Shown: one piece after another, positions 1 to 46,998 of the stretch | Position numbering within the stretch: the first letter of the stretch is position 1 | Layout: every line of letters begins with the position of its first letter | Source of the DNA: Muribaculaceae bacterium | Lineage (GTDB): Bacteria; Bacillota; Clostridia; Lachnospirales; Lachnospiraceae | Reading direction: 5' to 3' | Length of the DNA: 46,998 nt | NCBI GenBank assembly: GCA_023666425.1 | Contig: JAMPCA010000001.1 | Coordinates: 463,664 to 510,661, forward strand | Made by a program: the position numbers and the translations under genes | The notes under the pieces: model-generated | Seen by the model: only the letters and a program-made list of their open reading frames with translations | Told to the model about the DNA's origin: nothing | The model's database searches: none

Positions 1-2
1 AG

Positions 3-65
3 GACGGAACGCTGGTCACTCTCGCGGAGAGGGATCAGAACTGGCCGCGACTAAAGGATTTATAG
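3..65 (+). CDS. 3' end of an unidentified gene (partial)
   Basis: Only the last 20 codons are in the window, ending in TAG at 63-65 with the C-terminus LAERDQNWPRLKDL. This frame is preferred because it stops just before a strong terminator at 76-112. I do not recognise the protein. The downstream hydrogenase regulator makes a hydrogenase-related neighbour possible, but nothing in these 20 residues shows it. Confidence 0.5.
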   Translation, partial: DGTLVTLAERDQNWPRLKDL

Positions 66-75
66 GATATGAGAT

Positions 76-112
76 AAGCCATTATGGAGCGGTGCTCTGT
101 AGTGGCTTTTTT
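76..112 (+). terminator. Rho-independent terminator
   Basis: A 15-bp stem (76-90 with 94-108, three G-U pairs) closes a 3-nt loop and is followed by a T run. It lies 11 bp after the stop of the partial gene, so it should end that transcript and separate it from the next gene. Confidence 0.85.
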
Positions 113-139
113 AATGCGCAGTTCTGCGGGAACTCCGTG

Positions 140-168
140 TTGCCAATTCCATAAAATTAGAGTATGAT
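140..168 (+). promoter_or_regulatory. Sigma-A-type promoter for the TM1266-like gene
   Basis: TTGCCA at 140-145 and TATGAT at 163-168 are separated by 17 bp. The start codon of the next gene is 56 bp downstream. Both boxes deviate from consensus at one or two positions. Confidence 0.7.
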
Positions 169-223
169 GATACGGAGAATAAATGAAATCCTGCCAAAAC
201 TGATAGATGGAGAACGATAAGAT

Positions 224-469
224 ATGGAGACGAGAATAGCGCTCATTGGAATCATTGTGGAAGATACAGAGGCGGCGGAGCAGATCAACCGTCTGCTCCA
301 CGGCTACGGGGAGTACATCATTGGCCGCATGGGGCTGCCCTATCACAAGAAGGCGGTAAATATTATCAGTGTGGCGGTGGATGCGCCGCAGGATATCATC
401 AATGCACTGTCCGGGAAAATCGGCAGGCTTTCCGGCGTGAGTGTGAAAACGATATACTCGAATAGGTAA
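224..469 (+). CDS. TM1266-family iron-only hydrogenase system regulator
   Basis: An 81-residue protein with the short ferredoxin-like (ACT/NikR C-terminal-like) layout of the TM1266 family: an N-terminal strand (RIALIGIIVED), a helix with paired Glu residues, a GRMGLPY turn, and a second strand-helix-strand unit (VNIISVAVDAP, ALSGKIGRL, VKTIYS). Proteins of this family are encoded beside [FeFe]-hydrogenase maturation genes and are called putative regulators of that system; a biochemical role is not established. GGAGAA precedes the ATG. It has its own promoter and lies 61 bp before lrgA. No hydrogenase gene is visible in the window, so the partner genes would lie upstream or elsewhere. Confidence 0.8.
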   Translation: METRIALIGIIVEDTEAAEQINRLLHGYGEYIIGRMGLPYHKKAVNIISVAVDAPQDIINALSGKIGRLSGVSVKTIYSNR

Positions 470-530
470 AGGAGGCAAAGGGTATAATGGGAATGCGGTT
501 GTATCTTGTTATGAGGGAGGGACATTTGCT

Positions 531-923
531 GTGCGTATTTTAAAACAGTTTTTGATCATCATTTTATTTTCCTTTACCGGTGAGCTTCTGCACTATGTGA
601 TCCCATTGCAGATTCCGGCCAGCATCTATGGTCTTTTAGCCCTTTTTCTGGCTCTTGTGACAGGTGTTGTCAGGCTGGAGCAGGTGCAGGATACGGCAAA
701 GTACCTGATTGTCATTATGCCCCTGATGTTTATTCCGGCGGGAGTGGGGCTGATGGACAGCTGGGCAGAGCTTCAGCCGATCCTTTTTCCGGTGGCTGTG
801 ATCATGGTGGTTTCCACGGTGCTGGTGATGGGAATATCCGGCCGGGTGACGCAGGCGGTAATACGGCGCAGTGGGCGCAAAGCGGATGTGGAAGAAGTGC
901 CGCAGGAGGATACACATGAATGA
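531..923 (+). CDS. lrgA: CidA/LrgA-family holin-like membrane protein
   Basis: A 130-residue protein with four hydrophobic segments and the family signature region IPLQIPASIYGLLALFLAL near residue 25, followed by VRLEQVQDTAKYL and a MPLMFIPAGVGLMD segment. LrgA/CidA proteins are small holin-like membrane proteins that work with LrgB/CidB; in staphylococci they modulate murein hydrolase activity and in other bacteria they have been linked to pyruvate or other small-metabolite transport. The start is GTG at 531, chosen because AGGGAGGG lies 9 bases upstream and no in-frame ATG exists. The stop overlaps the lrgB start by 8 bp, indicating translational coupling. The hydrophilic tail is rich in Glu and Asp. 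Confidence 0.88.
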   Translation: MRILKQFLIIILFSFTGELLHYVIPLQIPASIYGLLALFLALVTGVVRLEQVQDTAKYLIVIMPLMFIPAGVGLMDSWAELQPILFPVAVIMVVSTVLVMGISGRVTQAVIRRSGRKADVEEVPQEDTHE

Positions 924-1608
924 ATTTTTACAGAATTCCGTGTTTTTTGGGGTTTTTATAAGTATTGGCTGTTATGAAACCGGCTGTTTGATTCGAAAAA
1001 AGTGGAATAATATTTTGTTAAATCCTCTTATAATTTCTATCGCTCTTATCATAATTTTTCTGCTGGCCTTTCATGTGGACTACGATACCTATGAGCGCGG
1101 AGCCAGGTATCTGTCTTATTTTCTGACGCCCGCTACGGTTGCCCTCGCGGTTCCTCTGTATGAGCAGCTGGAGCCGTTAAAGAAAAACTGGCGGGCAATC
1201 ATGGCAGGGACGGTTTCGGGTGCGCTGTCCTCCGCCCTTAGTGTGCTGGTTCTCTCGATGGTGTTTCACCTGAACCATGAGCAGTATGTAACCCTGCTTC
1301 CGAAGTCCATTACCACCGCGATTGGCAAGGGCTTGTCGGAGGAGATGGGAGGCATTGTGACGATTACGGTTGCGGTCATTATTCTGACAGGGGTGATTGG
1401 CAATATGTTCGCGGAGCCGGTTCTTAAGCTTTTTTCCATTACAGATCCCGTGGCGAAGGGAATCGGAATCGGGAGCGCCGCCCACGCCATGGGAACGGCG
1501 AAGGCGATGGAGCTCGGTGAGGTGGAGGGAGCGATGAGCAGTCTCTCCATCGCAGTGTCGGGGCTTCTTACCGTGGTGACGGCGCTGGTATTTTCCGTAT
1601 TGTACTAA
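916..1608 (+). CDS. lrgB: LrgB/CidB-family membrane protein
   Basis: A 230-residue polytopic membrane protein. Family hallmarks are a [14 protein letters not shown] segment, [16 protein letters not shown], the [19 protein letters not shown] region and [27 protein letters not shown] near the C-terminus. LrgB is the obligate partner of LrgA. The start at 916 is preferred over an upstream in-frame ATG because GCAGGAGG precedes it and it overlaps the lrgA stop. The next gene, addB, starts 10 bp after its stop, so lrgAB-addBA-maf may be a single transcript. Confidence 0.92.
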
Positions 1609-1618
1609 GGAGGAAGTC

Positions 1619-4600
1619 ATGTCTTTACAATTGGTTCTCGGGAGCTCCGGCAGCGGAAAAAGTGAATACATGTACCGCCGTCTCACAGCGGAGGCGGGAG
1701 AGCATCCGAAGAAAAACTATCTGGTCATTGTGCCGGAGCAGTTTACGATGCAGACACAGCAGAAGCTGGTGGATCTTGCGCCGAACCATGCAATTATGAA
1801 TATCGACGTCTTGAGCTTCAAGCGTCTGGCCTACCGGGTGTTTGACGAGCTGGGCTGTACGGACATTCAGGTGCTGGAGGAGACGGGAAAGAATCTGGCG
1901 CTCCGCCGTCTGGCGCAGGAGCAGGAGGAAAAGCTGACCGTGCTTCGGGCAAACATGAACCGCATGGGCTATATCGGGGAGGTCAAATCCCTGATCTCGG
2001 AGCTGGTGCAGTACAATGTGTCCCCGGAGCTGCTTCTTGCTATGACCGAGAGGGACGAGCTCCCTTCGGTGCTGGCGGCAAAGCTTAAGGATATCGTCGT
2101 CATGTATCAGGCTTTTCAGGAATTTATGCGGGGCAGCTGCATCACGGCGGAGGAGATTTTGCATGTGCTAAAAAATCTGGCGGCGGATTCTGCGATTCTG
2201 CGGGACAGTGTGATCGTGCTGGACGAGTTTACAGGCTTTACGCCGATCCAGAACGATCTTCTCCGGGAGCTTCTGCAGGTGGCCGATGTGATGGTTGCAC
2301 TGACAATCGACGGGCGGGAGGATTTCTACCACAGCCGGGGAGGCGAGGAGCTTTTCGACCTTACCAAAAAGACGATCCACACGCTGCTTGCGATGGCGGA
2401 GAGCCTGCGCGTGGAGGTTCTGGAGCCGGTGGTGCTGTCCGGAAGTGAAAAAAAGCGTTTCAAAAAGGCTCCGGCGCTCGCCTTTCTGGAGCAGAATCTG
2501 TTTCGCCCCTGCTATCAGCGGATGCACGGCGGAGTCAGGGAGATTCACCTTGCCACGGCAAAGAATCCGAGGGAGGAGCTGACGTGGGTTGCCAGAGAAA
2601 TCAGCCGGCTGGTGCGAAATGGCTGCCGGTACCGGGAAATCGCGGTGGTGACAGGAGCCTTGGAGAATTACCGCAGTTATGTAGAGCCGCTGTTTATGAA
2701 ATATGAGATCCCCTTCTTTATGGATACCACCAGGGAAGTATTGTTTCATCCTTTCATTGAATTCGTGCGTGCGGCCTTAGAGATTATCGAGAGCGGTTAC
2801 AGCTACACGGCGGTGATGCGCTTTTTGCGCTGCGGTTTCTGCGGGGTGGAGGAGCGCGTGGCGGACATGCTGGACAATTACCTTCTGGCGACAGGAATCC
2901 GGGGGCGTGCGGCGTGGCACAGACGCTTTGTGCGTATGCCCAGGCAGCAGGGGGACTATGATCTGGAAGTGCTCGAAGCCGTCAGGGAAAAGCTCTGCGC
3001 GCTGCTGGAGCCGCTGGATCAGGCCTTTTCTAAGAAAAAGGCGGCCGTCTCCGATGCTGTTTTGGCTCTGTACGGGCTGATGCGCGAGCTGGATATGGAA
3101 GGACAGCTCTGGGAGAGAGAACAGGAGCTGCTCGCAAAGGGGGAGCAGGCGAGATCCAGGGAGTACGGGCAGATTTACCGCATCGTTATGGAACTGTTTG
3201 AGAAGTATTACCGTCTCTTAGGGGAGGAGCCCCTGTCGGTTCACGACTTTACCGAGGTGCTGGAGGCGGGGCTTTCCGCCGCGGAGGTGGCCGTGCTTCC
3301 TCCGGGATATGACAGTGTCATCATAGGAGATATCGAGAGAACGAGGTTAAATGATACCAGGATTTTATTTTTTGTCGGTGTGAATGACGGCGTTGTGCCC
3401 AAATCGGCCAGCACCGGGGGCATTATCTCGGAGTACGAGCGGGAGCTTTTGGCGGAGTATGAGCTGACGCTTGCGCCGTCTGCGAGGGAGCAGGCCTTTA
3501 TCCAGCGTTTTTATCTCTACCGCAACCTGACAAAGCCCTCGGAACAGCTGTACATAAGTTATGCAAGGGTGGACAGCGGCGGAAAAGCAGTCCGCCCCTC
3601 CTACCTGATTGGCGTGATCCGGCGCATGTTTCCGGATCTTCCCCTGACAGAGCACGGGGATCTTTTGGCAGAAAAGGATTTTTACACGAAGTCATCGGCT
3701 CTCGACTATCTGGTCTGCGGGGAGAGGGATAAGGACTGGTATGCGCTGGCGAAGTCTTTAAAGAGCGGTACAGAGGCGGAGAGGGAGCTGGTGGAGCGGC
3801 TTCTTGCGGCTCCCTGTCTCTCCTGCGGGAGCGAACCCATCAGCCGGGCAATCGCGCTGGCGCTCTATGGCAGGCGTGCCGAGAGCTCTGTGACCCGCTT
3901 AGAGCGCTTTGCGGCCTGCGCCTATTCCCACTATTTACAGTATGGCCTGCGCCTCATGGAGCGGGAACTCTGCCGTTTTGCGAGTGTGGATATGGGGAAT
4001 ATCTATCACACGGCCTTAGAGCGGTACAGCAGAAAGCTGGCGGCTTCCCCCTACGACTGGTTCACGGTGCCGGACCAGACGAGGGAGGAGCTTGCCCGCA
4101 CGGCCATGGAGGAGGCGGCGGAGGAATGTCCGTATGTCCATGACACGGCGGAGAGCGCCTATCAGGCGAAGCGGATGCTTTCCATTTTTCAGGAGACGGT
4201 CTGGGCGCTGACGAAACAGGTGCGCGCGGGGCAGTTTGTTCCTGAAAAGTTCGAGGTCAGCTTTCGGGCGCTGGATGGGATGGACTCCCTGACCTATCCG
4301 CTGGAAAACGGCGTACAGATCCGCCTGAGCGGAAGGATTGACCGGGTGGATTACTGGAAAGACGAAGGCCTTGGCATTAAAATCATCGACTACAAGTCCG
4401 GGGCGGAGAGCTTTGACCTTTTCAAGCTCTATCACGGGCTGCAGCTGCAGCTTTTGGTGTACATGAACGCGGCGCTGGAGCTGGGGCGCAGGGAAAACGC
4501 CGGCGTTTCGGTGTTTCCGGCCGGCATTCTCTACTACCACATCGACGACCCGGTGCTTGCGGGGGCGGAGGATACGGAGCATGAGCTGCTCATGGCCCTT

Positions 4601-5044
4601 CGGCCGGACGGGCTGGTGAACAGGCAGGAGGAGGTCTGGCAGGCCATGGACGGGGAGCTCTCTGGCAAATCCGAGGTGATTCCGGTGGAGCTGAAAAAGT
4701 CCGGGGAATTATCCGCCCGCTCCCATGTGGCGTCCACGGAGGAATTTGAGCTGCTCGGGCGTTATGTACAGAAGCTGGTTCACCGGGAGCTTGCGGATAT
4801 CTACAGTGGTGACGTGCGGATCAATCCCTGCACAAACGGCACGGAGAACAGCTGCAGTTACTGTCCTTACGCGGGCGTCTGCGGTATCGACAGCCGGATT
4901 CCGGGATATGAGAGACGGAGGCTTAAGAAGCTGGACAAAGAGGAACTGATGGAGCGCATAGAGACGGAGACAGCAAAACAGGAGGCGGGACATGGCAGTA
5001 GCCTGGACGAAAGAACAGCAGAAGGTCATAGAATACAGAAATAG
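1619..5044 (+). CDS. addB: ATP-dependent helicase/deoxyribonuclease subunit B (AddB)
   Basis: A 1141-residue subunit of the AddAB helicase-nuclease, which resects double-strand breaks for RecA loading and degrades foreign linear DNA. The N-terminus carries a Walker A motif (GSSGSGKS, residues about 8-15). The RecB-type nuclease domain shows LSGRIDRVDYW and IIDYKSG near residue 920. The four iron-sulfur cysteines typical of AddB are visible: one in the RFAACAYSHY segment near residue 765 and three in CSYCPYAGVC near residue 1080. Length matches the family (about 1150). AAGGAGG precedes the ATG. The 3' end overlaps addA by 53 bp. Confidence 0.96.
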   Translation: MSLQLVLGSSGSGKSEYMYRRLTAEAGEHPKKNYLVIVPEQFTMQTQQKLVDLAPNHAIMNIDVLSFKRLAYRVFDELGCTDIQVLEETGKNLALRRLAQEQEEKLTVLRANMNRMGYIGEVKSLISELVQYNVSPELLLAMTERDELPSVLAAKLKDIVVMYQAFQEFMRGSCITAEEILHVLKNLAADSAILRDSVIVLDEFTGFTPIQNDLLRELLQVADVMVALTIDGREDFYHSRGGEELFDLTKKTIHTLLAMAESLRVEVLEPVVLSGSEKKRFKKAPALAFLEQNLFRPCYQRMHGGVREIHLATAKNPREELTWVAREISRLVRNGCRYREIAVVTGALENYRSYVEPLFMKYEIPFFMDTTREVLFHPFIEFVRAALEIIESGYSYTAVMRFLRCGFCGVEERVADMLDNYLLATGIRGRAAWHRRFVRMPRQQGDYDLEVLEAVREKLCALLEPLDQAFSKKKAAVSDAVLALYGLMRELDMEGQLWEREQELLAKGEQARSREYGQIYRIVMELFEKYYRLLGEEPLSVHDFTEVLEAGLSAAEVAVLPPGYDSVIIGDIERTRLNDTRILFFVGVNDGVVPKSASTGGIISEYERELLAEYELTLAPSAREQAFIQRFYLYRNLTKPSEQLYISYARVDSGGKAVRPSYLIGVIRRMFPDLPLTEHGDLLAEKDFYTKSSALDYLVCGERDKDWYALAKSLKSGTEAERELVERLLAAPCLSCGSEPISRAIALALYGRRAESSVTRLERFAACAYSHYLQYGLRLMERELCRFASVDMGNIYHTALERYSRKLAASPYDWFTVPDQTREELARTAMEEAAEECPYVHDTAESAYQAKRMLSIFQETVWALTKQVRAGQFVPEKFEVSFRALDGMDSLTYPLENGVQIRLSGRIDRVDYWKDEGLGIKIIDYKSGAESFDLFKLYHGLQLQLLVYMNAALELGRRENAGVSVFPAGILYYHIDDPVLAGAEDTEHELLMALRPDGLVNRQEEVWQAMDGELSGKSEVIPVELKKSGELSARSHVASTEEFELLGRYVQKLVHRELADIYSGDVRINPCTNGTENSCSYCPYAGVCGIDSRIPGYERRRLKKLDKEELMERIETETAKQEAGHGSSLDERTAEGHRIQK

Positions 5045-8000
5045 GGATATCCTTGTTTCTGCCGCCGCGGGTTCCGGCAAGACGGCGGTTTTAGTGGAGC
5101 GCATTATAAAGAGAATCACGGACAGGACAGATCCCATAGACATTGACCGTCTTCTGGTAGTGACCTTCACAAAGGCGGCGGCGGCGGAGATGCGGGAGCG
5201 GATTGGCGCGGCGATCGAAAAGGCCGGTGAGGCCGACCCGGAGAATTTCCATCTGCGGCGGCAGTCTGCCCTTTTGCACAATGCGATGATTACCACAATC
5301 GACAGTTTTTGTCTGTTCGTGGTGCGCAACCATTTTGAAGAAATCGGGCTGGATCCGAATTTTCGCATTGCGGACGAGGGGGAATTAAAACTTCTGGAGC
5401 TCGATGTGCTCGGGGAGGTTTTTGAGGAGAATTATGCCGCGGGAAGAGAGGACTTTCTGGCTCTCGTGGACGCCTACGGAGGAAAGTGTGGGGACGCTCC
5501 GGTGCGGAGCATGGTGGGGAACATCTACCGCATGTCCCTGAGCAGTCCGTGGCCGCTGGAATGGATCGAAGGTCTGGCACGGCCCTATCAGGCCGGAACC
5601 GTGGAGGAGCTTTTTGCAGCGCCTCTGTTAAGAAACATTGCAGATACCGCAGGCAGGCTTATCGCCGACATGGCGGATGAGTTAAAGCGCCTTCATGCGC
5701 TGGCGCTTGCCCCGGACGGCCCCCATGCCTACGCCGCGGCCATTGAGGGAGATCTGCAGGCGCTTGCGGCGGGGGAAACATGCAGGGATTACGCGGATTT
5801 TCGATCTTTTTTCGGGGAGCTGGCATTTGGGAGACTTGCGCCAATCCGCAGCTTTGAGGGAGACGTGCTCAAAAAAGAGGCGGTGCAGTCCGGCAGAAAT
5901 GAGATAAAAAAGGAGCTGGAGGCGCTGAAAAAGGACTATTTTTCCATGGAGCCACAGGCGCTTCTGGCACAGATTGCAAGGCTCCGCCCCATGGCGGAGG
6001 CGCTGGTGCGTCTGACCGTACAGTATTTCCATGCGATGGAGGAGAGCAAGAGGAAAAAGCGCATCGTGGATTTCCCGGATCTGGAGCATTTTGCCCTGCA
6101 GATTTTCGTGGACAGCGGGACAAAGCAGACCAGACAGACGGCAAAAGAGTTCCGGGCGCATTTTGAGGAGCTGATGATCGACGAGTACCAGGACAGCAAT
6201 CAGGTGCAGGAGGAGATATTAAAGGCCATTTCAAGGGAGAGCGAGGGCGTCCACAATATGTTTATGGTGGGCGATGTGAAGCAGAGCATCTACCGCTTTC
6301 GGCTGGCAAGGCCGGAGCTGTTCATGGAGAAGTACGCTTCCTTTACCACGGAGGAGAGCAGCCGGCAGCGCATCGGCCTGCACCAGAATTTCCGGAGCAG
6401 AAGCGAGGTTTTGGATTTTTGCAACGATATGTTTTACAAGCTGATGAGCCGCGATCTTGGCGGGGTGGGCTACGACAGGGAGGCGGCGCTCTATTGCGGC
6501 GCGGACTATCCGGAGGCATCCGGCATGGAGGCGGAGCTTTTGCTTTTGGATGAGGCGGATACGCTTTTGGAGGAGCAGAGGGAGAGCGGCAGGCGCGGGA
6601 TGGAGGCGCATCTGACAGCGGAGCGGATCCACCGGCTTATGAGAGAGACGATGGTGTACGACAGGGAGAGCGGCGGACAGCGGAAGATGCGCTACTCGGA
6701 TATCGTGATTTTGTTCCGGAGCTTAAAGGACTGGGGGACGGACTTTGCGCGCGTGCTCACGGAGCAGGGGATTCCGGCGCATGTGGAGTCTTCCACGGGC
6801 TATTTCTCGGCGATTGAGGTGCAGACGGTGTTAAATATGCTGCGGATTCTGGACAATCCGTATCAGGATATTCCCATGGCCGCAGTTTTGCGCTCGCCGA
6901 TGGCGGGGCTGGACGACGAGGAACTGGCAGAGATCAGGCTTACGAATGCCTCCGCCTCTTTTTCTGCGGCGGCGTTTGCCGCCATGCAGGAGGCGGAGGA
7001 GGGAAAGCTGGCAAAGTTTTACGGCGTTTACCGGGAGCTTAGAAACTTAAGGGAGCTTCCCATCCATGAGTTTCTGCAGAAGCTTCTGGACATGACCGGA
7101 TACGGACTTTACGCGGCGGCCATGCCCGCAGGCAAACGGCGCAGCGCGAATCTGGATATGCTGATGGAGAAGGCGATCGACTACGAGAAGACCAGCTACC
7201 GGGGGCTGTTTCATTTTGTGCGTTACATAGACCAGCTTGAAAAATATGAGATTGACTTCGGCGAGGCGGATGCGACGGGAGAGAATGCGGATGTGGTGCA
7301 TATTATGACCATCCACAAAAGCAAGGGGCTGGAGTTTCCCGTGGTGTTTGTGAGCGGCATGGGCAAGCACATCAACCAGATGGAAACGAATGAGCGGCTG
7401 GTGCTGCACCCGGATCTCGGCATGGGAATCTGTGAGATTTCGGGACGGCCGAAGGTGAAGAAGGGCTGTATCCTGCACGCCGGCATCGCGGATATGCTCC
7501 GCAGGGAAAATCTCGGGGAGGAGCTTCGGGTGCTCTATGTGGCGCTGACAAGGGCGAAAGAGAAGCTGATCCTCACAGGCATGACGAGGGAGCTGGATAA
7601 AAGCCTGCAAAAATACACGGGAAATGTAAAGCCGCAAAAGCCCGTCAGCTACCGGCAGAGGGCGGGGGCTGTGACCTGCCTGGACTGGCTGATTCCCGCC
7701 ATGCTCTCTTATCCCGGAAAATACAGGGTGGAGGCGGCAGATCCCGCCGCGCTGGTGTGGACGGCGGTGGAGGCGGACGTGGAAAAGCGGATGGACTACG
7801 CCGCGCTCATGGAAGAGATTGCGGCGGCGGACGAAGCGCGTGTGCAGGCTTACGGGGAGCTTTTTTCCTATGAGTACCCCTACCGCGGCGAGGCGGGGAA
7901 AAAGAGCAAGTATTCCGTCTCAGAGCTAAAGCACGCCTCCATGGTGCGTGCCTTTGACAAGACCGAGGGAGAGACGCCGGAATTTTTGCGGGAGGAAAGG

Positions 8001-8585
8001 GAGTCCTATGTGCCGTGCTTTGCCCGGATGCAGGAGGAGGAGGGACAGTCCTCCTACGGTGTAAGCCCGGGAGCCCTCCGGGGTACGGCGGTGCACCGGG
8101 TCATGGAATGTATGGATTTTGCCGGGCTTGCCGGGGTCGATGTGGCGGACGCGGGGCAGGTGAAGGATTTTGTGTCCCGGGAGCTTGCGCGGATGCGCGA
8201 GGGCGGCGAGCTGTCCGCTGAGCTGTTTTCCCTGATTATTCCCTCCGCCATCGAGGGCTTTGCCGGAAGCGGGATTGCACAGCGTATGGCAAAGGCGGCG
8301 CTGCGGGGAGAGCTGTACCGGGAGAAGCCTTTTGTCATGCAGCATGAGGACGTGCTGGCGCAGGGAATCATCGACGTGTTCTGGCTGGAGGGGGACGACA
8401 TTGTGCTTTTAGACTACAAAACCGACCGGGTTAAGGCGGCGGAGGAGCTCATAAAGCGCTATGAGACACAGCTCATCCTCTACGCGGATGCGCTCTGCCG
8501 GGTGTTTTCCGGCGGGACAGTAAAAAGAAGGGCGAAGGAGAAGCTGATCTACTCCTTTTGCCTGCAGGAGGTAATTTCGTTATGA
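4992..8585 (+). CDS. addA: ATP-dependent helicase/nuclease subunit A (AddA)
   Basis: A 1197-residue UvrD/Rep-type superfamily 1 helicase with a C-terminal RecB-family nuclease. Visible motifs in order: Walker A AAAGSGKTAVLV (about residue 24), motif II IDEYQDSNQ (about 396), motif III MVGDVKQSIYRFR, motif IV FRSRSEVL, motif V IMTIHKSKGLEFPVVFV, motif VI LYVALTRAKEKL, then the nuclease region with GTAVHRVMECMDF, GIIDVFW and LLDYKTDR near residue 1140. The ATG at 4992 is preceded by GGAGGCGGGA inside addB, so the two subunits are translationally coupled. The stop overlaps the maf start as ATGA. Confidence 0.97.
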   Translation: MAVAWTKEQQKVIEYRNRDILVSAAAGSGKTAVLVERIIKRITDRTDPIDIDRLLVVTFTKAAAAEMRERIGAAIEKAGEADPENFHLRRQSALLHNAMITTIDSFCLFVVRNHFEEIGLDPNFRIADEGELKLLELDVLGEVFEENYAAGREDFLALVDAYGGKCGDAPVRSMVGNIYRMSLSSPWPLEWIEGLARPYQAGTVEELFAAPLLRNIADTAGRLIADMADELKRLHALALAPDGPHAYAAAIEGDLQALAAGETCRDYADFRSFFGELAFGRLAPIRSFEGDVLKKEAVQSGRNEIKKELEALKKDYFSMEPQALLAQIARLRPMAEALVRLTVQYFHAMEESKRKKRIVDFPDLEHFALQIFVDSGTKQTRQTAKEFRAHFEELMIDEYQDSNQVQEEILKAISRESEGVHNMFMVGDVKQSIYRFRLARPELFMEKYASFTTEESSRQRIGLHQNFRSRSEVLDFCNDMFYKLMSRDLGGVGYDREAALYCGADYPEASGMEAELLLLDEADTLLEEQRESGRRGMEAHLTAERIHRLMRETMVYDRESGGQRKMRYSDIVILFRSLKDWGTDFARVLTEQGIPAHVESSTGYFSAIEVQTVLNMLRILDNPYQDIPMAAVLRSPMAGLDDEELAEIRLTNASASFSAAAFAAMQEAEEGKLAKFYGVYRELRNLRELPIHEFLQKLLDMTGYGLYAAAMPAGKRRSANLDMLMEKAIDYEKTSYRGLFHFVRYIDQLEKYEIDFGEADATGENADVVHIMTIHKSKGLEFPVVFVSGMGKHINQMETNERLVLHPDLGMGICEISGRPKVKKGCILHAGIADMLRRENLGEELRVLYVALTRAKEKLILTGMTRELDKSLQKYTGNVKPQKPVSYRQRAGAVTCLDWLIPAMLSYPGKYRVEAADPAALVWTAVEADVEKRMDYAALMEEIAAADEARVQAYGELFSYEYPYRGEAGKKSKYSVSELKHASMVRAFDKTEGETPEFLREERESYVPCFARMQEEEGQSSYGVSPGALRGTAVHRVMECMDFAGLAGVDVADAGQVKDFVSRELARMREGGELSAELFSLIIPSAIEGFAGSGIAQRMAKAALRGELYREKPFVMQHEDVLAQGIIDVFWLEGDDIVLLDYKTDRVKAAEELIKRYETQLILYADALCRVFSGGTVKRRAKEKLIYSFCLQEVISL

Positions 8586-9205
8586 GTCAGATTGTACTGG
8601 CTTCGGCGTCGCCGAGACGCAGGGAGCTGTTAGAGCAGGTGGGCATTGACTTTTTCGTGTGTCCGGCGAAGGGACAGGAGCATATTGTGGGGACAAGTCC
8701 GGAGGCCGTTGTGGAGGAGCTTTCCAGGCAGAAAGCCGAGGAGGTGGCGGCCGGGATGCGCGCCTTTGGCGAGAGCCGTCCCGGGCTGGTCACGCCGCAG
8801 GATCTGCTGGTCATCGGCGCGGATACCGTGGTGGCCTGTGATGAGCGGATTCTCGGAAAGCCGAAGGAGGAGGCCGGGGCGGTGGAGATGCTCTCTCTGC
8901 TGCAGGGCAGGACACACAGCGTCTATACGGGTCTGACCTTTGTGTTTCTCGACAAGTCGGGGCGCGCGGGGGAGCACAGCTTTTACGAGAGAACCGAGGT
9001 GGAGGTGTATCCGATGACAGAGGAGGAAATCCGGCGCTATGTGGACAGCGGCGAGCCCATGGACAAGGCCGGGGCTTACGGTATCCAGGGAAAATTCGCG
9101 ATTCATGTCAAAGAAATCCGGGGTGATTACAATAATGTGGTCGGCCTTCCCGTGGCGCGGATGTATCAGGAGCTGGTAAAACTGGGATTTTGTCCCTTTG
9201 CGTGA
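8582..9205 (+). CDS. maf: Maf-family nucleoside triphosphate pyrophosphatase
   Basis: A 207-residue protein with the Maf signatures ASASPRRRELLEQVG at the N-terminus, VIGADTVVACDE in the middle, GKPKEEAGAVEML and GRTHSVYTGL, and the C-terminal MDKAGAYGIQGKFAIHV and GDYNNVVGLPV. Maf proteins hydrolyse non-canonical or modified nucleoside triphosphates (dTTP, UTP, m5UTP and similar) to the monophosphate and pyrophosphate. The start is placed at 8582, where the ATG overlaps the addA stop (ATGA) and GCAGGAGG lies just upstream; a longer in-frame reading from 8558 lacks this support. It is the last gene of the addBA cluster, and a fresh promoter follows. Confidence 0.94.
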   Translation: MSQIVLASASPRRRELLEQVGIDFFVCPAKGQEHIVGTSPEAVVEELSRQKAEEVAAGMRAFGESRPGLVTPQDLLVIGADTVVACDERILGKPKEEAGAVEMLSLLQGRTHSVYTGLTFVFLDKSGRAGEHSFYERTEVEVYPMTEEEIRRYVDSGEPMDKAGAYGIQGKFAIHVKEIRGDYNNVVGLPVARMYQELVKLGFCPFA

Positions 9206-9212
9206 AATATAC

Positions 9213-9241
9213 TTGACGATTTTATTCTTTATTTGCATAAT
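9213..9241 (+). promoter_or_regulatory. Sigma-A-type promoter
   Basis: TTGACG at 9213-9218 and CATAAT at 9236-9241 with 17-bp spacing, 26 bp before the next start codon. It should drive the small unknown gene and probably the parvulin and PAP2 genes behind it. Confidence 0.75.
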
Positions 9242-9267
9242 ATAGAAAAGAAAACGGAGGATAAGGC

Positions 9268-9525
9268 ATGTTTGACAAAGAAATCTTAGAATATTTTCTT
9301 GCGAACCAGCAGCAGCTCTTTTCGGAGAGGGTCGCAGAGTCCGTGGAGGAGGCGGCGGAGTTTCTCGAGGACTGTATGGGAGCCGTGTGCGTAAATCTCA
9401 GGGAGGTACGGGAGTATCTGGACGAGTCGGGCATGGACGTTGCGGGCATAAGCGATGAGGAGCTGCTGGAGGCGGAGGAGGTCTTTTCCCTTCCCGACGG
9501 CCGTTTTCTGGTTGTTGAAGGATAA
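9268..9525 (+). CDS. Small acidic protein of unknown function
   Basis: An 85-residue, strongly acidic protein (many Glu and Asp, few basic residues) with predicted helices around ILEYFLANQQQLF, SVEEAAEFLEDCM and LREVREYLDESGMD, ending in LPDGRFLVVEG. There is no signal peptide or membrane segment. I do not recognise a family. A clear promoter and an ACGGAGGA ribosome binding site mark it as a real gene. It is followed after 31 bp by the parvulin lipoprotein gene. Confidence 0.7.
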   Translation: MFDKEILEYFLANQQQLFSERVAESVEEAAEFLEDCMGAVCVNLREVREYLDESGMDVAGISDEELLEAEEVFSLPDGRFLVVEG

Positions 9526-9556
9526 GGCTGCAAGAGAAGATCAGTGAGGAAAATGC

Positions 9557-10552
9557 ATGAGGGTACGAAGGATAGCGGCAGGGCTTCTGGCTGCCGTATG
9601 TGCACTGTCGGTCTGCACTGGCTGCAGGGTCGGCGACACGGAGCTGGTGTGGAAGGCGGATAAGCTGGGAAGTCACAAATATGTATTTACGGTCAATGGT
9701 ACGGCTTGTGATATCAGACAGGCGAAGCTGTACCTGTGCAACTACCGGAATCTGTATGGCAATGCATACGGGATGGATCTGTGGGAGCAGGATTACGGGG
9801 ACGAGTCGCTGGAGCAGTATGTGAAGGACGTCACCCTGCAGGAGCTTTCCAGTATTTTGTGCATGGAGCTTCTGGCAAAGCAGATGGATATGGAACTGAC
9901 CGATGCGGAGCAGGAGCTTGCCGCAAAGGCGGCGGCGGAATATTATGCCTCGCTGGGAGAGGCGGAGCTTGCCTATATGGAGCTTCGGGAGAGTGACGTT
10001 GTCCGCGCATACGGGCAGTATGCACTGGCCAAGAAGCTCTACGATTCACTGACCTATGGCATTGATGAGGAAGTGAGCGACGACGAGGCGAGGGTGATTA
10101 CGGTGCAGCAGATTTTCGTGTTGGATCAGGAGACGGCAGGGAAGGTCGAGGAGAAGCTTGCGGCGGGAGATGATTTCGCGGCGGTGGCCTCCGCGTATAA
10201 CCAGACCGGCGAGATCGAGCGGACAGTGGCAAGGGATGAGCTGCCGCAGGAGGTGGAGAACATTGCCTTTAACCTGGACAATGGGGCGGTCTCAGACTGT
10301 ATCGAGACGGAGGATGGCTGCTATTTCATCAAGTGCCTGAGCAAGCTTGAGGAGGAGCTGACAGAGGAGAATAAGGAAAACATACGCAAAAAACGCAGGA
10401 TGGCCCAGTTTGACGAGGTATACCAGACATTTGTGGACAGTGCGGAGTTTGAGCTGAATACCGAAATCTGGGATGAGATTGCGCTGGAGAAGACTGACGG
10501 GATCACGACGGATTCCTTTTTTGAGATTTACAGCAAATATTTTAGTGAGTGA
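9557..10552 (+). CDS. Parvulin-type peptidyl-prolyl isomerase lipoprotein (PrsA/SurA-like)
   Basis: A 331-residue secreted protein. Residues 1-23 form a signal peptide ending in SVCTGC; a Cys after Thr-Gly suggests lipidation, though Cys at -3 is unusual for a lipobox. Residues 30-150 form a SurA/PrsA-like helical chaperone region. Residues about 175-255 form a PPIC-type rotamase domain (VQQIFVLDQE, AGDDFAAVASAYNQ, ELPQEVENIAFNLDNGAVSD, DGCYFIKCLS). A charged helical tail follows. Such foldases sit on the outer face of the membrane and assist folding of exported proteins. GTGAGGA precedes the ATG. The next gene begins 8 bp after the stop. Confidence 0.85.
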   Translation: MRVRRIAAGLLAAVCALSVCTGCRVGDTELVWKADKLGSHKYVFTVNGTACDIRQAKLYLCNYRNLYGNAYGMDLWEQDYGDESLEQYVKDVTLQELSSILCMELLAKQMDMELTDAEQELAAKAAAEYYASLGEAELAYMELRESDVVRAYGQYALAKKLYDSLTYGIDEEVSDDEARVITVQQIFVLDQETAGKVEEKLAAGDDFAAVASAYNQTGEIERTVARDELPQEVENIAFNLDNGAVSDCIETEDGCYFIKCLSKLEEELTEENKENIRKKRRMAQFDEVYQTFVDSAEFELNTEIWDEIALEKTDGITTDSFFEIYSKYFSE

Positions 10553-10560
10553 GGTTTGTG

Positions 10561-11073
10561 ATGGATTGGGAATTTGCGCTTCTCTATGGATTGCAGGAGA
10601 TGCATAATCCGATGCTGGACAAAATAATGGTCGCACTCTCCACATTGGGAAATGCGGGAACTGTATGGATTCTAACAGGTGTGCTGCTGTTGTTTACCAA
10701 AGAACACAAAAAGGCGGGGGTGCAGATGCTGGCAGCGATGGCGTTTGTCTTTGTGGTCGGCAATCTCATCCTAAAGAATCTGGCAGCGAGGGACAGACCC
10801 TGCTGGATCGATCCGGGGGTGGCGCTTCTTGTGAAGAGCCCCGGTGATTATTCCTTTCCTTCCGGCCACACAATGAACGGCTTTGTGAGCGCAGTGTCCC
10901 TTTTTTGTATCGACAGGCGCACATGGCCGGCTCTTTTGCTGGCGGGTGCAATTGCATTTTCCCGGCTTTACCTCTTTGTCCACTTTCCGACGGATGTGCT
11001 GGCCGGGCTTGTGATTGGCGTGGGCGCCGCCCTGCTGGTCGATGATGTGTTCCGGAAAAAGAACTGGAAATAG
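10561..11073 (+). CDS. PAP2-family membrane phosphatase
   Basis: A 170-residue membrane protein with the three phosphatase motifs of the PAP2 superfamily in order: KNLAARDRP (KX6RP), SFPSGHT (PSGH) and SRLYLFVHFPTD (SRX5HX3D). Five hydrophobic segments surround them. Members dephosphorylate lipid phosphates such as phosphatidate, phosphatidylglycerophosphate or undecaprenyl pyrophosphate; the substrate cannot be read from sequence. The start is set at ATG 10561; a GTG at 10549 that overlaps the parvulin stop is an alternative. A terminator follows directly. Confidence 0.88.
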   Translation: MDWEFALLYGLQEMHNPMLDKIMVALSTLGNAGTVWILTGVLLLFTKEHKKAGVQMLAAMAFVFVVGNLILKNLAARDRPCWIDPGVALLVKSPGDYSFPSGHTMNGFVSAVSLFCIDRRTWPALLLAGAIAFSRLYLFVHFPTDVLAGLVIGVGAALLVDDVFRKKNWK

Positions 11074-11084
11074 CACAGAGATTA

Positions 11085-11115
11085 CAAAAGCAGCAGGCGA
11101 CGCCTGCTGCTTTTG
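11085..11115. terminator. Bidirectional terminator between PAP2 gene and htpG
   Basis: A near-perfect inverted repeat (arms 11085-11099 and 11101-11115) with CAAAAGCAGCAGGCG on the left. The flanking A and T runs allow termination on both strands, matching the convergent genes on either side. Confidence 0.85.
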
Positions 11116-11139
11116 TGGCATGGAAATAAATTCCTGATT

Positions 11140-13242
11140 TTATTTTGTGAGCAACAGCATGATTTCGTTGCTTCGTTTTACAAAGTTGCTCATGGCTTCC
11201 GGGGCGAGGGGCTGGTTGCCCAGCAGTGCCAGATCGTAGAGCTGCTGCGCAAAGGTCGGCACATGACCGGAATCCTTGTTCTCCAGAATATACTTGACCA
11301 GCGCGTGGTTGGCGTTTAAGGTCAGGGTCTGGTCTGCCGCGAACATGTTTGGATCCATGCCGGCGCCGCCCATGGAGTACATTTTCATCATATCCTGCAT
11401 ACGTCTTCCCTGCTCGGAGAGCGTCAGTATGGAGGCGATTTCCTCATTCTTTAATGCTTCCACTTTGATAGTGAGCTTTTCATTGTTTAATGCAGATTTA
11501 AATACCTCTGTCAGGGTTGTGGTCGCATCGGTCAGATCTGCGCTCTCGTCCTTTAAGCTCTCGCTCATGTCTGCGTCGATGCGCATAAAGCGATAGTGCT
11601 CGTTGCGCTGCTCGAGCTGGGTGATGAAGGAGGTGTCGATGTTATGGTTCAGAATCACCGCATTCATGCCCTGCTCCTTAAACAGACGGATATACTGTCC
11701 CTGCTGGTTGACGTCTGTGACGTAGTACACCGTCTTTTTCTCCGGCTCTTTCTCTTCGGCTTCGGAATCCGCGCCGCTGTCTGCGCTGGAATCTGCGCTA
11801 TTGTCCGTGCCGCTGTCTGCGCCGGAATCCGCAGAATCTGCCCCGGCGTCCTTTGGCTCCTCCACCGGTGCGAGAAGCTCCGGCAGGGTCTGGTATTTAT
11901 CATTGATATCCTTAAAGAGGATATAGTCGTTCATTTTGTCACAGAATTTTTCGTCCTTTAAGCAGCCGTACTTGATGAAGGGGCTGATATCGTCCCAGTA
12001 CTTTTCGTAGGACTCTTTCTCGGTCTTGCACATGCCGATCAGCTTGTCAGCTACCTTTTTGGTGATATACTCCGAGATTTTTTTGACAAAGCCGTCGTTC
12101 TGCAGCGCGGAGCGCGAAACATTTAGCGGCAGATCCGGACAGTCGATCACACCCTTTAACAGCATTAAGAATTCGGGGATCACTTCCTTGATATTGTCCG
12201 CGATGAACACCTGGTTGTTGTAAAGCTTGATCGTTCCCTCAATGGAGTCGTACTCCGTGTTGATCTTTGGGAAGTAGAGGATGCCCTTTAGATTAAAGGG
12301 ATAGTCCATGTTCAGGTGTATCCAGAACAGAGGTTCCTTATAGTCCAGAAATACCTTGCGGTAAAACTCCTTGTACTGTTCTTCGGTGCACTCGCTGGGA
12401 TTTTTTGTCCACAGGGGCTGGGGATCGTTTAAGGGAACCGGACGCTTTACAATCTTTAGCTTATCTTTGGCGGGGGAAATCTCCACGATCTCCTTTTCCC
12501 CGTTCTCGTTCTCTTTTTCCTCGGTCTTTGCCTCCTCGTGGATCTCCTCAATCACCGTGTCGGTGTCGCGCCGGTCTTCCTTGTCGATGGTCTCGTATTC
12601 CTCCGGTGCGTTGGCCTTTGCCAGATAGATTTCCGTCGGCATGAAGGAGCAGTATTTTTCGATGACTTCTCTTGCCCGGTATTCGTTGGCAAATTCCAGG
12701 CAGTCTTCATTCAGATAGAGGGTAATCTCGGTTCCAATCTGATCCATGTCGCCGTCCACCATGTCGAATTCGGTGCCGCCGTCGCAGGACCAGTGTACCG
12801 GAGTCGCCCCTTCCCTGTAGGAGAGGGTGTCGATGGTTACGGTATCCGCCACCATGAAAGCAGAGTAGAAGCCCAGACCAAAATGGCCGATGATCTGGTC
12901 GTCCGTACCCTTATCCTTGTATTTCTCAATGAAATCGGTCGCGCCGGAGAAGGCAATCCGGTTGATATACTCCTCCACTTCCTCAGCGGTCATGCCAAGG
13001 CCGTTGTCGATGACCTTTAAGGTCTTTTCCTCGGGGTTTACGATAATTTGGATTTTGGGCTTATAGTCTGCGGGGAGCGTGTACTCGCCCATCATGTCCA
13101 GTTTTTTCAGCTTCGTGATGGCGTCGCATCCGTTTGAAATCAATTCACGATAAAAGATATCGTGGTCTGAGTACAACCATTTCTTGATAATGGGAAAGAG
13201 GTTGTCGCTGTCGATGGAAAGGTTTCCGTGTTTGTTTTCCAT
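11140..13242 (-). CDS. htpG: Molecular chaperone HtpG (Hsp90)
   Basis: A 700-residue Hsp90 homologue. The N-terminal GHKL ATPase shows ELISNGCDAITKL, VIDNGLGMTAEEV and GHFGLGFYSAFMVAD. The middle domain has LPLNVSRSALQND, and the C-terminal dimerisation region contains LNANHALVKYI. The start is ATG 13242, preceded by AAAGGAGATG; a longer reading to 13290 has no ribosome binding site and would overlap the -10 box. It carries an unusual Ala/Ser/Asp/Gly-rich tandem insert at about residues 464-503, making it longer than typical bacterial HtpG (roughly 610-650). A promoter and CIRCE element lie directly upstream, suggesting HrcA control. It is monocistronic. Confidence 0.95.
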   Translation of the reverse strand: MENKHGNLSIDSDNLFPIIKKWLYSDHDIFYRELISNGCDAITKLKKLDMMGEYTLPADYKPKIQIIVNPEEKTLKVIDNGLGMTAEEVEEYINRIAFSGATDFIEKYKDKGTDDQIIGHFGLGFYSAFMVADTVTIDTLSYREGATPVHWSCDGGTEFDMVDGDMDQIGTEITLYLNEDCLEFANEYRAREVIEKYCSFMPTEIYLAKANAPEEYETIDKEDRRDTDTVIEEIHEEAKTEEKENENGEKEIVEISPAKDKLKIVKRPVPLNDPQPLWTKNPSECTEEQYKEFYRKVFLDYKEPLFWIHLNMDYPFNLKGILYFPKINTEYDSIEGTIKLYNNQVFIADNIKEVIPEFLMLLKGVIDCPDLPLNVSRSALQNDGFVKKISEYITKKVADKLIGMCKTEKESYEKYWDDISPFIKYGCLKDEKFCDKMNDYILFKDINDKYQTLPELLAPVEEPKDAGADSADSGADSGTDNSADSSADSGADSEAEEKEPEKKTVYYVTDVNQQGQYIRLFKEQGMNAVILNHNIDTSFITQLEQRNEHYRFMRIDADMSESLKDESADLTDATTTLTEVFKSALNNEKLTIKVEALKNEEIASILTLSEQGRRMQDMMKMYSMGGAGMDPNMFAADQTLTLNANHALVKYILENKDSGHVPTFAQQLYDLALLGNQPLAPEAMSNFVKRSNEIMLLLTK

Positions 13243-13285
13243 AGTAGATACATCTCCTTTGTCCGTTTTATGAATTCTAATGGGT

Positions 13286-13314
13286 ATCATAAATCAGGGG
13301 CGCGAAAAAGTCAA
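13286..13314 (-). promoter_or_regulatory. htpG promoter
   Basis: Read on the minus strand: TTGACT (13314-13309), 17 bp, TATGAT (13291-13286). The start codon of htpG is 43 bp downstream of the -10 box. Confidence 0.8.
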
Positions 13315-13321
13315 TGAAAAA

Positions 13322-13348
13322 TTAGCACTCAAGAAGAGTGAGTGCTAA
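13322..13348. promoter_or_regulatory. CIRCE element (HrcA operator)
   Basis: A perfect TTAGCACTC-N9-GAGTGCTAA match to the HrcA operator consensus. It lies 7 bp upstream of the htpG -35 box, whereas CIRCE more often overlaps or follows the start site. It could also act on the divergent MATE gene, but no good promoter was seen on that side. Confidence 0.93.
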
Positions 13349-13504
13349 TAACAAGAGGAGAAATCCAGTGTTTTCAAGGCATGGGACAATTCTAAAATCT
13401 TTATAAACTGTCGGTCTGCACCGGGGTGTGGGAAGGAAAAGTGTCAGGCGGCTGGACATTTCGGGGAAAAAGTGGTAGGATTGCAGGCATGGTGGAGGTT
13501 TGAC

Positions 13505-14920
13505 ATGAAAGAAGAAATGGAACTGGATATGGAAAGAGAAATGACAGTGGAAAAGGAACAGATAAAGGAGCAGGGGAACAGGAGCCGCAAGGGCAGTATG
13601 ACGGAGGGAAATCCGGTGCGCTGTATGCTGACATTTGCGATTCCCATGATTCTCGGCAATCTCTTCCAGCAGCTCTACAACATTATGGATTCTGTGATTG
13701 TGGGAAAGCTGGTGGGAGCGGATGCGCTTGCGGCAGTGGGGGCGTCCACCGCCATCACCATGCTCTTTGTCATGGTTGCCATAGGGACAGGCATCGGCTG
13801 CTCCGTAGTGATCTCCCAGCTCTTCGGGGCGGAGCAGATGGAAAAAATGAAGACGGCGATTTCCACGGCGCTCACGGCGATTCTGGTATTTTCACTGGTG
13901 CTTTCGCTGCTGGGGCGGCTGTTAAGCCATGGGATTCTCACGCTGATGGGAACGCCGGAGGATATCTTCGGGCAGGCGCTGACCTATCTGAATATTTATT
14001 TTTACGGTTTTTTCTTTCTGTTCCTATACAATGCGTTTTCTGCAGTGTTTAATGCGCTGGGAGATTCGAGAAAGCCCCTGTACTTTCTGCTGTTCTCCTC
14101 GGCGCTGAATATCGGGCTGGATCTGCTGTTCGTGGGAACATTCCGCTGGGGCGTGGCGGGGGCGGCGTGGGCGACGCTGCTTGCGCAGGCAGTCTCTGCG
14201 GTTTTATCCTTTACGGTGCTGTGGGTGAAGCTTAAGCATATTGCAAGCGGCTCCTACCAGAAGTTTGACGGGGCGCTGCTTTTCAATATGACGAGGGTGG
14301 CGATTCCCACCATTGTGCAGCAGTCCATGGTTTCCATCGGTATGCTTTTGATCCAGTCGGTGGTCAACCGCTTCGGCTCCGTGTTTCTGGCAGGCTACAC
14401 GGCGGCAGTGCGCATTGACGGCATTGCCATTGTTCCGATGGTGAATGCGGGCAATGCGGTGTCCACCTTTGTGGCGCAGAATATGGGGGCAAAAAAGCCT
14501 GAGAGAGCGAAGCAGGGCTATCATATCGGCTTCGCGATGGCAGTGGGAATCGGCGTGCTGATCGGCGTGCTTTTGTTCTTCTTTGGGAACGCGGCTGTCG
14601 GAGCCTTTATGGATACAGCCACCGATGCGGCGTCCATCGAAATCGGTGTGCAGTATCTGAGTGTCGTTTCCATGTTCTACTTTATCATGGGGGCGATGAA
14701 TACCACCAACGCAGTGCTTCGCGGTGCGGGGGATATGGGCTGGTTTATGGCGATTACGCTGGTGAATCTGCTGGTGCGTGTGAGCCTCACATATATCTTT
14801 GCGGACGCTACCGCCGGAATGATCATTATGTGGGCGAATCCGATCGGCTGGTCCGTGGGGCTTGCCATTGGATATTTCCGCTACCGTCAGGGAAAGTGGA
14901 AGCATATAGCACTGGTTTAA
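13505..14920 (+). CDS. MATE-family multidrug/cation efflux transporter
   Basis: A 471-residue protein with twelve hydrophobic segments and MATE features: FAIPMILGNLFQQLYNIMDSVIVG at the start of the fold (about residue 45), GADALAAVGASTAITML, a second half with IPTIVQQSMVSIGMLLIQ, and FVAQNMGAKKPERAKQG. MATE transporters export drugs or organic cations using Na+ or H+ gradients. The N-terminal 35 residues are a charged Glu/Lys-rich extension. The start at 13505 is chosen because GGAGG lies 7 bases upstream; the in-frame sequence before it has no such site. Confidence 0.9.
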   Translation: MKEEMELDMEREMTVEKEQIKEQGNRSRKGSMTEGNPVRCMLTFAIPMILGNLFQQLYNIMDSVIVGKLVGADALAAVGASTAITMLFVMVAIGTGIGCSVVISQLFGAEQMEKMKTAISTALTAILVFSLVLSLLGRLLSHGILTLMGTPEDIFGQALTYLNIYFYGFFFLFLYNAFSAVFNALGDSRKPLYFLLFSSALNIGLDLLFVGTFRWGVAGAAWATLLAQAVSAVLSFTVLWVKLKHIASGSYQKFDGALLFNMTRVAIPTIVQQSMVSIGMLLIQSVVNRFGSVFLAGYTAAVRIDGIAIVPMVNAGNAVSTFVAQNMGAKKPERAKQGYHIGFAMAVGIGVLIGVLLFFFGNAAVGAFMDTATDAASIEIGVQYLSVVSMFYFIMGAMNTTNAVLRGAGDMGWFMAITLVNLLVRVSLTYIFADATAGMIIMWANPIGWSVGLAIGYFRYRQGKWKHIALV

Positions 14921-14956
14921 TAAAATGTAAGTTTAATTTTTAAAAGGAGAGCAGAT

Positions 14957-15361
14957 ATGTTAGAGGTAGGAATCAGGGGACATAAAGAACTCGTGGTCAC
15001 GGATGAGCAGACGGCAAAGCACATGAACAGCGGGGCGATGCGGGTGTATGCGACGCCCTGCATGGTTGCGCTGATGGAGTACGCGGCTTTTGACAGCGTG
15101 CGCCCCATGCTCGGGGAGGGCAGTGGGACAGTCGGAACAGCCTTAAATATCAGGCATGTGGCATCGACGCCCGTGGGGATGAAGGTCTGCTGCGACTCGG
15201 AGCTTATCAGGATTGACGGCCGCGCACTGACCTTTTCGGTGAAGGTATATGATGAAAAAGGGCTGGTCGGCGAGGGAGAGCACGAACGTTTTATAATCTA
15301 TGAGGACAAATTCCAGGCAAAGACCGACGGGAAACTGGAGAGACAGGATGCTTTACGATAA
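14957..15361 (+). CDS. Hotdog-fold thioesterase (FlK-like)
   Basis: A 134-residue single-domain hotdog protein resembling the fluoroacetyl-CoA thioesterase FlK family. Thr33, Glu41 and His67 (in YATP, LMEYAA and NIRHVAS) have the same relative spacing (+8 and +34) as the FlK catalytic residues Thr42, Glu50 and His76. This supports acyl-CoA hydrolysis; the acyl group is unknown, and many homologues are probably housekeeping thioesterases rather than fluoroacetate resistance enzymes. AAAGGAGAG precedes the ATG. The stop overlaps the next gene by 14 bp. Confidence 0.85.
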   Translation: MLEVGIRGHKELVVTDEQTAKHMNSGAMRVYATPCMVALMEYAAFDSVRPMLGEGSGTVGTALNIRHVASTPVGMKVCCDSELIRIDGRALTFSVKVYDEKGLVGEGEHERFIIYEDKFQAKTDGKLERQDALR

Positions 15362-15977
15362 GGATATCAGGGAGCCGCTTTTTGACTTTCTGGAGGAGAA
15401 CTACGGAAAAATCCGGCTTTTAGAGGAGCAGGTGATGGGACGCTCGAGGGCGGACATTGTCATGGTCACGGCCACAGCCCTCTACGGCATTGAAATCAAA
15501 AGCGATGCGGACAGTTATGCGAGGCTGGAGCGTCAGGTGCATGACTATGACCTCTATTACGATTACAATCTGGTGGTGGTGGGAACCCGTCACGCCGCCC
15601 ACATTGAAGAGCATGTGCCCGCCTGGTGGGGCATCATCACGGTGGAGGAGACAGGCGAAGAGGCGGATTTTTATTTTCTGCGCTATCCCCGGGAAAATCC
15701 CGGGCTGGACTGGAACCGGAAGATAGAGATCCTCTGGCGGCCGGAGCTGGCCCGGATCCAGGAACGGAACCGCATGGCGGCCTACAGGCAGAAGAGCAAG
15801 CGCTTCGTGGCGGACAAGATTGTGGAGACTGTTCCCGGAGAGATTCTTGCCGCCCAGCTCTCGGAGGAGCTCTTTGAGCGGGATTACACGAAAATATGGG
15901 AGGAAATCCAGACCTACCGGAAAGAAAATGGGCAAAAACCAAGGCGCAGAAAAAGAAGGCGCAGGAGAAGGATATAG
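15348..15977 (+). CDS. sce7726-like protein with PD-(D/E)XK-type motif
   Basis: A 209-residue soluble protein. The N-terminal half has ADIVMV, YGIEIKSDADSYARLERQ and YDYNLVVVGT, a D-x(n)-ExK arrangement typical of the PD-(D/E)XK nuclease fold and of the sce7726 family. The C-terminal half is helical and ends in an extreme arginine tract (PRRRKRRRRRRI), which could bind nucleic acid. No function has been assigned to the family to my knowledge. The ATG overlaps the thioesterase stop, with GGAGAGACAGG upstream. A longer in-frame reading from 15300 lacks support. Confidence 0.75.
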   Translation: MLYDKDIREPLFDFLEENYGKIRLLEEQVMGRSRADIVMVTATALYGIEIKSDADSYARLERQVHDYDLYYDYNLVVVGTRHAAHIEEHVPAWWGIITVEETGEEADFYFLRYPRENPGLDWNRKIEILWRPELARIQERNRMAAYRQKSKRFVADKIVETVPGEILAAQLSEELFERDYTKIWEEIQTYRKENGQKPRRRKRRRRRRI

Positions 15978-16045
15978 AAAAGGCGTGAAAAAGTGATTTT
16001 TTTCTATACAAGGGATTGCAGGTAGAGTATAATATGGAGCAGAAA

Positions 16046-17230
16046 ATGAACAAGTCGGCAACGAGGATCTATATGATGACGCACAAGGCGTTTGATGTGC
16101 CGGAGGATGCGATGTATGTTCCGGTGTATGTGGGAAGCGCCGGCGCTTCTGCGGGGGAAGCGTCGGCTCTTTTCGGCTATACGAGAGACGACAGCGGCGA
16201 CAATATTTCAGACCAGAACTGCTATTTCAGCGAGCTGACAGGCATGTACTGGGTATGGAAAAATCAAAAGGACATAGAGAACGTGGGAATCTGCCATTAC
16301 CGGCGCTATCTGCTCAATGCGCAGGGATATATGTTCACGGAGCCGGAGATTATATCTCTGTTAGAAGAATACGATATCCTCACGACGAAAAATCTGCAGC
16401 TCAATGTTCCCTACGCGGAGGGCTTTGCCTTTCATCACAAGCCCGTCTATCTGGAAGAGACCGGGCGGGTGCTCTATGAGAGGTATCCTCTCTATTATGA
16501 AAGCTTCCGGCAGCTGGTACAGGAAAAGCACACTTATTTTGGCAATATGCTCATCTGTAAAAAGGAGCTGTATGACGAGTACTGCGGATGGCTTTTTGAT
16601 ATTCTTTTTGAGGTGCAGCGGCGGGTGCCCGTGGTGGAGAGCGACAGCTATCACAGACGCATTTTCGGCTTTCTCTCGGAGTTTCTGCAATATGTATGGA
16701 TCTGCTGTAAGCATTTGCGGGTGTGCGAGTGCATGGTCGGGATGCTGGGGGAAAAGGCGGAGGTCGGCGAGGTAAAGCGGCAGCTTGCGCGTTTTTTTGC
16801 CGCCGGGGACTATGCCGGGGCGAAGGTATTTTTTCTGGAGGCCAAAAGGCAGCGGCCGGATCTTTTGATGGAGGCCTCGGATATTACAGGGGAACTGCAT
16901 CTGTGTATGGAAGTGATCGCGATTGCGGGGCTTGAGCAGGAGCGCTACGGCCGGAATCTTCTGGATACCGTCCGGGATTTTAAGGAGCTTATGGCCTACT
17001 GCAATACGCTAAACCGCTATGCCATCCTGCCGCCGGATCAGGAGACGGGCGGAAAAGAGGAGGAAGAGAGAAGGCGCTGGCTGCAGGAAAAGGCGACGCC
17101 GGTGGCCGTCCGGACGGCGCGTGCGGTCATGCAGGCGGCTGCGGAAGGGATTGGAAAGAAAACAATGGCAGGATATGACAGTAAGGACCAGGAGGTAAAA
17201 GGCGATTATGCTGGAACTAAAGAACATTAG
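16046..17230 (+). CDS. DUF4422 glycosyltransferase
   Basis: A 394-residue protein whose N-terminal 240 residues match DUF4422 putative glycosyltransferases: RIYMMTHKAFDVP, a YVPVYVG strand, DNISDQNCYFSELTGMYWVWKN, and the family hallmark VGICHYRRYL (about residue 85). The rest is helical, with a Glu-rich linker near residue 335. DUF4422 enzymes are usually found in capsule or exopolysaccharide loci; here no such locus is adjacent. The start at ATG 16046 is preceded by GGAG; ATG 16034 is the alternative. The 3' end overlaps sufC by 23 bp. Confidence 0.8.
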   Translation: MNKSATRIYMMTHKAFDVPEDAMYVPVYVGSAGASAGEASALFGYTRDDSGDNISDQNCYFSELTGMYWVWKNQKDIENVGICHYRRYLLNAQGYMFTEPEIISLLEEYDILTTKNLQLNVPYAEGFAFHHKPVYLEETGRVLYERYPLYYESFRQLVQEKHTYFGNMLICKKELYDEYCGWLFDILFEVQRRVPVVESDSYHRRIFGFLSEFLQYVWICCKHLRVCECMVGMLGEKAEVGEVKRQLARFFAAGDYAGAKVFFLEAKRQRPDLLMEASDITGELHLCMEVIAIAGLEQERYGRNLLDTVRDFKELMAYCNTLNRYAILPPDQETGGKEEEERRRWLQEKATPVAVRTARAVMQAAAEGIGKKTMAGYDSKDQEVKGDYAGTKEH

Positions 17231-17969
17231 CTTTCAGGCAGAGGATGAGAAGGAGATTTTAAAGGACGTGAGCCTTGTGATCGACGACCGCATTGTGGTG
17301 ATCACCGGACCCAACGGCGGAGGTAAGTCCACGCTTGCGAAGGTGATCGCGGGCATTGTAACGCCGACGGGGGGACAGATTTTTCTTGACGGGGAGGATA
17401 TCACGGCATACTCGGTCACGGAGCGGGCAAAGGCGGGGATTGGACTTGCCTTTCAGCAGCCGGTGCGCTTCAAAGGGCTTACGGTGCGGGATCTGGTAAC
17501 GATCGCGGCGGGGCGGGAACTCTCCCTGAACGAGGCATGCACCTATCTCTCGGAGGTGGGACTGTGTGCGAGGGATTACATTGACCGCGAGCTAAATGCC
17601 AGTCTGTCCGGCGGGGAAATCAAGCGGATTGAGATTGCGACGATTCTGGCAAAGAATTCAAAGTTTTCGGTGTTCGACGAGCCGGAGGCGGGCATCGATC
17701 TGTGGAGCTTCCGGAGCCTGATCGGCGTTTTCGAAAAAATGCAGCGCGAGAATCAGGGCACGATTCTCATTATCAGCCATCAGGAGCGGATTTTAAATAT
17801 TGCGGACAGGATTATTTATATCAAGGACGGCATGGTTGAAAAATATGGGACGAGAGAAGAGGTGCTGCCGACGCTCATGGACACCTCGAAGGCAGGCTGC
17901 GATGTACTGCTGGACAAGCTGGAGAGTGATTCGTTCGCAGGGGCTGCCGGAAGGGAGAGTGTGCAATGA
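17208..17969 (+). CDS. sufC: Fe-S cluster assembly ATPase SufC
   Basis: A 253-residue ABC-type ATPase. It shows Walker A GPNGGGKST (about residue 36), Q-loop AFQQPVRFKG, signature LSGGEIKRIEIATIL, Walker B plus catalytic Glu FSVFDEPEAGID, and a switch His in ISHQER. SufC powers cluster assembly on SufB-type scaffolds in the cytoplasm. Unlike a transporter ATPase it is paired with the scaffold gene, overlapping its start (ATGA at 17966-17969). AGGAGG precedes the ATG inside the DUF4422 gene. Confidence 0.93.
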   Translation: MLELKNISFQAEDEKEILKDVSLVIDDRIVVITGPNGGGKSTLAKVIAGIVTPTGGQIFLDGEDITAYSVTERAKAGIGLAFQQPVRFKGLTVRDLVTIAAGRELSLNEACTYLSEVGLCARDYIDRELNASLSGGEIKRIEIATILAKNSKFSVFDEPEAGIDLWSFRSLIGVFEKMQRENQGTILIISHQERILNIADRIIYIKDGMVEKYGTREEVLPTLMDTSKAGCDVLLDKLESDSFAGAAGRESVQ

Positions 17970-18886
17970 TCGACGAGATAGGAAAGAATCTGTTGAAAGA
18001 GGTGGCGGAGCTGGATGCGCTTCCGGTGGGCGCCTACAATATAAGGGTAAACGGAGCCAGCAGCGAGCGCAATACGACGGCGAATATTGATATTGTGAGC
18101 AAGGAGGACAAGTCCGGCATCGATATTGTCATTAAGCCGGGGACGAAAAATGAGAGCGTGCACATACCGGTGGTGCTCTCCCAGAGCGGGCTTAAAGAGA
18201 CGGTGTACAACGACTTTTATGTGGGGGAGGACTGCGATGTGACAATCGTTGCCGGCTGTGGCATCCACAACTGCGGCAACGGGGACAGCTCCCACGACGG
18301 TCTGCACCGCTTTTTCGTTGGAAAAAACGCGAAGGTGCGCTATGTGGAAAAGCACTACGGCGAGGGGGAGGGCCGGGGTAAGCGGCTGATGAACCCCACC
18401 ACAGAAGTGCATCTGGAGGAGGGCGCCAGCATGAAGCTGGAGGCGACCCAGATCTCCGGGATTGACGACACCCTGCGGAAAACGACTGCCACGCTGGCGG
18501 CAAATGCCCGGCTTGAGGTGCAGGAAAAGGTGCTGACGGACGGGGAGCAGAAGGCGGTCTCGGAGTTCGTGGCGGATCTAAACGGCGCGGGCAGCAGCTG
18601 CAACATTGTGAGCCGCACGGTGGCGAAGGAGCACAGCGTACAGCATTTTGCCAGCACTCTGCGGGGAAACGCGCCCTGCAGCGGTCATACAGAGTGCGAT
18701 TCCATCATTATGAACGATGCGAAAGTATCCGCCAGCCCGAACCTAACGGCGGCGGACGTGGACGCGAGCCTGATTCACGAGGCGGCCATCGGCAAAATTG
18801 CCGGTGAGCAGCTTTTAAAGCTTATGACGCTGGGGCTGACAGAGGCCGAGGCGGAGGAGCGGATCATAAATGGATTTTTAAAATAG
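17966..18886 (+). CDS. Minimal SufB/SufD-type scaffold protein
   Basis: A 306-residue beta-helix scaffold protein, much shorter than E. coli SufB (about 495) or SufD (about 423). It keeps the SufBD core (VAGCGIHNCGN, MKLEATQISGI, LRGNAPCSGHTECDSI) and the family C-terminus IHEAAIGKIAGEQLLKLMTLGL. With SufC it forms the two-gene minimal SUF arrangement known from archaea and anaerobic Clostridia; it would act as both B and D subunits. No cysteine desulfurase (SufS) or SufU is nearby. The last residues lead into an AT-rich gap. Confidence 0.88.
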   Translation: MIDEIGKNLLKEVAELDALPVGAYNIRVNGASSERNTTANIDIVSKEDKSGIDIVIKPGTKNESVHIPVVLSQSGLKETVYNDFYVGEDCDVTIVAGCGIHNCGNGDSSHDGLHRFFVGKNAKVRYVEKHYGEGEGRGKRLMNPTTEVHLEEGASMKLEATQISGIDDTLRKTTATLAANARLEVQEKVLTDGEQKAVSEFVADLNGAGSSCNIVSRTVAKEHSVQHFASTLRGNAPCSGHTECDSIIMNDAKVSASPNLTAADVDASLIHEAAIGKIAGEQLLKLMTLGLTEAEAEERIINGFLK

Positions 18887-19041
18887 ATATTAAAATATAT
18901 CAATAAAATTGCATAAATTTAATCATTCTATTACAGCAGGTAGTGTGTTAAAATTTATCATAAATATTGATATTATTTTATATGCCTGTACAAAAAGCGG
19001 CAGATGGTTTCGCTTGTGCCGGCGGAAAGAAGGAGGTAGTC
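18887..19041 (+). promoter_or_regulatory. AT-rich leader upstream of the LeuA-AraC gene
   Basis: A conspicuously AT-rich intergenic stretch. The 9-mer ATATCAATA (18897-18905) recurs as its reverse complement at 18965-18973, about 60 bp away. I see no T-box specifier, antiterminator or intrinsic terminator here, and no leucine-rich leader peptide. A promoter must lie here if the gene is not read from sufB, but no pair of boxes stands out. Confidence 0.4.
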
Positions 19042-19077
19042 ATGCCATGCATGACAGAGAAGGATGAAGAATTTTGA
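19042..19077 (+). CDS. Possible 11-codon leader ORF overlapping the LeuA start
   Basis: AAGGAGG at about 19030-19035 is correctly spaced for the ATG at 19042, which opens MPCMTEKDEEF and stops at TGA 19075-19077. The leader therefore overlaps the LeuA start codon (19064) in another frame. The large gene has no well-spaced ribosome binding site of its own (AAGG abuts its ATG). Translational coupling is the simplest reading. The peptide contains no leucine, so classical leucine attenuation is not suggested. Confidence 0.45.
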   Translation: MPCMTEKDEEF

Positions 19078-21058
19078 CAAATATGAGCGACAGTATTTTA
19101 TGCCACCGGTCTGTGAGTATGACTGGGTGAAGAAAGATCATATCGGGAAACCGCCGGTCTGGTGCTCTGTGGATTTGCGGGACGGGAATCAGGCGCTGAT
19201 CGAGCCCATGAGTCTGGACGAGAAGCTTGAATTTTTCCAAATGCTGGTAGATATCGGATTTAAGGAGATTGAGGTTGGCTTTCCGGCGGCCTCGGAGACG
19301 GAATTCATCTTTATGCGCACGCTGATTGAGCGGGACATGATTCCGGACGACGTGACGGTTCAGGTGCTGACGCAGGCGAGGGAGCATATTATCCGGAAGA
19401 CCTTTGAGGCGGTGAAGGGTGCGCCCCACGCAGTGGTGCATCTGTACAATTCCACCTCTGTGGCTCAGAGAGAGCAGGTATTTAAAAAGGATAAGGAAGA
19501 GATCAAACGTCTGGCAGTGGACGGTGCGAAGCTCCTGAAAAAGCTGGCGGAAGAGACAGAGGGGGATTTCTCTTTTGAGTACAGCCCGGAGAGCTTCCAC
19601 GGCACGGAGGTCGAGTATGCGCTGTCGGTCTGCAACGCGGTGCTGGACGTCTGGCAGCCGGGCGACCACAAGTCGATCATCAATATCCCGGCCACAGTGG
19701 AGACTGCCATGCCCCATGTATTTGCGACCCAGATTGAGTATATCAGCAAGAATTTAAAATACCGGGACAATGTCGTATTGAGCCTGCATCCCCACAACGA
19801 CAGGGGCTGCGGCGTCTGTGATGCAGAGCTGGGGATTCTGGCCGGAGCCGACCGCATCGAGGGAACTCTGTTTGGCAACGGCGAGCGGACGGGCAATGTG
19901 GATATTGTGACCCTCGCGATGAATATGTTCTCCTACGGCACAGATCCGGGGCTGGATTTTGCAGATATGCCCCATATCCGGGAGACTTATGAGAGACTTA
20001 CAAGAATGCATGTGGGCGACCGCACGCCCTATGCCGGAGATCTGGTGTTCACCGCCTTTTCCGGCTCCCACCAGGACGCGATTGCCAAGGGTATGGCATG
20101 GCGCGGGGAGAAACATCTGAAGACATGGACCGTGCCCTATCTGCCGATTGATCCCGTGGACGTGGGCAGGACATACGACGCGGACGTGATCCGCATCAAC
20201 AGCCAGTCCGGCAAGGGCGGCATCAGCTACATTTTAAAAGAGAATTTCTCCATCTCCATGCCCGAAAAGATGCGGGAGGAGGTAGGCTATGCGGTGAAGC
20301 AGGTCTCGGACGAGGAGCATAAGGAGCTTTCCCCCCAGTGGGTCTACAATATTTTCGAGGAGAATTATGTGAACCGGACGCCCTATTTTACGGTGGACGA
20401 GTGCCACTTTAAGCAGACCGACGGCATCATGGCGGAGGCGACCATTGCCTTTGGCGGAAAAAAGACCATTGTGGACGCAAACGGCAATGGACGGCTGGAT
20501 GCGGTGAGCAATACCATCAAGCAGTTTTTCAGCGTCAGCTATGAGCTTTCCACATACGAGGAGCACGCGCTGTCCAACGGCTCTTCCTCCAAGGCGATCG
20601 CCTATGTGGGGATTACCTGCGACGGAAAGAATTACTGGGGAGTCGGCATGGACGAGGATATTATCAAGGCCTCGATCCACGCGTTGACGGTGGCGGTCAA
20701 CAAGCTTCCGCAGATCGAGACCAGCGAGGGGGCAAAGGACGAGAGACTGACCGCGATGCTTAACTTTATCCAGAACAATTACCAGGAGGTCACGCTGGAG
20801 AGCATGGCGGAGCATTTCCACCTCTCTGAGCCGTATATCTCCAAGTACATCAAGGATAAGTCCGGCAGAACCTTCGGCGAGCAGGTGACGAAGATCCGCA
20901 TGAAGCGGGCAAAGACGCTCTTAAAGAATGGCAATATGACCGTGGAAAATATCGCCTGCTCAGTGGGGTATCCGAATGTGGAGCATTTTAACAGAACCTT
21001 TAAAAAAGCGTTCGACATGACTCCGATCCAGTACCGCAATGCGAGCCGGGCGAAATGA
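19064..21058 (+). CDS. 2-isopropylmalate synthase fused to an AraC-type DNA-binding domain
   Basis: A 664-residue protein with two parts. Residues 1 to about 555 match the long (LeuA type 2) 2-isopropylmalate synthases, which join acetyl-CoA and 2-oxoisovalerate in the first committed step of leucine synthesis: DLRDGNQALIEPM (residues 37-49), EVGFPAASETEF, the metal site LHPHNDRG, GTLFGNGERTGN, GSHQDAIAKG, and a C-terminal LeuA-dimer regulatory domain (FTVDECHFKQTDG to the VNKLP region). Residues about 560-664 are a complete AraC/XylS double helix-turn-helix: LESMAEHFHLSEPYISKYIK, then VENIACSVGYPNVEHFNRTFKKAFDMTPIQYR. Typical LeuA2 ends near 560. No stop or frame change separates the parts. 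Leucine-responsive DNA binding is an inference. A secreted LRR protein gene follows 20 bp later. Confidence 0.9.
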   Translation: MKNFDKYERQYFMPPVCEYDWVKKDHIGKPPVWCSVDLRDGNQALIEPMSLDEKLEFFQMLVDIGFKEIEVGFPAASETEFIFMRTLIERDMIPDDVTVQVLTQAREHIIRKTFEAVKGAPHAVVHLYNSTSVAQREQVFKKDKEEIKRLAVDGAKLLKKLAEETEGDFSFEYSPESFHGTEVEYALSVCNAVLDVWQPGDHKSIINIPATVETAMPHVFATQIEYISKNLKYRDNVVLSLHPHNDRGCGVCDAELGILAGADRIEGTLFGNGERTGNVDIVTLAMNMFSYGTDPGLDFADMPHIRETYERLTRMHVGDRTPYAGDLVFTAFSGSHQDAIAKGMAWRGEKHLKTWTVPYLPIDPVDVGRTYDADVIRINSQSGKGGISYILKENFSISMPEKMREEVGYAVKQVSDEEHKELSPQWVYNIFEENYVNRTPYFTVDECHFKQTDGIMAEATIAFGGKKTIVDANGNGRLDAVSNTIKQFFSVSYELSTYEEHALSNGSSSKAIAYVGITCDGKNYWGVGMDEDIIKASIHALTVAVNKLPQIETSEGAKDERLTAMLNFIQNNYQEVTLESMAEHFHLSEPYISKYIKDKSGRTFGEQVTKIRMKRAKTLLKNGNMTVENIACSVGYPNVEHFNRTFKKAFDMTPIQYRNASRAK

Positions 21059-21078
21059 GATAAGGAGGATGCATACAT

Positions 21079-22437
21079 ATGAAAAGATTTGTAAAAAGCT
21101 TTGGCATGGCGGCATTTTTCCTGCTGGCGCTTTTGTTTTTCCGGACGGATGCAAAAGCGGCGACAGCACCGCATATTGTGGGGCAGGAAGAGGTCATTTA
21201 TTTAGATGGCAGGGATAAAATCGCCGTGCTGGGAGATAACATTATATCTGTCACATATTCCTCGGATAAGAAAACGGTGGCGACTGTGAGCAAGGACGGC
21301 GTGGTCAAACCGAAGAAGAAGGGGAAGGCTACGATCCGGGCAAAGGTCACCTATAAGAAAAACGGAAAGAAGACGACCAAAACCCTCAAGTATCAGGTGC
21401 AGGTGCTGGGAAAGTCCACGGAGTATTTTGTGTACACCAAGACGAACCGCATCCTAAGGCTGAAGGACAAGGCGAAAAAGCTTGAGAGCCTGTATATCCC
21501 CGGATATAACGCGAAAGGGAAAATTACGGCAATGTATGGAGGCTCGCTGGCATACAATGAGAATCTCAAATACCTCTATGTTTCTGACAATCTCGAGACG
21601 TTTGTACCCCATGTAGAGGATATTTATCCCCACAGCCTGATGCATTGCCCCAATTTAAAGAGCGTCCATCTGGGGAAGAATTACGGATATTTGCAGTACA
21701 TGTACAACTGTCCCTCGATCGAGCACATCACAGTGGATGAGCGCAATAAGAATTATAAGGTCGTGGACGATGTGTATTTCAGTAAGGACGGAAAGAACCT
21801 CTGCTATTATCCCGCGGGGAAACGGGACGCCGCCTATGTCATACCGGAGGGGACAGAGCGCGTGTATGGATACGCCTTTTACGGCGCGCGCTATCTGCAG
21901 AGTGTTACCCTGCCGGAGACGGTGAAATCGCTTGGGGAGGGAGCTTTTTACGCAGGCAGCCTGCAGGAAGTCCATATGCCGGAGTATGCGGCCATCAATA
22001 TGGAGGAGGGCTATGTTTTTGCGGAATGCAGGAATTTAAAAAGTCTCCGTCTGCCGGAGGGCGTTACCAGTATTTACCGCATGTGCTGTAATTGTACGGC
22101 GCTTGAGTCGGTGGAGCTTCCGGCCTCGTTTTCGGCTTCCTGGTGGCTGTCGTCGGCGTTTACCGGCTGCAGCAGCCTGAAAAACATTCAGTTGAACGGG
22201 GGGTGTGAGGCCTGCAGGGTGATCGACGGCGTGGTCTTTTCCATGGACGGCAGGGAGCTGTATCTCTATCCCGCCGGAAAAACGGACATTGCCAGTTATA
22301 CGGTGCCTGACGGCACGGAGGTAATCTGGGAGTATGCTTTTTACGATGCGTCCTGTACGGAAGTGCGGATACCGGCTTCTGTCAAGATTGAGGAGGATGC
22401 ATTCAGAAAGGATACAGATATAAAAATCATACAGTAA
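21079..22437 (+). CDS. Secreted BspA-like leucine-rich-repeat protein with Ig-like domain
   Basis: A 452-residue exported protein. Residues 1-28 form a signal peptide (hydrophobic FFLLALLFF, cleavage expected after TDAKA). Residues about 35-115 resemble a bacterial Ig-like (Big2) domain: SYSSDKKTVATVSKDGVV, then KKKGKATIRAKV. Residues about 130-450 are LRR_5/BspA-type repeats, seen in LKYLYVSDNLETF, CPNLKSVHLGKNY, LQSVTLPETVKSLGEGAF and CRNLKSLRLPEGV. Such proteins are surface or secreted binding proteins in gut anaerobes. No LPXTG anchor is seen. AAGGAGG precedes the ATG. The 20-bp gap suggests cotranscription with the LeuA-AraC gene. Confidence 0.85.
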   Translation: MKRFVKSFGMAAFFLLALLFFRTDAKAATAPHIVGQEEVIYLDGRDKIAVLGDNIISVTYSSDKKTVATVSKDGVVKPKKKGKATIRAKVTYKKNGKKTTKTLKYQVQVLGKSTEYFVYTKTNRILRLKDKAKKLESLYIPGYNAKGKITAMYGGSLAYNENLKYLYVSDNLETFVPHVEDIYPHSLMHCPNLKSVHLGKNYGYLQYMYNCPSIEHITVDERNKNYKVVDDVYFSKDGKNLCYYPAGKRDAAYVIPEGTERVYGYAFYGARYLQSVTLPETVKSLGEGAFYAGSLQEVHMPEYAAINMEEGYVFAECRNLKSLRLPEGVTSIYRMCCNCTALESVELPASFSASWWLSSAFTGCSSLKNIQLNGGCEACRVIDGVVFSMDGRELYLYPAGKTDIASYTVPDGTEVIWEYAFYDASCTEVRIPASVKIEEDAFRKDTDIKIIQ

Positions 22438-22450
22438 CAATCGTATAAAG

Positions 22451-22476
22451 CGCAGGCTGGTTTCAGCCTGCGTTAT
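22451..22476. terminator. Bidirectional terminator between LRR gene and CDF gene
   Basis: CGCAGGCTG (22451-22459) pairs with CAGCCTGCG (22464-22472) around a 4-nt loop, followed by TTATT. The right arm also encodes the last residues of the convergent CDF gene. Confidence 0.75.
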
Positions 22477-23377
22477 TGTATGGGTTGACGTGCACCATCA
22501 CATGCTTGACGGTGTCAAAGCGAAACTCAATGTGGTCGTGGAGACGCTCGGCAATCTCGTGGGCGTCCTTAAGGGGCAGCTCAGCGTCCACCGCAATCTC
22601 CACATCTACATAGATTTTGGTTCCGAACACCCGGGTGCGCAGACTGTCCAGTGCAATCACGCCCTCCTCGCTGCGGATAAAATCTGCGATGATCTGCTCT
22701 GTGCCGCTGTCGCAGGCGTGATCCACCATTTTGTCCACCGCGTCCTTAAAAATATCATAGGCAGCCTTCACAATAAAGACGGTGATGACGAGACTGGCAA
22801 TGGGATCTAGGATGGGAAAGCCCAGCCTTGCGCCGCCGATGCCGATCAGCGCGCCGACGGAGGAGAGGGCGTCGGAGCGGTGATGCCATGCGTCCGCCAT
22901 GAGAGCGGCAGAGTTGATGCGCTTCGCGTGCACCTTTGTATACCAGAACATGGCTTCCTTGCAGGCAATGGACACTACCGCCGCAAGCAGGGCGAGAATG
23001 CCGGGAGCTGCCAGTTTTTCATAGCGGCCGTCCATCACTGTGCGCAGCGCGGAGCCGCCGATCGAGAGTCCGGTGATCAGCAGAACCGTGGCGAGAATGA
23101 TCGCCGCCACACACTCCAGCCGTTCGTGGCCATAGGGGTGATCCTCATCGGCCTCCCTGGAGGAGACATAGACGCCGATGATGACCACAATGCTGGAGAA
23201 TACATCGGAGGCGGAGTGCACCGCATCCGAGATCATGGCTCCGGAATGGGCAATCACGCCGGCAAAAAGTTTGAATACCGAAAGCAGCAGATTGCCGGCG
23301 ATGCTCACGGCAGATACCCGGTTGGCGGTTTTATGGAATTCAGCGTCACTGACGTTTGCAGATATTTTCTCGTTCAT
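22463..23377 (-). CDS. Cation diffusion facilitator (CDF) transporter
   Basis: A 304-residue CDF-family exporter. Metal-site segments are visible: ISDAVHSASDVFSS (HSxSD in TM2) and DAWHHRSDALSS (HHxSD in TM5), followed by TM6 and a C-terminal cytoplasmic domain (LRTRVFGTKIYVDVEIAVDAEL, HDHIEF, HVMVHVNP). CDF proteins export divalent metals (Zn, Fe, Mn, Co) in exchange for protons. The gene is divergent from feoA-feoA-feoB, so Fe(II) or Mn(II) efflux is a reasonable inference. AAGGGGG precedes the ATG. Confidence 0.92.
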   Translation of the reverse strand: MNEKISANVSDAEFHKTANRVSAVSIAGNLLLSVFKLFAGVIAHSGAMISDAVHSASDVFSSIVVIIGVYVSSREADEDHPYGHERLECVAAIILATVLLITGLSIGGSALRTVMDGRYEKLAAPGILALLAAVVSIACKEAMFWYTKVHAKRINSAALMADAWHHRSDALSSVGALIGIGGARLGFPILDPIASLVITVFIVKAAYDIFKDAVDKMVDHACDSGTEQIIADFIRSEEGVIALDSLRTRVFGTKIYVDVEIAVDAELPLKDAHEIAERLHDHIEFRFDTVKHVMVHVNPYNNAG

Positions 23378-23403
23378 GGCAGCGCCCCCTTACGTTTCCT
23401 ATC

Positions 23404-23432
23404 ATTGTATGAATTCTTTGTACAAATTGCAA
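23404..23432 (-). promoter_or_regulatory. Promoter of the CDF gene
   Basis: On the minus strand TTGCAA (23432-23427) and TACAAT (23409-23404) are separated by 17 bp, 26 bp upstream of the CDF start codon. Confidence 0.7.
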
Positions 23433-23523
23433 TGAAAATCTCACTTGTTTTTCGAGAAATGCAAATTAGTTATACAAAACTATTTGTAGCCGCAGGAAAC
23501 TGAACAAAAAGAAGAAAAGGTTA

Positions 23524-23573
23524 TTGACATCTAAAAAGGGTTAGTATATACTAATATATGTAAGTTATACTAA
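23524..23573 (+). promoter_or_regulatory. feo promoter with a palindromic operator candidate
   Basis: TTGACA (23524-23529) and TATACT (23547-23552) are spaced 17 bp apart. The perfect 14-bp palindrome TTAGTATATACTAA (23541-23554) covers the -10 box. Its half-site TATACTAA recurs at 23566-23573, 19 bp further on. The position suggests repression by a metal sensor (Fur or DtxR/MntR type); the exact regulator cannot be read from the site. Confidence 0.7.
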
Positions 23574-23613
23574 AACCAGTGAAACTATCTCATGGGAAAA
23601 GGAGGAGGAGTGT

Positions 23614-23823
23614 ATGCCACTTACTATGTCCCCGAAGGGAGAGCAGGTTGAAATCAAGAAGATAAGCGGCAGGGAGGAGGTTCGCAGGCATCTGGAAGAG
23701 CTTGGCTTCGTGGCTGGCAGCTTTGTCACGGTGGTCGCGGAGAACGCAGGCAGCATGATCGTCAATGTCAAGGGTGCGAGAATCGCCATTGGCAAGGAGA
23801 CGGCGAACCGTATTTTTGTATAA
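23614..23823 (+). CDS. feoA: FeoA-family ferrous iron transport accessory protein (first copy)
   Basis: A 69-residue SH3-like FeoA protein: EIKKISGREEVRRHLEELGF, VAGSFVTVVAENAGSMIV, then NVKGARIAIGKETANRI. FeoA supports FeoB-mediated Fe(II) uptake at the cytoplasmic face. AAGGAGGAGG precedes the ATG. It is the first gene of the feo operon, 13 bp ahead of a second, distinct FeoA. Confidence 0.9.
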   Translation: MPLTMSPKGEQVEIKKISGREEVRRHLEELGFVAGSFVTVVAENAGSMIVNVKGARIAIGKETANRIFV

Positions 23824-23836
23824 GGAGGAGAGACAA

Positions 23837-24055
23837 ATGACACTGAAGGAAGCGAGGGTGGGGCAGACCCTCACGGTGAAAAGGCTGACCGGAGAAGGTC
23901 CGGTGAAGAAGAGAATTATGGATATGGGCATCACAAAGGGCGTGGAGCTGTATGTCCGCAAGGTTGCGCCGCTGGGAGATCCGGTGGAGGTGACGGTGCG
24001 CGGCTATGAGCTGTCCCTGCGCAAGGAGGATGCGGAGATGGTTCAGGTGGAGTAA
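23837..24055 (+). CDS. feoA: FeoA-family protein (second copy)
   Basis: A 72-residue FeoA: LKEARVGQTLTVKRLTGEG, KKRIMDMGITKGVELYVRKVAPLGDPVEV, GYELSLRKEDAEMVQV. The PLGDP turn is the usual FeoA signature and is absent from the first copy, so the two are paralogues rather than a recent duplication. The start at 23837 follows AAGGAGGAG; a longer in-frame reading overlaps the first feoA and lacks support. A terminator-like hairpin directly follows. Confidence 0.92.
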   Translation: MTLKEARVGQTLTVKRLTGEGPVKKRIMDMGITKGVELYVRKVAPLGDPVEVTVRGYELSLRKEDAEMVQVE

Positions 24056-24058
24056 GGG

Positions 24059-24085
24059 GGATCTGCTGGCAGGCAGACCTTTTTT
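24059..24085 (+). terminator. Terminator-like hairpin between feoA and feoB
   Basis: A short stem (GG-A-TCTGC pairing GCAGACC, one bulged A) is followed by six T residues. It may let only part of the transcripts continue to feoB. A second hairpin, GTTAGC-GAAA-GCTAAC at 24096-24111, lies between it and feoB without a T run. Confidence 0.55.
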
Positions 24086-24168
24086 CGGGATATGGGTTAG
24101 CGAAAGCTAACAAATGAAAGCAAGGACGAACCATGGATAGTAACAACAAATAAAAAAGGAGAGTAGAG

Positions 24169-26685
24169 ATGTCATTAAAAATTGCACTCGCAGGAAATCC
24201 AAACTGCGGTAAGACCACATTATTTAATGCGCTGACCGGCTCGAACCAGTATGTGGGAAACTGGCCGGGAGTGACTGTCGAGAAAAAAGAGGGAAAGCTT
24301 AAAAATCACAAGGATGTGGTGATTTCCGATCTTCCGGGAATTTATTCCCTTTCCCCCTACACACTGGAGGAAGTGGTGGCAAGGAATTATCTGATCGGTG
24401 AGAAACCGGACGCCATCATCAATATCGTGGACGGAACGAACATTGAGCGCAGCCTCTATCTGACCACGCAGATTATTGAGCTGGGATTCCCGGTGGTTCT
24501 GGCGGTCAATATGATGGATCTTGTGACTAAGAGCGGAGACAAGATTAACATTCACGCGCTTGGCGGGAAGCTGGGCTGTGAGGTCGTGGAGATTTCCGCA
24601 CTCAAGGGAACAGGCGTGACCAAGGTGGCGGAGAAGGCCGTGGAGGCGGCTCAGGCAAAGAAGGCGGTAGTGCGCGTACATAAGTTTGACGACGCTGTGG
24701 AGTCCGCCATTGCCAAAGTGGAAGATAAGCTGGGCGACAGTGTGGCTGAAAGCCAGAAGCGTTTCTTTGCAATCAAGTTGCTGGAGCGTGACTCCAAGAT
24801 TTTGGAGCAGCTAAAGGCCGCGCCGGATGTGTCGGCGGAGATTGGGGAGCTGGAGGAACATTTCGACGACGATACTGAGAGTATCATCACAAACGAGCGT
24901 TACAGCTATATTTCCTCAATTATAGGCGCCTGCGTGAAAAAGTCGTCGAACAAGGAAAAGCTCACTATTTCCGATAAGATTGACAAGATCGTGACAAACC
25001 GGATTCTGGCGCTTCCGATTTTTGCGTTTGTCATGTGGCTGGTGTATTTTATTGCCATGTCAACGATTGGCGCGGCGGCTACAGACTGGACGAACGACAA
25101 TCTCTTCGGCGACGGCTTCCATCTGCTGGCGATCGGCTCCGGCGCTTACGGGGATGCGGCAGATGAGTTTGCAGAGGCAGAGACAGTCGTGAACGGCTTT
25201 TTATCCTATGCAGGCGAGCAGGGCATGGATGTAGAGAGCATCGAGGCGGCTTTGGATGCAGAGTCGGAGGATTTCGATCCGGCAGCGGCAAACGCAGCGG
25301 TTTCAGATCTTGTGGCGCTCTTTGATGAAAGCGTTACCGCAAGCTATCTGGTGGAGGACGAGGAGACTTTAGAGACGACCGAGGAATCTGCGGCCTACGC
25401 GGATCTGACCGGGGCGGCGGCTGTGTACGCGGACTATGACTGTACGGCTCCTGATCCTGCGGATTACGGTGTGTGGGTGCCGGGAATCCCGGTTCTTGTG
25501 GAGTCTGCTTTAAATGCAATCCACTGTGCAGACTGGCTTTCCGGTCTGATCCTCGACGGAATCGTGGCCGGAGTTGGCGCGGTGCTGGGCTTTGTACCCC
25601 AGATGCTGGTGCTGTTCATTCTGCTGGCCTTCTTAGAGTACTGTGGCTATATGGCAAGAATTGCCTTTATCTTAGACCGTGTATTCCGCAAATTTGGTCT
25701 TTCCGGAAAGTCCTTTATCCCGATGCTGGTAGGCATGGGCTGCGGTGTGCCGGGGGTTATGGCCAGCCGTACCATTGAGAGTGAGAAGGACCGCCGTATG
25801 ACGATTATGACGACCACCTTTATTCCCTGCGGGGCGAAAGTTCCCTTTATTGCCATGATTGCAGGCGCGATTTTTGGCGGTTCATCCCTTGTGGCGACCA
25901 GCGCATATTTTGTTGGAATCCTCGCAATTATTTGTTCGGGAATTATGTTAAAAAAGACAAAAATGTTCGCGGGAGATCCGGCGCCTTTCGTTATGGAGCT
26001 TCCGGCTTACCACTGGCCGAAGGTCAGCTCAGTGCTTCGCAGCATGTGGGAGAGAGGCTGGTCCTTCATCAAGAAGGCGGGTACGATCATTCTTCTTTCG
26101 ACCATCGTGATCTGGTTTACGACCTACTTTGGTTTTGTGGACGGAAGCTTCACGATGCTGACGGAGGATCAGATTGATTCCAGTATCCTTGCGACGATTG
26201 GAAATGCCATTGCATGGATTTTTATTCCGCAGGGCTGGGGAAACTGGCAGGCGACGGTTGCCTCCATCACCGGACTTGTGGCAAAGGAAAATATCGTGGG
26301 AACCATGGGAATCCTGTACGGCGGCGGGGACGCTACTGTATGGCAGGCGCTGGGAGGAGCGTTTACGACAGCCAGCGGATATTCCTTCCTTGTGTTTAAC
26401 CTTCTGTGTGCTCCCTGCTTTGCGGCTATTGGCGCAATCAAGCGGGAGATGAACAACGTGAAATGGTTCTGGTTTGCCATCGGCTATCAGTGCGGACTTG
26501 CGTATCTGGCGGCTCTCGTGGTATACCGGATCGGCGGTCTGTTCACCGGAGCGTGTGGCTTTAGCTTCTGGACGGTGGTGGCGATCGCGGTTCTCGTGCT
26601 GTTCGTCTATATGCTCTTCCGCAGGGCGAAGACGCAGGAGAGCGCAAAGAGCTATGCCGGTTTTGGGAAAGCCATGAATGCATAA
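24169..26685 (+). CDS. feoB: Ferrous iron transporter FeoB
   Basis: An 838-residue Fe(II) transporter. The N-terminal G domain has G1 GNPNCGKTTLF, G3 DLPGIYSLSPY and G4 NMMD; a helical spacer follows to about residue 270. The membrane part carries two Gate motifs (GYMARIAFILD with GCGVPGVMASRTI, and a second half with KKAGTIILLSTIVIWF and the LVAKENIVGTMG segment). About residues 305-437, between the first and second membrane segments, are an acidic Ala/Asp/Glu-rich insert that should face outside; it lengthens the protein by roughly 100-130 residues against usual FeoB. AAAAGGAGAG precedes the ATG. Confidence 0.95.
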   Translation: MSLKIALAGNPNCGKTTLFNALTGSNQYVGNWPGVTVEKKEGKLKNHKDVVISDLPGIYSLSPYTLEEVVARNYLIGEKPDAIINIVDGTNIERSLYLTTQIIELGFPVVLAVNMMDLVTKSGDKINIHALGGKLGCEVVEISALKGTGVTKVAEKAVEAAQAKKAVVRVHKFDDAVESAIAKVEDKLGDSVAESQKRFFAIKLLERDSKILEQLKAAPDVSAEIGELEEHFDDDTESIITNERYSYISSIIGACVKKSSNKEKLTISDKIDKIVTNRILALPIFAFVMWLVYFIAMSTIGAAATDWTNDNLFGDGFHLLAIGSGAYGDAADEFAEAETVVNGFLSYAGEQGMDVESIEAALDAESEDFDPAAANAAVSDLVALFDESVTASYLVEDEETLETTEESAAYADLTGAAAVYADYDCTAPDPADYGVWVPGIPVLVESALNAIHCADWLSGLILDGIVAGVGAVLGFVPQMLVLFILLAFLEYCGYMARIAFILDRVFRKFGLSGKSFIPMLVGMGCGVPGVMASRTIESEKDRRMTIMTTTFIPCGAKVPFIAMIAGAIFGGSSLVATSAYFVGILAIICSGIMLKKTKMFAGDPAPFVMELPAYHWPKVSSVLRSMWERGWSFIKKAGTIILLSTIVIWFTTYFGFVDGSFTMLTEDQIDSSILATIGNAIAWIFIPQGWGNWQATVASITGLVAKENIVGTMGILYGGGDATVWQALGGAFTTASGYSFLVFNLLCAPCFAAIGAIKREMNNVKWFWFAIGYQCGLAYLAALVVYRIGGLFTGACGFSFWTVVAIAVLVLFVYMLFRRAKTQESAKSYAGFGKAMNA

Positions 26686-26724
26686 AAAATTCCCGCCGCC
26701 TGTTATGGGCGGCGGGAATTTTTT
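26686..26724 (+). terminator. Terminator of the feo operon
   Basis: TCCCGCCGCC (26691-26700) pairs with GGCGGCGGGA (26708-26717) around a 7-nt loop, with A-rich and T-rich flanks extending the stem and giving the T run. Confidence 0.92.
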
Positions 26725-26792
26725 AATTTGTAATGGAGTGAAAATAAGGCTTGAAATCGGAGGGAGCTTGTGATAGTATAATATTTGTTCGT

Positions 26793-26876
26793 GCCGGCGT
26801 GTCGGAATTGGCAGACGAGGCAGACTCAAAATCTGTTGATGGCAACATCGTGCGGGTTCAAGTCCCGCTGCCGGCA
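26793..26876 (+). tRNA. tRNA-Leu (anticodon CAA)
   Basis: An 84-nt class II tRNA. The acceptor stem GCCGGCG pairs with TGCCGGC, the discriminator is A, and 3' CCA is not encoded. The anticodon loop is CTCAAAA between GCAGA and TCTGT, giving CAA, which reads UUG. A long variable arm follows, then the T loop GGGTTCAAGTCCC. A TATAAT box at 26777-26782 lies upstream; the nearest -35-like TTGAAA (26751) is 20 bp away, so the promoter is not ideal. Confidence 0.95.
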
Positions 26877-26881
26877 TTTGT

Positions 26882-26926
26882 AAATCACTTACCCGATCGT
26901 AAAGTCAGGGGTAAGTGATTTTTTTA
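26882..26926 (+). terminator. Terminator of tRNA-Leu
   Basis: AAATCACTTACCC (26882-26894) pairs with GGGTAAGTGATTT (26909-26921), followed by more T residues. It lies 5 bp after the tRNA. Confidence 0.9.
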
Positions 26927-26956
26927 TTGACAAAAGTTATCATATATGATAACTTT
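26927..26956 (+). promoter_or_regulatory. Promoter with a 24-bp perfect palindrome (XRE operator candidate)
   Basis: TTGACA at 26927-26932 is followed by a perfect 24-bp inverted repeat at 26933-26956 with core TTATCATATATGATAA. It fills the whole spacer and the expected -10 region (TAACTT at 26950 with 17-bp spacing). The position is ideal for autorepression by the XRE protein encoded next. Confidence 0.75.
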
Positions 26957-26983
26957 ATATCAGTGAGAAAGGGAAGAGACGCG

Positions 26984-27199
26984 ATGGAGAAGGTAGGAAG
27001 CGCCAGGCAGGAGGTGGCAGAGCAGCTGAAGGCCGCCCGGAAGGAGCAGGGAGTGACGCAGGAGAATCTGGCGGAGAGAGTGGGGACGAAGAAGTCTAAT
27101 ATTTCCCGTCTGGAGAGCGGGAGATACAATCCGAGTCTGGATTTTCTGGAGAAGGTGGCAGGCGGACTTGGAAGACAGCTGCAGATTAAAGTGAAGTAG
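26984..27199 (+). CDS. XRE-family transcriptional regulator (antitoxin-like)
   Basis: A 71-residue helix-turn-helix protein: LKAARKEQGVTQENLAERVG, KKSNISRLESGRYNPSLDFL, EKVAGGLGRQLQIKVK. The ending (VAxxLGxxLxI) is typical of XRE antitoxins of the HigA/RelB-associated type, but no RelE/HigB toxin is present on either side. The start at 26984 is chosen because an earlier reading would run through the operator. GGGAAGAG lies upstream. It forms a pair with the following 92-residue gene, 12 bp later. Confidence 0.82.
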   Translation: MEKVGSARQEVAEQLKAARKEQGVTQENLAERVGTKKSNISRLESGRYNPSLDFLEKVAGGLGRQLQIKVK

Positions 27200-27211
27200 G
27201 AGAAGCATATA

Positions 27212-27490
27212 ATGACAAAAAAGCTGGGGAACTACAAGGACAATGATGTAGAGCTGTGCCGGACGACGAACCGGAGGGTAAGCAGCGAGACGGTGCAGGC
27301 GCTTTTGGAGGAGCAGATACCTTTTACGAGCAACCATAAGAGGATACCTTTTTTTAAGAGGGAGGAGTACAAGGGAGCCAGTGAGCTCTGGGTCATCAGC
27401 ACGAGCCCCCGCAGATACGGGCAGGCCCGCCGGGTGATTGACCGGCTTGACCGGAGTTACAGGGACAGGCTGGTGCTTTCCAATTATTAG
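27212..27490 (+). CDS. Small basic protein of unknown function
   Basis: A 92-residue soluble, Arg-rich protein. It shows a helix (SSETVQALLEEQIPF), a strand region (ELWVISTSP) and a helix (RRYGQARRVIDRLDRSYRD). This alpha-beta pattern loosely recalls DUF2007-type signal-transducing proteins, but I cannot assign it. It does not look like a RelE/HigB or HicA toxin. AGGAG precedes the ATG and it is cotranscribed with the XRE gene. Confidence 0.65.
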   Translation: MTKKLGNYKDNDVELCRTTNRRVSSETVQALLEEQIPFTSNHKRIPFFKREEYKGASELWVISTSPRRYGQARRVIDRLDRSYRDRLVLSNY

Positions 27491-27510
27491 TGAAAACTTT
27501 ATGAATTCCA

Positions 27511-27539
27511 TTCAAAAATCTGCGCAGGTGTGGTAGAAT
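27511..27539 (+). promoter_or_regulatory. Promoter for the LtaS-like operon
   Basis: TTCAAA (27511-27516) and TAGAAT (27534-27539), 17 bp apart. The -10 box lies within the 5' side of the hairpin described at 27522-27582. Confidence 0.5.
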
Positions 27540-27582
27540 CGTTTTCAGACAGTGTCTGAGCTTCTATTGCCTGCGCTTTTTT
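27522..27582 (+). terminator. Large terminator-like stem-loop ahead of the LtaS-like gene
   Basis: GCGCAGG (27522-27528) pairs with CCTGCGC (27570-27576), and TAGAA with TTCTA further in. An inner repeat, TCAGACAGTGTCTGA (27545-27559), forms its own hairpin, and six T residues follow at 27577-27582. It probably ends the XRE transcript; as it lies in the leader of the next operon it could also be an attenuator. Confidence 0.65.
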
Positions 27583-27616
27583 GCGGGCAGGACATGAGAC
27601 GGGGAGTACAAAAGGG

Positions 27617-29416
27617 ATGGAGCAGGAATATTTGCAGGACAATTTTGAAGAGATGGGGGAGAGCGGAGGCAGAGAGAAAGAGACAAAGTCTGTATGGCCG
27701 GTCATTTCCGTGTTTTTGTTTTTTCTTTTCGCGGCGGCGGCCTTTTATCTTATGGAGGCCTATGAGCACAATCCATTTCTGGAGGTGCGGCCGAAGGCGC
27801 AGCTGTTCAATCTTCTCCTGTTTGAACTGATCGCGTGGACGCTCTATCTGCTGACCAACCGGATGCGGCTTGCGTGCAGGCTGCTGATGATATTTTCCAT
27901 GCTCTTTGGGCTGGTAAACTATTATGTGATGCGGTTTCGCTCTACGCCCTTTGTGCCGTGGGACATTTTTTCAGCAGGCACGGCGGCATCGGTGGCGGGA
28001 AACTATGATTTTACGCCGGAGCTTCGCATGGTGCTTGTGAGTCTTGCCTTTGTGCTTCTTTTTGTGCTGGCGCATTTTATGAGGGAAGCGCCCCGCATCA
28101 GGCCGCTGTATCGGTTTCCGGCGGCGGCGGCAGGGCTGGTTTTTCTGTGTGTATTCACCCATACCCTTCAAAATGAGCAGTTTCAGATCCGCAATTACCT
28201 GTATCCCTATCTGTTTACGCCGGGGTATATGACGGAGGTGAACGGTATGGCGGTGACTTTTGCCATGAACCTGCAGTATCTTGAAGTGGAACAGCCCAGA
28301 GGCTACGACAGGAACGAGGCGAAGGCGATTCTGGAGGAGTTTGAAGAGGAGCCGCAAAAGGGGGAATATCCGAATATAATTGTGATTATGGACGAGGCAT
28401 TTTCGGAGCCTGCCGTCCTGGGGGAGCTTCAGACAAATCAGGATTATATGCCTTTTTACCATGAGCTTTTAAGGGGGGCGGACAATACCGTGACCGGTTA
28501 CGCGGAGGTGTCTGTCTGCGGCGGCAACACGGCGAACTCGGAGTTTGAATTTCTCACCGGAAATACAATGGCGTTTCTGCCGGAGGGGAGCATTCCGTAC
28601 CAGCAGTATATAAAGAGAAAGACGCCCTCACTGGCGGCGCATTTGGCAGAGCTCGGCTATCAGACCTATGCCCAGCACCCTTACTATGCCAGCGGCTGGG
28701 AGAGGGAGAAGGTCTACCCCCTTTTGGGCTTTGCCGACATGGACTTCATAGACGATTACACGGATAAAGCGTATGTGCGGAAATACATAAGCGACGCCTG
28801 CGATTTCGCCCATGTGATAGATACCTATGAGTCGAAGGAGCCGGGGAGTCCCGCCTTCATTTTCAATGTGACGATGCAAAACCACGGCGGCTATACCGAC
28901 GAATATGCGGATTTTGCCAGCGATGTGCAGATGGAAGGCGGAAGCGCGGCGCTGAACCAGTACCTTTCGCTGGTGCGGCGGACCGATGAGAGCCTGCGGG
29001 AGCTTATCACCTATTTTTCCGGGGTGGAGGAGCCGGCCGTTGTGGTATTTTTCGGGGATCACCAGCCCAGCGATGCGGTGGTGCGCCCGGTGTGGGCGGA
29101 AAACGGCGTGGGAAGTGCCCTGTCAGCAGAGCAGCAGCGCCTGCGCTATCAGGTGCCCTACCTGATATGGGCAAACTTTGAGATCCCGGAGGAGGAGGGG
29201 CTTGATATGAGCCTGAATTATCTGGGATATGAAGTGCTTAAGAGGGCGGGAGTGCCAACATCCGCCTACCAGAATTTTCTCGGTGAAATGAGGCGCGTCT
29301 GCCCGGTGCTCTCCGCCGCGGGGAGGACGGATACCGCGGAGGAGGAGGAGCTTGAAGACTGGCTCCTGCACTACCAAAAAGTCCAGTATTACCAGTTATT
29401 TGACAATAGAGAGTGA
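27617..29416 (+). CDS. LtaS-family sulfatase-fold enzyme (lipoteichoic acid synthase-like)
   Basis: A 599-residue membrane enzyme: about five N-terminal membrane segments (residues 30-190), then an extracellular alkaline-phosphatase-like domain. Metal and catalytic positions match LtaS/phosphoglycerol transferases: IVIMDEAFSE with Glu260, SVCGGNTANSEFEFLTG with Thr305 as likely nucleophile, FNVTMQNHGGY, and VVFFGDHQPS with Asp481-His482. LtaS polymerises glycerol phosphate from phosphatidylglycerol onto a glycolipid anchor. MEQEYLQ (27617) is preferred as the start, with GGGGAG upstream; a TTG at 27581 is less likely. It precedes YfhO and CsbB-like genes, which in Bacillus add sugars to lipoteichoic acid. 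Confidence 0.88.
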   Translation: MEQEYLQDNFEEMGESGGREKETKSVWPVISVFLFFLFAAAAFYLMEAYEHNPFLEVRPKAQLFNLLLFELIAWTLYLLTNRMRLACRLLMIFSMLFGLVNYYVMRFRSTPFVPWDIFSAGTAASVAGNYDFTPELRMVLVSLAFVLLFVLAHFMREAPRIRPLYRFPAAAAGLVFLCVFTHTLQNEQFQIRNYLYPYLFTPGYMTEVNGMAVTFAMNLQYLEVEQPRGYDRNEAKAILEEFEEEPQKGEYPNIIVIMDEAFSEPAVLGELQTNQDYMPFYHELLRGADNTVTGYAEVSVCGGNTANSEFEFLTGNTMAFLPEGSIPYQQYIKRKTPSLAAHLAELGYQTYAQHPYYASGWEREKVYPLLGFADMDFIDDYTDKAYVRKYISDACDFAHVIDTYESKEPGSPAFIFNVTMQNHGGYTDEYADFASDVQMEGGSAALNQYLSLVRRTDESLRELITYFSGVEEPAVVVFFGDHQPSDAVVRPVWAENGVGSALSAEQQRLRYQVPYLIWANFEIPEEEGLDMSLNYLGYEVLKRAGVPTSAYQNFLGEMRRVCPVLSAAGRTDTAEEEELEDWLLHYQKVQYYQLFDNRE

Positions 29417-29423
29417 TAAGACC

Positions 29424-31973
29424 ATGATGATAAAACCAAAAACTACAGACCGGGTGAGACAGAACCGGGCGCCCTATCTTGCGGCTTTTTTGCTGCCCCT
29501 TTTGATCTGCGTGGTAATCTGTATCTGCAACGGGGTCTATCCCTTCGGAGAGAACTGTATTCTTCATGTGGATATGTACCACCAGTACTGTCCGTTTTTT
29601 ACCGAGCTTCTGCGCAAGCTGCAGGACGGTGAAAGCCTGATGTATTCGTGGAATCTGGGGCTGGGGAGTGATTTTGTCTCCCTCTATGCCTATTATCTGG
29701 CAAGCCCGCTCAACTGGCTGCTGCTTTTGTGCCCGCGGGCGCATGTCATAGAGTTTATGACGCTTCTCATCCTTGTAAAAATCGCCCTGAGCGGACTTTC
29801 TTTTTTCTTTTATTTAAAGGAGCACTACGGCCTGATCGGCAGGGACGGGAGATTTCATAAGCAGACGGCGCTCCCCGCGCAGGTGTTTGCCCTCGCCTAT
29901 GCCCTGTCCGGCTTTGTGGCGGCCTACAGCTGGGATATCATGTGGCTTGACTGTATCGCGCTGTTTCCGGTGATCATGGTGGGGCTGGAGCGGCTGGTGA
30001 AAAAGGGAGAGATTCTGCTCTATTATGTAAGTCTTGCGGTGTGCATTTTTGCAAACTATTATATTTCTATAATGATCTGCATGTTTCTCGTGTTTTATTT
30101 TGTGCTGCTCTTTGTGCGGGAGGGGCAGTCTGCGGGGCGCTGGCGGCTTCCCGCGCTGGGAAGGTTTGCGCTGTGCTCCACCCTTGCGGGGGGCACCTCG
30201 GCGGTTCTGCTGCTGCCGGAGATTTTTGTGCTGTCCGCCTCGGGATCCATAGACGGGGGCTTTCCCGGGAAGGCGCAGTGGTATTTTCATCTGATCGCGG
30301 AGCTGGGGCGCGGCGCGGCGACGGCGAAGGTATATACGGGAAACGACCACTGGCCGAATCTCTACGCGGGGGCGTTTTCCCTCATGCTGGTGTGGCTGTA
30401 TCTGCTGAACCGCAGGATTTCATGGAAAGAGAAGCTTCCAAGGCTTTGTATGCTCTGCTTTTTTCTCATAAGCTTCGCCCAAAACCAGCTGGATTATATC
30501 TGGCACGGGATGCATTTTCCCCAGTCCCTGCCTGCCCGGCAGTCCTTTCTCTATATCTTTTTGCTTCTGTCCGTCGGCTTTGCCACGGTGCGCAAGTGGA
30601 AGGGCGTGAGGCGCGGACAGATTGTTGAGTCTACGGTGTTTGCCCTGCTTTTGCTTCTGGCGGCGAGCGTGTTTTTGGACGAGGCGGTAACGGCGCACTC
30701 CGCCTATCTGATCACAGCCCTGCTTTTGCTTCTGTATGGAATGCTGCTGCTGTTGACAAAGCTGGTTTCTGCCTCCACCAGGCAGCTTCTCATGGAGTTT
30801 CTTGTGGGGATTGCGGTGTTTGAGCTGGCTTTAAATATGGGGCTGACCGGTTTTTCTGTGACCAGCCGCACGGACTATGTGAAAAAGCAGGAGGCTTACG
30901 GCAGGCTCCTGGATCTCGCGAAGGAGAGGGAGAACGGCGGATTTTTCCGGGTGGAGGACACCGGAAGAAAAACCAAGAACGACGACGCTCTCTATGGCTA
31001 TGCCTCGGCAACCATTTTTTCTTCTCTGATGAATCTGAATGTGAGCCATTTTTATCAGAGCCTCTACATGGAGGGGGGGAAAAATTTTTATTCCTACAAC
31101 GGCTCGACGCCTTTGACGTCTGCGCTTTTGTCGGTAAAGTATTATCTTTCGGATAACGCTATGGAGGAGAATGTATTCCGCACGCTGGTGGGGCAGGAGG
31201 ACGGCTGCTATCTCTATGAGAACAGTTACTGTCTGCCCCCTGGCTATATGGTGGAGGAGGCTGTGATCGCGGACTGGGAGCCGGATATGAAGAACCGGGC
31301 GGCCTCCCTGAATGCGCTTGCGTATGCGCTTGGAGCTGAAAATGAGCTGCTTACGGGAGTTGTCTGCGGGCAGGAGACGAAGGAGGGGATTACGGAGCTG
31401 ACAATCCCGGAGTCTGGTTTTTATTATGCGGCCTGTGATGTGTGCGGAGCGGATTCGCTTACGGTCAGCCGCAGTGACGGCTGGAGTCAGAGATACTCAA
31501 AGACGACCCACCGCTATATTCTTGCGCTCGGAGACTGTGAGGCGAAAGAGACGGTACAGATCCGCAACACGGTGAAGGAGGAAATCCGCTTTACACTCTA
31601 CCGGATGGATGCGCAGGCCGTGCGGCAGGCATTCGAGACTCTGAACAGGCAGACGTTCACTGTGGATGCGGTGACGGAAACAAGCGTTTCGGGACATATT
31701 GCGGTGGAGCAGGCCGGGAGGCTGGTCTTTGCCATTCCGGCCGACGAAGGATGGCGCGTGTATGTGGACGGGGAGGCGGTGAACCCGCGTCCATGGCAGG
31801 ATGCGCTGTTGGCGGTGGAACTGACAGAGGGGGATCACGAGGTCAGGCTTCGCTATACGACGCCCTGGCTGCTGCCGGGTGCATGCATCAGCGGCCTGTG
31901 TGTGTTTACATTTTTGCTTTATGCGCTGTGGCGGAATCGGAGGAAATTGCGATGGAGAAACGAATCAGTATAG
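29424..31973 (+). CDS. YfhO-family membrane glycosyltransferase
   Basis: An 849-residue polytopic protein with about 12-14 membrane segments. YfhO signatures are at the N-terminus (ENCILHVDMYHQYCPFF, YSWNLGLGSDFVSLYAYYLASPLNWLLLL) and in the external C-terminal region (NGSTPLTSALLSVKYYLSD, RLVFAIPADEGWRVYVDGE, VELTEGDHEVRLRY). YfhO is a GT-C type enzyme that in Bacillus transfers sugars from undecaprenyl phosphate to lipoteichoic acid. The start ATG at 29424 is 7 bp after the LtaS-like stop and has a weak GAGAG site. The 3' end overlaps the GT2 gene by 22 bp. The match to lipoteichoic acid as target rests on the neighbours. Confidence 0.88.
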   Translation: MMIKPKTTDRVRQNRAPYLAAFLLPLLICVVICICNGVYPFGENCILHVDMYHQYCPFFTELLRKLQDGESLMYSWNLGLGSDFVSLYAYYLASPLNWLLLLCPRAHVIEFMTLLILVKIALSGLSFFFYLKEHYGLIGRDGRFHKQTALPAQVFALAYALSGFVAAYSWDIMWLDCIALFPVIMVGLERLVKKGEILLYYVSLAVCIFANYYISIMICMFLVFYFVLLFVREGQSAGRWRLPALGRFALCSTLAGGTSAVLLLPEIFVLSASGSIDGGFPGKAQWYFHLIAELGRGAATAKVYTGNDHWPNLYAGAFSLMLVWLYLLNRRISWKEKLPRLCMLCFFLISFAQNQLDYIWHGMHFPQSLPARQSFLYIFLLLSVGFATVRKWKGVRRGQIVESTVFALLLLLAASVFLDEAVTAHSAYLITALLLLLYGMLLLLTKLVSASTRQLLMEFLVGIAVFELALNMGLTGFSVTSRTDYVKKQEAYGRLLDLAKERENGGFFRVEDTGRKTKNDDALYGYASATIFSSLMNLNVSHFYQSLYMEGGKNFYSYNGSTPLTSALLSVKYYLSDNAMEENVFRTLVGQEDGCYLYENSYCLPPGYMVEEAVIADWEPDMKNRAASLNALAYALGAENELLTGVVCGQETKEGITELTIPESGFYYAACDVCGADSLTVSRSDGWSQRYSKTTHRYILALGDCEAKETVQIRNTVKEEIRFTLYRMDAQAVRQAFETLNRQTFTVDAVTETSVSGHIAVEQAGRLVFAIPADEGWRVYVDGEAVNPRPWQDALLAVELTEGDHEVRLRYTTPWLLPGACISGLCVFTFLLYALWRNRRKLRWRNESV

Positions 31974-32899
31974 TAGTGCCTGTGTACAACGAGGAGGAGA
32001 CGCTGGAGACGCTTTACCGTGAGCTGGAGCAGGTGAGGGAAAAAATGTCCGGCTATGAGTTTGAGTATCTGTTTGTCAACGACGGCTCGACAGACCGGAC
32101 GCTTTCCATGCTCCGGGAACTGGCGAAGAATGACAGGGTGCGCTATCTGTCCTTTTCCCGGAATTTCGGAAAAGAGGCGGCGCTCTATGCGGGACTTTCC
32201 AATGCACGGGGGGATTATGTGGCTACGATGGATGCGGATCTGCAGGATCCGCCTTCGCTCCTGCCGCAGATGATGGAGCTTATAGAAAACGGCTGCGACA
32301 ATGTGGCCTGCCGCCGGGTGAACCGCCGGGGAGAGCCGCGGATACGCTCCTTCTGCGCGCGCCTGTTTTATAAGCTGCTCCGGCGCATGTCGGAGATTGA
32401 TATTGCGGACGGGGCGAGGGATTACCGCCTGATGAGCCGTCCCATGGTAGAGTCTGTTCTCTCGCTGTGTGAATACAACCGCTTTTCCAAGGGGATTTTT
32501 GCGTGGGTGGGATACGAGACAGGATGGATTGAATATGAGAATGTGGAGCGGAGCGCAGGGGAAACGAAGTGGAGCTTTTTCAAGCTTTTCCGCTACTCCA
32601 TGGACGGGATTATGAATTTTTCCAATACGCCGATCCGTCTTTCCTCCTATCTGGGGCTTCTGCTCACGCTGGTGTCCTTCATTGCCATTATTGTGGAGGT
32701 GATCCGGGCGCTTGTGTTTGGCGATCCGGTGGCCGGCTGGCCCTCGCTGGTATGTATTATCACTTTTATCGGCGGAATCCAGCTTTTTTGCATGGGGATC
32801 ATGGGGCATTATATTTCAAGAACCTATATGGAGGTAAAACGGCGGCCGCATTATATTATCAAAGAGACGAACTGCGAGAATGTGGAGCGCAACCGTTAG
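31952..32899 (+). CDS. CsbB/DPM1-like polyprenyl-phosphate glycosyltransferase (GT2)
   Basis: A 315-residue GT2 enzyme: ISIVVPVYNEEETLETLY at the N-terminus, FVNDGSTDRTL, SFSRNFGKEAALYAGL, the DXD-like ATMDADLQDPP (about residue 95), and GETKWSFFKLFRYSMDGI before two C-terminal membrane helices (residues about 230-290). This is the layout of CsbB, GtrB and DPM1-like transferases that charge undecaprenyl phosphate with a sugar on the cytoplasmic side. Together with YfhO this gives the donor-making and transferring halves of a three-component glycosylation system. GGAGG lies 8 bases before the ATG inside the YfhO gene. Confidence 0.92.
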   Translation: MEKRISIVVPVYNEEETLETLYRELEQVREKMSGYEFEYLFVNDGSTDRTLSMLRELAKNDRVRYLSFSRNFGKEAALYAGLSNARGDYVATMDADLQDPPSLLPQMMELIENGCDNVACRRVNRRGEPRIRSFCARLFYKLLRRMSEIDIADGARDYRLMSRPMVESVLSLCEYNRFSKGIFAWVGYETGWIEYENVERSAGETKWSFFKLFRYSMDGIMNFSNTPIRLSSYLGLLLTLVSFIAIIVEVIRALVFGDPVAGWPSLVCIITFIGGIQLFCMGIMGHYISRTYMEVKRRPHYIIKETNCENVERNR

Positions 32900-32930
32900 C
32901 GCGGCTCTTACAGATTTTTAAAGGTTTTGT

Positions 32931-32959
32931 TTGCGGGATAAGGGAAAAAATGATACAAT
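32931..32959 (+). promoter_or_regulatory. Promoter for the FKBP gene
   Basis: TTGCGG (32931-32936) and TACAAT (32954-32959) with 17-bp spacing, 39 bp before the start codon. Confidence 0.65.
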
Positions 32960-32998
32960 AGCACTCAAAATAGAAAGTATGAAAAAGGAGATGGATGC

Positions 32999-33565
32999 AT
33001 GAATAAGGAGAATAAGAGGCAGGCGAAGGAGCGCAGGGCGCAGGAGAGGGAGAAGCAGCTGCGCCGTAAGAAAATTGCAGATATCGTGGGTTTGTGGGGA
33101 CCCATTATTTTGATTGCAGCGGTAGTGATTGTGCTGATTGTGGCGATTGCGACATCTGGCGCGTCGGAAGATTCGGGCGTGCAGGACGACTCGGAGTTTG
33201 GTTTTTCCCTTGTGGATGACGACGGCAACGAGATGGAGATTCTTGACTGGACAGAGGAAGACGAGGGCGACTATGTGCTTAACACAGAGGCGGGACAGAT
33301 CGTCGAAGAGGGCGATATGATCAATATTGACTATGTGGGGCGTATAGACGGCGTGGCTTTTGAGAATGGTGATACGCAGGGCATGGGCGAGGATCTGACC
33401 ATCGGCTCCGGGGAACACATCGACGGATTTGAGGAGGCAATCGCCGGACACGCGGTGGGAGAGACCTTTGACATGACGGTTACTTTTCCGGAGAATTACG
33501 GCGATGAAGCGCTGAATGGGAAGGATGCAGTGTTTACGACGACGATCAACGGAATTTATCAGTAG
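32999..33565 (+). CDS. Membrane-anchored FKBP-type peptidyl-prolyl isomerase
   Basis: A 188-residue protein. A very basic N-terminus (residues 1-25) precedes one membrane helix (about 31-53, [16 protein letters not shown]), so the rest faces outside. An acidic linker follows, then an FKBP domain: [65 protein letters not shown]. FKBPs catalyse cis-trans isomerisation of prolyl bonds. AAGGAG precedes the ATG. It appears monocistronic. Confidence 0.88.
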
Positions 33566-33578
33566 TTGAACAAAACCC

Positions 33579-33607
33579 TTGCAATGTATTCCAATATATA
33601 GTAAAAT
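33579..33607 (+). promoter_or_regulatory. efp promoter
   Basis: TTGCAA (33579-33584) and TAAAAT (33602-33607) with 17-bp spacing, 44 bp before the efp start codon. Confidence 0.7.
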
Positions 33608-33651
33608 CGACAGATGAGAGAATTTTACTCGTATTTAAGGAGGAAGATCGA

Positions 33652-34209
33652 ATGATTTCAGCAGGAGATTTCAGAAACGGAGTTACCATCGAGCTTGAGG
33701 GTAATGTATTTCAGATTATTGAATTTCAGCATGTGAAGCCGGGGAAGGGTGCCGCGTTTGTGCGCACCAAGCTTAAAAATATTGTCAATGGCGGCGTTGT
33801 GGAGAAGACCTTCCGCCCGACAGAGAAGTGCCCCACCGCGCATATTGACCGTAAGGACATGCAGTATCTGTATGCGGACGATGATTTTTACCACTTCATG
33901 GATGTGGAGACTTATGACCAGATTGACCTGACGAAGGACAGTGTGGGAGAGGCGCTTAAGTTCGTGAAGGAGAATGAGATGGTGAAGGTCTGCTCCTACA
34001 AGGGCGATGTGTTTGCCGTGGAGCCGCCGCTTTTTGTAGAGCTTGCGATTACCGAGACAGAGCCGGGATTTAAGGGCGATACAGCTACCGGTGCGACGAA
34101 GCCTGCCACGGTTGAGACGGGCGCGACGGTATCTGTGCCGCTGTTCGTGGAGCAGGGCGATGTGATTAAGATTGACACACGAACCGGAGAGTATCTGTCG
34201 AGAGTCTAG
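33652..34209 (+). CDS. efp: Translation elongation factor P
   Basis: A 185-residue EF-P of normal length: an N-terminal KOW-like domain with [14 protein letters not shown], where Lys32 is at the tip loop that is modified in many bacteria; a central OB domain with [16 protein letters not shown]; and a C-terminal OB domain ending in [16 protein letters not shown] relieves ribosome stalling at polyproline stretches. The PGKG loop resembles the Bacillus type, but no modification gene is in the window. AAGGAGG precedes the ATG. Confidence 0.96.
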
Positions 34210-34269
34210 GCCTGCCAGGCGGAAGCCTGACATATTTTTCATAAAACTATAAGGACATCTGTATAATCT

Positions 34270-34315
34270 ACAGCCTCCCATCGCATACTATCTGCAAAAA
34301 AGGGAGGCTGTTTTT
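34270..34315 (+). terminator. Terminator-like hairpin that contains the enolase ribosome binding site
   Basis: ACAGCCTCCC (34270-34279) pairs with GGGAGGCTGT (34302-34311) across a 22-nt loop, and T residues run up to the enolase ATG at 34316. The GGGAGG of the right arm is also the only ribosome binding site of the enolase gene. A TATAAT box at 34262-34267 lies just before it. It may simply end efp transcription, or hide the site when folded. Confidence 0.65.
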
Positions 34316-35611
34316 ATGTCTTTAATGATTCAGATCGTAGATGTACACGGAAGAGAAATCTTAGATTCCAGGGGAAATCCTACCGTTGAGGTGGAGGTGG
34401 TGGCGCAGACAGAAACCACCGGGAAAAAGACGACCGGGCGGGAGTCCGTGCCGAGCGGCGCAAGCACCGGGCGCTTTGAGGCCGTAGAGCTGCGGGACGG
34501 GGACACCCGGTTTTTCGGACTGGGCGTACAGAAGGTCATCGACCATATCAATACGAGGATCCGGCAGGAGCTGCTTGGCATGAACGTGCTCGATCAGGTG
34601 GCGATTGACCGGAAGTTGGTAGAGCTGGATGGGACGGACAACAAGGGGAATCTGGGGGCGAACGCATTGCTCGGCGTGTCCCTGGCATGTGCCCGCTGTG
34701 CGGCCTCGGCGTTAGAGATGCCACTGTTTAAATATCTGGGCGGCTGTAATGCAAAGTGCTGGCCCCGGCCGATGATGAACGTTATCAACGGCGGCGTCCA
34801 CGCGAAAAATTCACTGGATTTTCAGGAGTTTATGATTGTGCCGGTGGGCGCCTGCTGTTTTCCCGAGGCGCTCCGCATGGGGGCGGAAGTCTATCACTTT
34901 TTAAAGCAGCTGCTCACAGAGGCGGATCTTTCCACCGCAGTGGGAGACGAGGGCGGATTTGCCCCCGACTTTGCCAATGCGAAGTCCGTCTTTGACTTTT
35001 TGGGAAGAGCGGTGGAGCTGGCAGGCTACGAGGTGGGAAAAGACGTGGCTTTTGCCATGGATGCGGCGACTTCGGAGCTCTATGATGAGAAGGATGGAAT
35101 GTACCACTTCCCGGGAGAGACGTCCCTGTCCGACAAGGAGGGAGAGGTGATCCGCAGCGCCGATGAGATGATTTCGCTCTTTGAGGAGCTGGCAAACGAG
35201 TATCCGCTGATATCCATTGAGGATCCATTGGATGAGGACGACTGGGAGGGCTGGCAGAAGCTGACGCAACGGCTCGGAGATAAGGTGATGCTTGTGGGGG
35301 ACGATCTTTTTGTCACAAATACAAAACGCATCCGCTGCGGAATTGATCTTCGCGTAGCGAATGCGGTGCTTATCAAGGTGAACCAGATCGGAACCCTGAC
35401 CGAGGCGATGGACGCCATTGAGCTGGCGCAGATCAATGGCTACAGGGCGGTCATTTCCCACCGCTCCGGCGAGACGGAGGATTCCTTTATCGCAGACCTC
35501 GCAGTCGGAGTCAACGCCGGCTGGATCAAGACGGGCGCGCCCTGCCGCGGGGAGCGGACGGCAAAATACAACCAGCTGCTCAGGATCTCCGAAAATCTCT
35601 CCGGGGCTTAA
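34316..35611 (+). CDS. eno: Enolase (phosphopyruvate hydratase)
   Basis: A 431-residue enolase, which interconverts 2-phosphoglycerate and phosphoenolpyruvate. It retains [34 protein letters not shown], the GDEGGFAP loop with catalytic Glu, metal ligands in [20 protein letters not shown] and GDDLFVTN, catalytic Lys in [13 protein letters not shown], and SHRSGETED and [19 protein letters not shown]. The stretch at residues 28-45 is more divergent than in most bacterial enolases ([14 protein letters not shown]), so it may be a second, specialised copy. Start at 34316; ATG 34325 is possible. The stop overlaps the convergent pilT stop. Confidence 0.94.
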
Positions 35612-36669
35612 GCGAGATTCAGGCGCTTGTTCATCATGTCCGGGTTCACCGCCTCCGACACGGCGGTGCGCCGGTCGATGACGCCCTCCCTGCAGAGATT
35701 GTAGATGCTGGAGTCCATGGCAATCATATTGTCGGCGGCAGAGGTGTAGATGATGCCGTCAATCTGGTGAACTTTACCCTCCCGGATCAGATTGCGGATT
35801 GCCGGGGTGAGTACCATGATCTCAAAGGCAGGAACCATCTCCCCGTTGACAGAGGGGAGAAGCTTCTGGCTGACAACCGCCTGCAAAACCGAGGCGAGCT
35901 GAATCGAAATCTGGCGCTGCTGGGAGGCGGGAAAAGCGTCGATGATCCGGTCGATGGTGTTGGCCGCCCCTATGGTGTGCAGGGAGGAAAAAATCAAATG
36001 TCCGGTCTCCGCCGCCGTCACGGCGGTGTTGATCGTCTCATAGTCCCGCATCTCTCCGAGGAGAATCACGTCCGGGCTCTGGCGCAGGGCGGCCCGGAGC
36101 GCTGTCAGATAGCTCTCGGTGTCTGTGCTGATCTCGCGCTGGGACACGATGCTCTTTTCGTGCCGGTGGAGAAATTCCAGGGGATCCTCCAGGGTAATAA
36201 TGTGCGCCTCGCGCTCGTGGTTGATCTTGTCGATGATGCAGGCTAAGGTCGTGGACTTTCCGCTCCCGGCAGGGCCGGTGACCAGTATCATGCCGTTTCT
36301 TGAGTCTGCGAGATTCATAACTGAGTCAGGAATGTGTAAATCGCTTGGCTTCGGCAGGCAAAAGGTGATCACGCGGATCACCGCGGAGTAGGAGCCGCGC
36401 TGTTTGAAGGTGCTGACCCTGAAACGTGACACGCCGGGGATTGCAAAAGAAAAATCGTCGTCGCCCGTGCGCTCAAAGGAATCAATGCTCCTTTCCGCCA
36501 GTGCATAGATTCCGGTGACGAACTCAAAGGTATCTTTCGGCTCCATGCAGGAGCTGTTCAGGGAGGTAATAAATCCTTTTCTCTTGTAAGTCAGCGGACG
36601 CCCCGCAATGATGAAGATGTCGGAGGCCTCGTGTCCGGTTGCTTCTTCCAAAATTTTTCTAACATCCAT
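35608..36669 (-). CDS. pilT: PilT-like type IV pilus retraction ATPase
   Basis: A 353-residue secretion ATPase: an N-terminal PAS-like region ([17 protein letters not shown]), Walker [13 protein letters not shown] (about residue 131), Asp box [11 protein letters not shown], Walker [14 protein letters not shown], His box [14 protein letters not shown], and the PilT-specific [14 protein letters not shown] near the C-terminus. PilT hexamers power pilus retraction. It is the only pilus ATPase here; no PilB is seen. AAGGAG precedes the ATG. It is the last gene of the minus-strand operon and ends in a 4-bp overlap with the enolase stop. Confidence 0.92.
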
Positions 36670-36688
36670 AAGTGTACTCTCCTTTTAT

Positions 36689-37210
36689 TTATGTGCCGAT
36701 CAGCTTCATCGGCGGTTCTTCTATCTGGTGGGAGACAGCATTCTCTGTCTGCCAGCGCGTGAGCTGGAAATAGACGCCGCCATTCATATCCGGGGAAAGA
36801 AGCTCCAGCTCCACCACCAGATTCTGTGTCTCTGTAATCGGAATGCGGTAAGTGGCATACAGCTGTTTCTCCTCATGGGAAAGCTCCATGCCAAGCTCTG
36901 GAGCCTGCCGGGCATATGATGCGAGAACTTCTTCCGCCTTTTCGCGAAACTCCTTTTCCGTCGTGCCGGGAGGGATATCCACGGCAAGCTGTGCATCGAT
37001 TTGGGCGAGATGGGCGTAAGCCGTCTCCTCTGCTGCATAGTAAGCACTTGTCCGTTCCGCCACCTTGCGGCTTAACTTGTAGTCCGCGTGGGCGGTGAGC
37101 ACAGCCAGAACGGAAAAGGTGATCACACAGAGCATGACAAAGGTGATCAGTATGGTGACAAAGCCGAAGTTCTGAAAACCCCGGCTGGGCTTTTTTCTAA
37201 TACGTTTCAT
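36689..37210 (-). CDS. Single-pass membrane protein of the pilus-like operon
   Basis: A 173-residue protein: a basic N-terminus (MKRIRKKPSRGFQNFG), one membrane helix (residues about 17-40), and an extracellular region with a long helix (SRKVAERTSAYYAAEETAYAHL). The design recalls PilX-like minor pilins, but Leu rather than Glu stands at the fifth position after Gly16, so a standard prepilin peptidase site is not present. The start overlaps the upstream stop by 4 bp. The function is unknown; the context argues for a pilus or pseudopilus component. Confidence 0.7.
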   Translation of the reverse strand: MKRIRKKPSRGFQNFGFVTILITFVMLCVITFSVLAVLTAHADYKLSRKVAERTSAYYAAEETAYAHLAQIDAQLAVDIPPGTTEKEFREKAEEVLASYARQAPELGMELSHEEKQLYATYRIPITETQNLVVELELLSPDMNGGVYFQLTRWQTENAVSHQIEEPPMKLIGT

Positions 37211-37680
37211 AGCGGCACCTCCCCGGACGTTTCAAAAAGACGGGAGGAAAGCTGCCGCTGTCTGTAGTGGCAGGCAGTCAGGGAGTAGATTTCTTCCCCC
37301 TCCGCTGTCAGGCAGAGGATTTCGGCCTTTGCCAGCGGTTCACTGTCCTCCGTCATGGGGGCGATGGACAGATAATAGCGTGCTTCTTCCCTCTGGCATT
37401 CACAAAAATCAGCGTCTAAGTAGACAATGACCTGACTGTTTAAGTTGATGCCGTAGCTGTAATACTCCAGAATATCCTGCAGAGTTCCGTCTCCGCTTTC
37501 AAAGACAGAGGCCGCGCTGGTGCAGCAGGTGATGGCCTGATGCAGCTCACCGGTCTGCGTTGTCAGCGTGTGGGAGCGGATAAAAAGCTGCAGGGCGGCC
37601 AGCATCAAAAGGACGAACAGCAGAAGATTCAGGATGATCTCCATAAGAAACAGACTGTTTTTTGAGTGTATGTGCTTCAT
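37207..37680 (-). CDS. Prepilin-like membrane protein of the pilus-like operon
   Basis: A 157-residue protein with a short N-terminus (MKHIHSKNS) followed by LFLMEIILNLLLFVLLML. The Glu five residues after Ser9 mimics the Glu5 of type IV prepilins, but Gly at -1 is replaced by Ser, so cleavage is uncertain. The remainder is extracellular, with several Cys residues (TCC, CECQ, LTACHY). Start and stop overlap the adjoining genes by 4 bp each, indicating tight translational coupling. Confidence 0.7.
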   Translation of the reverse strand: MKHIHSKNSLFLMEIILNLLLFVLLMLAALQLFIRSHTLTTQTGELHQAITCCTSAASVFESGDGTLQDILEYYSYGINLNSQVIVYLDADFCECQREEARYYLSIAPMTEDSEPLAKAEILCLTAEGEEIYSLTACHYRQRQLSSRLFETSGEVPL

Positions 37681-38177
37681 GGAACCTCCCTTCTGGCGTT
37701 TGCCTTCGTGTCAAGGCAGAGCTCATGCCGGATTCCCTCCGTGTCTGTGAGGACAACGCGTATGAGGCCGGAGTGGACAAGCTCCGGGGCAAAGCCCGAA
37801 AGCGTAATGATTTCCTGGCCTGTTTCCGGCGTATACACCGCGTTCTCCCCGACGACCAGCTCCCGCAGTGCGCCATCGTAGTAGTAGATATAGGTGCGGT
37901 AGGTTTTATCGTCAATCCGGTTTTCTAAGGTCAGGGCAGAGCTTCCCGCAAATTCCTCCACCATAACGCCGGCATCCGTGTCGTACTGGCGTATTTTTTC
38001 ACGCAGATAGGAGGTCGTGGTGCGCAGCTCATAGTTCCCGTTCATGGCGTCCGCTGTAAGCTGGTACTGTTTTGCGCCGACCAGTACCAGCGTGAAGGCT
38101 GTGACGGCAAAAAGCGAAAACAAGAGCACGAGAAAAACCGTATCTATTTTTCGGGAATGGAAATTCAGTCGCAGCAT
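37677..38177 (-). CDS. DUF4860-like membrane protein
   Basis: A 166-residue protein with one N-terminal membrane helix (VFLVLLFSLFAVTAFTLVLV) and an extracellular region containing LRTTTSYLREKIRQYD, YIYYYDGALRELVV and ETGQEIITLSGF, a pattern I associate with DUF4860 proteins of Clostridia, which accompany pilus-type genes. No prepilin peptidase motif is visible. The start at 38177 is selected because GGGAG lies 10 bases upstream; ATG 38186 is too close to that site. The gene start lies at the end of the preceding gene. Confidence 0.7.
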   Translation of the reverse strand: MLRLNFHSRKIDTVFLVLLFSLFAVTAFTLVLVGAKQYQLTADAMNGNYELRTTTSYLREKIRQYDTDAGVMVEEFAGSSALTLENRIDDKTYRTYIYYYDGALRELVVGENAVYTPETGQEIITLSGFAPELVHSGLIRVVLTDTEGIRHELCLDTKANARREVP

Positions 38178-38178
38178 A

Positions 38179-38508
38179 TTATTCATTCTCCCGTTCAATA
38201 ATCGTTACATTGGGGCGCAGATTGCCCCCGATGTACTGGTAATCAATGAAAAAGCGTTTTTCATTGTAGGTAAAGCCGTAGTTGTCGTGCAGATAGGAAA
38301 GGCTTGGCGGATAAGCTCCCTCCAGCGCGTAGCACTGGGTAATGCTGCGGTTGACCGCGCGCTCTACGAGCTGGCGTTCCTGACTCTGGTTTGCCTCCTG
38401 CAGACTGTCCGCCCCAAACGCGAAGGCGAGGATCACACAGAGCAGAAGAAGCAGGGGAAAAAAGCGCCCGATATGTATTTTTTCTTTTTTAACAGAAAAA
38501 AGTGCCAT
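38179..38508 (-). CDS. Small pseudopilin-like membrane protein
   Basis: A 109-residue protein: basic N-terminus, one membrane helix (FFPLLLLLCVILAFAFGA), then ERAVNRSITQCYALEGAYPPSLSYLHDNYGF. The segment with an aromatic residue after a Gly-Ala-Tyr-Pro turn resembles the conserved region of GspG-like pseudopilins (EGxYP). The canonical Gly-Phe-xxx-Glu cleavage motif is missing. It follows pilC by 15 bp. Confidence 0.68.
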   Translation of the reverse strand: MALFSVKKEKIHIGRFFPLLLLLCVILAFAFGADSLQEANQSQERQLVERAVNRSITQCYALEGAYPPSLSYLHDNYGFTYNEKRFFIDYQYIGGNLRPNVTIIERENE

Positions 38509-38523
38509 AATACCCCCTCATGT

Positions 38524-39549
38524 TCAGCCGATGCTTGTGATAATCCCAAGGAGCGGCAGCAGGAATGAAATCAGGATCAGCCCGATGAATACACAAAGTA
38601 TCACTACAAGCGCAGGCTCCAGCACAGAAATCAGGTGCGAGAGCTGTTCGTCGGTGTCTTCCTCGTAGGCGAGGCTGATGCGGCGCATGACCGCGTCCAT
38701 GTCGCCGGTTTTGTAGCCGATGGTGATCCAGCTGGCATACATCTGGGAAAAGATCCCCGACAACAGCAGGGAGCGGTCAAAGCTCTCCCCGTGGCGGATA
38801 TGTTCCCTGCAGTTTTGAATCCGGAGCTGCATGTGGGAATTGTCCACAAGACTCTCGGCGAGGTCTAAGCCCTGGTCGGTGTCCAGCCCGCTGGCCAGTG
38901 CCAGGTACAGGCAGTTGGCGACGCGGCCTGCGGCAATAGAGGCGGAGAGTTTTTTCCCGAAAAGCTGTCCCCTGCCTGCGTTTAAGCGGTAGAAAATCCC
39001 GGCCGCCGCCAGCACAAGGATGAAGATAATTACAAACACCACGGTGTAGCGGTTTAGAACATTGCTGATGTTCATAAGCGTCTTGGCCATTCCGGTCAGT
39101 TCGCTGCCCAGCTGGGCGTAAATCTGGGAAAAGACCGGAAGTACTTTCGCGAGCATGACAAGGATGACGACAACCATCATGCAGGTCATAATCAGAGGGT
39201 AAGTGATGGCGTTTTTGATGCCGTCGCGAAGCTCCATCTCGCGGGTATAGTAGGCGGAGAGGGAATCGAGGGATTCCTCCAGCCGTCCGGTGGTCTCGCC
39301 AAGCTCAATCATGTGGATCATGTAATCGGGGAATACACCGGTATTCGTCAGGGCGGCGTGCAGGGTGCCGCCCACCTCCATCGGGGTATAGAGCTCAGTG
39401 AGAAGTGCCGCTGTCTCTTCGTCGGCGGCCTCATCCCGCAGAATGGAGATGCCATAGTAGATGGGAAGCCCGGCCTTTATCACCATGGAAATCTGTTCGC
39501 AGAAGGCGGAAAGCTCTGCTTCACTTAAATGTTTCTTTCTGTGCTTCAT
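38524..39549 (-). CDS. pilC: PilC/GspF-family inner membrane platform protein
   Basis: A 341-residue type II secretion F-domain protein with two homologous halves: LSAFCEQISMVIKAGLPIYYGISIL with ELGETTGRLEESLDSLSAYY, then ANCLYLALASGLDTDQGLDLAESL with IGYKTGDMDAVMRRISLAYEED. Three membrane segments are present, the last at the C-terminus. PilC couples the ATPase to pilin assembly in the cytoplasmic membrane. The start at 39549 follows TAGGAGG; a longer reading upstream has no support. It lies 8 bp after the transglutaminase gene. Confidence 0.92.
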   Translation of the reverse strand: MKHRKKHLSEAELSAFCEQISMVIKAGLPIYYGISILRDEAADEETAALLTELYTPMEVGGTLHAALTNTGVFPDYMIHMIELGETTGRLEESLDSLSAYYTREMELRDGIKNAITYPLIMTCMMVVVILVMLAKVLPVFSQIYAQLGSELTGMAKTLMNISNVLNRYTVVFVIIFILVLAAAGIFYRLNAGRGQLFGKKLSASIAAGRVANCLYLALASGLDTDQGLDLAESLVDNSHMQLRIQNCREHIRHGESFDRSLLLSGIFSQMYASWITIGYKTGDMDAVMRRISLAYEEDTDEQLSHLISVLEPALVVILCVFIGLILISFLLPLLGIITSIG

Positions 39550-39557
39550 AACTCCTC

Positions 39558-40520
39558 CTAGTACACAAATTTGGTCGTGTATTTGCTGTTTTCGGTAATA
39601 AAATCCTGCGGGGAATCGCTGGTGGAGGCAAAGGTTGGATCCATAAGCTTCCATTCCTTACCGTCAAATTCAATGATGCCGTTGATCCAGCCCATGTCCC
39701 TGATATAGATGCTGACCCAGGCATGGTAAACCTCTCCCATAAAGCCGACTTCAAGGCGCGTGGGAATCGCCTGTGAGCGCAGCATGGCGGCCATGACGGC
39801 GGCGTAATCAAAGCAGATGCCGCTGTTTTGGGAAAAGACGTCGTCCACCACCGGCAGATATCCGGTGGTCACGCTGGCGGCTTTGTCATAATCATAGGTA
39901 AAATTGGAAATCATATAATTGTATACAGCGGACACGACATCCAGGTCAGAGTCCGCCGATGCGGCTAATTCCTTCGCCCTTGCAACCGCGAGGGAGGATT
40001 CCGAAAAACTCACATACTGGTTCGGATACAGATAGGGGCCGTAGGTATTTTCCAGTCTGACCGAAATCTCCTGCGAGAGAGCTGTGGCGTACTGGTCGTC
40101 TGCAATGTTTTCCGAAACCGTCACCGTGTAGGTGCCGTCTCCTGCCGTCAGCGGGAAAACCTCATAGTCCCCGTGCAGGTCGTAGCTGTAGACAATCTGG
40201 TCAGGGCCGGTAATCTGCAGCTTGACCTTTGGATTGGTTCCCGTATAATTGACCATCACATAACCTTCGGAGGCATTGGTCGCATCGATGGTGGAGACGT
40301 CGCAGGTGTAGACTGTGCCGCCGTCTGCCGAGGGCACAAGCACCCGGATGGTATTGTCCCTTGTTCCATGGGAATCCCCGCCCGTCTGTTCACCGCTGGC
40401 AGAAGAGCCGTCGTCCGGAGCCGGGGCGGGTGCTGGTTCTTCTGTCCGGCTGCAGGAGATGAGCAGGCAGGCTATAAGAAGCAGCACAGCAGAAAGAAGC
40501 CGTATAGAACGAATTCTCAT
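39558..40520 (-). CDS. Transglutaminase-like lipoprotein
   Basis: A 320-residue exported protein. The signal peptide (LLSAVLLLIACLLISC) ends in a lipobox Cys near residue 23, followed by a Pro/Ala/Ser-rich linker. A beta-rich region precedes a transglutaminase-like domain with the full triad: Cys in NSGICFDYAAVMAAMLR, His in VYHAWVSI, Asp in LMDPTFAS. Such domains act as cysteine peptidases or transamidases outside the cell. The start at 40520 follows AGGAG by 7 bases. As first gene of the pilus-like operon it may process or cross-link exported subunits; that is inference. Confidence 0.85.
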   Translation of the reverse strand: MRIRSIRLLSAVLLLIACLLISCSRTEEPAPAPAPDDGSSASGEQTGGDSHGTRDNTIRVLVPSADGGTVYTCDVSTIDATNASEGYVMVNYTGTNPKVKLQITGPDQIVYSYDLHGDYEVFPLTAGDGTYTVTVSENIADDQYATALSQEISVRLENTYGPYLYPNQYVSFSESSLAVARAKELAASADSDLDVVSAVYNYMISNFTYDYDKAASVTTGYLPVVDDVFSQNSGICFDYAAVMAAMLRSQAIPTRLEVGFMGEVYHAWVSIYIRDMGWINGIIEFDGKEWKLMDPTFASTSDSPQDFITENSKYTTKFVY

Positions 40521-40606
40521 AGTCATACTCCTAAAATTTATTAAGCTTCCATACATTCGCATATTTCTTTCTATATTATAAGCTTTTCGCAAATTATAAA
40601 AAAGTG

Positions 40607-40635
40607 TTGAAATGTGTGATATGGTATGTTATACT
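40607..40635 (+). promoter_or_regulatory. secG promoter
   Basis: TTGAAA (40607-40612) and TATACT (40630-40635) with 17-bp spacing, 37 bp before the secG start codon. Confidence 0.75.
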
Positions 40636-40672
40636 TGCTCTGTTATGAGTATATAAATAGGAGGTGCAGAGC

Positions 40673-40912
40673 GTGGGCGTTTTAAATACGATTTTAACGG
40701 TAGTATTTATCATACTGAGTATTGCCATAACAGTGGTTATCCTGATGCAGGAGGGGAAATCCGCAGGACTTGGCGCGATCGCTGGTGCGGCAGACTCGTA
40801 CTGGGGCAGGAACAAGGGGCGTTCCATGGAGGGGATGCTGGTCAAGATCACGAGAATCTGTGTGATTTTGTTCCTCGTGATCGCGATGGTACTGAATCTG
40901 GGAATCTGGTAG
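40673..40912 (+). CDS. secG: Protein translocase subunit SecG
   Basis: A 79-residue protein with two membrane helices flanking ILMQEGKSAGLGAIAGAADSYWGRNKGRSMEG, the conserved SecG loop. SecG is the small accessory subunit of the SecYEG channel. GTG at 40673 is preferred as start because AGGAGG lies 8 bases upstream; a GTG at 40664 overlaps that site. A terminator follows, but rnr and smpB behind it form the conserved secG-rnr-smpB-ssrA order. Confidence 0.92.
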   Translation: MGVLNTILTVVFIILSIAITVVILMQEGKSAGLGAIAGAADSYWGRNKGRSMEGMLVKITRICVILFLVIAMVLNLGIW

Positions 40913-40920
40913 GATACACA

Positions 40921-40955
40921 AGACTGTCGATGGACTCGGCAGTCTTTTCTTTTTG
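40921..40955 (+). terminator. Terminator after secG
   Basis: A 10-bp stem (40921-40930 with 40936-40945, one G-U pair) and 5-nt loop, followed by TTTCTTTTT. Transcripts reaching rnr from the secG promoter would have to read through it. Confidence 0.85.
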
Positions 40956-40994
40956 CCGGGAAATTTACTGAATAAAAGATTTGGAGAATAAAAA

Positions 40995-43139
40995 GTGAGC
41001 AGCGAACAGTATAACAGACGTAAAAAAATGATATATGAGTTTATGTGCGATCCCCTGTATGTTCCGATGAAGATTAAGGAGCTGGCCATCATGCTGGAGG
41101 TCAGCAGGGAGGAACGGCCGCAGCTGGAGCAGATTCTGGGGGAGCTTTTGGAGGAGGGGAAGATCGTTCTCTCCAAGAGGGGCAAGTACAGTAAGGCTGA
41201 GATTTTGCGGGTCACGGGAGTTTATACAGCGAATCCGAGGGGCTTTGGCTTTGTGACCGTGGAGGGAGAGAGCCAGGATATTTTTATTCCCGAGAGCAAA
41301 ACGGGCGGCGCCATGCACATGGACCAGGTGGAGATTGAGATTTTCCCGGGGGAGAGAGGGCGAAAGAAAGAGGGCGCTGTAGTCAGGATTATAGAGCGCG
41401 GTACAAAGCAGATTGTCGGTACCTATGAAGAAAACAAGACCTTCGGATTCGTGGTGCCGGACAATGCAAAGTTTTCCCGTGACGTTTTTGTGGCGAAGGA
41501 GTTCTCCATGGGAGCGGTCAGCGGACACAAGGTGGTAGTCGAGCTTACCAGTTATGGGGGAAAGGAGAAAAAGCCTGAGGGCCGTGTGACGGAGATTCTG
41601 GGTCATGTGAATGATCCGGGCGTGGACATTCTTTCACTCGTGCGGGCCTACGACCTGCCGGTGGAATTTTCCGGGAAGGTGCTGGCGCAGGTGGAGCGCG
41701 TGGCAAAGCCGGTATCGGAGGCCGATAAGGCGGGGCGTATGGATCTTCGGGACGTACAGATGGTGACCATTGACGGGGAGGACGCCAAAGATCTGGACGA
41801 CGCGGTATCCCTTGTGATGGAGGAGGAGAATTATAAGCTGGGCGTACACATTGCGGACGTGACCAATTATGTGCAGGAGCACAGTGCGCTGGACGTGGAG
41901 GCGCTAAAGAGGGGGACGTCTGTTTATCTGGCAGACCGGGTTATCCCGATGCTGCCCCATGCGCTTTCCAACGGGATCTGCTCTTTGAACCAGGGGGAGG
42001 AGAGGCTGGCGCTCAGCTGTATAATGACCATAAATCCCAAAGGAGAGGTCATCGACCATGTGATCGCGGAGACGGTAATCTGCGTGGACCGGCGGATGTC
42101 CTACGCGGATGTAAAAAGAATTCTTGCCGACCATGATCCGGAGCTGTGTGCAGAGTATGAGGCTGTGGTTCCCATGCTTTCACGCATGGAGGAGCTTGCG
42201 GCTGTTTTAAGAAAAAAGCGTATGAAGCGCGGCTCGATCGACTTTGATTTCCCGGAGACGAAGGTGATTTTGGACGAGCGGGGAACGCCCGTGGATATCA
42301 GACCCTATGAGCGGAATGTGGCGACGAAGCTTATCGAGGATTTTATGCTGATTGCCAATGAGACAGTGGCGTCCGACTATTTTTGGCAGGAGCTGCCTTT
42401 TGTTTACCGGACGCATGAAAGACCCGACAGCGGGAAGGTACAAAAGCTCGCCGCCTTTATCAACAATTTTGGATACTCCATTCATATCGGGGCGGACGAG
42501 GTGCATCCCAGGGAGCTGCAGAAGCTTCTGGAAAAAATCGAGGGCAGCGAGGAGGAGCCGCTGATCAGCCGGCTGACCCTGCGCTCCATGAAGCAGGCGC
42601 GCTACACGACAGACAATACCGGGCATTTCGGTCTGGCCGCGAAATGTTATTGTCATTTTACTTCGCCAATCCGCCGCTACCCGGATCTGCAGATTCACAG
42701 GATCATCAAGGAGAATCTGAGGGGGAGGCTTTTGGACAGGCGCATCGGCCACTATGAGCATTTGCTGCCGGAGGTCTGCGACCACTCCAGTAAGATGGAG
42801 CGCAGGGCGGACGAGGCGGAGCGGGAGACAGTGAAGCTGAAAAAGGTGGAGTATATGCAGGAGCATGTGGGGGAATGTTTTGAGGGTGTGATCTCCGGAG
42901 TGACGGAGTGGGGATTTTTCGTCGAGCTTTCCAACACGGTAGAGGGGCTTGTGCGGGCAGCCAGTCTGACGGACGATTATTACCAGTTTTATGAGGATTC
43001 CTACGAGCTGGTGGGAACGGCGACAAACCGCCGCTACAAGCTGGGGCAAAAGGTCGCTGTCCGGGTGGAAGCGACGGATAAGGTTCTGCGGACGATTGAT
43101 TTTTCCCTTGTAGATATGAAGGCACAGGGGACGGATTAA
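40995..43139 (+). CDS. rnr: Ribonuclease R
   Basis: A 714-residue 3'-5' exoribonuclease. The order is an N-terminal winged helix (MKIKELAIMLEVSREE), two cold-shock-like domains (NPRGFGFVTVEGESQDIFIP and KTFGFVVPDNAKFSRDVFV), the RNB catalytic domain with metal-binding Asp residues in DGEDAKDLDDAVSL (about residue 260) and HIADVTNYV, FTSPIRRYPDLQIHR, and a C-terminal S1 domain (GVISGVTEWGFFVELSNTVEGLV). RNase R degrades structured RNA and works with SmpB-tmRNA in decay of non-stop mRNA. The start is GTG at 40995, preceded by GGAGA. Confidence 0.96.
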   Translation: MSSEQYNRRKKMIYEFMCDPLYVPMKIKELAIMLEVSREERPQLEQILGELLEEGKIVLSKRGKYSKAEILRVTGVYTANPRGFGFVTVEGESQDIFIPESKTGGAMHMDQVEIEIFPGERGRKKEGAVVRIIERGTKQIVGTYEENKTFGFVVPDNAKFSRDVFVAKEFSMGAVSGHKVVVELTSYGGKEKKPEGRVTEILGHVNDPGVDILSLVRAYDLPVEFSGKVLAQVERVAKPVSEADKAGRMDLRDVQMVTIDGEDAKDLDDAVSLVMEEENYKLGVHIADVTNYVQEHSALDVEALKRGTSVYLADRVIPMLPHALSNGICSLNQGEERLALSCIMTINPKGEVIDHVIAETVICVDRRMSYADVKRILADHDPELCAEYEAVVPMLSRMEELAAVLRKKRMKRGSIDFDFPETKVILDERGTPVDIRPYERNVATKLIEDFMLIANETVASDYFWQELPFVYRTHERPDSGKVQKLAAFINNFGYSIHIGADEVHPRELQKLLEKIEGSEEEPLISRLTLRSMKQARYTTDNTGHFGLAAKCYCHFTSPIRRYPDLQIHRIIKENLRGRLLDRRIGHYEHLLPEVCDHSSKMERRADEAERETVKLKKVEYMQEHVGECFEGVISGVTEWGFFVELSNTVEGLVRAASLTDDYYQFYEDSYELVGTATNRRYKLGQKVAVRVEATDKVLRTIDFSLVDMKAQGTD

Positions 43140-43163
43140 TTTCCATGTGAAAAAATGAAAAAA

Positions 43164-43236
43164 AGCCGGAAGCCGGTTGCATTTTTGCAGGAAATCATTT
43201 ATTCTATAAATGGAGCAAATGCAACCGCTTCGGCTT
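43164..43236 (+). repeat. Long imperfect inverted repeat upstream of smpB
   Basis: The left arm (from 43164, AGCCGGAAGCCGGTTGCATTT) is nearly the reverse complement of the right arm (AAATGCAACCGCTTCGGCT, ending 43235). The pairing continues inward through GC and ATTTAT/ATAAAT, giving an interrupted stem of about 30 bp. It ends just before the smpB ribosome binding site (AAGGAGG at 43242). A terminator role is unlikely because no T run follows. Confidence 0.75.
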
Positions 43237-43255
43237 GCGGGAAGGAGGCTGCCGA

Positions 43256-43723
43256 ATGGGCAGGGAAGCTCGAAAGCTAATAGCCAACAATAAGAAGGTT
43301 TATCACGACTATTTTCTGGAGGAGACCTTCGAGGCTGGCATCGCCCTCGCCGGGACGGAAGTGAAGTCCATGCGGATGGGCAAGTGCAGCATTAAGGAGT
43401 CCTTTATTCACATTGAGAATGGAGAGGCAATCCTTTACAGTATGCATATCAGCCCTTACGAGAAGGGGAATATTTTTAACAAAGATCCTTTGAGGCCGAG
43501 GAAGCTTTTGCTGCACAAGCGCGAGATACAAAAGCTTATGGGAAAAGTCGCCCAGAAGGGATATACCGTCGTTCCAGTGGAGGTATATTTTAAGGGGAGT
43601 CTGGTGAAGGTGCAGGTGGCGCTGGCCAGAGGAAAGAAGCTCTACGACAAGCGTCAGGATATTGCAAAAAAGGATATGAAGCGCGAGGCGGAGAGAGACT
43701 TCAAAGTGAGAAATCTGGGCTGA
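43256..43723 (+). CDS. smpB: SsrA-binding protein SmpB
   Basis: A 155-residue protein with the SmpB fold: [98 protein letters not shown], and a basic C-terminal tail. SmpB delivers tmRNA to stalled ribosomes. ATG 43256 follows AAGGAGG; an earlier in-frame start lacks one. Its RNA partner, ssrA, is 256 bp downstream, beyond a tandem repeat. Confidence 0.96.
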
Positions 43724-43729
43724 CGAAGC

Positions 43730-43974
43730 GGGAGGCGGGAGTTATATTTTGCTCCGCAAAACGCGGGAGACAGGAGTTATATTTTGCTCCGCAAAACGCG
43801 GGAGGCAGGAGTTATATTTTGCTCCGCAAAACGCGGGAGGCAGGAGTTATATTTTGCTCCGCAAAACGCGGGAGACAGGAGTTATATTTTGCTCCGCAAA
43901 ACGCGGGAGGCAGGAGTTATATTTTGCTCCGCAAAACGCGGGAGGCAGGAGTTATATTTTGCTCCGCAAAACAT
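43730..43974 (+). repeat. Seven-copy 35-bp tandem repeat between smpB and ssrA
   Basis: Seven contiguous 35-bp units start at 43730, 43765, 43800, 43835, 43870, 43905 and 43940. Each contains GGAGTTATATTTTGC followed by TCCGCAAAAC, and so a small palindrome TTTTGC-TCC-GCAAAA. Units differ mainly at one position (GGAGGC or GGAGAC): the pattern from unit 2 is A-G-G-A-G-G, so units 2-4 and 5-7 form an identical 105-bp higher-order repeat apart from the last two bases. Unit 1 has one extra change (GCGGG for GCAGG). There are no spacers. The array is open in forward frames but has no ATG. Confidence 0.97.
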
Positions 43975-43979
43975 AACAA

Positions 43980-44316
43980 GGGCTAGTAATGGTTTCGACA
44001 GGGACTATGAAGCTGGAGAAGCGAGTCGCACGCAATGCGTTAAATGGCAAAATTAAAATTAAACGCTGAAGACAATTTAGCATACGCTGCCTAGTTGCAG
44101 CAGTCTGACCCAGACCACCTACAGTTTGGGATCCAGGCTTCGACGATGTAGGAAACGACATTAGCAAAGCTTTGCGCTAATGGGCGTAATATGAAGCTAC
44201 TGAACCCACCAGAATGTCTGTTTTCGGGTGGCAGAGGGAATGCAAAATAACAGACTATACTCGTAGAAGGACAGGGGATTGGTTTTTGGACACGGGTTCG
44301 ATTCCCGTCTAGTCCA
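43980..44316 (+). ncRNA. ssrA: Transfer-messenger RNA (tmRNA)
   Basis: A 337-nt one-piece tmRNA. The 5' end GGGCTAG pairs with the 3' CTAGTCC as acceptor stem, with discriminator A; CCA is not encoded. The 5' domain has GGTTTCGACAGGG and the T arm has GGGTTCGATTCCC. The tag ORF resumes at GCA 44047 and stops at TAG 44092-44094, giving AKLKLNAEDNLAYAA. The encoded tag ends in YAA rather than the usual LAA. Only 5 bp separate the gene from the tandem repeat and no clear promoter is seen there, so the RNA may be processed from an smpB transcript. The 3' end is a likely integrase attachment site. Confidence 0.97.
44290..44316 (+). other. Probable attachment site (3' end of ssrA)
   Basis: Tyrosine recombinases often use the T-arm and acceptor 3' end of ssrA as target. 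Here the integrase gene ends 37 bp beyond ssrA, facing it, and base composition shifts just downstream. The matching direct repeat (attR) is not in the window, so the exact core cannot be given. Confidence 0.6.
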
Positions 44317-44320
44317 CGCT

Positions 44321-44347
44321 AAAAGGCTTGAATTTTCAAGCCTTTTA
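44321..44347. terminator. Terminator after ssrA
   Basis: AAAAGGCTTGA (44321-44331) pairs with TCAAGCCTTTT (44336-44346) around a 4-nt loop. The A and T flanks allow use from both sides, so it may also serve the convergent integrase gene. Confidence 0.9.
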
Positions 44348-44352
44348 ATTAT

Positions 44353-45384
44353 TCATGTTGCATTTTGTGTTGCATATGTTTCAAAGAAGTCATTCATTTG
44401 AGCTGTATATTTCTGTTCATACTGTTCCATATTACGTCTGTAAACTTGTTTGAGAATCTTGTCAGAGCTCCAGCCGCCATAGCTCATAATATACTGATCC
44501 GGGACACCCTGCGCATGGCGGACAGAAGCGGAATAGGCGCGAAGATCGTGGAAGCGAAACTTATGGGTGCCGGTAATCTCAAAATAACGCTCAAAGCGCC
44601 GGGTTAATGCATCGGGGGTAATATTTACGACCTTCCCCTGCTTTGGAAGCATTTTTGCCAGGGATGGCGGGATATCAATGTACCGGTTGGAGCTTGAATT
44701 TTTTGTGCTGTTTTTGACCATGTAGTCGTAATCCGAGCCTTTTACCATTGTATTATGGATGTGGATCCGCGTGTCGTCAATATCTTCCCCGCAGAGCCCG
44801 CATATTTCGCTGCGCCTCATCATGCACCATGCGGCAAGATATACCGCTTTCTCAAGCTCGGTATCATGTTCGTGACACCAGGCAATGATATCCTGCACTT
44901 CCTGATCCGATGGGATATAATATTCAGGCGGCATTTTCTGGGGAAGTTTGTGGGAGCCAATGTCCACGCCGTTTTCCTTTAGAACCACGGATAGGAAACC
45001 ATAGGCATTTGATACCGTCTTAGGCGAATGGGTACCGCTAAAATTTTTAATCCAGTTATCAATCACTTTTCCCTTTAAATCCTTAATTTTCCGGTCACCG
45101 ATGGAGGCATAATAGCTCTTGTACTGGCGGTAGCCTCTGAGTGTGGACGGAGAGAGCACATTTTTCTTGAGTTCAATATACTGATCAATCGCAGCAGGCA
45201 GGGAAATATCCTGAATTTTCTCCCTCCGGTCATCGGAGTGGTTTTTGTACTGAGCCGCCAAAAGCTCGGCTTCTTTTTTGGTTTGAGCCGTAAAGGACTT
45301 GTAATGCCTTTTTCCGTCTATGTCCGTATAATCAAATGAGAGACATCTGTACATACCGGATGGTAATTTTTTAGCAGTTGCCAT
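44353..45384 (-). CDS. Tyrosine recombinase (phage/island integrase)
   Basis: A 343-residue integrase: an N-terminal AP2-like arm-binding region (MYRCLSFDYTDIDGKRHYKSFTAQTKKEA), a SAM-like core-binding domain (residues about 60-145), and the catalytic domain with Arg190 in CMMRRSEICGL, His279 and Arg282 in FHDLRAYSAS, Trp305 in YGGW at the second His/Trp position, and nucleophile Tyr315 in KQVYRR. All key residues are present. AAGGAG precedes the ATG. It lies next to ssrA and points towards it, the usual arrangement for an element integrated there. Confidence 0.93.
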   Translation of the reverse strand: MATAKKLPSGMYRCLSFDYTDIDGKRHYKSFTAQTKKEAELLAAQYKNHSDDRREKIQDISLPAAIDQYIELKKNVLSPSTLRGYRQYKSYYASIGDRKIKDLKGKVIDNWIKNFSGTHSPKTVSNAYGFLSVVLKENGVDIGSHKLPQKMPPEYYIPSDQEVQDIIAWCHEHDTELEKAVYLAAWCMMRRSEICGLCGEDIDDTRIHIHNTMVKGSDYDYMVKNSTKNSSSNRYIDIPPSLAKMLPKQGKVVNITPDALTRRFERYFEITGTHKFRFHDLRAYSASVRHAQGVPDQYIMSYGGWSSDKILKQVYRRNMEQYEQKYTAQMNDFFETYATQNAT

Positions 45385-45392
45385 AATATTAC

Positions 45393-45481
45393 TCCTTTGC
45401 TGTAGCAGTCTTGCAGGTCTGGAAATTCTACCCGATAGGATTCGTTTTCATTGTGAAAACAGAAGGATACACAAATAACAT
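45393..45481 (-). pseudogene. Frame-shifted HicB-like N-terminal remnant
   Basis: Behind an AAGGAGG site, ATG 45481 opens MLFVYPSVFTMKTNPIG and stops at 45428. In the next frame the DNA continues as ESYRVEFPDLQDCYSKG. Joined, they match the usual HicB antitoxin start (a F-V-Y-P-x-x-F strand followed by Y-x-V-x-F-P-D-L-x-G-C). One extra A in the AAAA run after ATG would restore MKNESYRVEF in frame. The similarity ends at the integrase ribosome binding site. No HicA is seen. It may be a real remnant, a sequencing error in a short run, or a leader for the integrase. Confidence 0.55.
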
Positions 45482-45502
45482 AGCAAATCCTCCTTACAAA
45501 GC

Positions 45503-45531
45503 AACGTAACATGTGTTGAATGTACTGTCAA
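45503..45531 (-). promoter_or_regulatory. Promoter for the integrase transcript
   Basis: On the minus strand TTGACA (45531-45526) and TACGTT (45508-45503) are spaced 17 bp. The predicted transcript would start just before the HicB-like remnant and continue into the integrase. Confidence 0.65.
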
Positions 45532-45587
45532 GAGAAAATTTTGAGTTCTTAAAAAGTTTAAAAAATATGTTCCAATAAGAAAATTTA

Positions 45588-45596
45588 TGGTATAAT
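45588..45596 (+). promoter_or_regulatory. Extended -10 promoter for the Panacea gene
   Basis: TGGTATAAT (45588-45596) matches an extended -10 element, 33 bp upstream of the start codon. No good -35 box is present, as expected for this class. Confidence 0.6.
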
Positions 45597-45629
45597 TGTA
45601 AATAAATTGCTAAGAGAGGAGGGATATGT

Positions 45630-46055
45630 ATGTATGAGGGCATTGAAGTAGCAAAATTTGTAATCTCGTTCTGTGCAGAAAGTGAAACCCCCGTTAGTAA
45701 TTTACAGTTACAAAAGATTTTGTACTTTCTTCAGGTATATTTCATCAAGATGGAGAGGTATCTTTTTCAGGAGGACTTTTATGCGTGGCAGTATGGGCCG
45801 GTTATCCCGGAGATTTACTTTATGTTTGCGGGATATGGTGCAAGCAAAATCAATAGCCGGTATAATACATTTCTGGAAAAAGAAGATAAGGACATAATTG
45901 AGCCGTTGATACAGAAACTTATTGAATATTCTTCATGGGAGCTTGTTGCAATGACACACAGGGAAGGAGGACCTTGGGACAGGGTATTAAAAAATGGTGG
46001 CGAAAATAGTATAATCCCCAAGGAGTACCTGTTATACGACGAGGCAGAATTCTAA
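45630..46055 (+). CDS. Panacea-domain protein (DUF4065/GepA-like, antitoxin-type)
   Basis: A 141-residue protein with the Panacea (formerly DUF4065, SocA/GepA-like) pattern: VAKFVISFCAESETPVSNLQLQKILYFLQVYF at the N-terminus, the family hallmark FYAWQYGPVIPEIY (about residue 50), and THREGGPWDRV (about 109-119). Panacea domains are known as antitoxins that neutralise many unrelated toxins and as proteolysis adaptors. It lies in the AT-rich island. GGAGGG precedes the ATG. The next ATG follows its TAA directly, so the two genes are a translationally linked pair. Confidence 0.9.
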   Translation: MYEGIEVAKFVISFCAESETPVSNLQLQKILYFLQVYFIKMERYLFQEDFYAWQYGPVIPEIYFMFAGYGASKINSRYNTFLEKEDKDIIEPLIQKLIEYSSWELVAMTHREGGPWDRVLKNGGENSIIPKEYLLYDEAEF

Positions 46056-46934
46056 ATGGTGAGAGAATACAACAGTAAAAGCAAGGAGTTAAATGAAATA
46101 ATTGAAAAATTATATGTGGCTGAAAGCGAAAATGACTGCAGGCAGATATGTGATTTGTTAAGAAATATATATTTGAATGAAGATGGTAGTTTAGACGAGA
46201 ATTTTCGACATGAATATGCTGGAATATATGGGAAAATAAAGGAATTGAGTGAGCAGCAGGTGGAGGGCATTCATCCGTTTCAAATATCATATTTACTGGA
46301 TAATATCAATAATGTGTATGATTATGCTGTGAAAAATGAAGAACCATATATAAAGAATCTCTTTAAGCTCAAAGATCATATTGGCCTGGAGGCTGGAAGG
46401 ATTGAATTAGTTAAACAGCTCAGATGGGAAATTGAACACAGTATAGATTCCGTGAAAGATCAGATAAAGGAAATAGGTGGGATGGCAGGTACATTAAGGG
46501 AGCAGATTGGCCAATCGTCAAAGCTGGTTTCCGAGTTCCAAGAGGAAAGTGCTGCAGGGAGAGAAAAATTAGAAGAATTGGATGACCTGTCCCACAAAAT
46601 GAAGCGGAAGATAGAGGACATACACAGGGATTCCATCACGATACTTGGAATCTTTGCCTCGATTGTATTATCTTTTACAGCGGAAATTGTGTTCTCAAGT
46701 TCTGTGCTGGAGAATATCCATAAGGGCAGCCCGTACCGAATATTTGCAGTAATTACCTTACTGGGAGTTATAGTAATAAACTTGGTTACAATACTTCTGG
46801 CCTATATTGATAAGATAAGGAAGATTTCTGACAATAAGATAGAATATCCGTCTTTTCTGATAGTATTAGACATCCTTGCCGCCGTGGCGCTGATAATTAT
46901 TTTTGTTGTATGGAGAATGCTGGAGGGAAATTAG
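46056..46934 (+). CDS. Coiled-coil protein with three C-terminal membrane helices (candidate toxin/effector)
   Basis: A 292-residue protein I cannot assign to a named family. Residues 1-110 are helical and charged (ELNEIIEKLYVAESENDC, IYGKIKELSEQQ). Residues about 125-195 form a coiled coil (IEHSIDSVKDQIKEIGG, REKLEELDDLSHKMKRKIEDI). Three hydrophobic segments follow (ITILGIFASIVLSFTAEIVF, IFAVITLLGVIVINLVTIL, FLIVLDILAAVALIIIFVVW). The ATG abuts the Panacea stop with zero spacing; GAGG lies 11 bases upstream. Position next to a Panacea gene suggests a membrane-acting toxin or abortive-infection effector. That is inference; a chance neighbour in an island is possible. Confidence 0.75.
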   Translation: MVREYNSKSKELNEIIEKLYVAESENDCRQICDLLRNIYLNEDGSLDENFRHEYAGIYGKIKELSEQQVEGIHPFQISYLLDNINNVYDYAVKNEEPYIKNLFKLKDHIGLEAGRIELVKQLRWEIEHSIDSVKDQIKEIGGMAGTLREQIGQSSKLVSEFQEESAAGREKLEELDDLSHKMKRKIEDIHRDSITILGIFASIVLSFTAEIVFSSSVLENIHKGSPYRIFAVITLLGVIVINLVTILLAYIDKIRKISDNKIEYPSFLIVLDILAAVALIIIFVVWRMLEGN

Positions 46935-46998
46935 AAAATATTATAGAAAGCTTCCTGTATAATTCAAAGTGTAGAGTTCAGTAAAGATTTACAAAAAT
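46935..46998. other. AT-rich end of window, no gene seen
   Basis: The last 64 bases contain a TATAAT-like box (GTATAATTC) but no ORF or terminator that can be supported. The island continues beyond the window. Confidence 0.5.

What the first reader, a model, noticed from the sequence alone, without database searches (positions are those of the whole stretch)
19064..21058. 2-Isopropylmalate synthase carrying a complete AraC-type DNA-binding domain
One uninterrupted frame encodes a full-length LeuA type 2 enzyme, including its LeuA-dimer regulatory domain, followed by about 105 residues with both helix-turn-helix units of AraC/XylS regulators. A leucine-pathway enzyme joined to a transcription factor at the domain that binds leucine in this family suggests a trigger enzyme: leucine binding or catalytic state could switch DNA binding. 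The leader has no T-box, so this protein might itself sense leucine. I am not aware of a description of this fusion, but could not search.
Basis: partly seen in the sequence, partly recalled or inferred. Interest (0 to 1): 0.82.

Follow-up and report, generated by a model that had tools for sequence, protein, structure and literature searches.

The report
Leucine enzyme with DNA-binding tail
In many gut bacteria the first enzyme of leucine synthesis carries its own DNA-binding domain, and a conserved DNA element sits at a fixed place in its own gene's promoter, so the enzyme probably senses leucine and regulates its own gene.

Summary
In detail: window 19064-21058 encodes one 664-residue protein, a full LeuA type 2 synthase plus a complete AraC-type double helix-turn-helix (HTH) domain, the only LeuA of a 98%-complete genome. 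Fusions occur in 45 of 182 LeuA-bearing genomes of the family, one per genus; two more have the HTH as a separate adjacent ORF. Three lie in two other families. The likely target is new: an AT-rich element, usually with an extended -10 box exactly 23 nt on, precedes fused leuA. It passes leave-one-out in 43 of 45 fused and 2 of 2 split loci, and passes in 61 of 66 named and 7 of 7 class-wide loci, but 0 of 22 unfused relatives; 18 of those carry a T-box. It tops genome-wide searches in 30 of 30 fused or split genomes, 26 of which supplied training sites. Best reading: an autogenous trigger enzyme whose leucine-binding enzyme part controls an AraC-type regulator of its own promoter. Binding, leucine switching and sign are inferred. 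Eight open full-text searches found no description.

The parts
19064..21058 (+). leuA-araC fusion gene, 664 aa
   Evidence: open frame; Pfam and NCBIfam matches
19157..19984 (+). HMGL-like catalytic domain, residues 32-307; the stretches SVDLRDGNQ, HPHNDRG and GNGERTGN are present (taken as active-site motifs from recall)
   Evidence: these stretches lie in invariant columns of 45 fusions
20330..20707 (+). LeuA_dimer allosteric domain, residues 423-548 (site of leucine binding in the M. tuberculosis enzyme)
   Evidence: alignment to 1SR9/3FIG; leucine site from passages of PMC11057210
20708..20749 (+). short variable linker, residues 549-562 (mean pairwise identity 0.37)
20750..21043 (+). AraC-type DNA-binding domain, residues 563-660, two HTH units, seven helices in the model
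   Evidence: dN/dS 0.04-0.10 in the four usable pairs of nine
18890..18903 (+). operator O1, upstream half TTAAAATATATCAA
   Evidence: profile score 42.7; R1 E = 3.1e-9 genome-wide (this site is among the 34 from which R1 was built)
18909..18926 (+). operator O1, promoter-proximal half TTGCATAAATTTAATCAT
18926..18931 (+). -35 slot at 17-bp spacing (TTCTAT, a poor -35), directly next to O1
   Evidence: from the phasing; inferred
18946..18954 (+). extended -10 box TGTTAAAAT, 23 nt after the end of O1
18967..18981 (-). O2: candidate inverted half-site (TTGATATTATTTTAT on the + strand) just after the predicted start of transcription
   Evidence: score 14.1 against a shuffle 99% point of 9.0

Best explanation
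The protein is an autogenous trigger enzyme. It makes 2-isopropylmalate and, through its C-terminal AraC-type domain, binds O1 next to the -35 position of its own promoter; a ligand of the enzyme part, most likely leucine, switches this. The synthase part supplies the dimer (the M. tuberculosis homologue is a homodimer), so two HTH domains can occupy the two halves of O1. In the version I favour, the protein activates leuA from an extended -10 promoter with a poor -35 when leucine is scarce. When leucine fills the pocket at the LeuA_dimer interface the HTH domains are repositioned: O1 is released, or the inverted site O2 at the start of transcription is occupied and the promoter is shut. One allosteric site would thus control both enzyme activity and enzyme amount. 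Shown by sequence: fusion, its conservation, the element, its phasing and its co-occurrence with the HTH. Inferred: binding, activation, leucine as signal, role of O2. The confidence is for the core (binds its own promoter, switched by a ligand of the enzyme part); separately about 0.85 for binding, 0.6 for leucine as the signal, 0.65 for activation.
For: (1) Element above threshold, leave-one-out, in 43 of 45 fused and 2 of 2 split loci; in 61 of 66 named loci not used in training; 0 of 22 unfused relatives (best -4.6); 7 of 7 further fused loci, three of them from two other families and three of them from one genus. (2) Fixed phasing: TGnTAnnnT exactly 23 nt after O1 in 39 of 46 family-set sites and 42 of 61 named sites, background 0.0022 per position, and in 7 of 7. 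(3) Genome-wide profile search: in 30 of 30 fused or split genomes the top hit lies upstream of leuA (E 1.3e-16 to 6.0e-8, G137 4.8e-4); 26 of these supplied training sites, the four that did not (G108, G137, G176, G144) gave 4.0e-10, 4.8e-4, 2.3e-9 and 3.9e-9; eight unfused genomes give at best 0.0029. (4) Where the HTH is absent inside the fused region of the tree (L062, L072) the element is absent too; where it is a separate ORF (L046, L056) the element stays. (5) HTH under purifying selection, dN/dS 0.04-0.10 in four pairs, and as conserved as LeuA_dimer. (6) Only LeuA of the genome. (7) One weak second site, in G137, lies before a gene that reads as livJ of a branched-chain amino acid transporter.
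Against: No binding or expression data. Misses: L043 (10.1, leave-one-out) and L052 (-10.1) of the family set; L127, L138, L148 (only 164 nt upstream held), L160 (-1.5) and L191 (8.3) of the named set; L176 passes at 13.6 but without the -10 spacing. Upstream regions were read for only 22 of about 135 unfused genomes, the closest ones. The two halves resemble each other as direct repeats only modestly (0.53 and 0.51 at 22 and 23 bp, 0.49 at 14 bp). Independent HTH contrasts on starred branches are only 3 (sign test p 0.25). 22 fused loci keep a T-box, so protein control alone was not enough there. leuC and ilvD loci of 14 fused or split genomes carry no R1 site. The hinge (residues 321-390) is poorly modelled, so no path from the leucine site to the HTH can be read from the model.
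Confidence: 0.7

Rival explanations
1. The protein binds its own promoter but does not sense leucine: plain autoregulation by enzyme amount. Leucine control of the gene comes from the T-box where kept, and otherwise only feedback inhibition of the enzyme remains.
For: 20 of 22 fused loci with a T-box carry the element and the T-box in tandem, i.e. a tRNA-reading leucine sensor was kept beside the protein. The linker is short and variable.
Against: The T-box state needs 12 changes among the fused and split rows of the tree, and 39 of the 45 fused family-set loci have no T-box at the gathering score, so something else probably reports leucine there. The HTH follows directly on the domain that binds leucine in the M. 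tuberculosis homologue.
Confidence: 0.15
2. The element is the site of another regulator of the same bacteria, and the HTH tail has other targets or a structural role.
For: No direct proof of binding by the fusion; the own genome has further AraC-type HTH matches.
Against: The element is absent at leuA of 22 unfused relatives and no comparable site exists in eight unfused genomes; it is present with fused leuA in two other families, kept with split HTH genes, and close to single-copy per genome.
Confidence: 0.08
3. Binding at O1 represses rather than activates leuA, with leucine as co-repressor (a variant of the best explanation, not exclusive of its core).
For: A repressor beside or over the -35 position would also work; O2-like half-sites just after the start, in 40 of 75 loci without a T-box-like leader, suit repression.
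Against: The strict 23-nt phasing to an extended -10 with a poor -35 is what contact with RNA polymerase demands (established knowledge of AraC-type activators, recalled); a repressor does not need it.
Confidence: 0.3
4. Assembly artefact or decaying fusion.
For: Two genomes show a frame change between the parts.
Against: Conserved across dozens of genera and isolate genomes, purifying selection on the HTH; the stand-alone HTH protein of the G061 type is seen on 19 contigs (P0121).
Confidence: 0.01

Closest known systems
2-isopropylmalate synthase LeuA type 2 (NF002991; M. tuberculosis LeuA, PDB 1SR9/3FIG)
   Same: whole enzyme with catalytic, IPMS_D2 and LeuA_dimer domains; closest solved structures by sequence and by fold
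   Different: the M. tuberculosis chain ends where residue 548 of this protein aligns and has no DNA-binding domain
AraC/XylS family regulators (response regulators 6swi and YesN 3lsg, MarA 1bl0)
   Same: double HTH of about 100 residues; candidate site next to the -35 position
   Different: the effector and dimer part is a biosynthetic enzyme
Ada of Escherichia coli (recalled, no call)
   Same: an enzyme joined to an AraC-type domain that activates its own gene
   Different: DNA-repair methyltransferase switched by covalent methylation, not by a pathway end product
Trigger enzymes with DNA-binding domains: PutA, BirA, NadR (recalled, no call)
   Same: a metabolic enzyme that also regulates transcription of its pathway
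   Different: other enzymes, other DNA-binding folds, mostly repressors
Leucine T-box leader (RF00230)
   Same: controls leuA in relatives; in the five read, the specifier codons are CUC, CUC, CUG, CUG, CUA
   Different: RNA sensor of uncharged tRNA; absent from this window, in tandem with the new element in some relatives

Membership tests
LeuA type 2 synthase | catalytic, IPMS_D2 and LeuA_dimer domains in order | tested here: met
LeuA type 2 synthase | catalytic motifs conserved | tested here: met
   SVDLRDGNQ at 35, HPHNDRG at 242, GNGERTGN at 271, in invariant columns of 45 fusions. That these are the active-site motifs is recalled
LeuA type 2 synthase | synthase activity and leucine feedback | not testable with these tools
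   needs an assay; stretches ANGNGRLDAV and EEHALSNGSSSKA align to the 1SR9 regulatory domain
AraC/XylS family | two HTH units, about 100 residues, seven helices | tested here: met
   HTH_18 2.6e-20 and HTH_AraC 5.6e-12; helices 560-571, 578-585, 589-600, 604-622, 627-633, 639-650, 654-663 in the model
AraC/XylS family | binds a two-part site next to the -35 position | tested here: inconclusive
   such a site is there with fixed phasing; binding not shown, direct-repeat similarity modest
Trigger enzyme | one protein with both catalytic and gene-regulatory domains | tested here: met
Trigger enzyme | regulates its own gene or pathway | tested here: inconclusive
   co-occurrence, phasing and co-absence support it; no experiment
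Trigger enzyme | DNA binding switched by substrate or product | not testable with these tools
   needs binding assays with and without leucine
T-box regulated leuA | RF00230 leader upstream of the gene | tested here: not met
   none in L001; own-genome T-boxes lie at other genes

The most novel reading that the evidence does not exclude
Several clostridial lineages have moved leucine control of leuA from a tRNA-reading RNA leader to the enzyme itself: unfused ancestors with a T-box, then fusion plus O1 in front of the T-box, then repeated loss of the T-box and gain of an inverted second operator O2, leaving a two-operator switch in which the allosteric leucine site of the synthase sets both enzyme activity and transcription.
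Probability: 0.4. Interest if true: 0.9.

Novelty: new variant of a known kind. Interest (0 to 1): 0.8.

Why it matters
Amino acid pathways are controlled by feedback on the first enzyme and, separately, by regulators of gene expression. Here both seem to be packed into one protein, using an allosteric domain that is well studied in LeuA. That makes a sharp question testable: can an enzyme's feedback site be read directly by a fused transcription factor? The relatives supply the comparison states in living bacteria: unfused with T-box, fused with element and T-box, fused with element only, and split in two ORFs. By the titles of the named records the bacteria are Lachnospiraceae and related anaerobes, many from gut and rumen.

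Tried and rejected
Mutual exclusion of element and T-box: my first reading from 400 nt upstream. Wrong: the genome-wide profile and a 1000-nt rescan show the element in front of the T-box. The correct statement is tandem in 20 of 22 T-box fused loci (L138 none, L160 below threshold).

A wide regulon: in 18 genomes an exact-pattern search found sites with 0-2 mismatches only at leuA; at 3 mismatches there were five scattered other matches, and the reversed control pattern gave two matches. The profile in 38 genomes gives leuA as the only strong target. leuC and ilvD loci of 14 fused or split genomes have no R1 site; the cruder profile gave one match of 12.4 in L259 (G017), more than 1.3 kb before the ilvD match, which R1 did not report. 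Six livJ-type loci over the family cut-off were found in 4 of these 14 genomes; only one, in G137, has a site. A site in G047 (E 1.2e-5) lies about 390 nt before an ORF that reads as PspA-like and is unexplained.

A second operator of a single form: with a core profile passed the shuffle threshold in the forward sense in 25 of 94 loci; one search showed that mostly inverted half-sites recur (40 of 75 loci without, 0 of 20 with a T-box-like leader). T-box labels came from a text pattern and distance, not from Rfam, and the loci are related, so this is an observation, not a test. L001 itself scored -29.6 and 14.1 (inverted).

Literature: eight searches of open full-text papers; I saw the listings, and passages of PMC5171806 and PMC11057210. 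None of what I saw describes a LeuA-AraC fusion. Most subscription papers and all bioRxiv preprints are outside that library.

Independent-contrast test of HTH against element: only 3 pairs on starred branches, so it cannot reach significance. Rows not listed as misses were coded there as element-bearing; L160 was coded as present although it scores -1.5.

Limits of sampling: upstream regions were read for 22 of about 135 unfused genomes (three more unfused genomes were searched genome-wide). The named scan kept the best 80 of 564 relatives. In the tree, T-box loci of the named set were taken in full and others in part, so the 12 changes are a count in that sample, partly on weak branches.

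Not done: Rfam on the named operator-bearing loci beyond 15 controls; codon-level tests beyond nine pairs (five of them without a usable HTH dS); multimer prediction; the second structure job.

Full report
What is there. Window 19064-21058 (+) encodes one uninterrupted protein of 664 residues. Pfam finds HMGL-like (32-307), IPMS_D2 (326-392), LeuA_dimer (423-548) and two AraC-type HTH models (581-659 and 621-659), all over their curated cut-offs; NCBIfam matches residues 5-547 as 2-isopropylmalate synthase, 788.8 bits against a cut-off of 455. By sequence the nearest solved structures are M. tuberculosis LeuA for residues 27-516 (and weakly 520-548) and YesN/MarA-type domains for about 560-660. 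An AlphaFold2 model from 45 fusions has mean pLDDT 79.7, seven helices in the HTH part with block means of 74-91, and a weak hinge at 321-390 (block means 36-62); its best PDB matches are M. tuberculosis LeuA entries, including the leucine-bound 3FIG. In the own genome (98% complete) this is the only LeuA; the other 11 matches cover residues within 533-660.

It is a conserved family. The 120 listed best homologues, of 7984 scored, have the same domains. Of 200 genomes of the family, one per genus, 182 have LeuA at E <= 1e-40. By my count of the listed matches, 44 run to about residue 660; one more (G163) is cut by the contig end inside the HTH, giving 45 fused. G061 and G078 have LeuA ending at 553 and 558 residues, followed at once by a separate HTH ORF: in G061 by a change of frame, in G078 at a run of eight A. 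The match list was cut at its weak end. A class-wide draw of 291 genomes gave 10 full-length fusions, three of them in two other families (f14 twice, f73 once). A scan of named genomes kept the best 80 of 564 relatives, including isolates.

Selection. Between the window and near relatives dN/dS of the HTH part is 0.043, 0.043, 0.067 and 0.096 for the four pairs with a usable value, out of nine tried; dS is near saturation, so these are rough. Mean pairwise identity among 45 fusions is 0.67 for the HTH, 0.68 for LeuA_dimer, 0.80 for the catalytic part and 0.37 for the linker.

The promoter element. Upstream sequences of fused leuA genes share an AT-rich element, consensus about TTAAAAwAnATCAA-n6-TGATTAAAT, followed by ATCA or TCAC. 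A profile was trained on 39 sites within 400 nt. With leave-one-out scoring over 1000 nt it exceeds 11 in 43 of 45 fused loci (L043 scores 10.1, L052 -10.1) and in both split loci; among 22 unfused loci, the closest ones of about 135 unfused genomes, the best score is -4.6. The maximum of 120 shuffled upstream regions was -1.4. L057 was set aside because its contig ends inside LeuA. Among 80 named loci, 74 are complete, 6 duplicate training loci and 2 have under 120 nt upstream, leaving 66; 61 exceed 11 (misses L127, L138, L148, L160, L191). One passing site, L176, lacks the promoter spacing. All 7 fused loci fetched from the class-wide draw have it, with the -10 box at 23 nt; three of the 7 are of one genus.

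Phasing. The TA of the extended -10 pattern TGnTAnnnT lies exactly 23 nt after the element in 39 of 46 family-set sites and 42 of 61 named sites, against a background of 0.0022 per position. At the usual 17-bp spacing the -35 position is directly next to the element and its sequence is poor (TTCTAT in the window). This is the geometry expected of an activator that touches RNA polymerase (recalled for AraC-type regulators), and it is why I favour activation. The two halves of the element resemble each other as direct repeats only modestly.

Genome-wide. A 71-position sequence profile built from 34 sites was run on 38 genomes. In 30 of 30 fused or split genomes the best hit lies upstream of leuA, with E from 1.3e-16 to 6.0e-8, and 4.8e-4 in G137. 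For 26 of them that is partly by construction, since their sites built the model; what is new there is that nothing else in the genome comes near. The four that gave no training site (G108, G137, G176, G144) scored 4.0e-10, 4.8e-4, 2.3e-9 and 3.9e-9. Eight unfused genomes gave best values of 0.0029 to 0.18. E-values of this model are rough. In the own genome the leuA site has E 3.1e-9 and the next hit 0.15. Extra sites: G137 before a gene that reads as livJ, followed by livH- and livM-like genes (E 7.2e-4), and G047 about 390 nt before an ORF that reads as PspA-like (1.2e-5). leuC and ilvD loci of 14 fused or split genomes have no such site, apart from a distant match of the cruder profile in L259.

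T-box. Rfam finds a T-box upstream of leuA in 18 of 22 unfused loci (not L060, L061, L062, L068) and in 6 of 45 fused loci of the family set. Of 19 named loci without an element within 400 nt, 16 have a T-box; of 15 named loci with the element there, none does. Extending the scan to 1000 nt shows the element in front of the T-box in 20 of these 22 T-box fused loci. In five T-boxes (three of fused, two of unfused loci) the codon after GAA of the specifier region reads CUC, CUC, CUG, CUG and CUA, all leucine (my reading of the alignment). The window has no T-box at leuA; the genome's T-box matches are at other genes.

History. Trees of the LeuA part alone (106 rows by FastTree; 60 rows by IQ-TREE) place the fusions in one region, nested among unfused, mostly T-box-bearing proteins. 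Fused or split against unfused needs 5 changes; T-box presence needs 12 changes among the fused and split rows chosen. Unfused L062 and L072 lie inside the fused region with supports of about 83-97 (L054 and L060 are less firmly placed); none of these has the element, and no related HTH ORF was found in the roughly 2.5 kb held downstream of them. Only 3 independent contrasts lie on starred branches, so this cannot be a significance claim.

A second element. In 75 operator-bearing loci without a T-box-like leader, 40 have a half-site, mostly inverted (TTGATwTATTTTAA), within 50 nt after the -10 box, against 0 of 20 with a T-box-like leader; the threshold was the 99% point of shuffled leaders. 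In the window it is 18967-18981. It may be a repression site that took the place of the T-box. This is a suggestion.

Mechanism. The M. [quoted passage not shown] a change in that loop (A555V in the M. abscessus enzyme) is linked to loss of allosteric control (PMC11057210, passages seen). The AraC-type domain starts about 14 residues after that domain ends. The most economical model is that leucine, by closing the dimer interface, moves the two HTH domains in or out of the geometry that fits O1. I put about 0.85 on binding of its own promoter, about 0.6 on leucine as the switch, and about 0.65 on activation at O1.

Known or new. Both parts are members of known families (LeuA type 2, AraC/XylS) by the features tested. 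As a combination it works like a trigger enzyme with a DNA-binding domain, for which Ada, PutA, BirA and NadR are the precedents that I recall. I found no paper on it in eight searches of open full texts. I rate it a new variant of a known kind, with an unusually clear predicted target and a set of natural intermediates.

Noticed in passing
L056 / L115 (G078), end of leuA: LeuA and the HTH ORF are in different frames, separated at a run of eight A; this could be an assembly error, a natural split or a slippage site that yields both forms.
   Followed up: partly
L116 (G061) 2724-3065, minus strand: Stand-alone AraC-type HTH protein of about 102-114 aa directly after leuA; its database match P0121 is seen on 19 contigs, and similar small HTH proteins recur (P0149 on 20 contigs, P0194 on 12).
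   Followed up: partly
L234 2694-2762 (G137): An O1-like site with an extended -10 box before a livJ-like gene followed by livH- and livM-like genes: a possible second target.
   Followed up: partly
L233 3473-3552 (G047): An O1-like site with a promoter about 390 nt before an ORF that reads as PspA-like; unexplained.
   Followed up: no
L114 8843-11673 (own genome): ORFs that read as leuD and leuC lie next to a divergent ORF that reads as a LysR-type regulator; no O1-like site found there.
   Followed up: partly
window 17208-18886: An ABC-type ATPase and a SUFBD_core protein side by side (SufC/SufB-like pair), directly before the leuA promoter.
   Followed up: no
window 21079-22437: Protein with BspA-type leucine-rich repeats and a Big_2 domain, starting 20 nt after the leuA stop; possibly co-transcribed.
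   Followed up: no
L018, L019 leaders: Terminator-like hairpins with T-runs remain in leaders that have no Rfam T-box match (hairpins seen by eye): possible remnants of a lost T-box.
   Followed up: no
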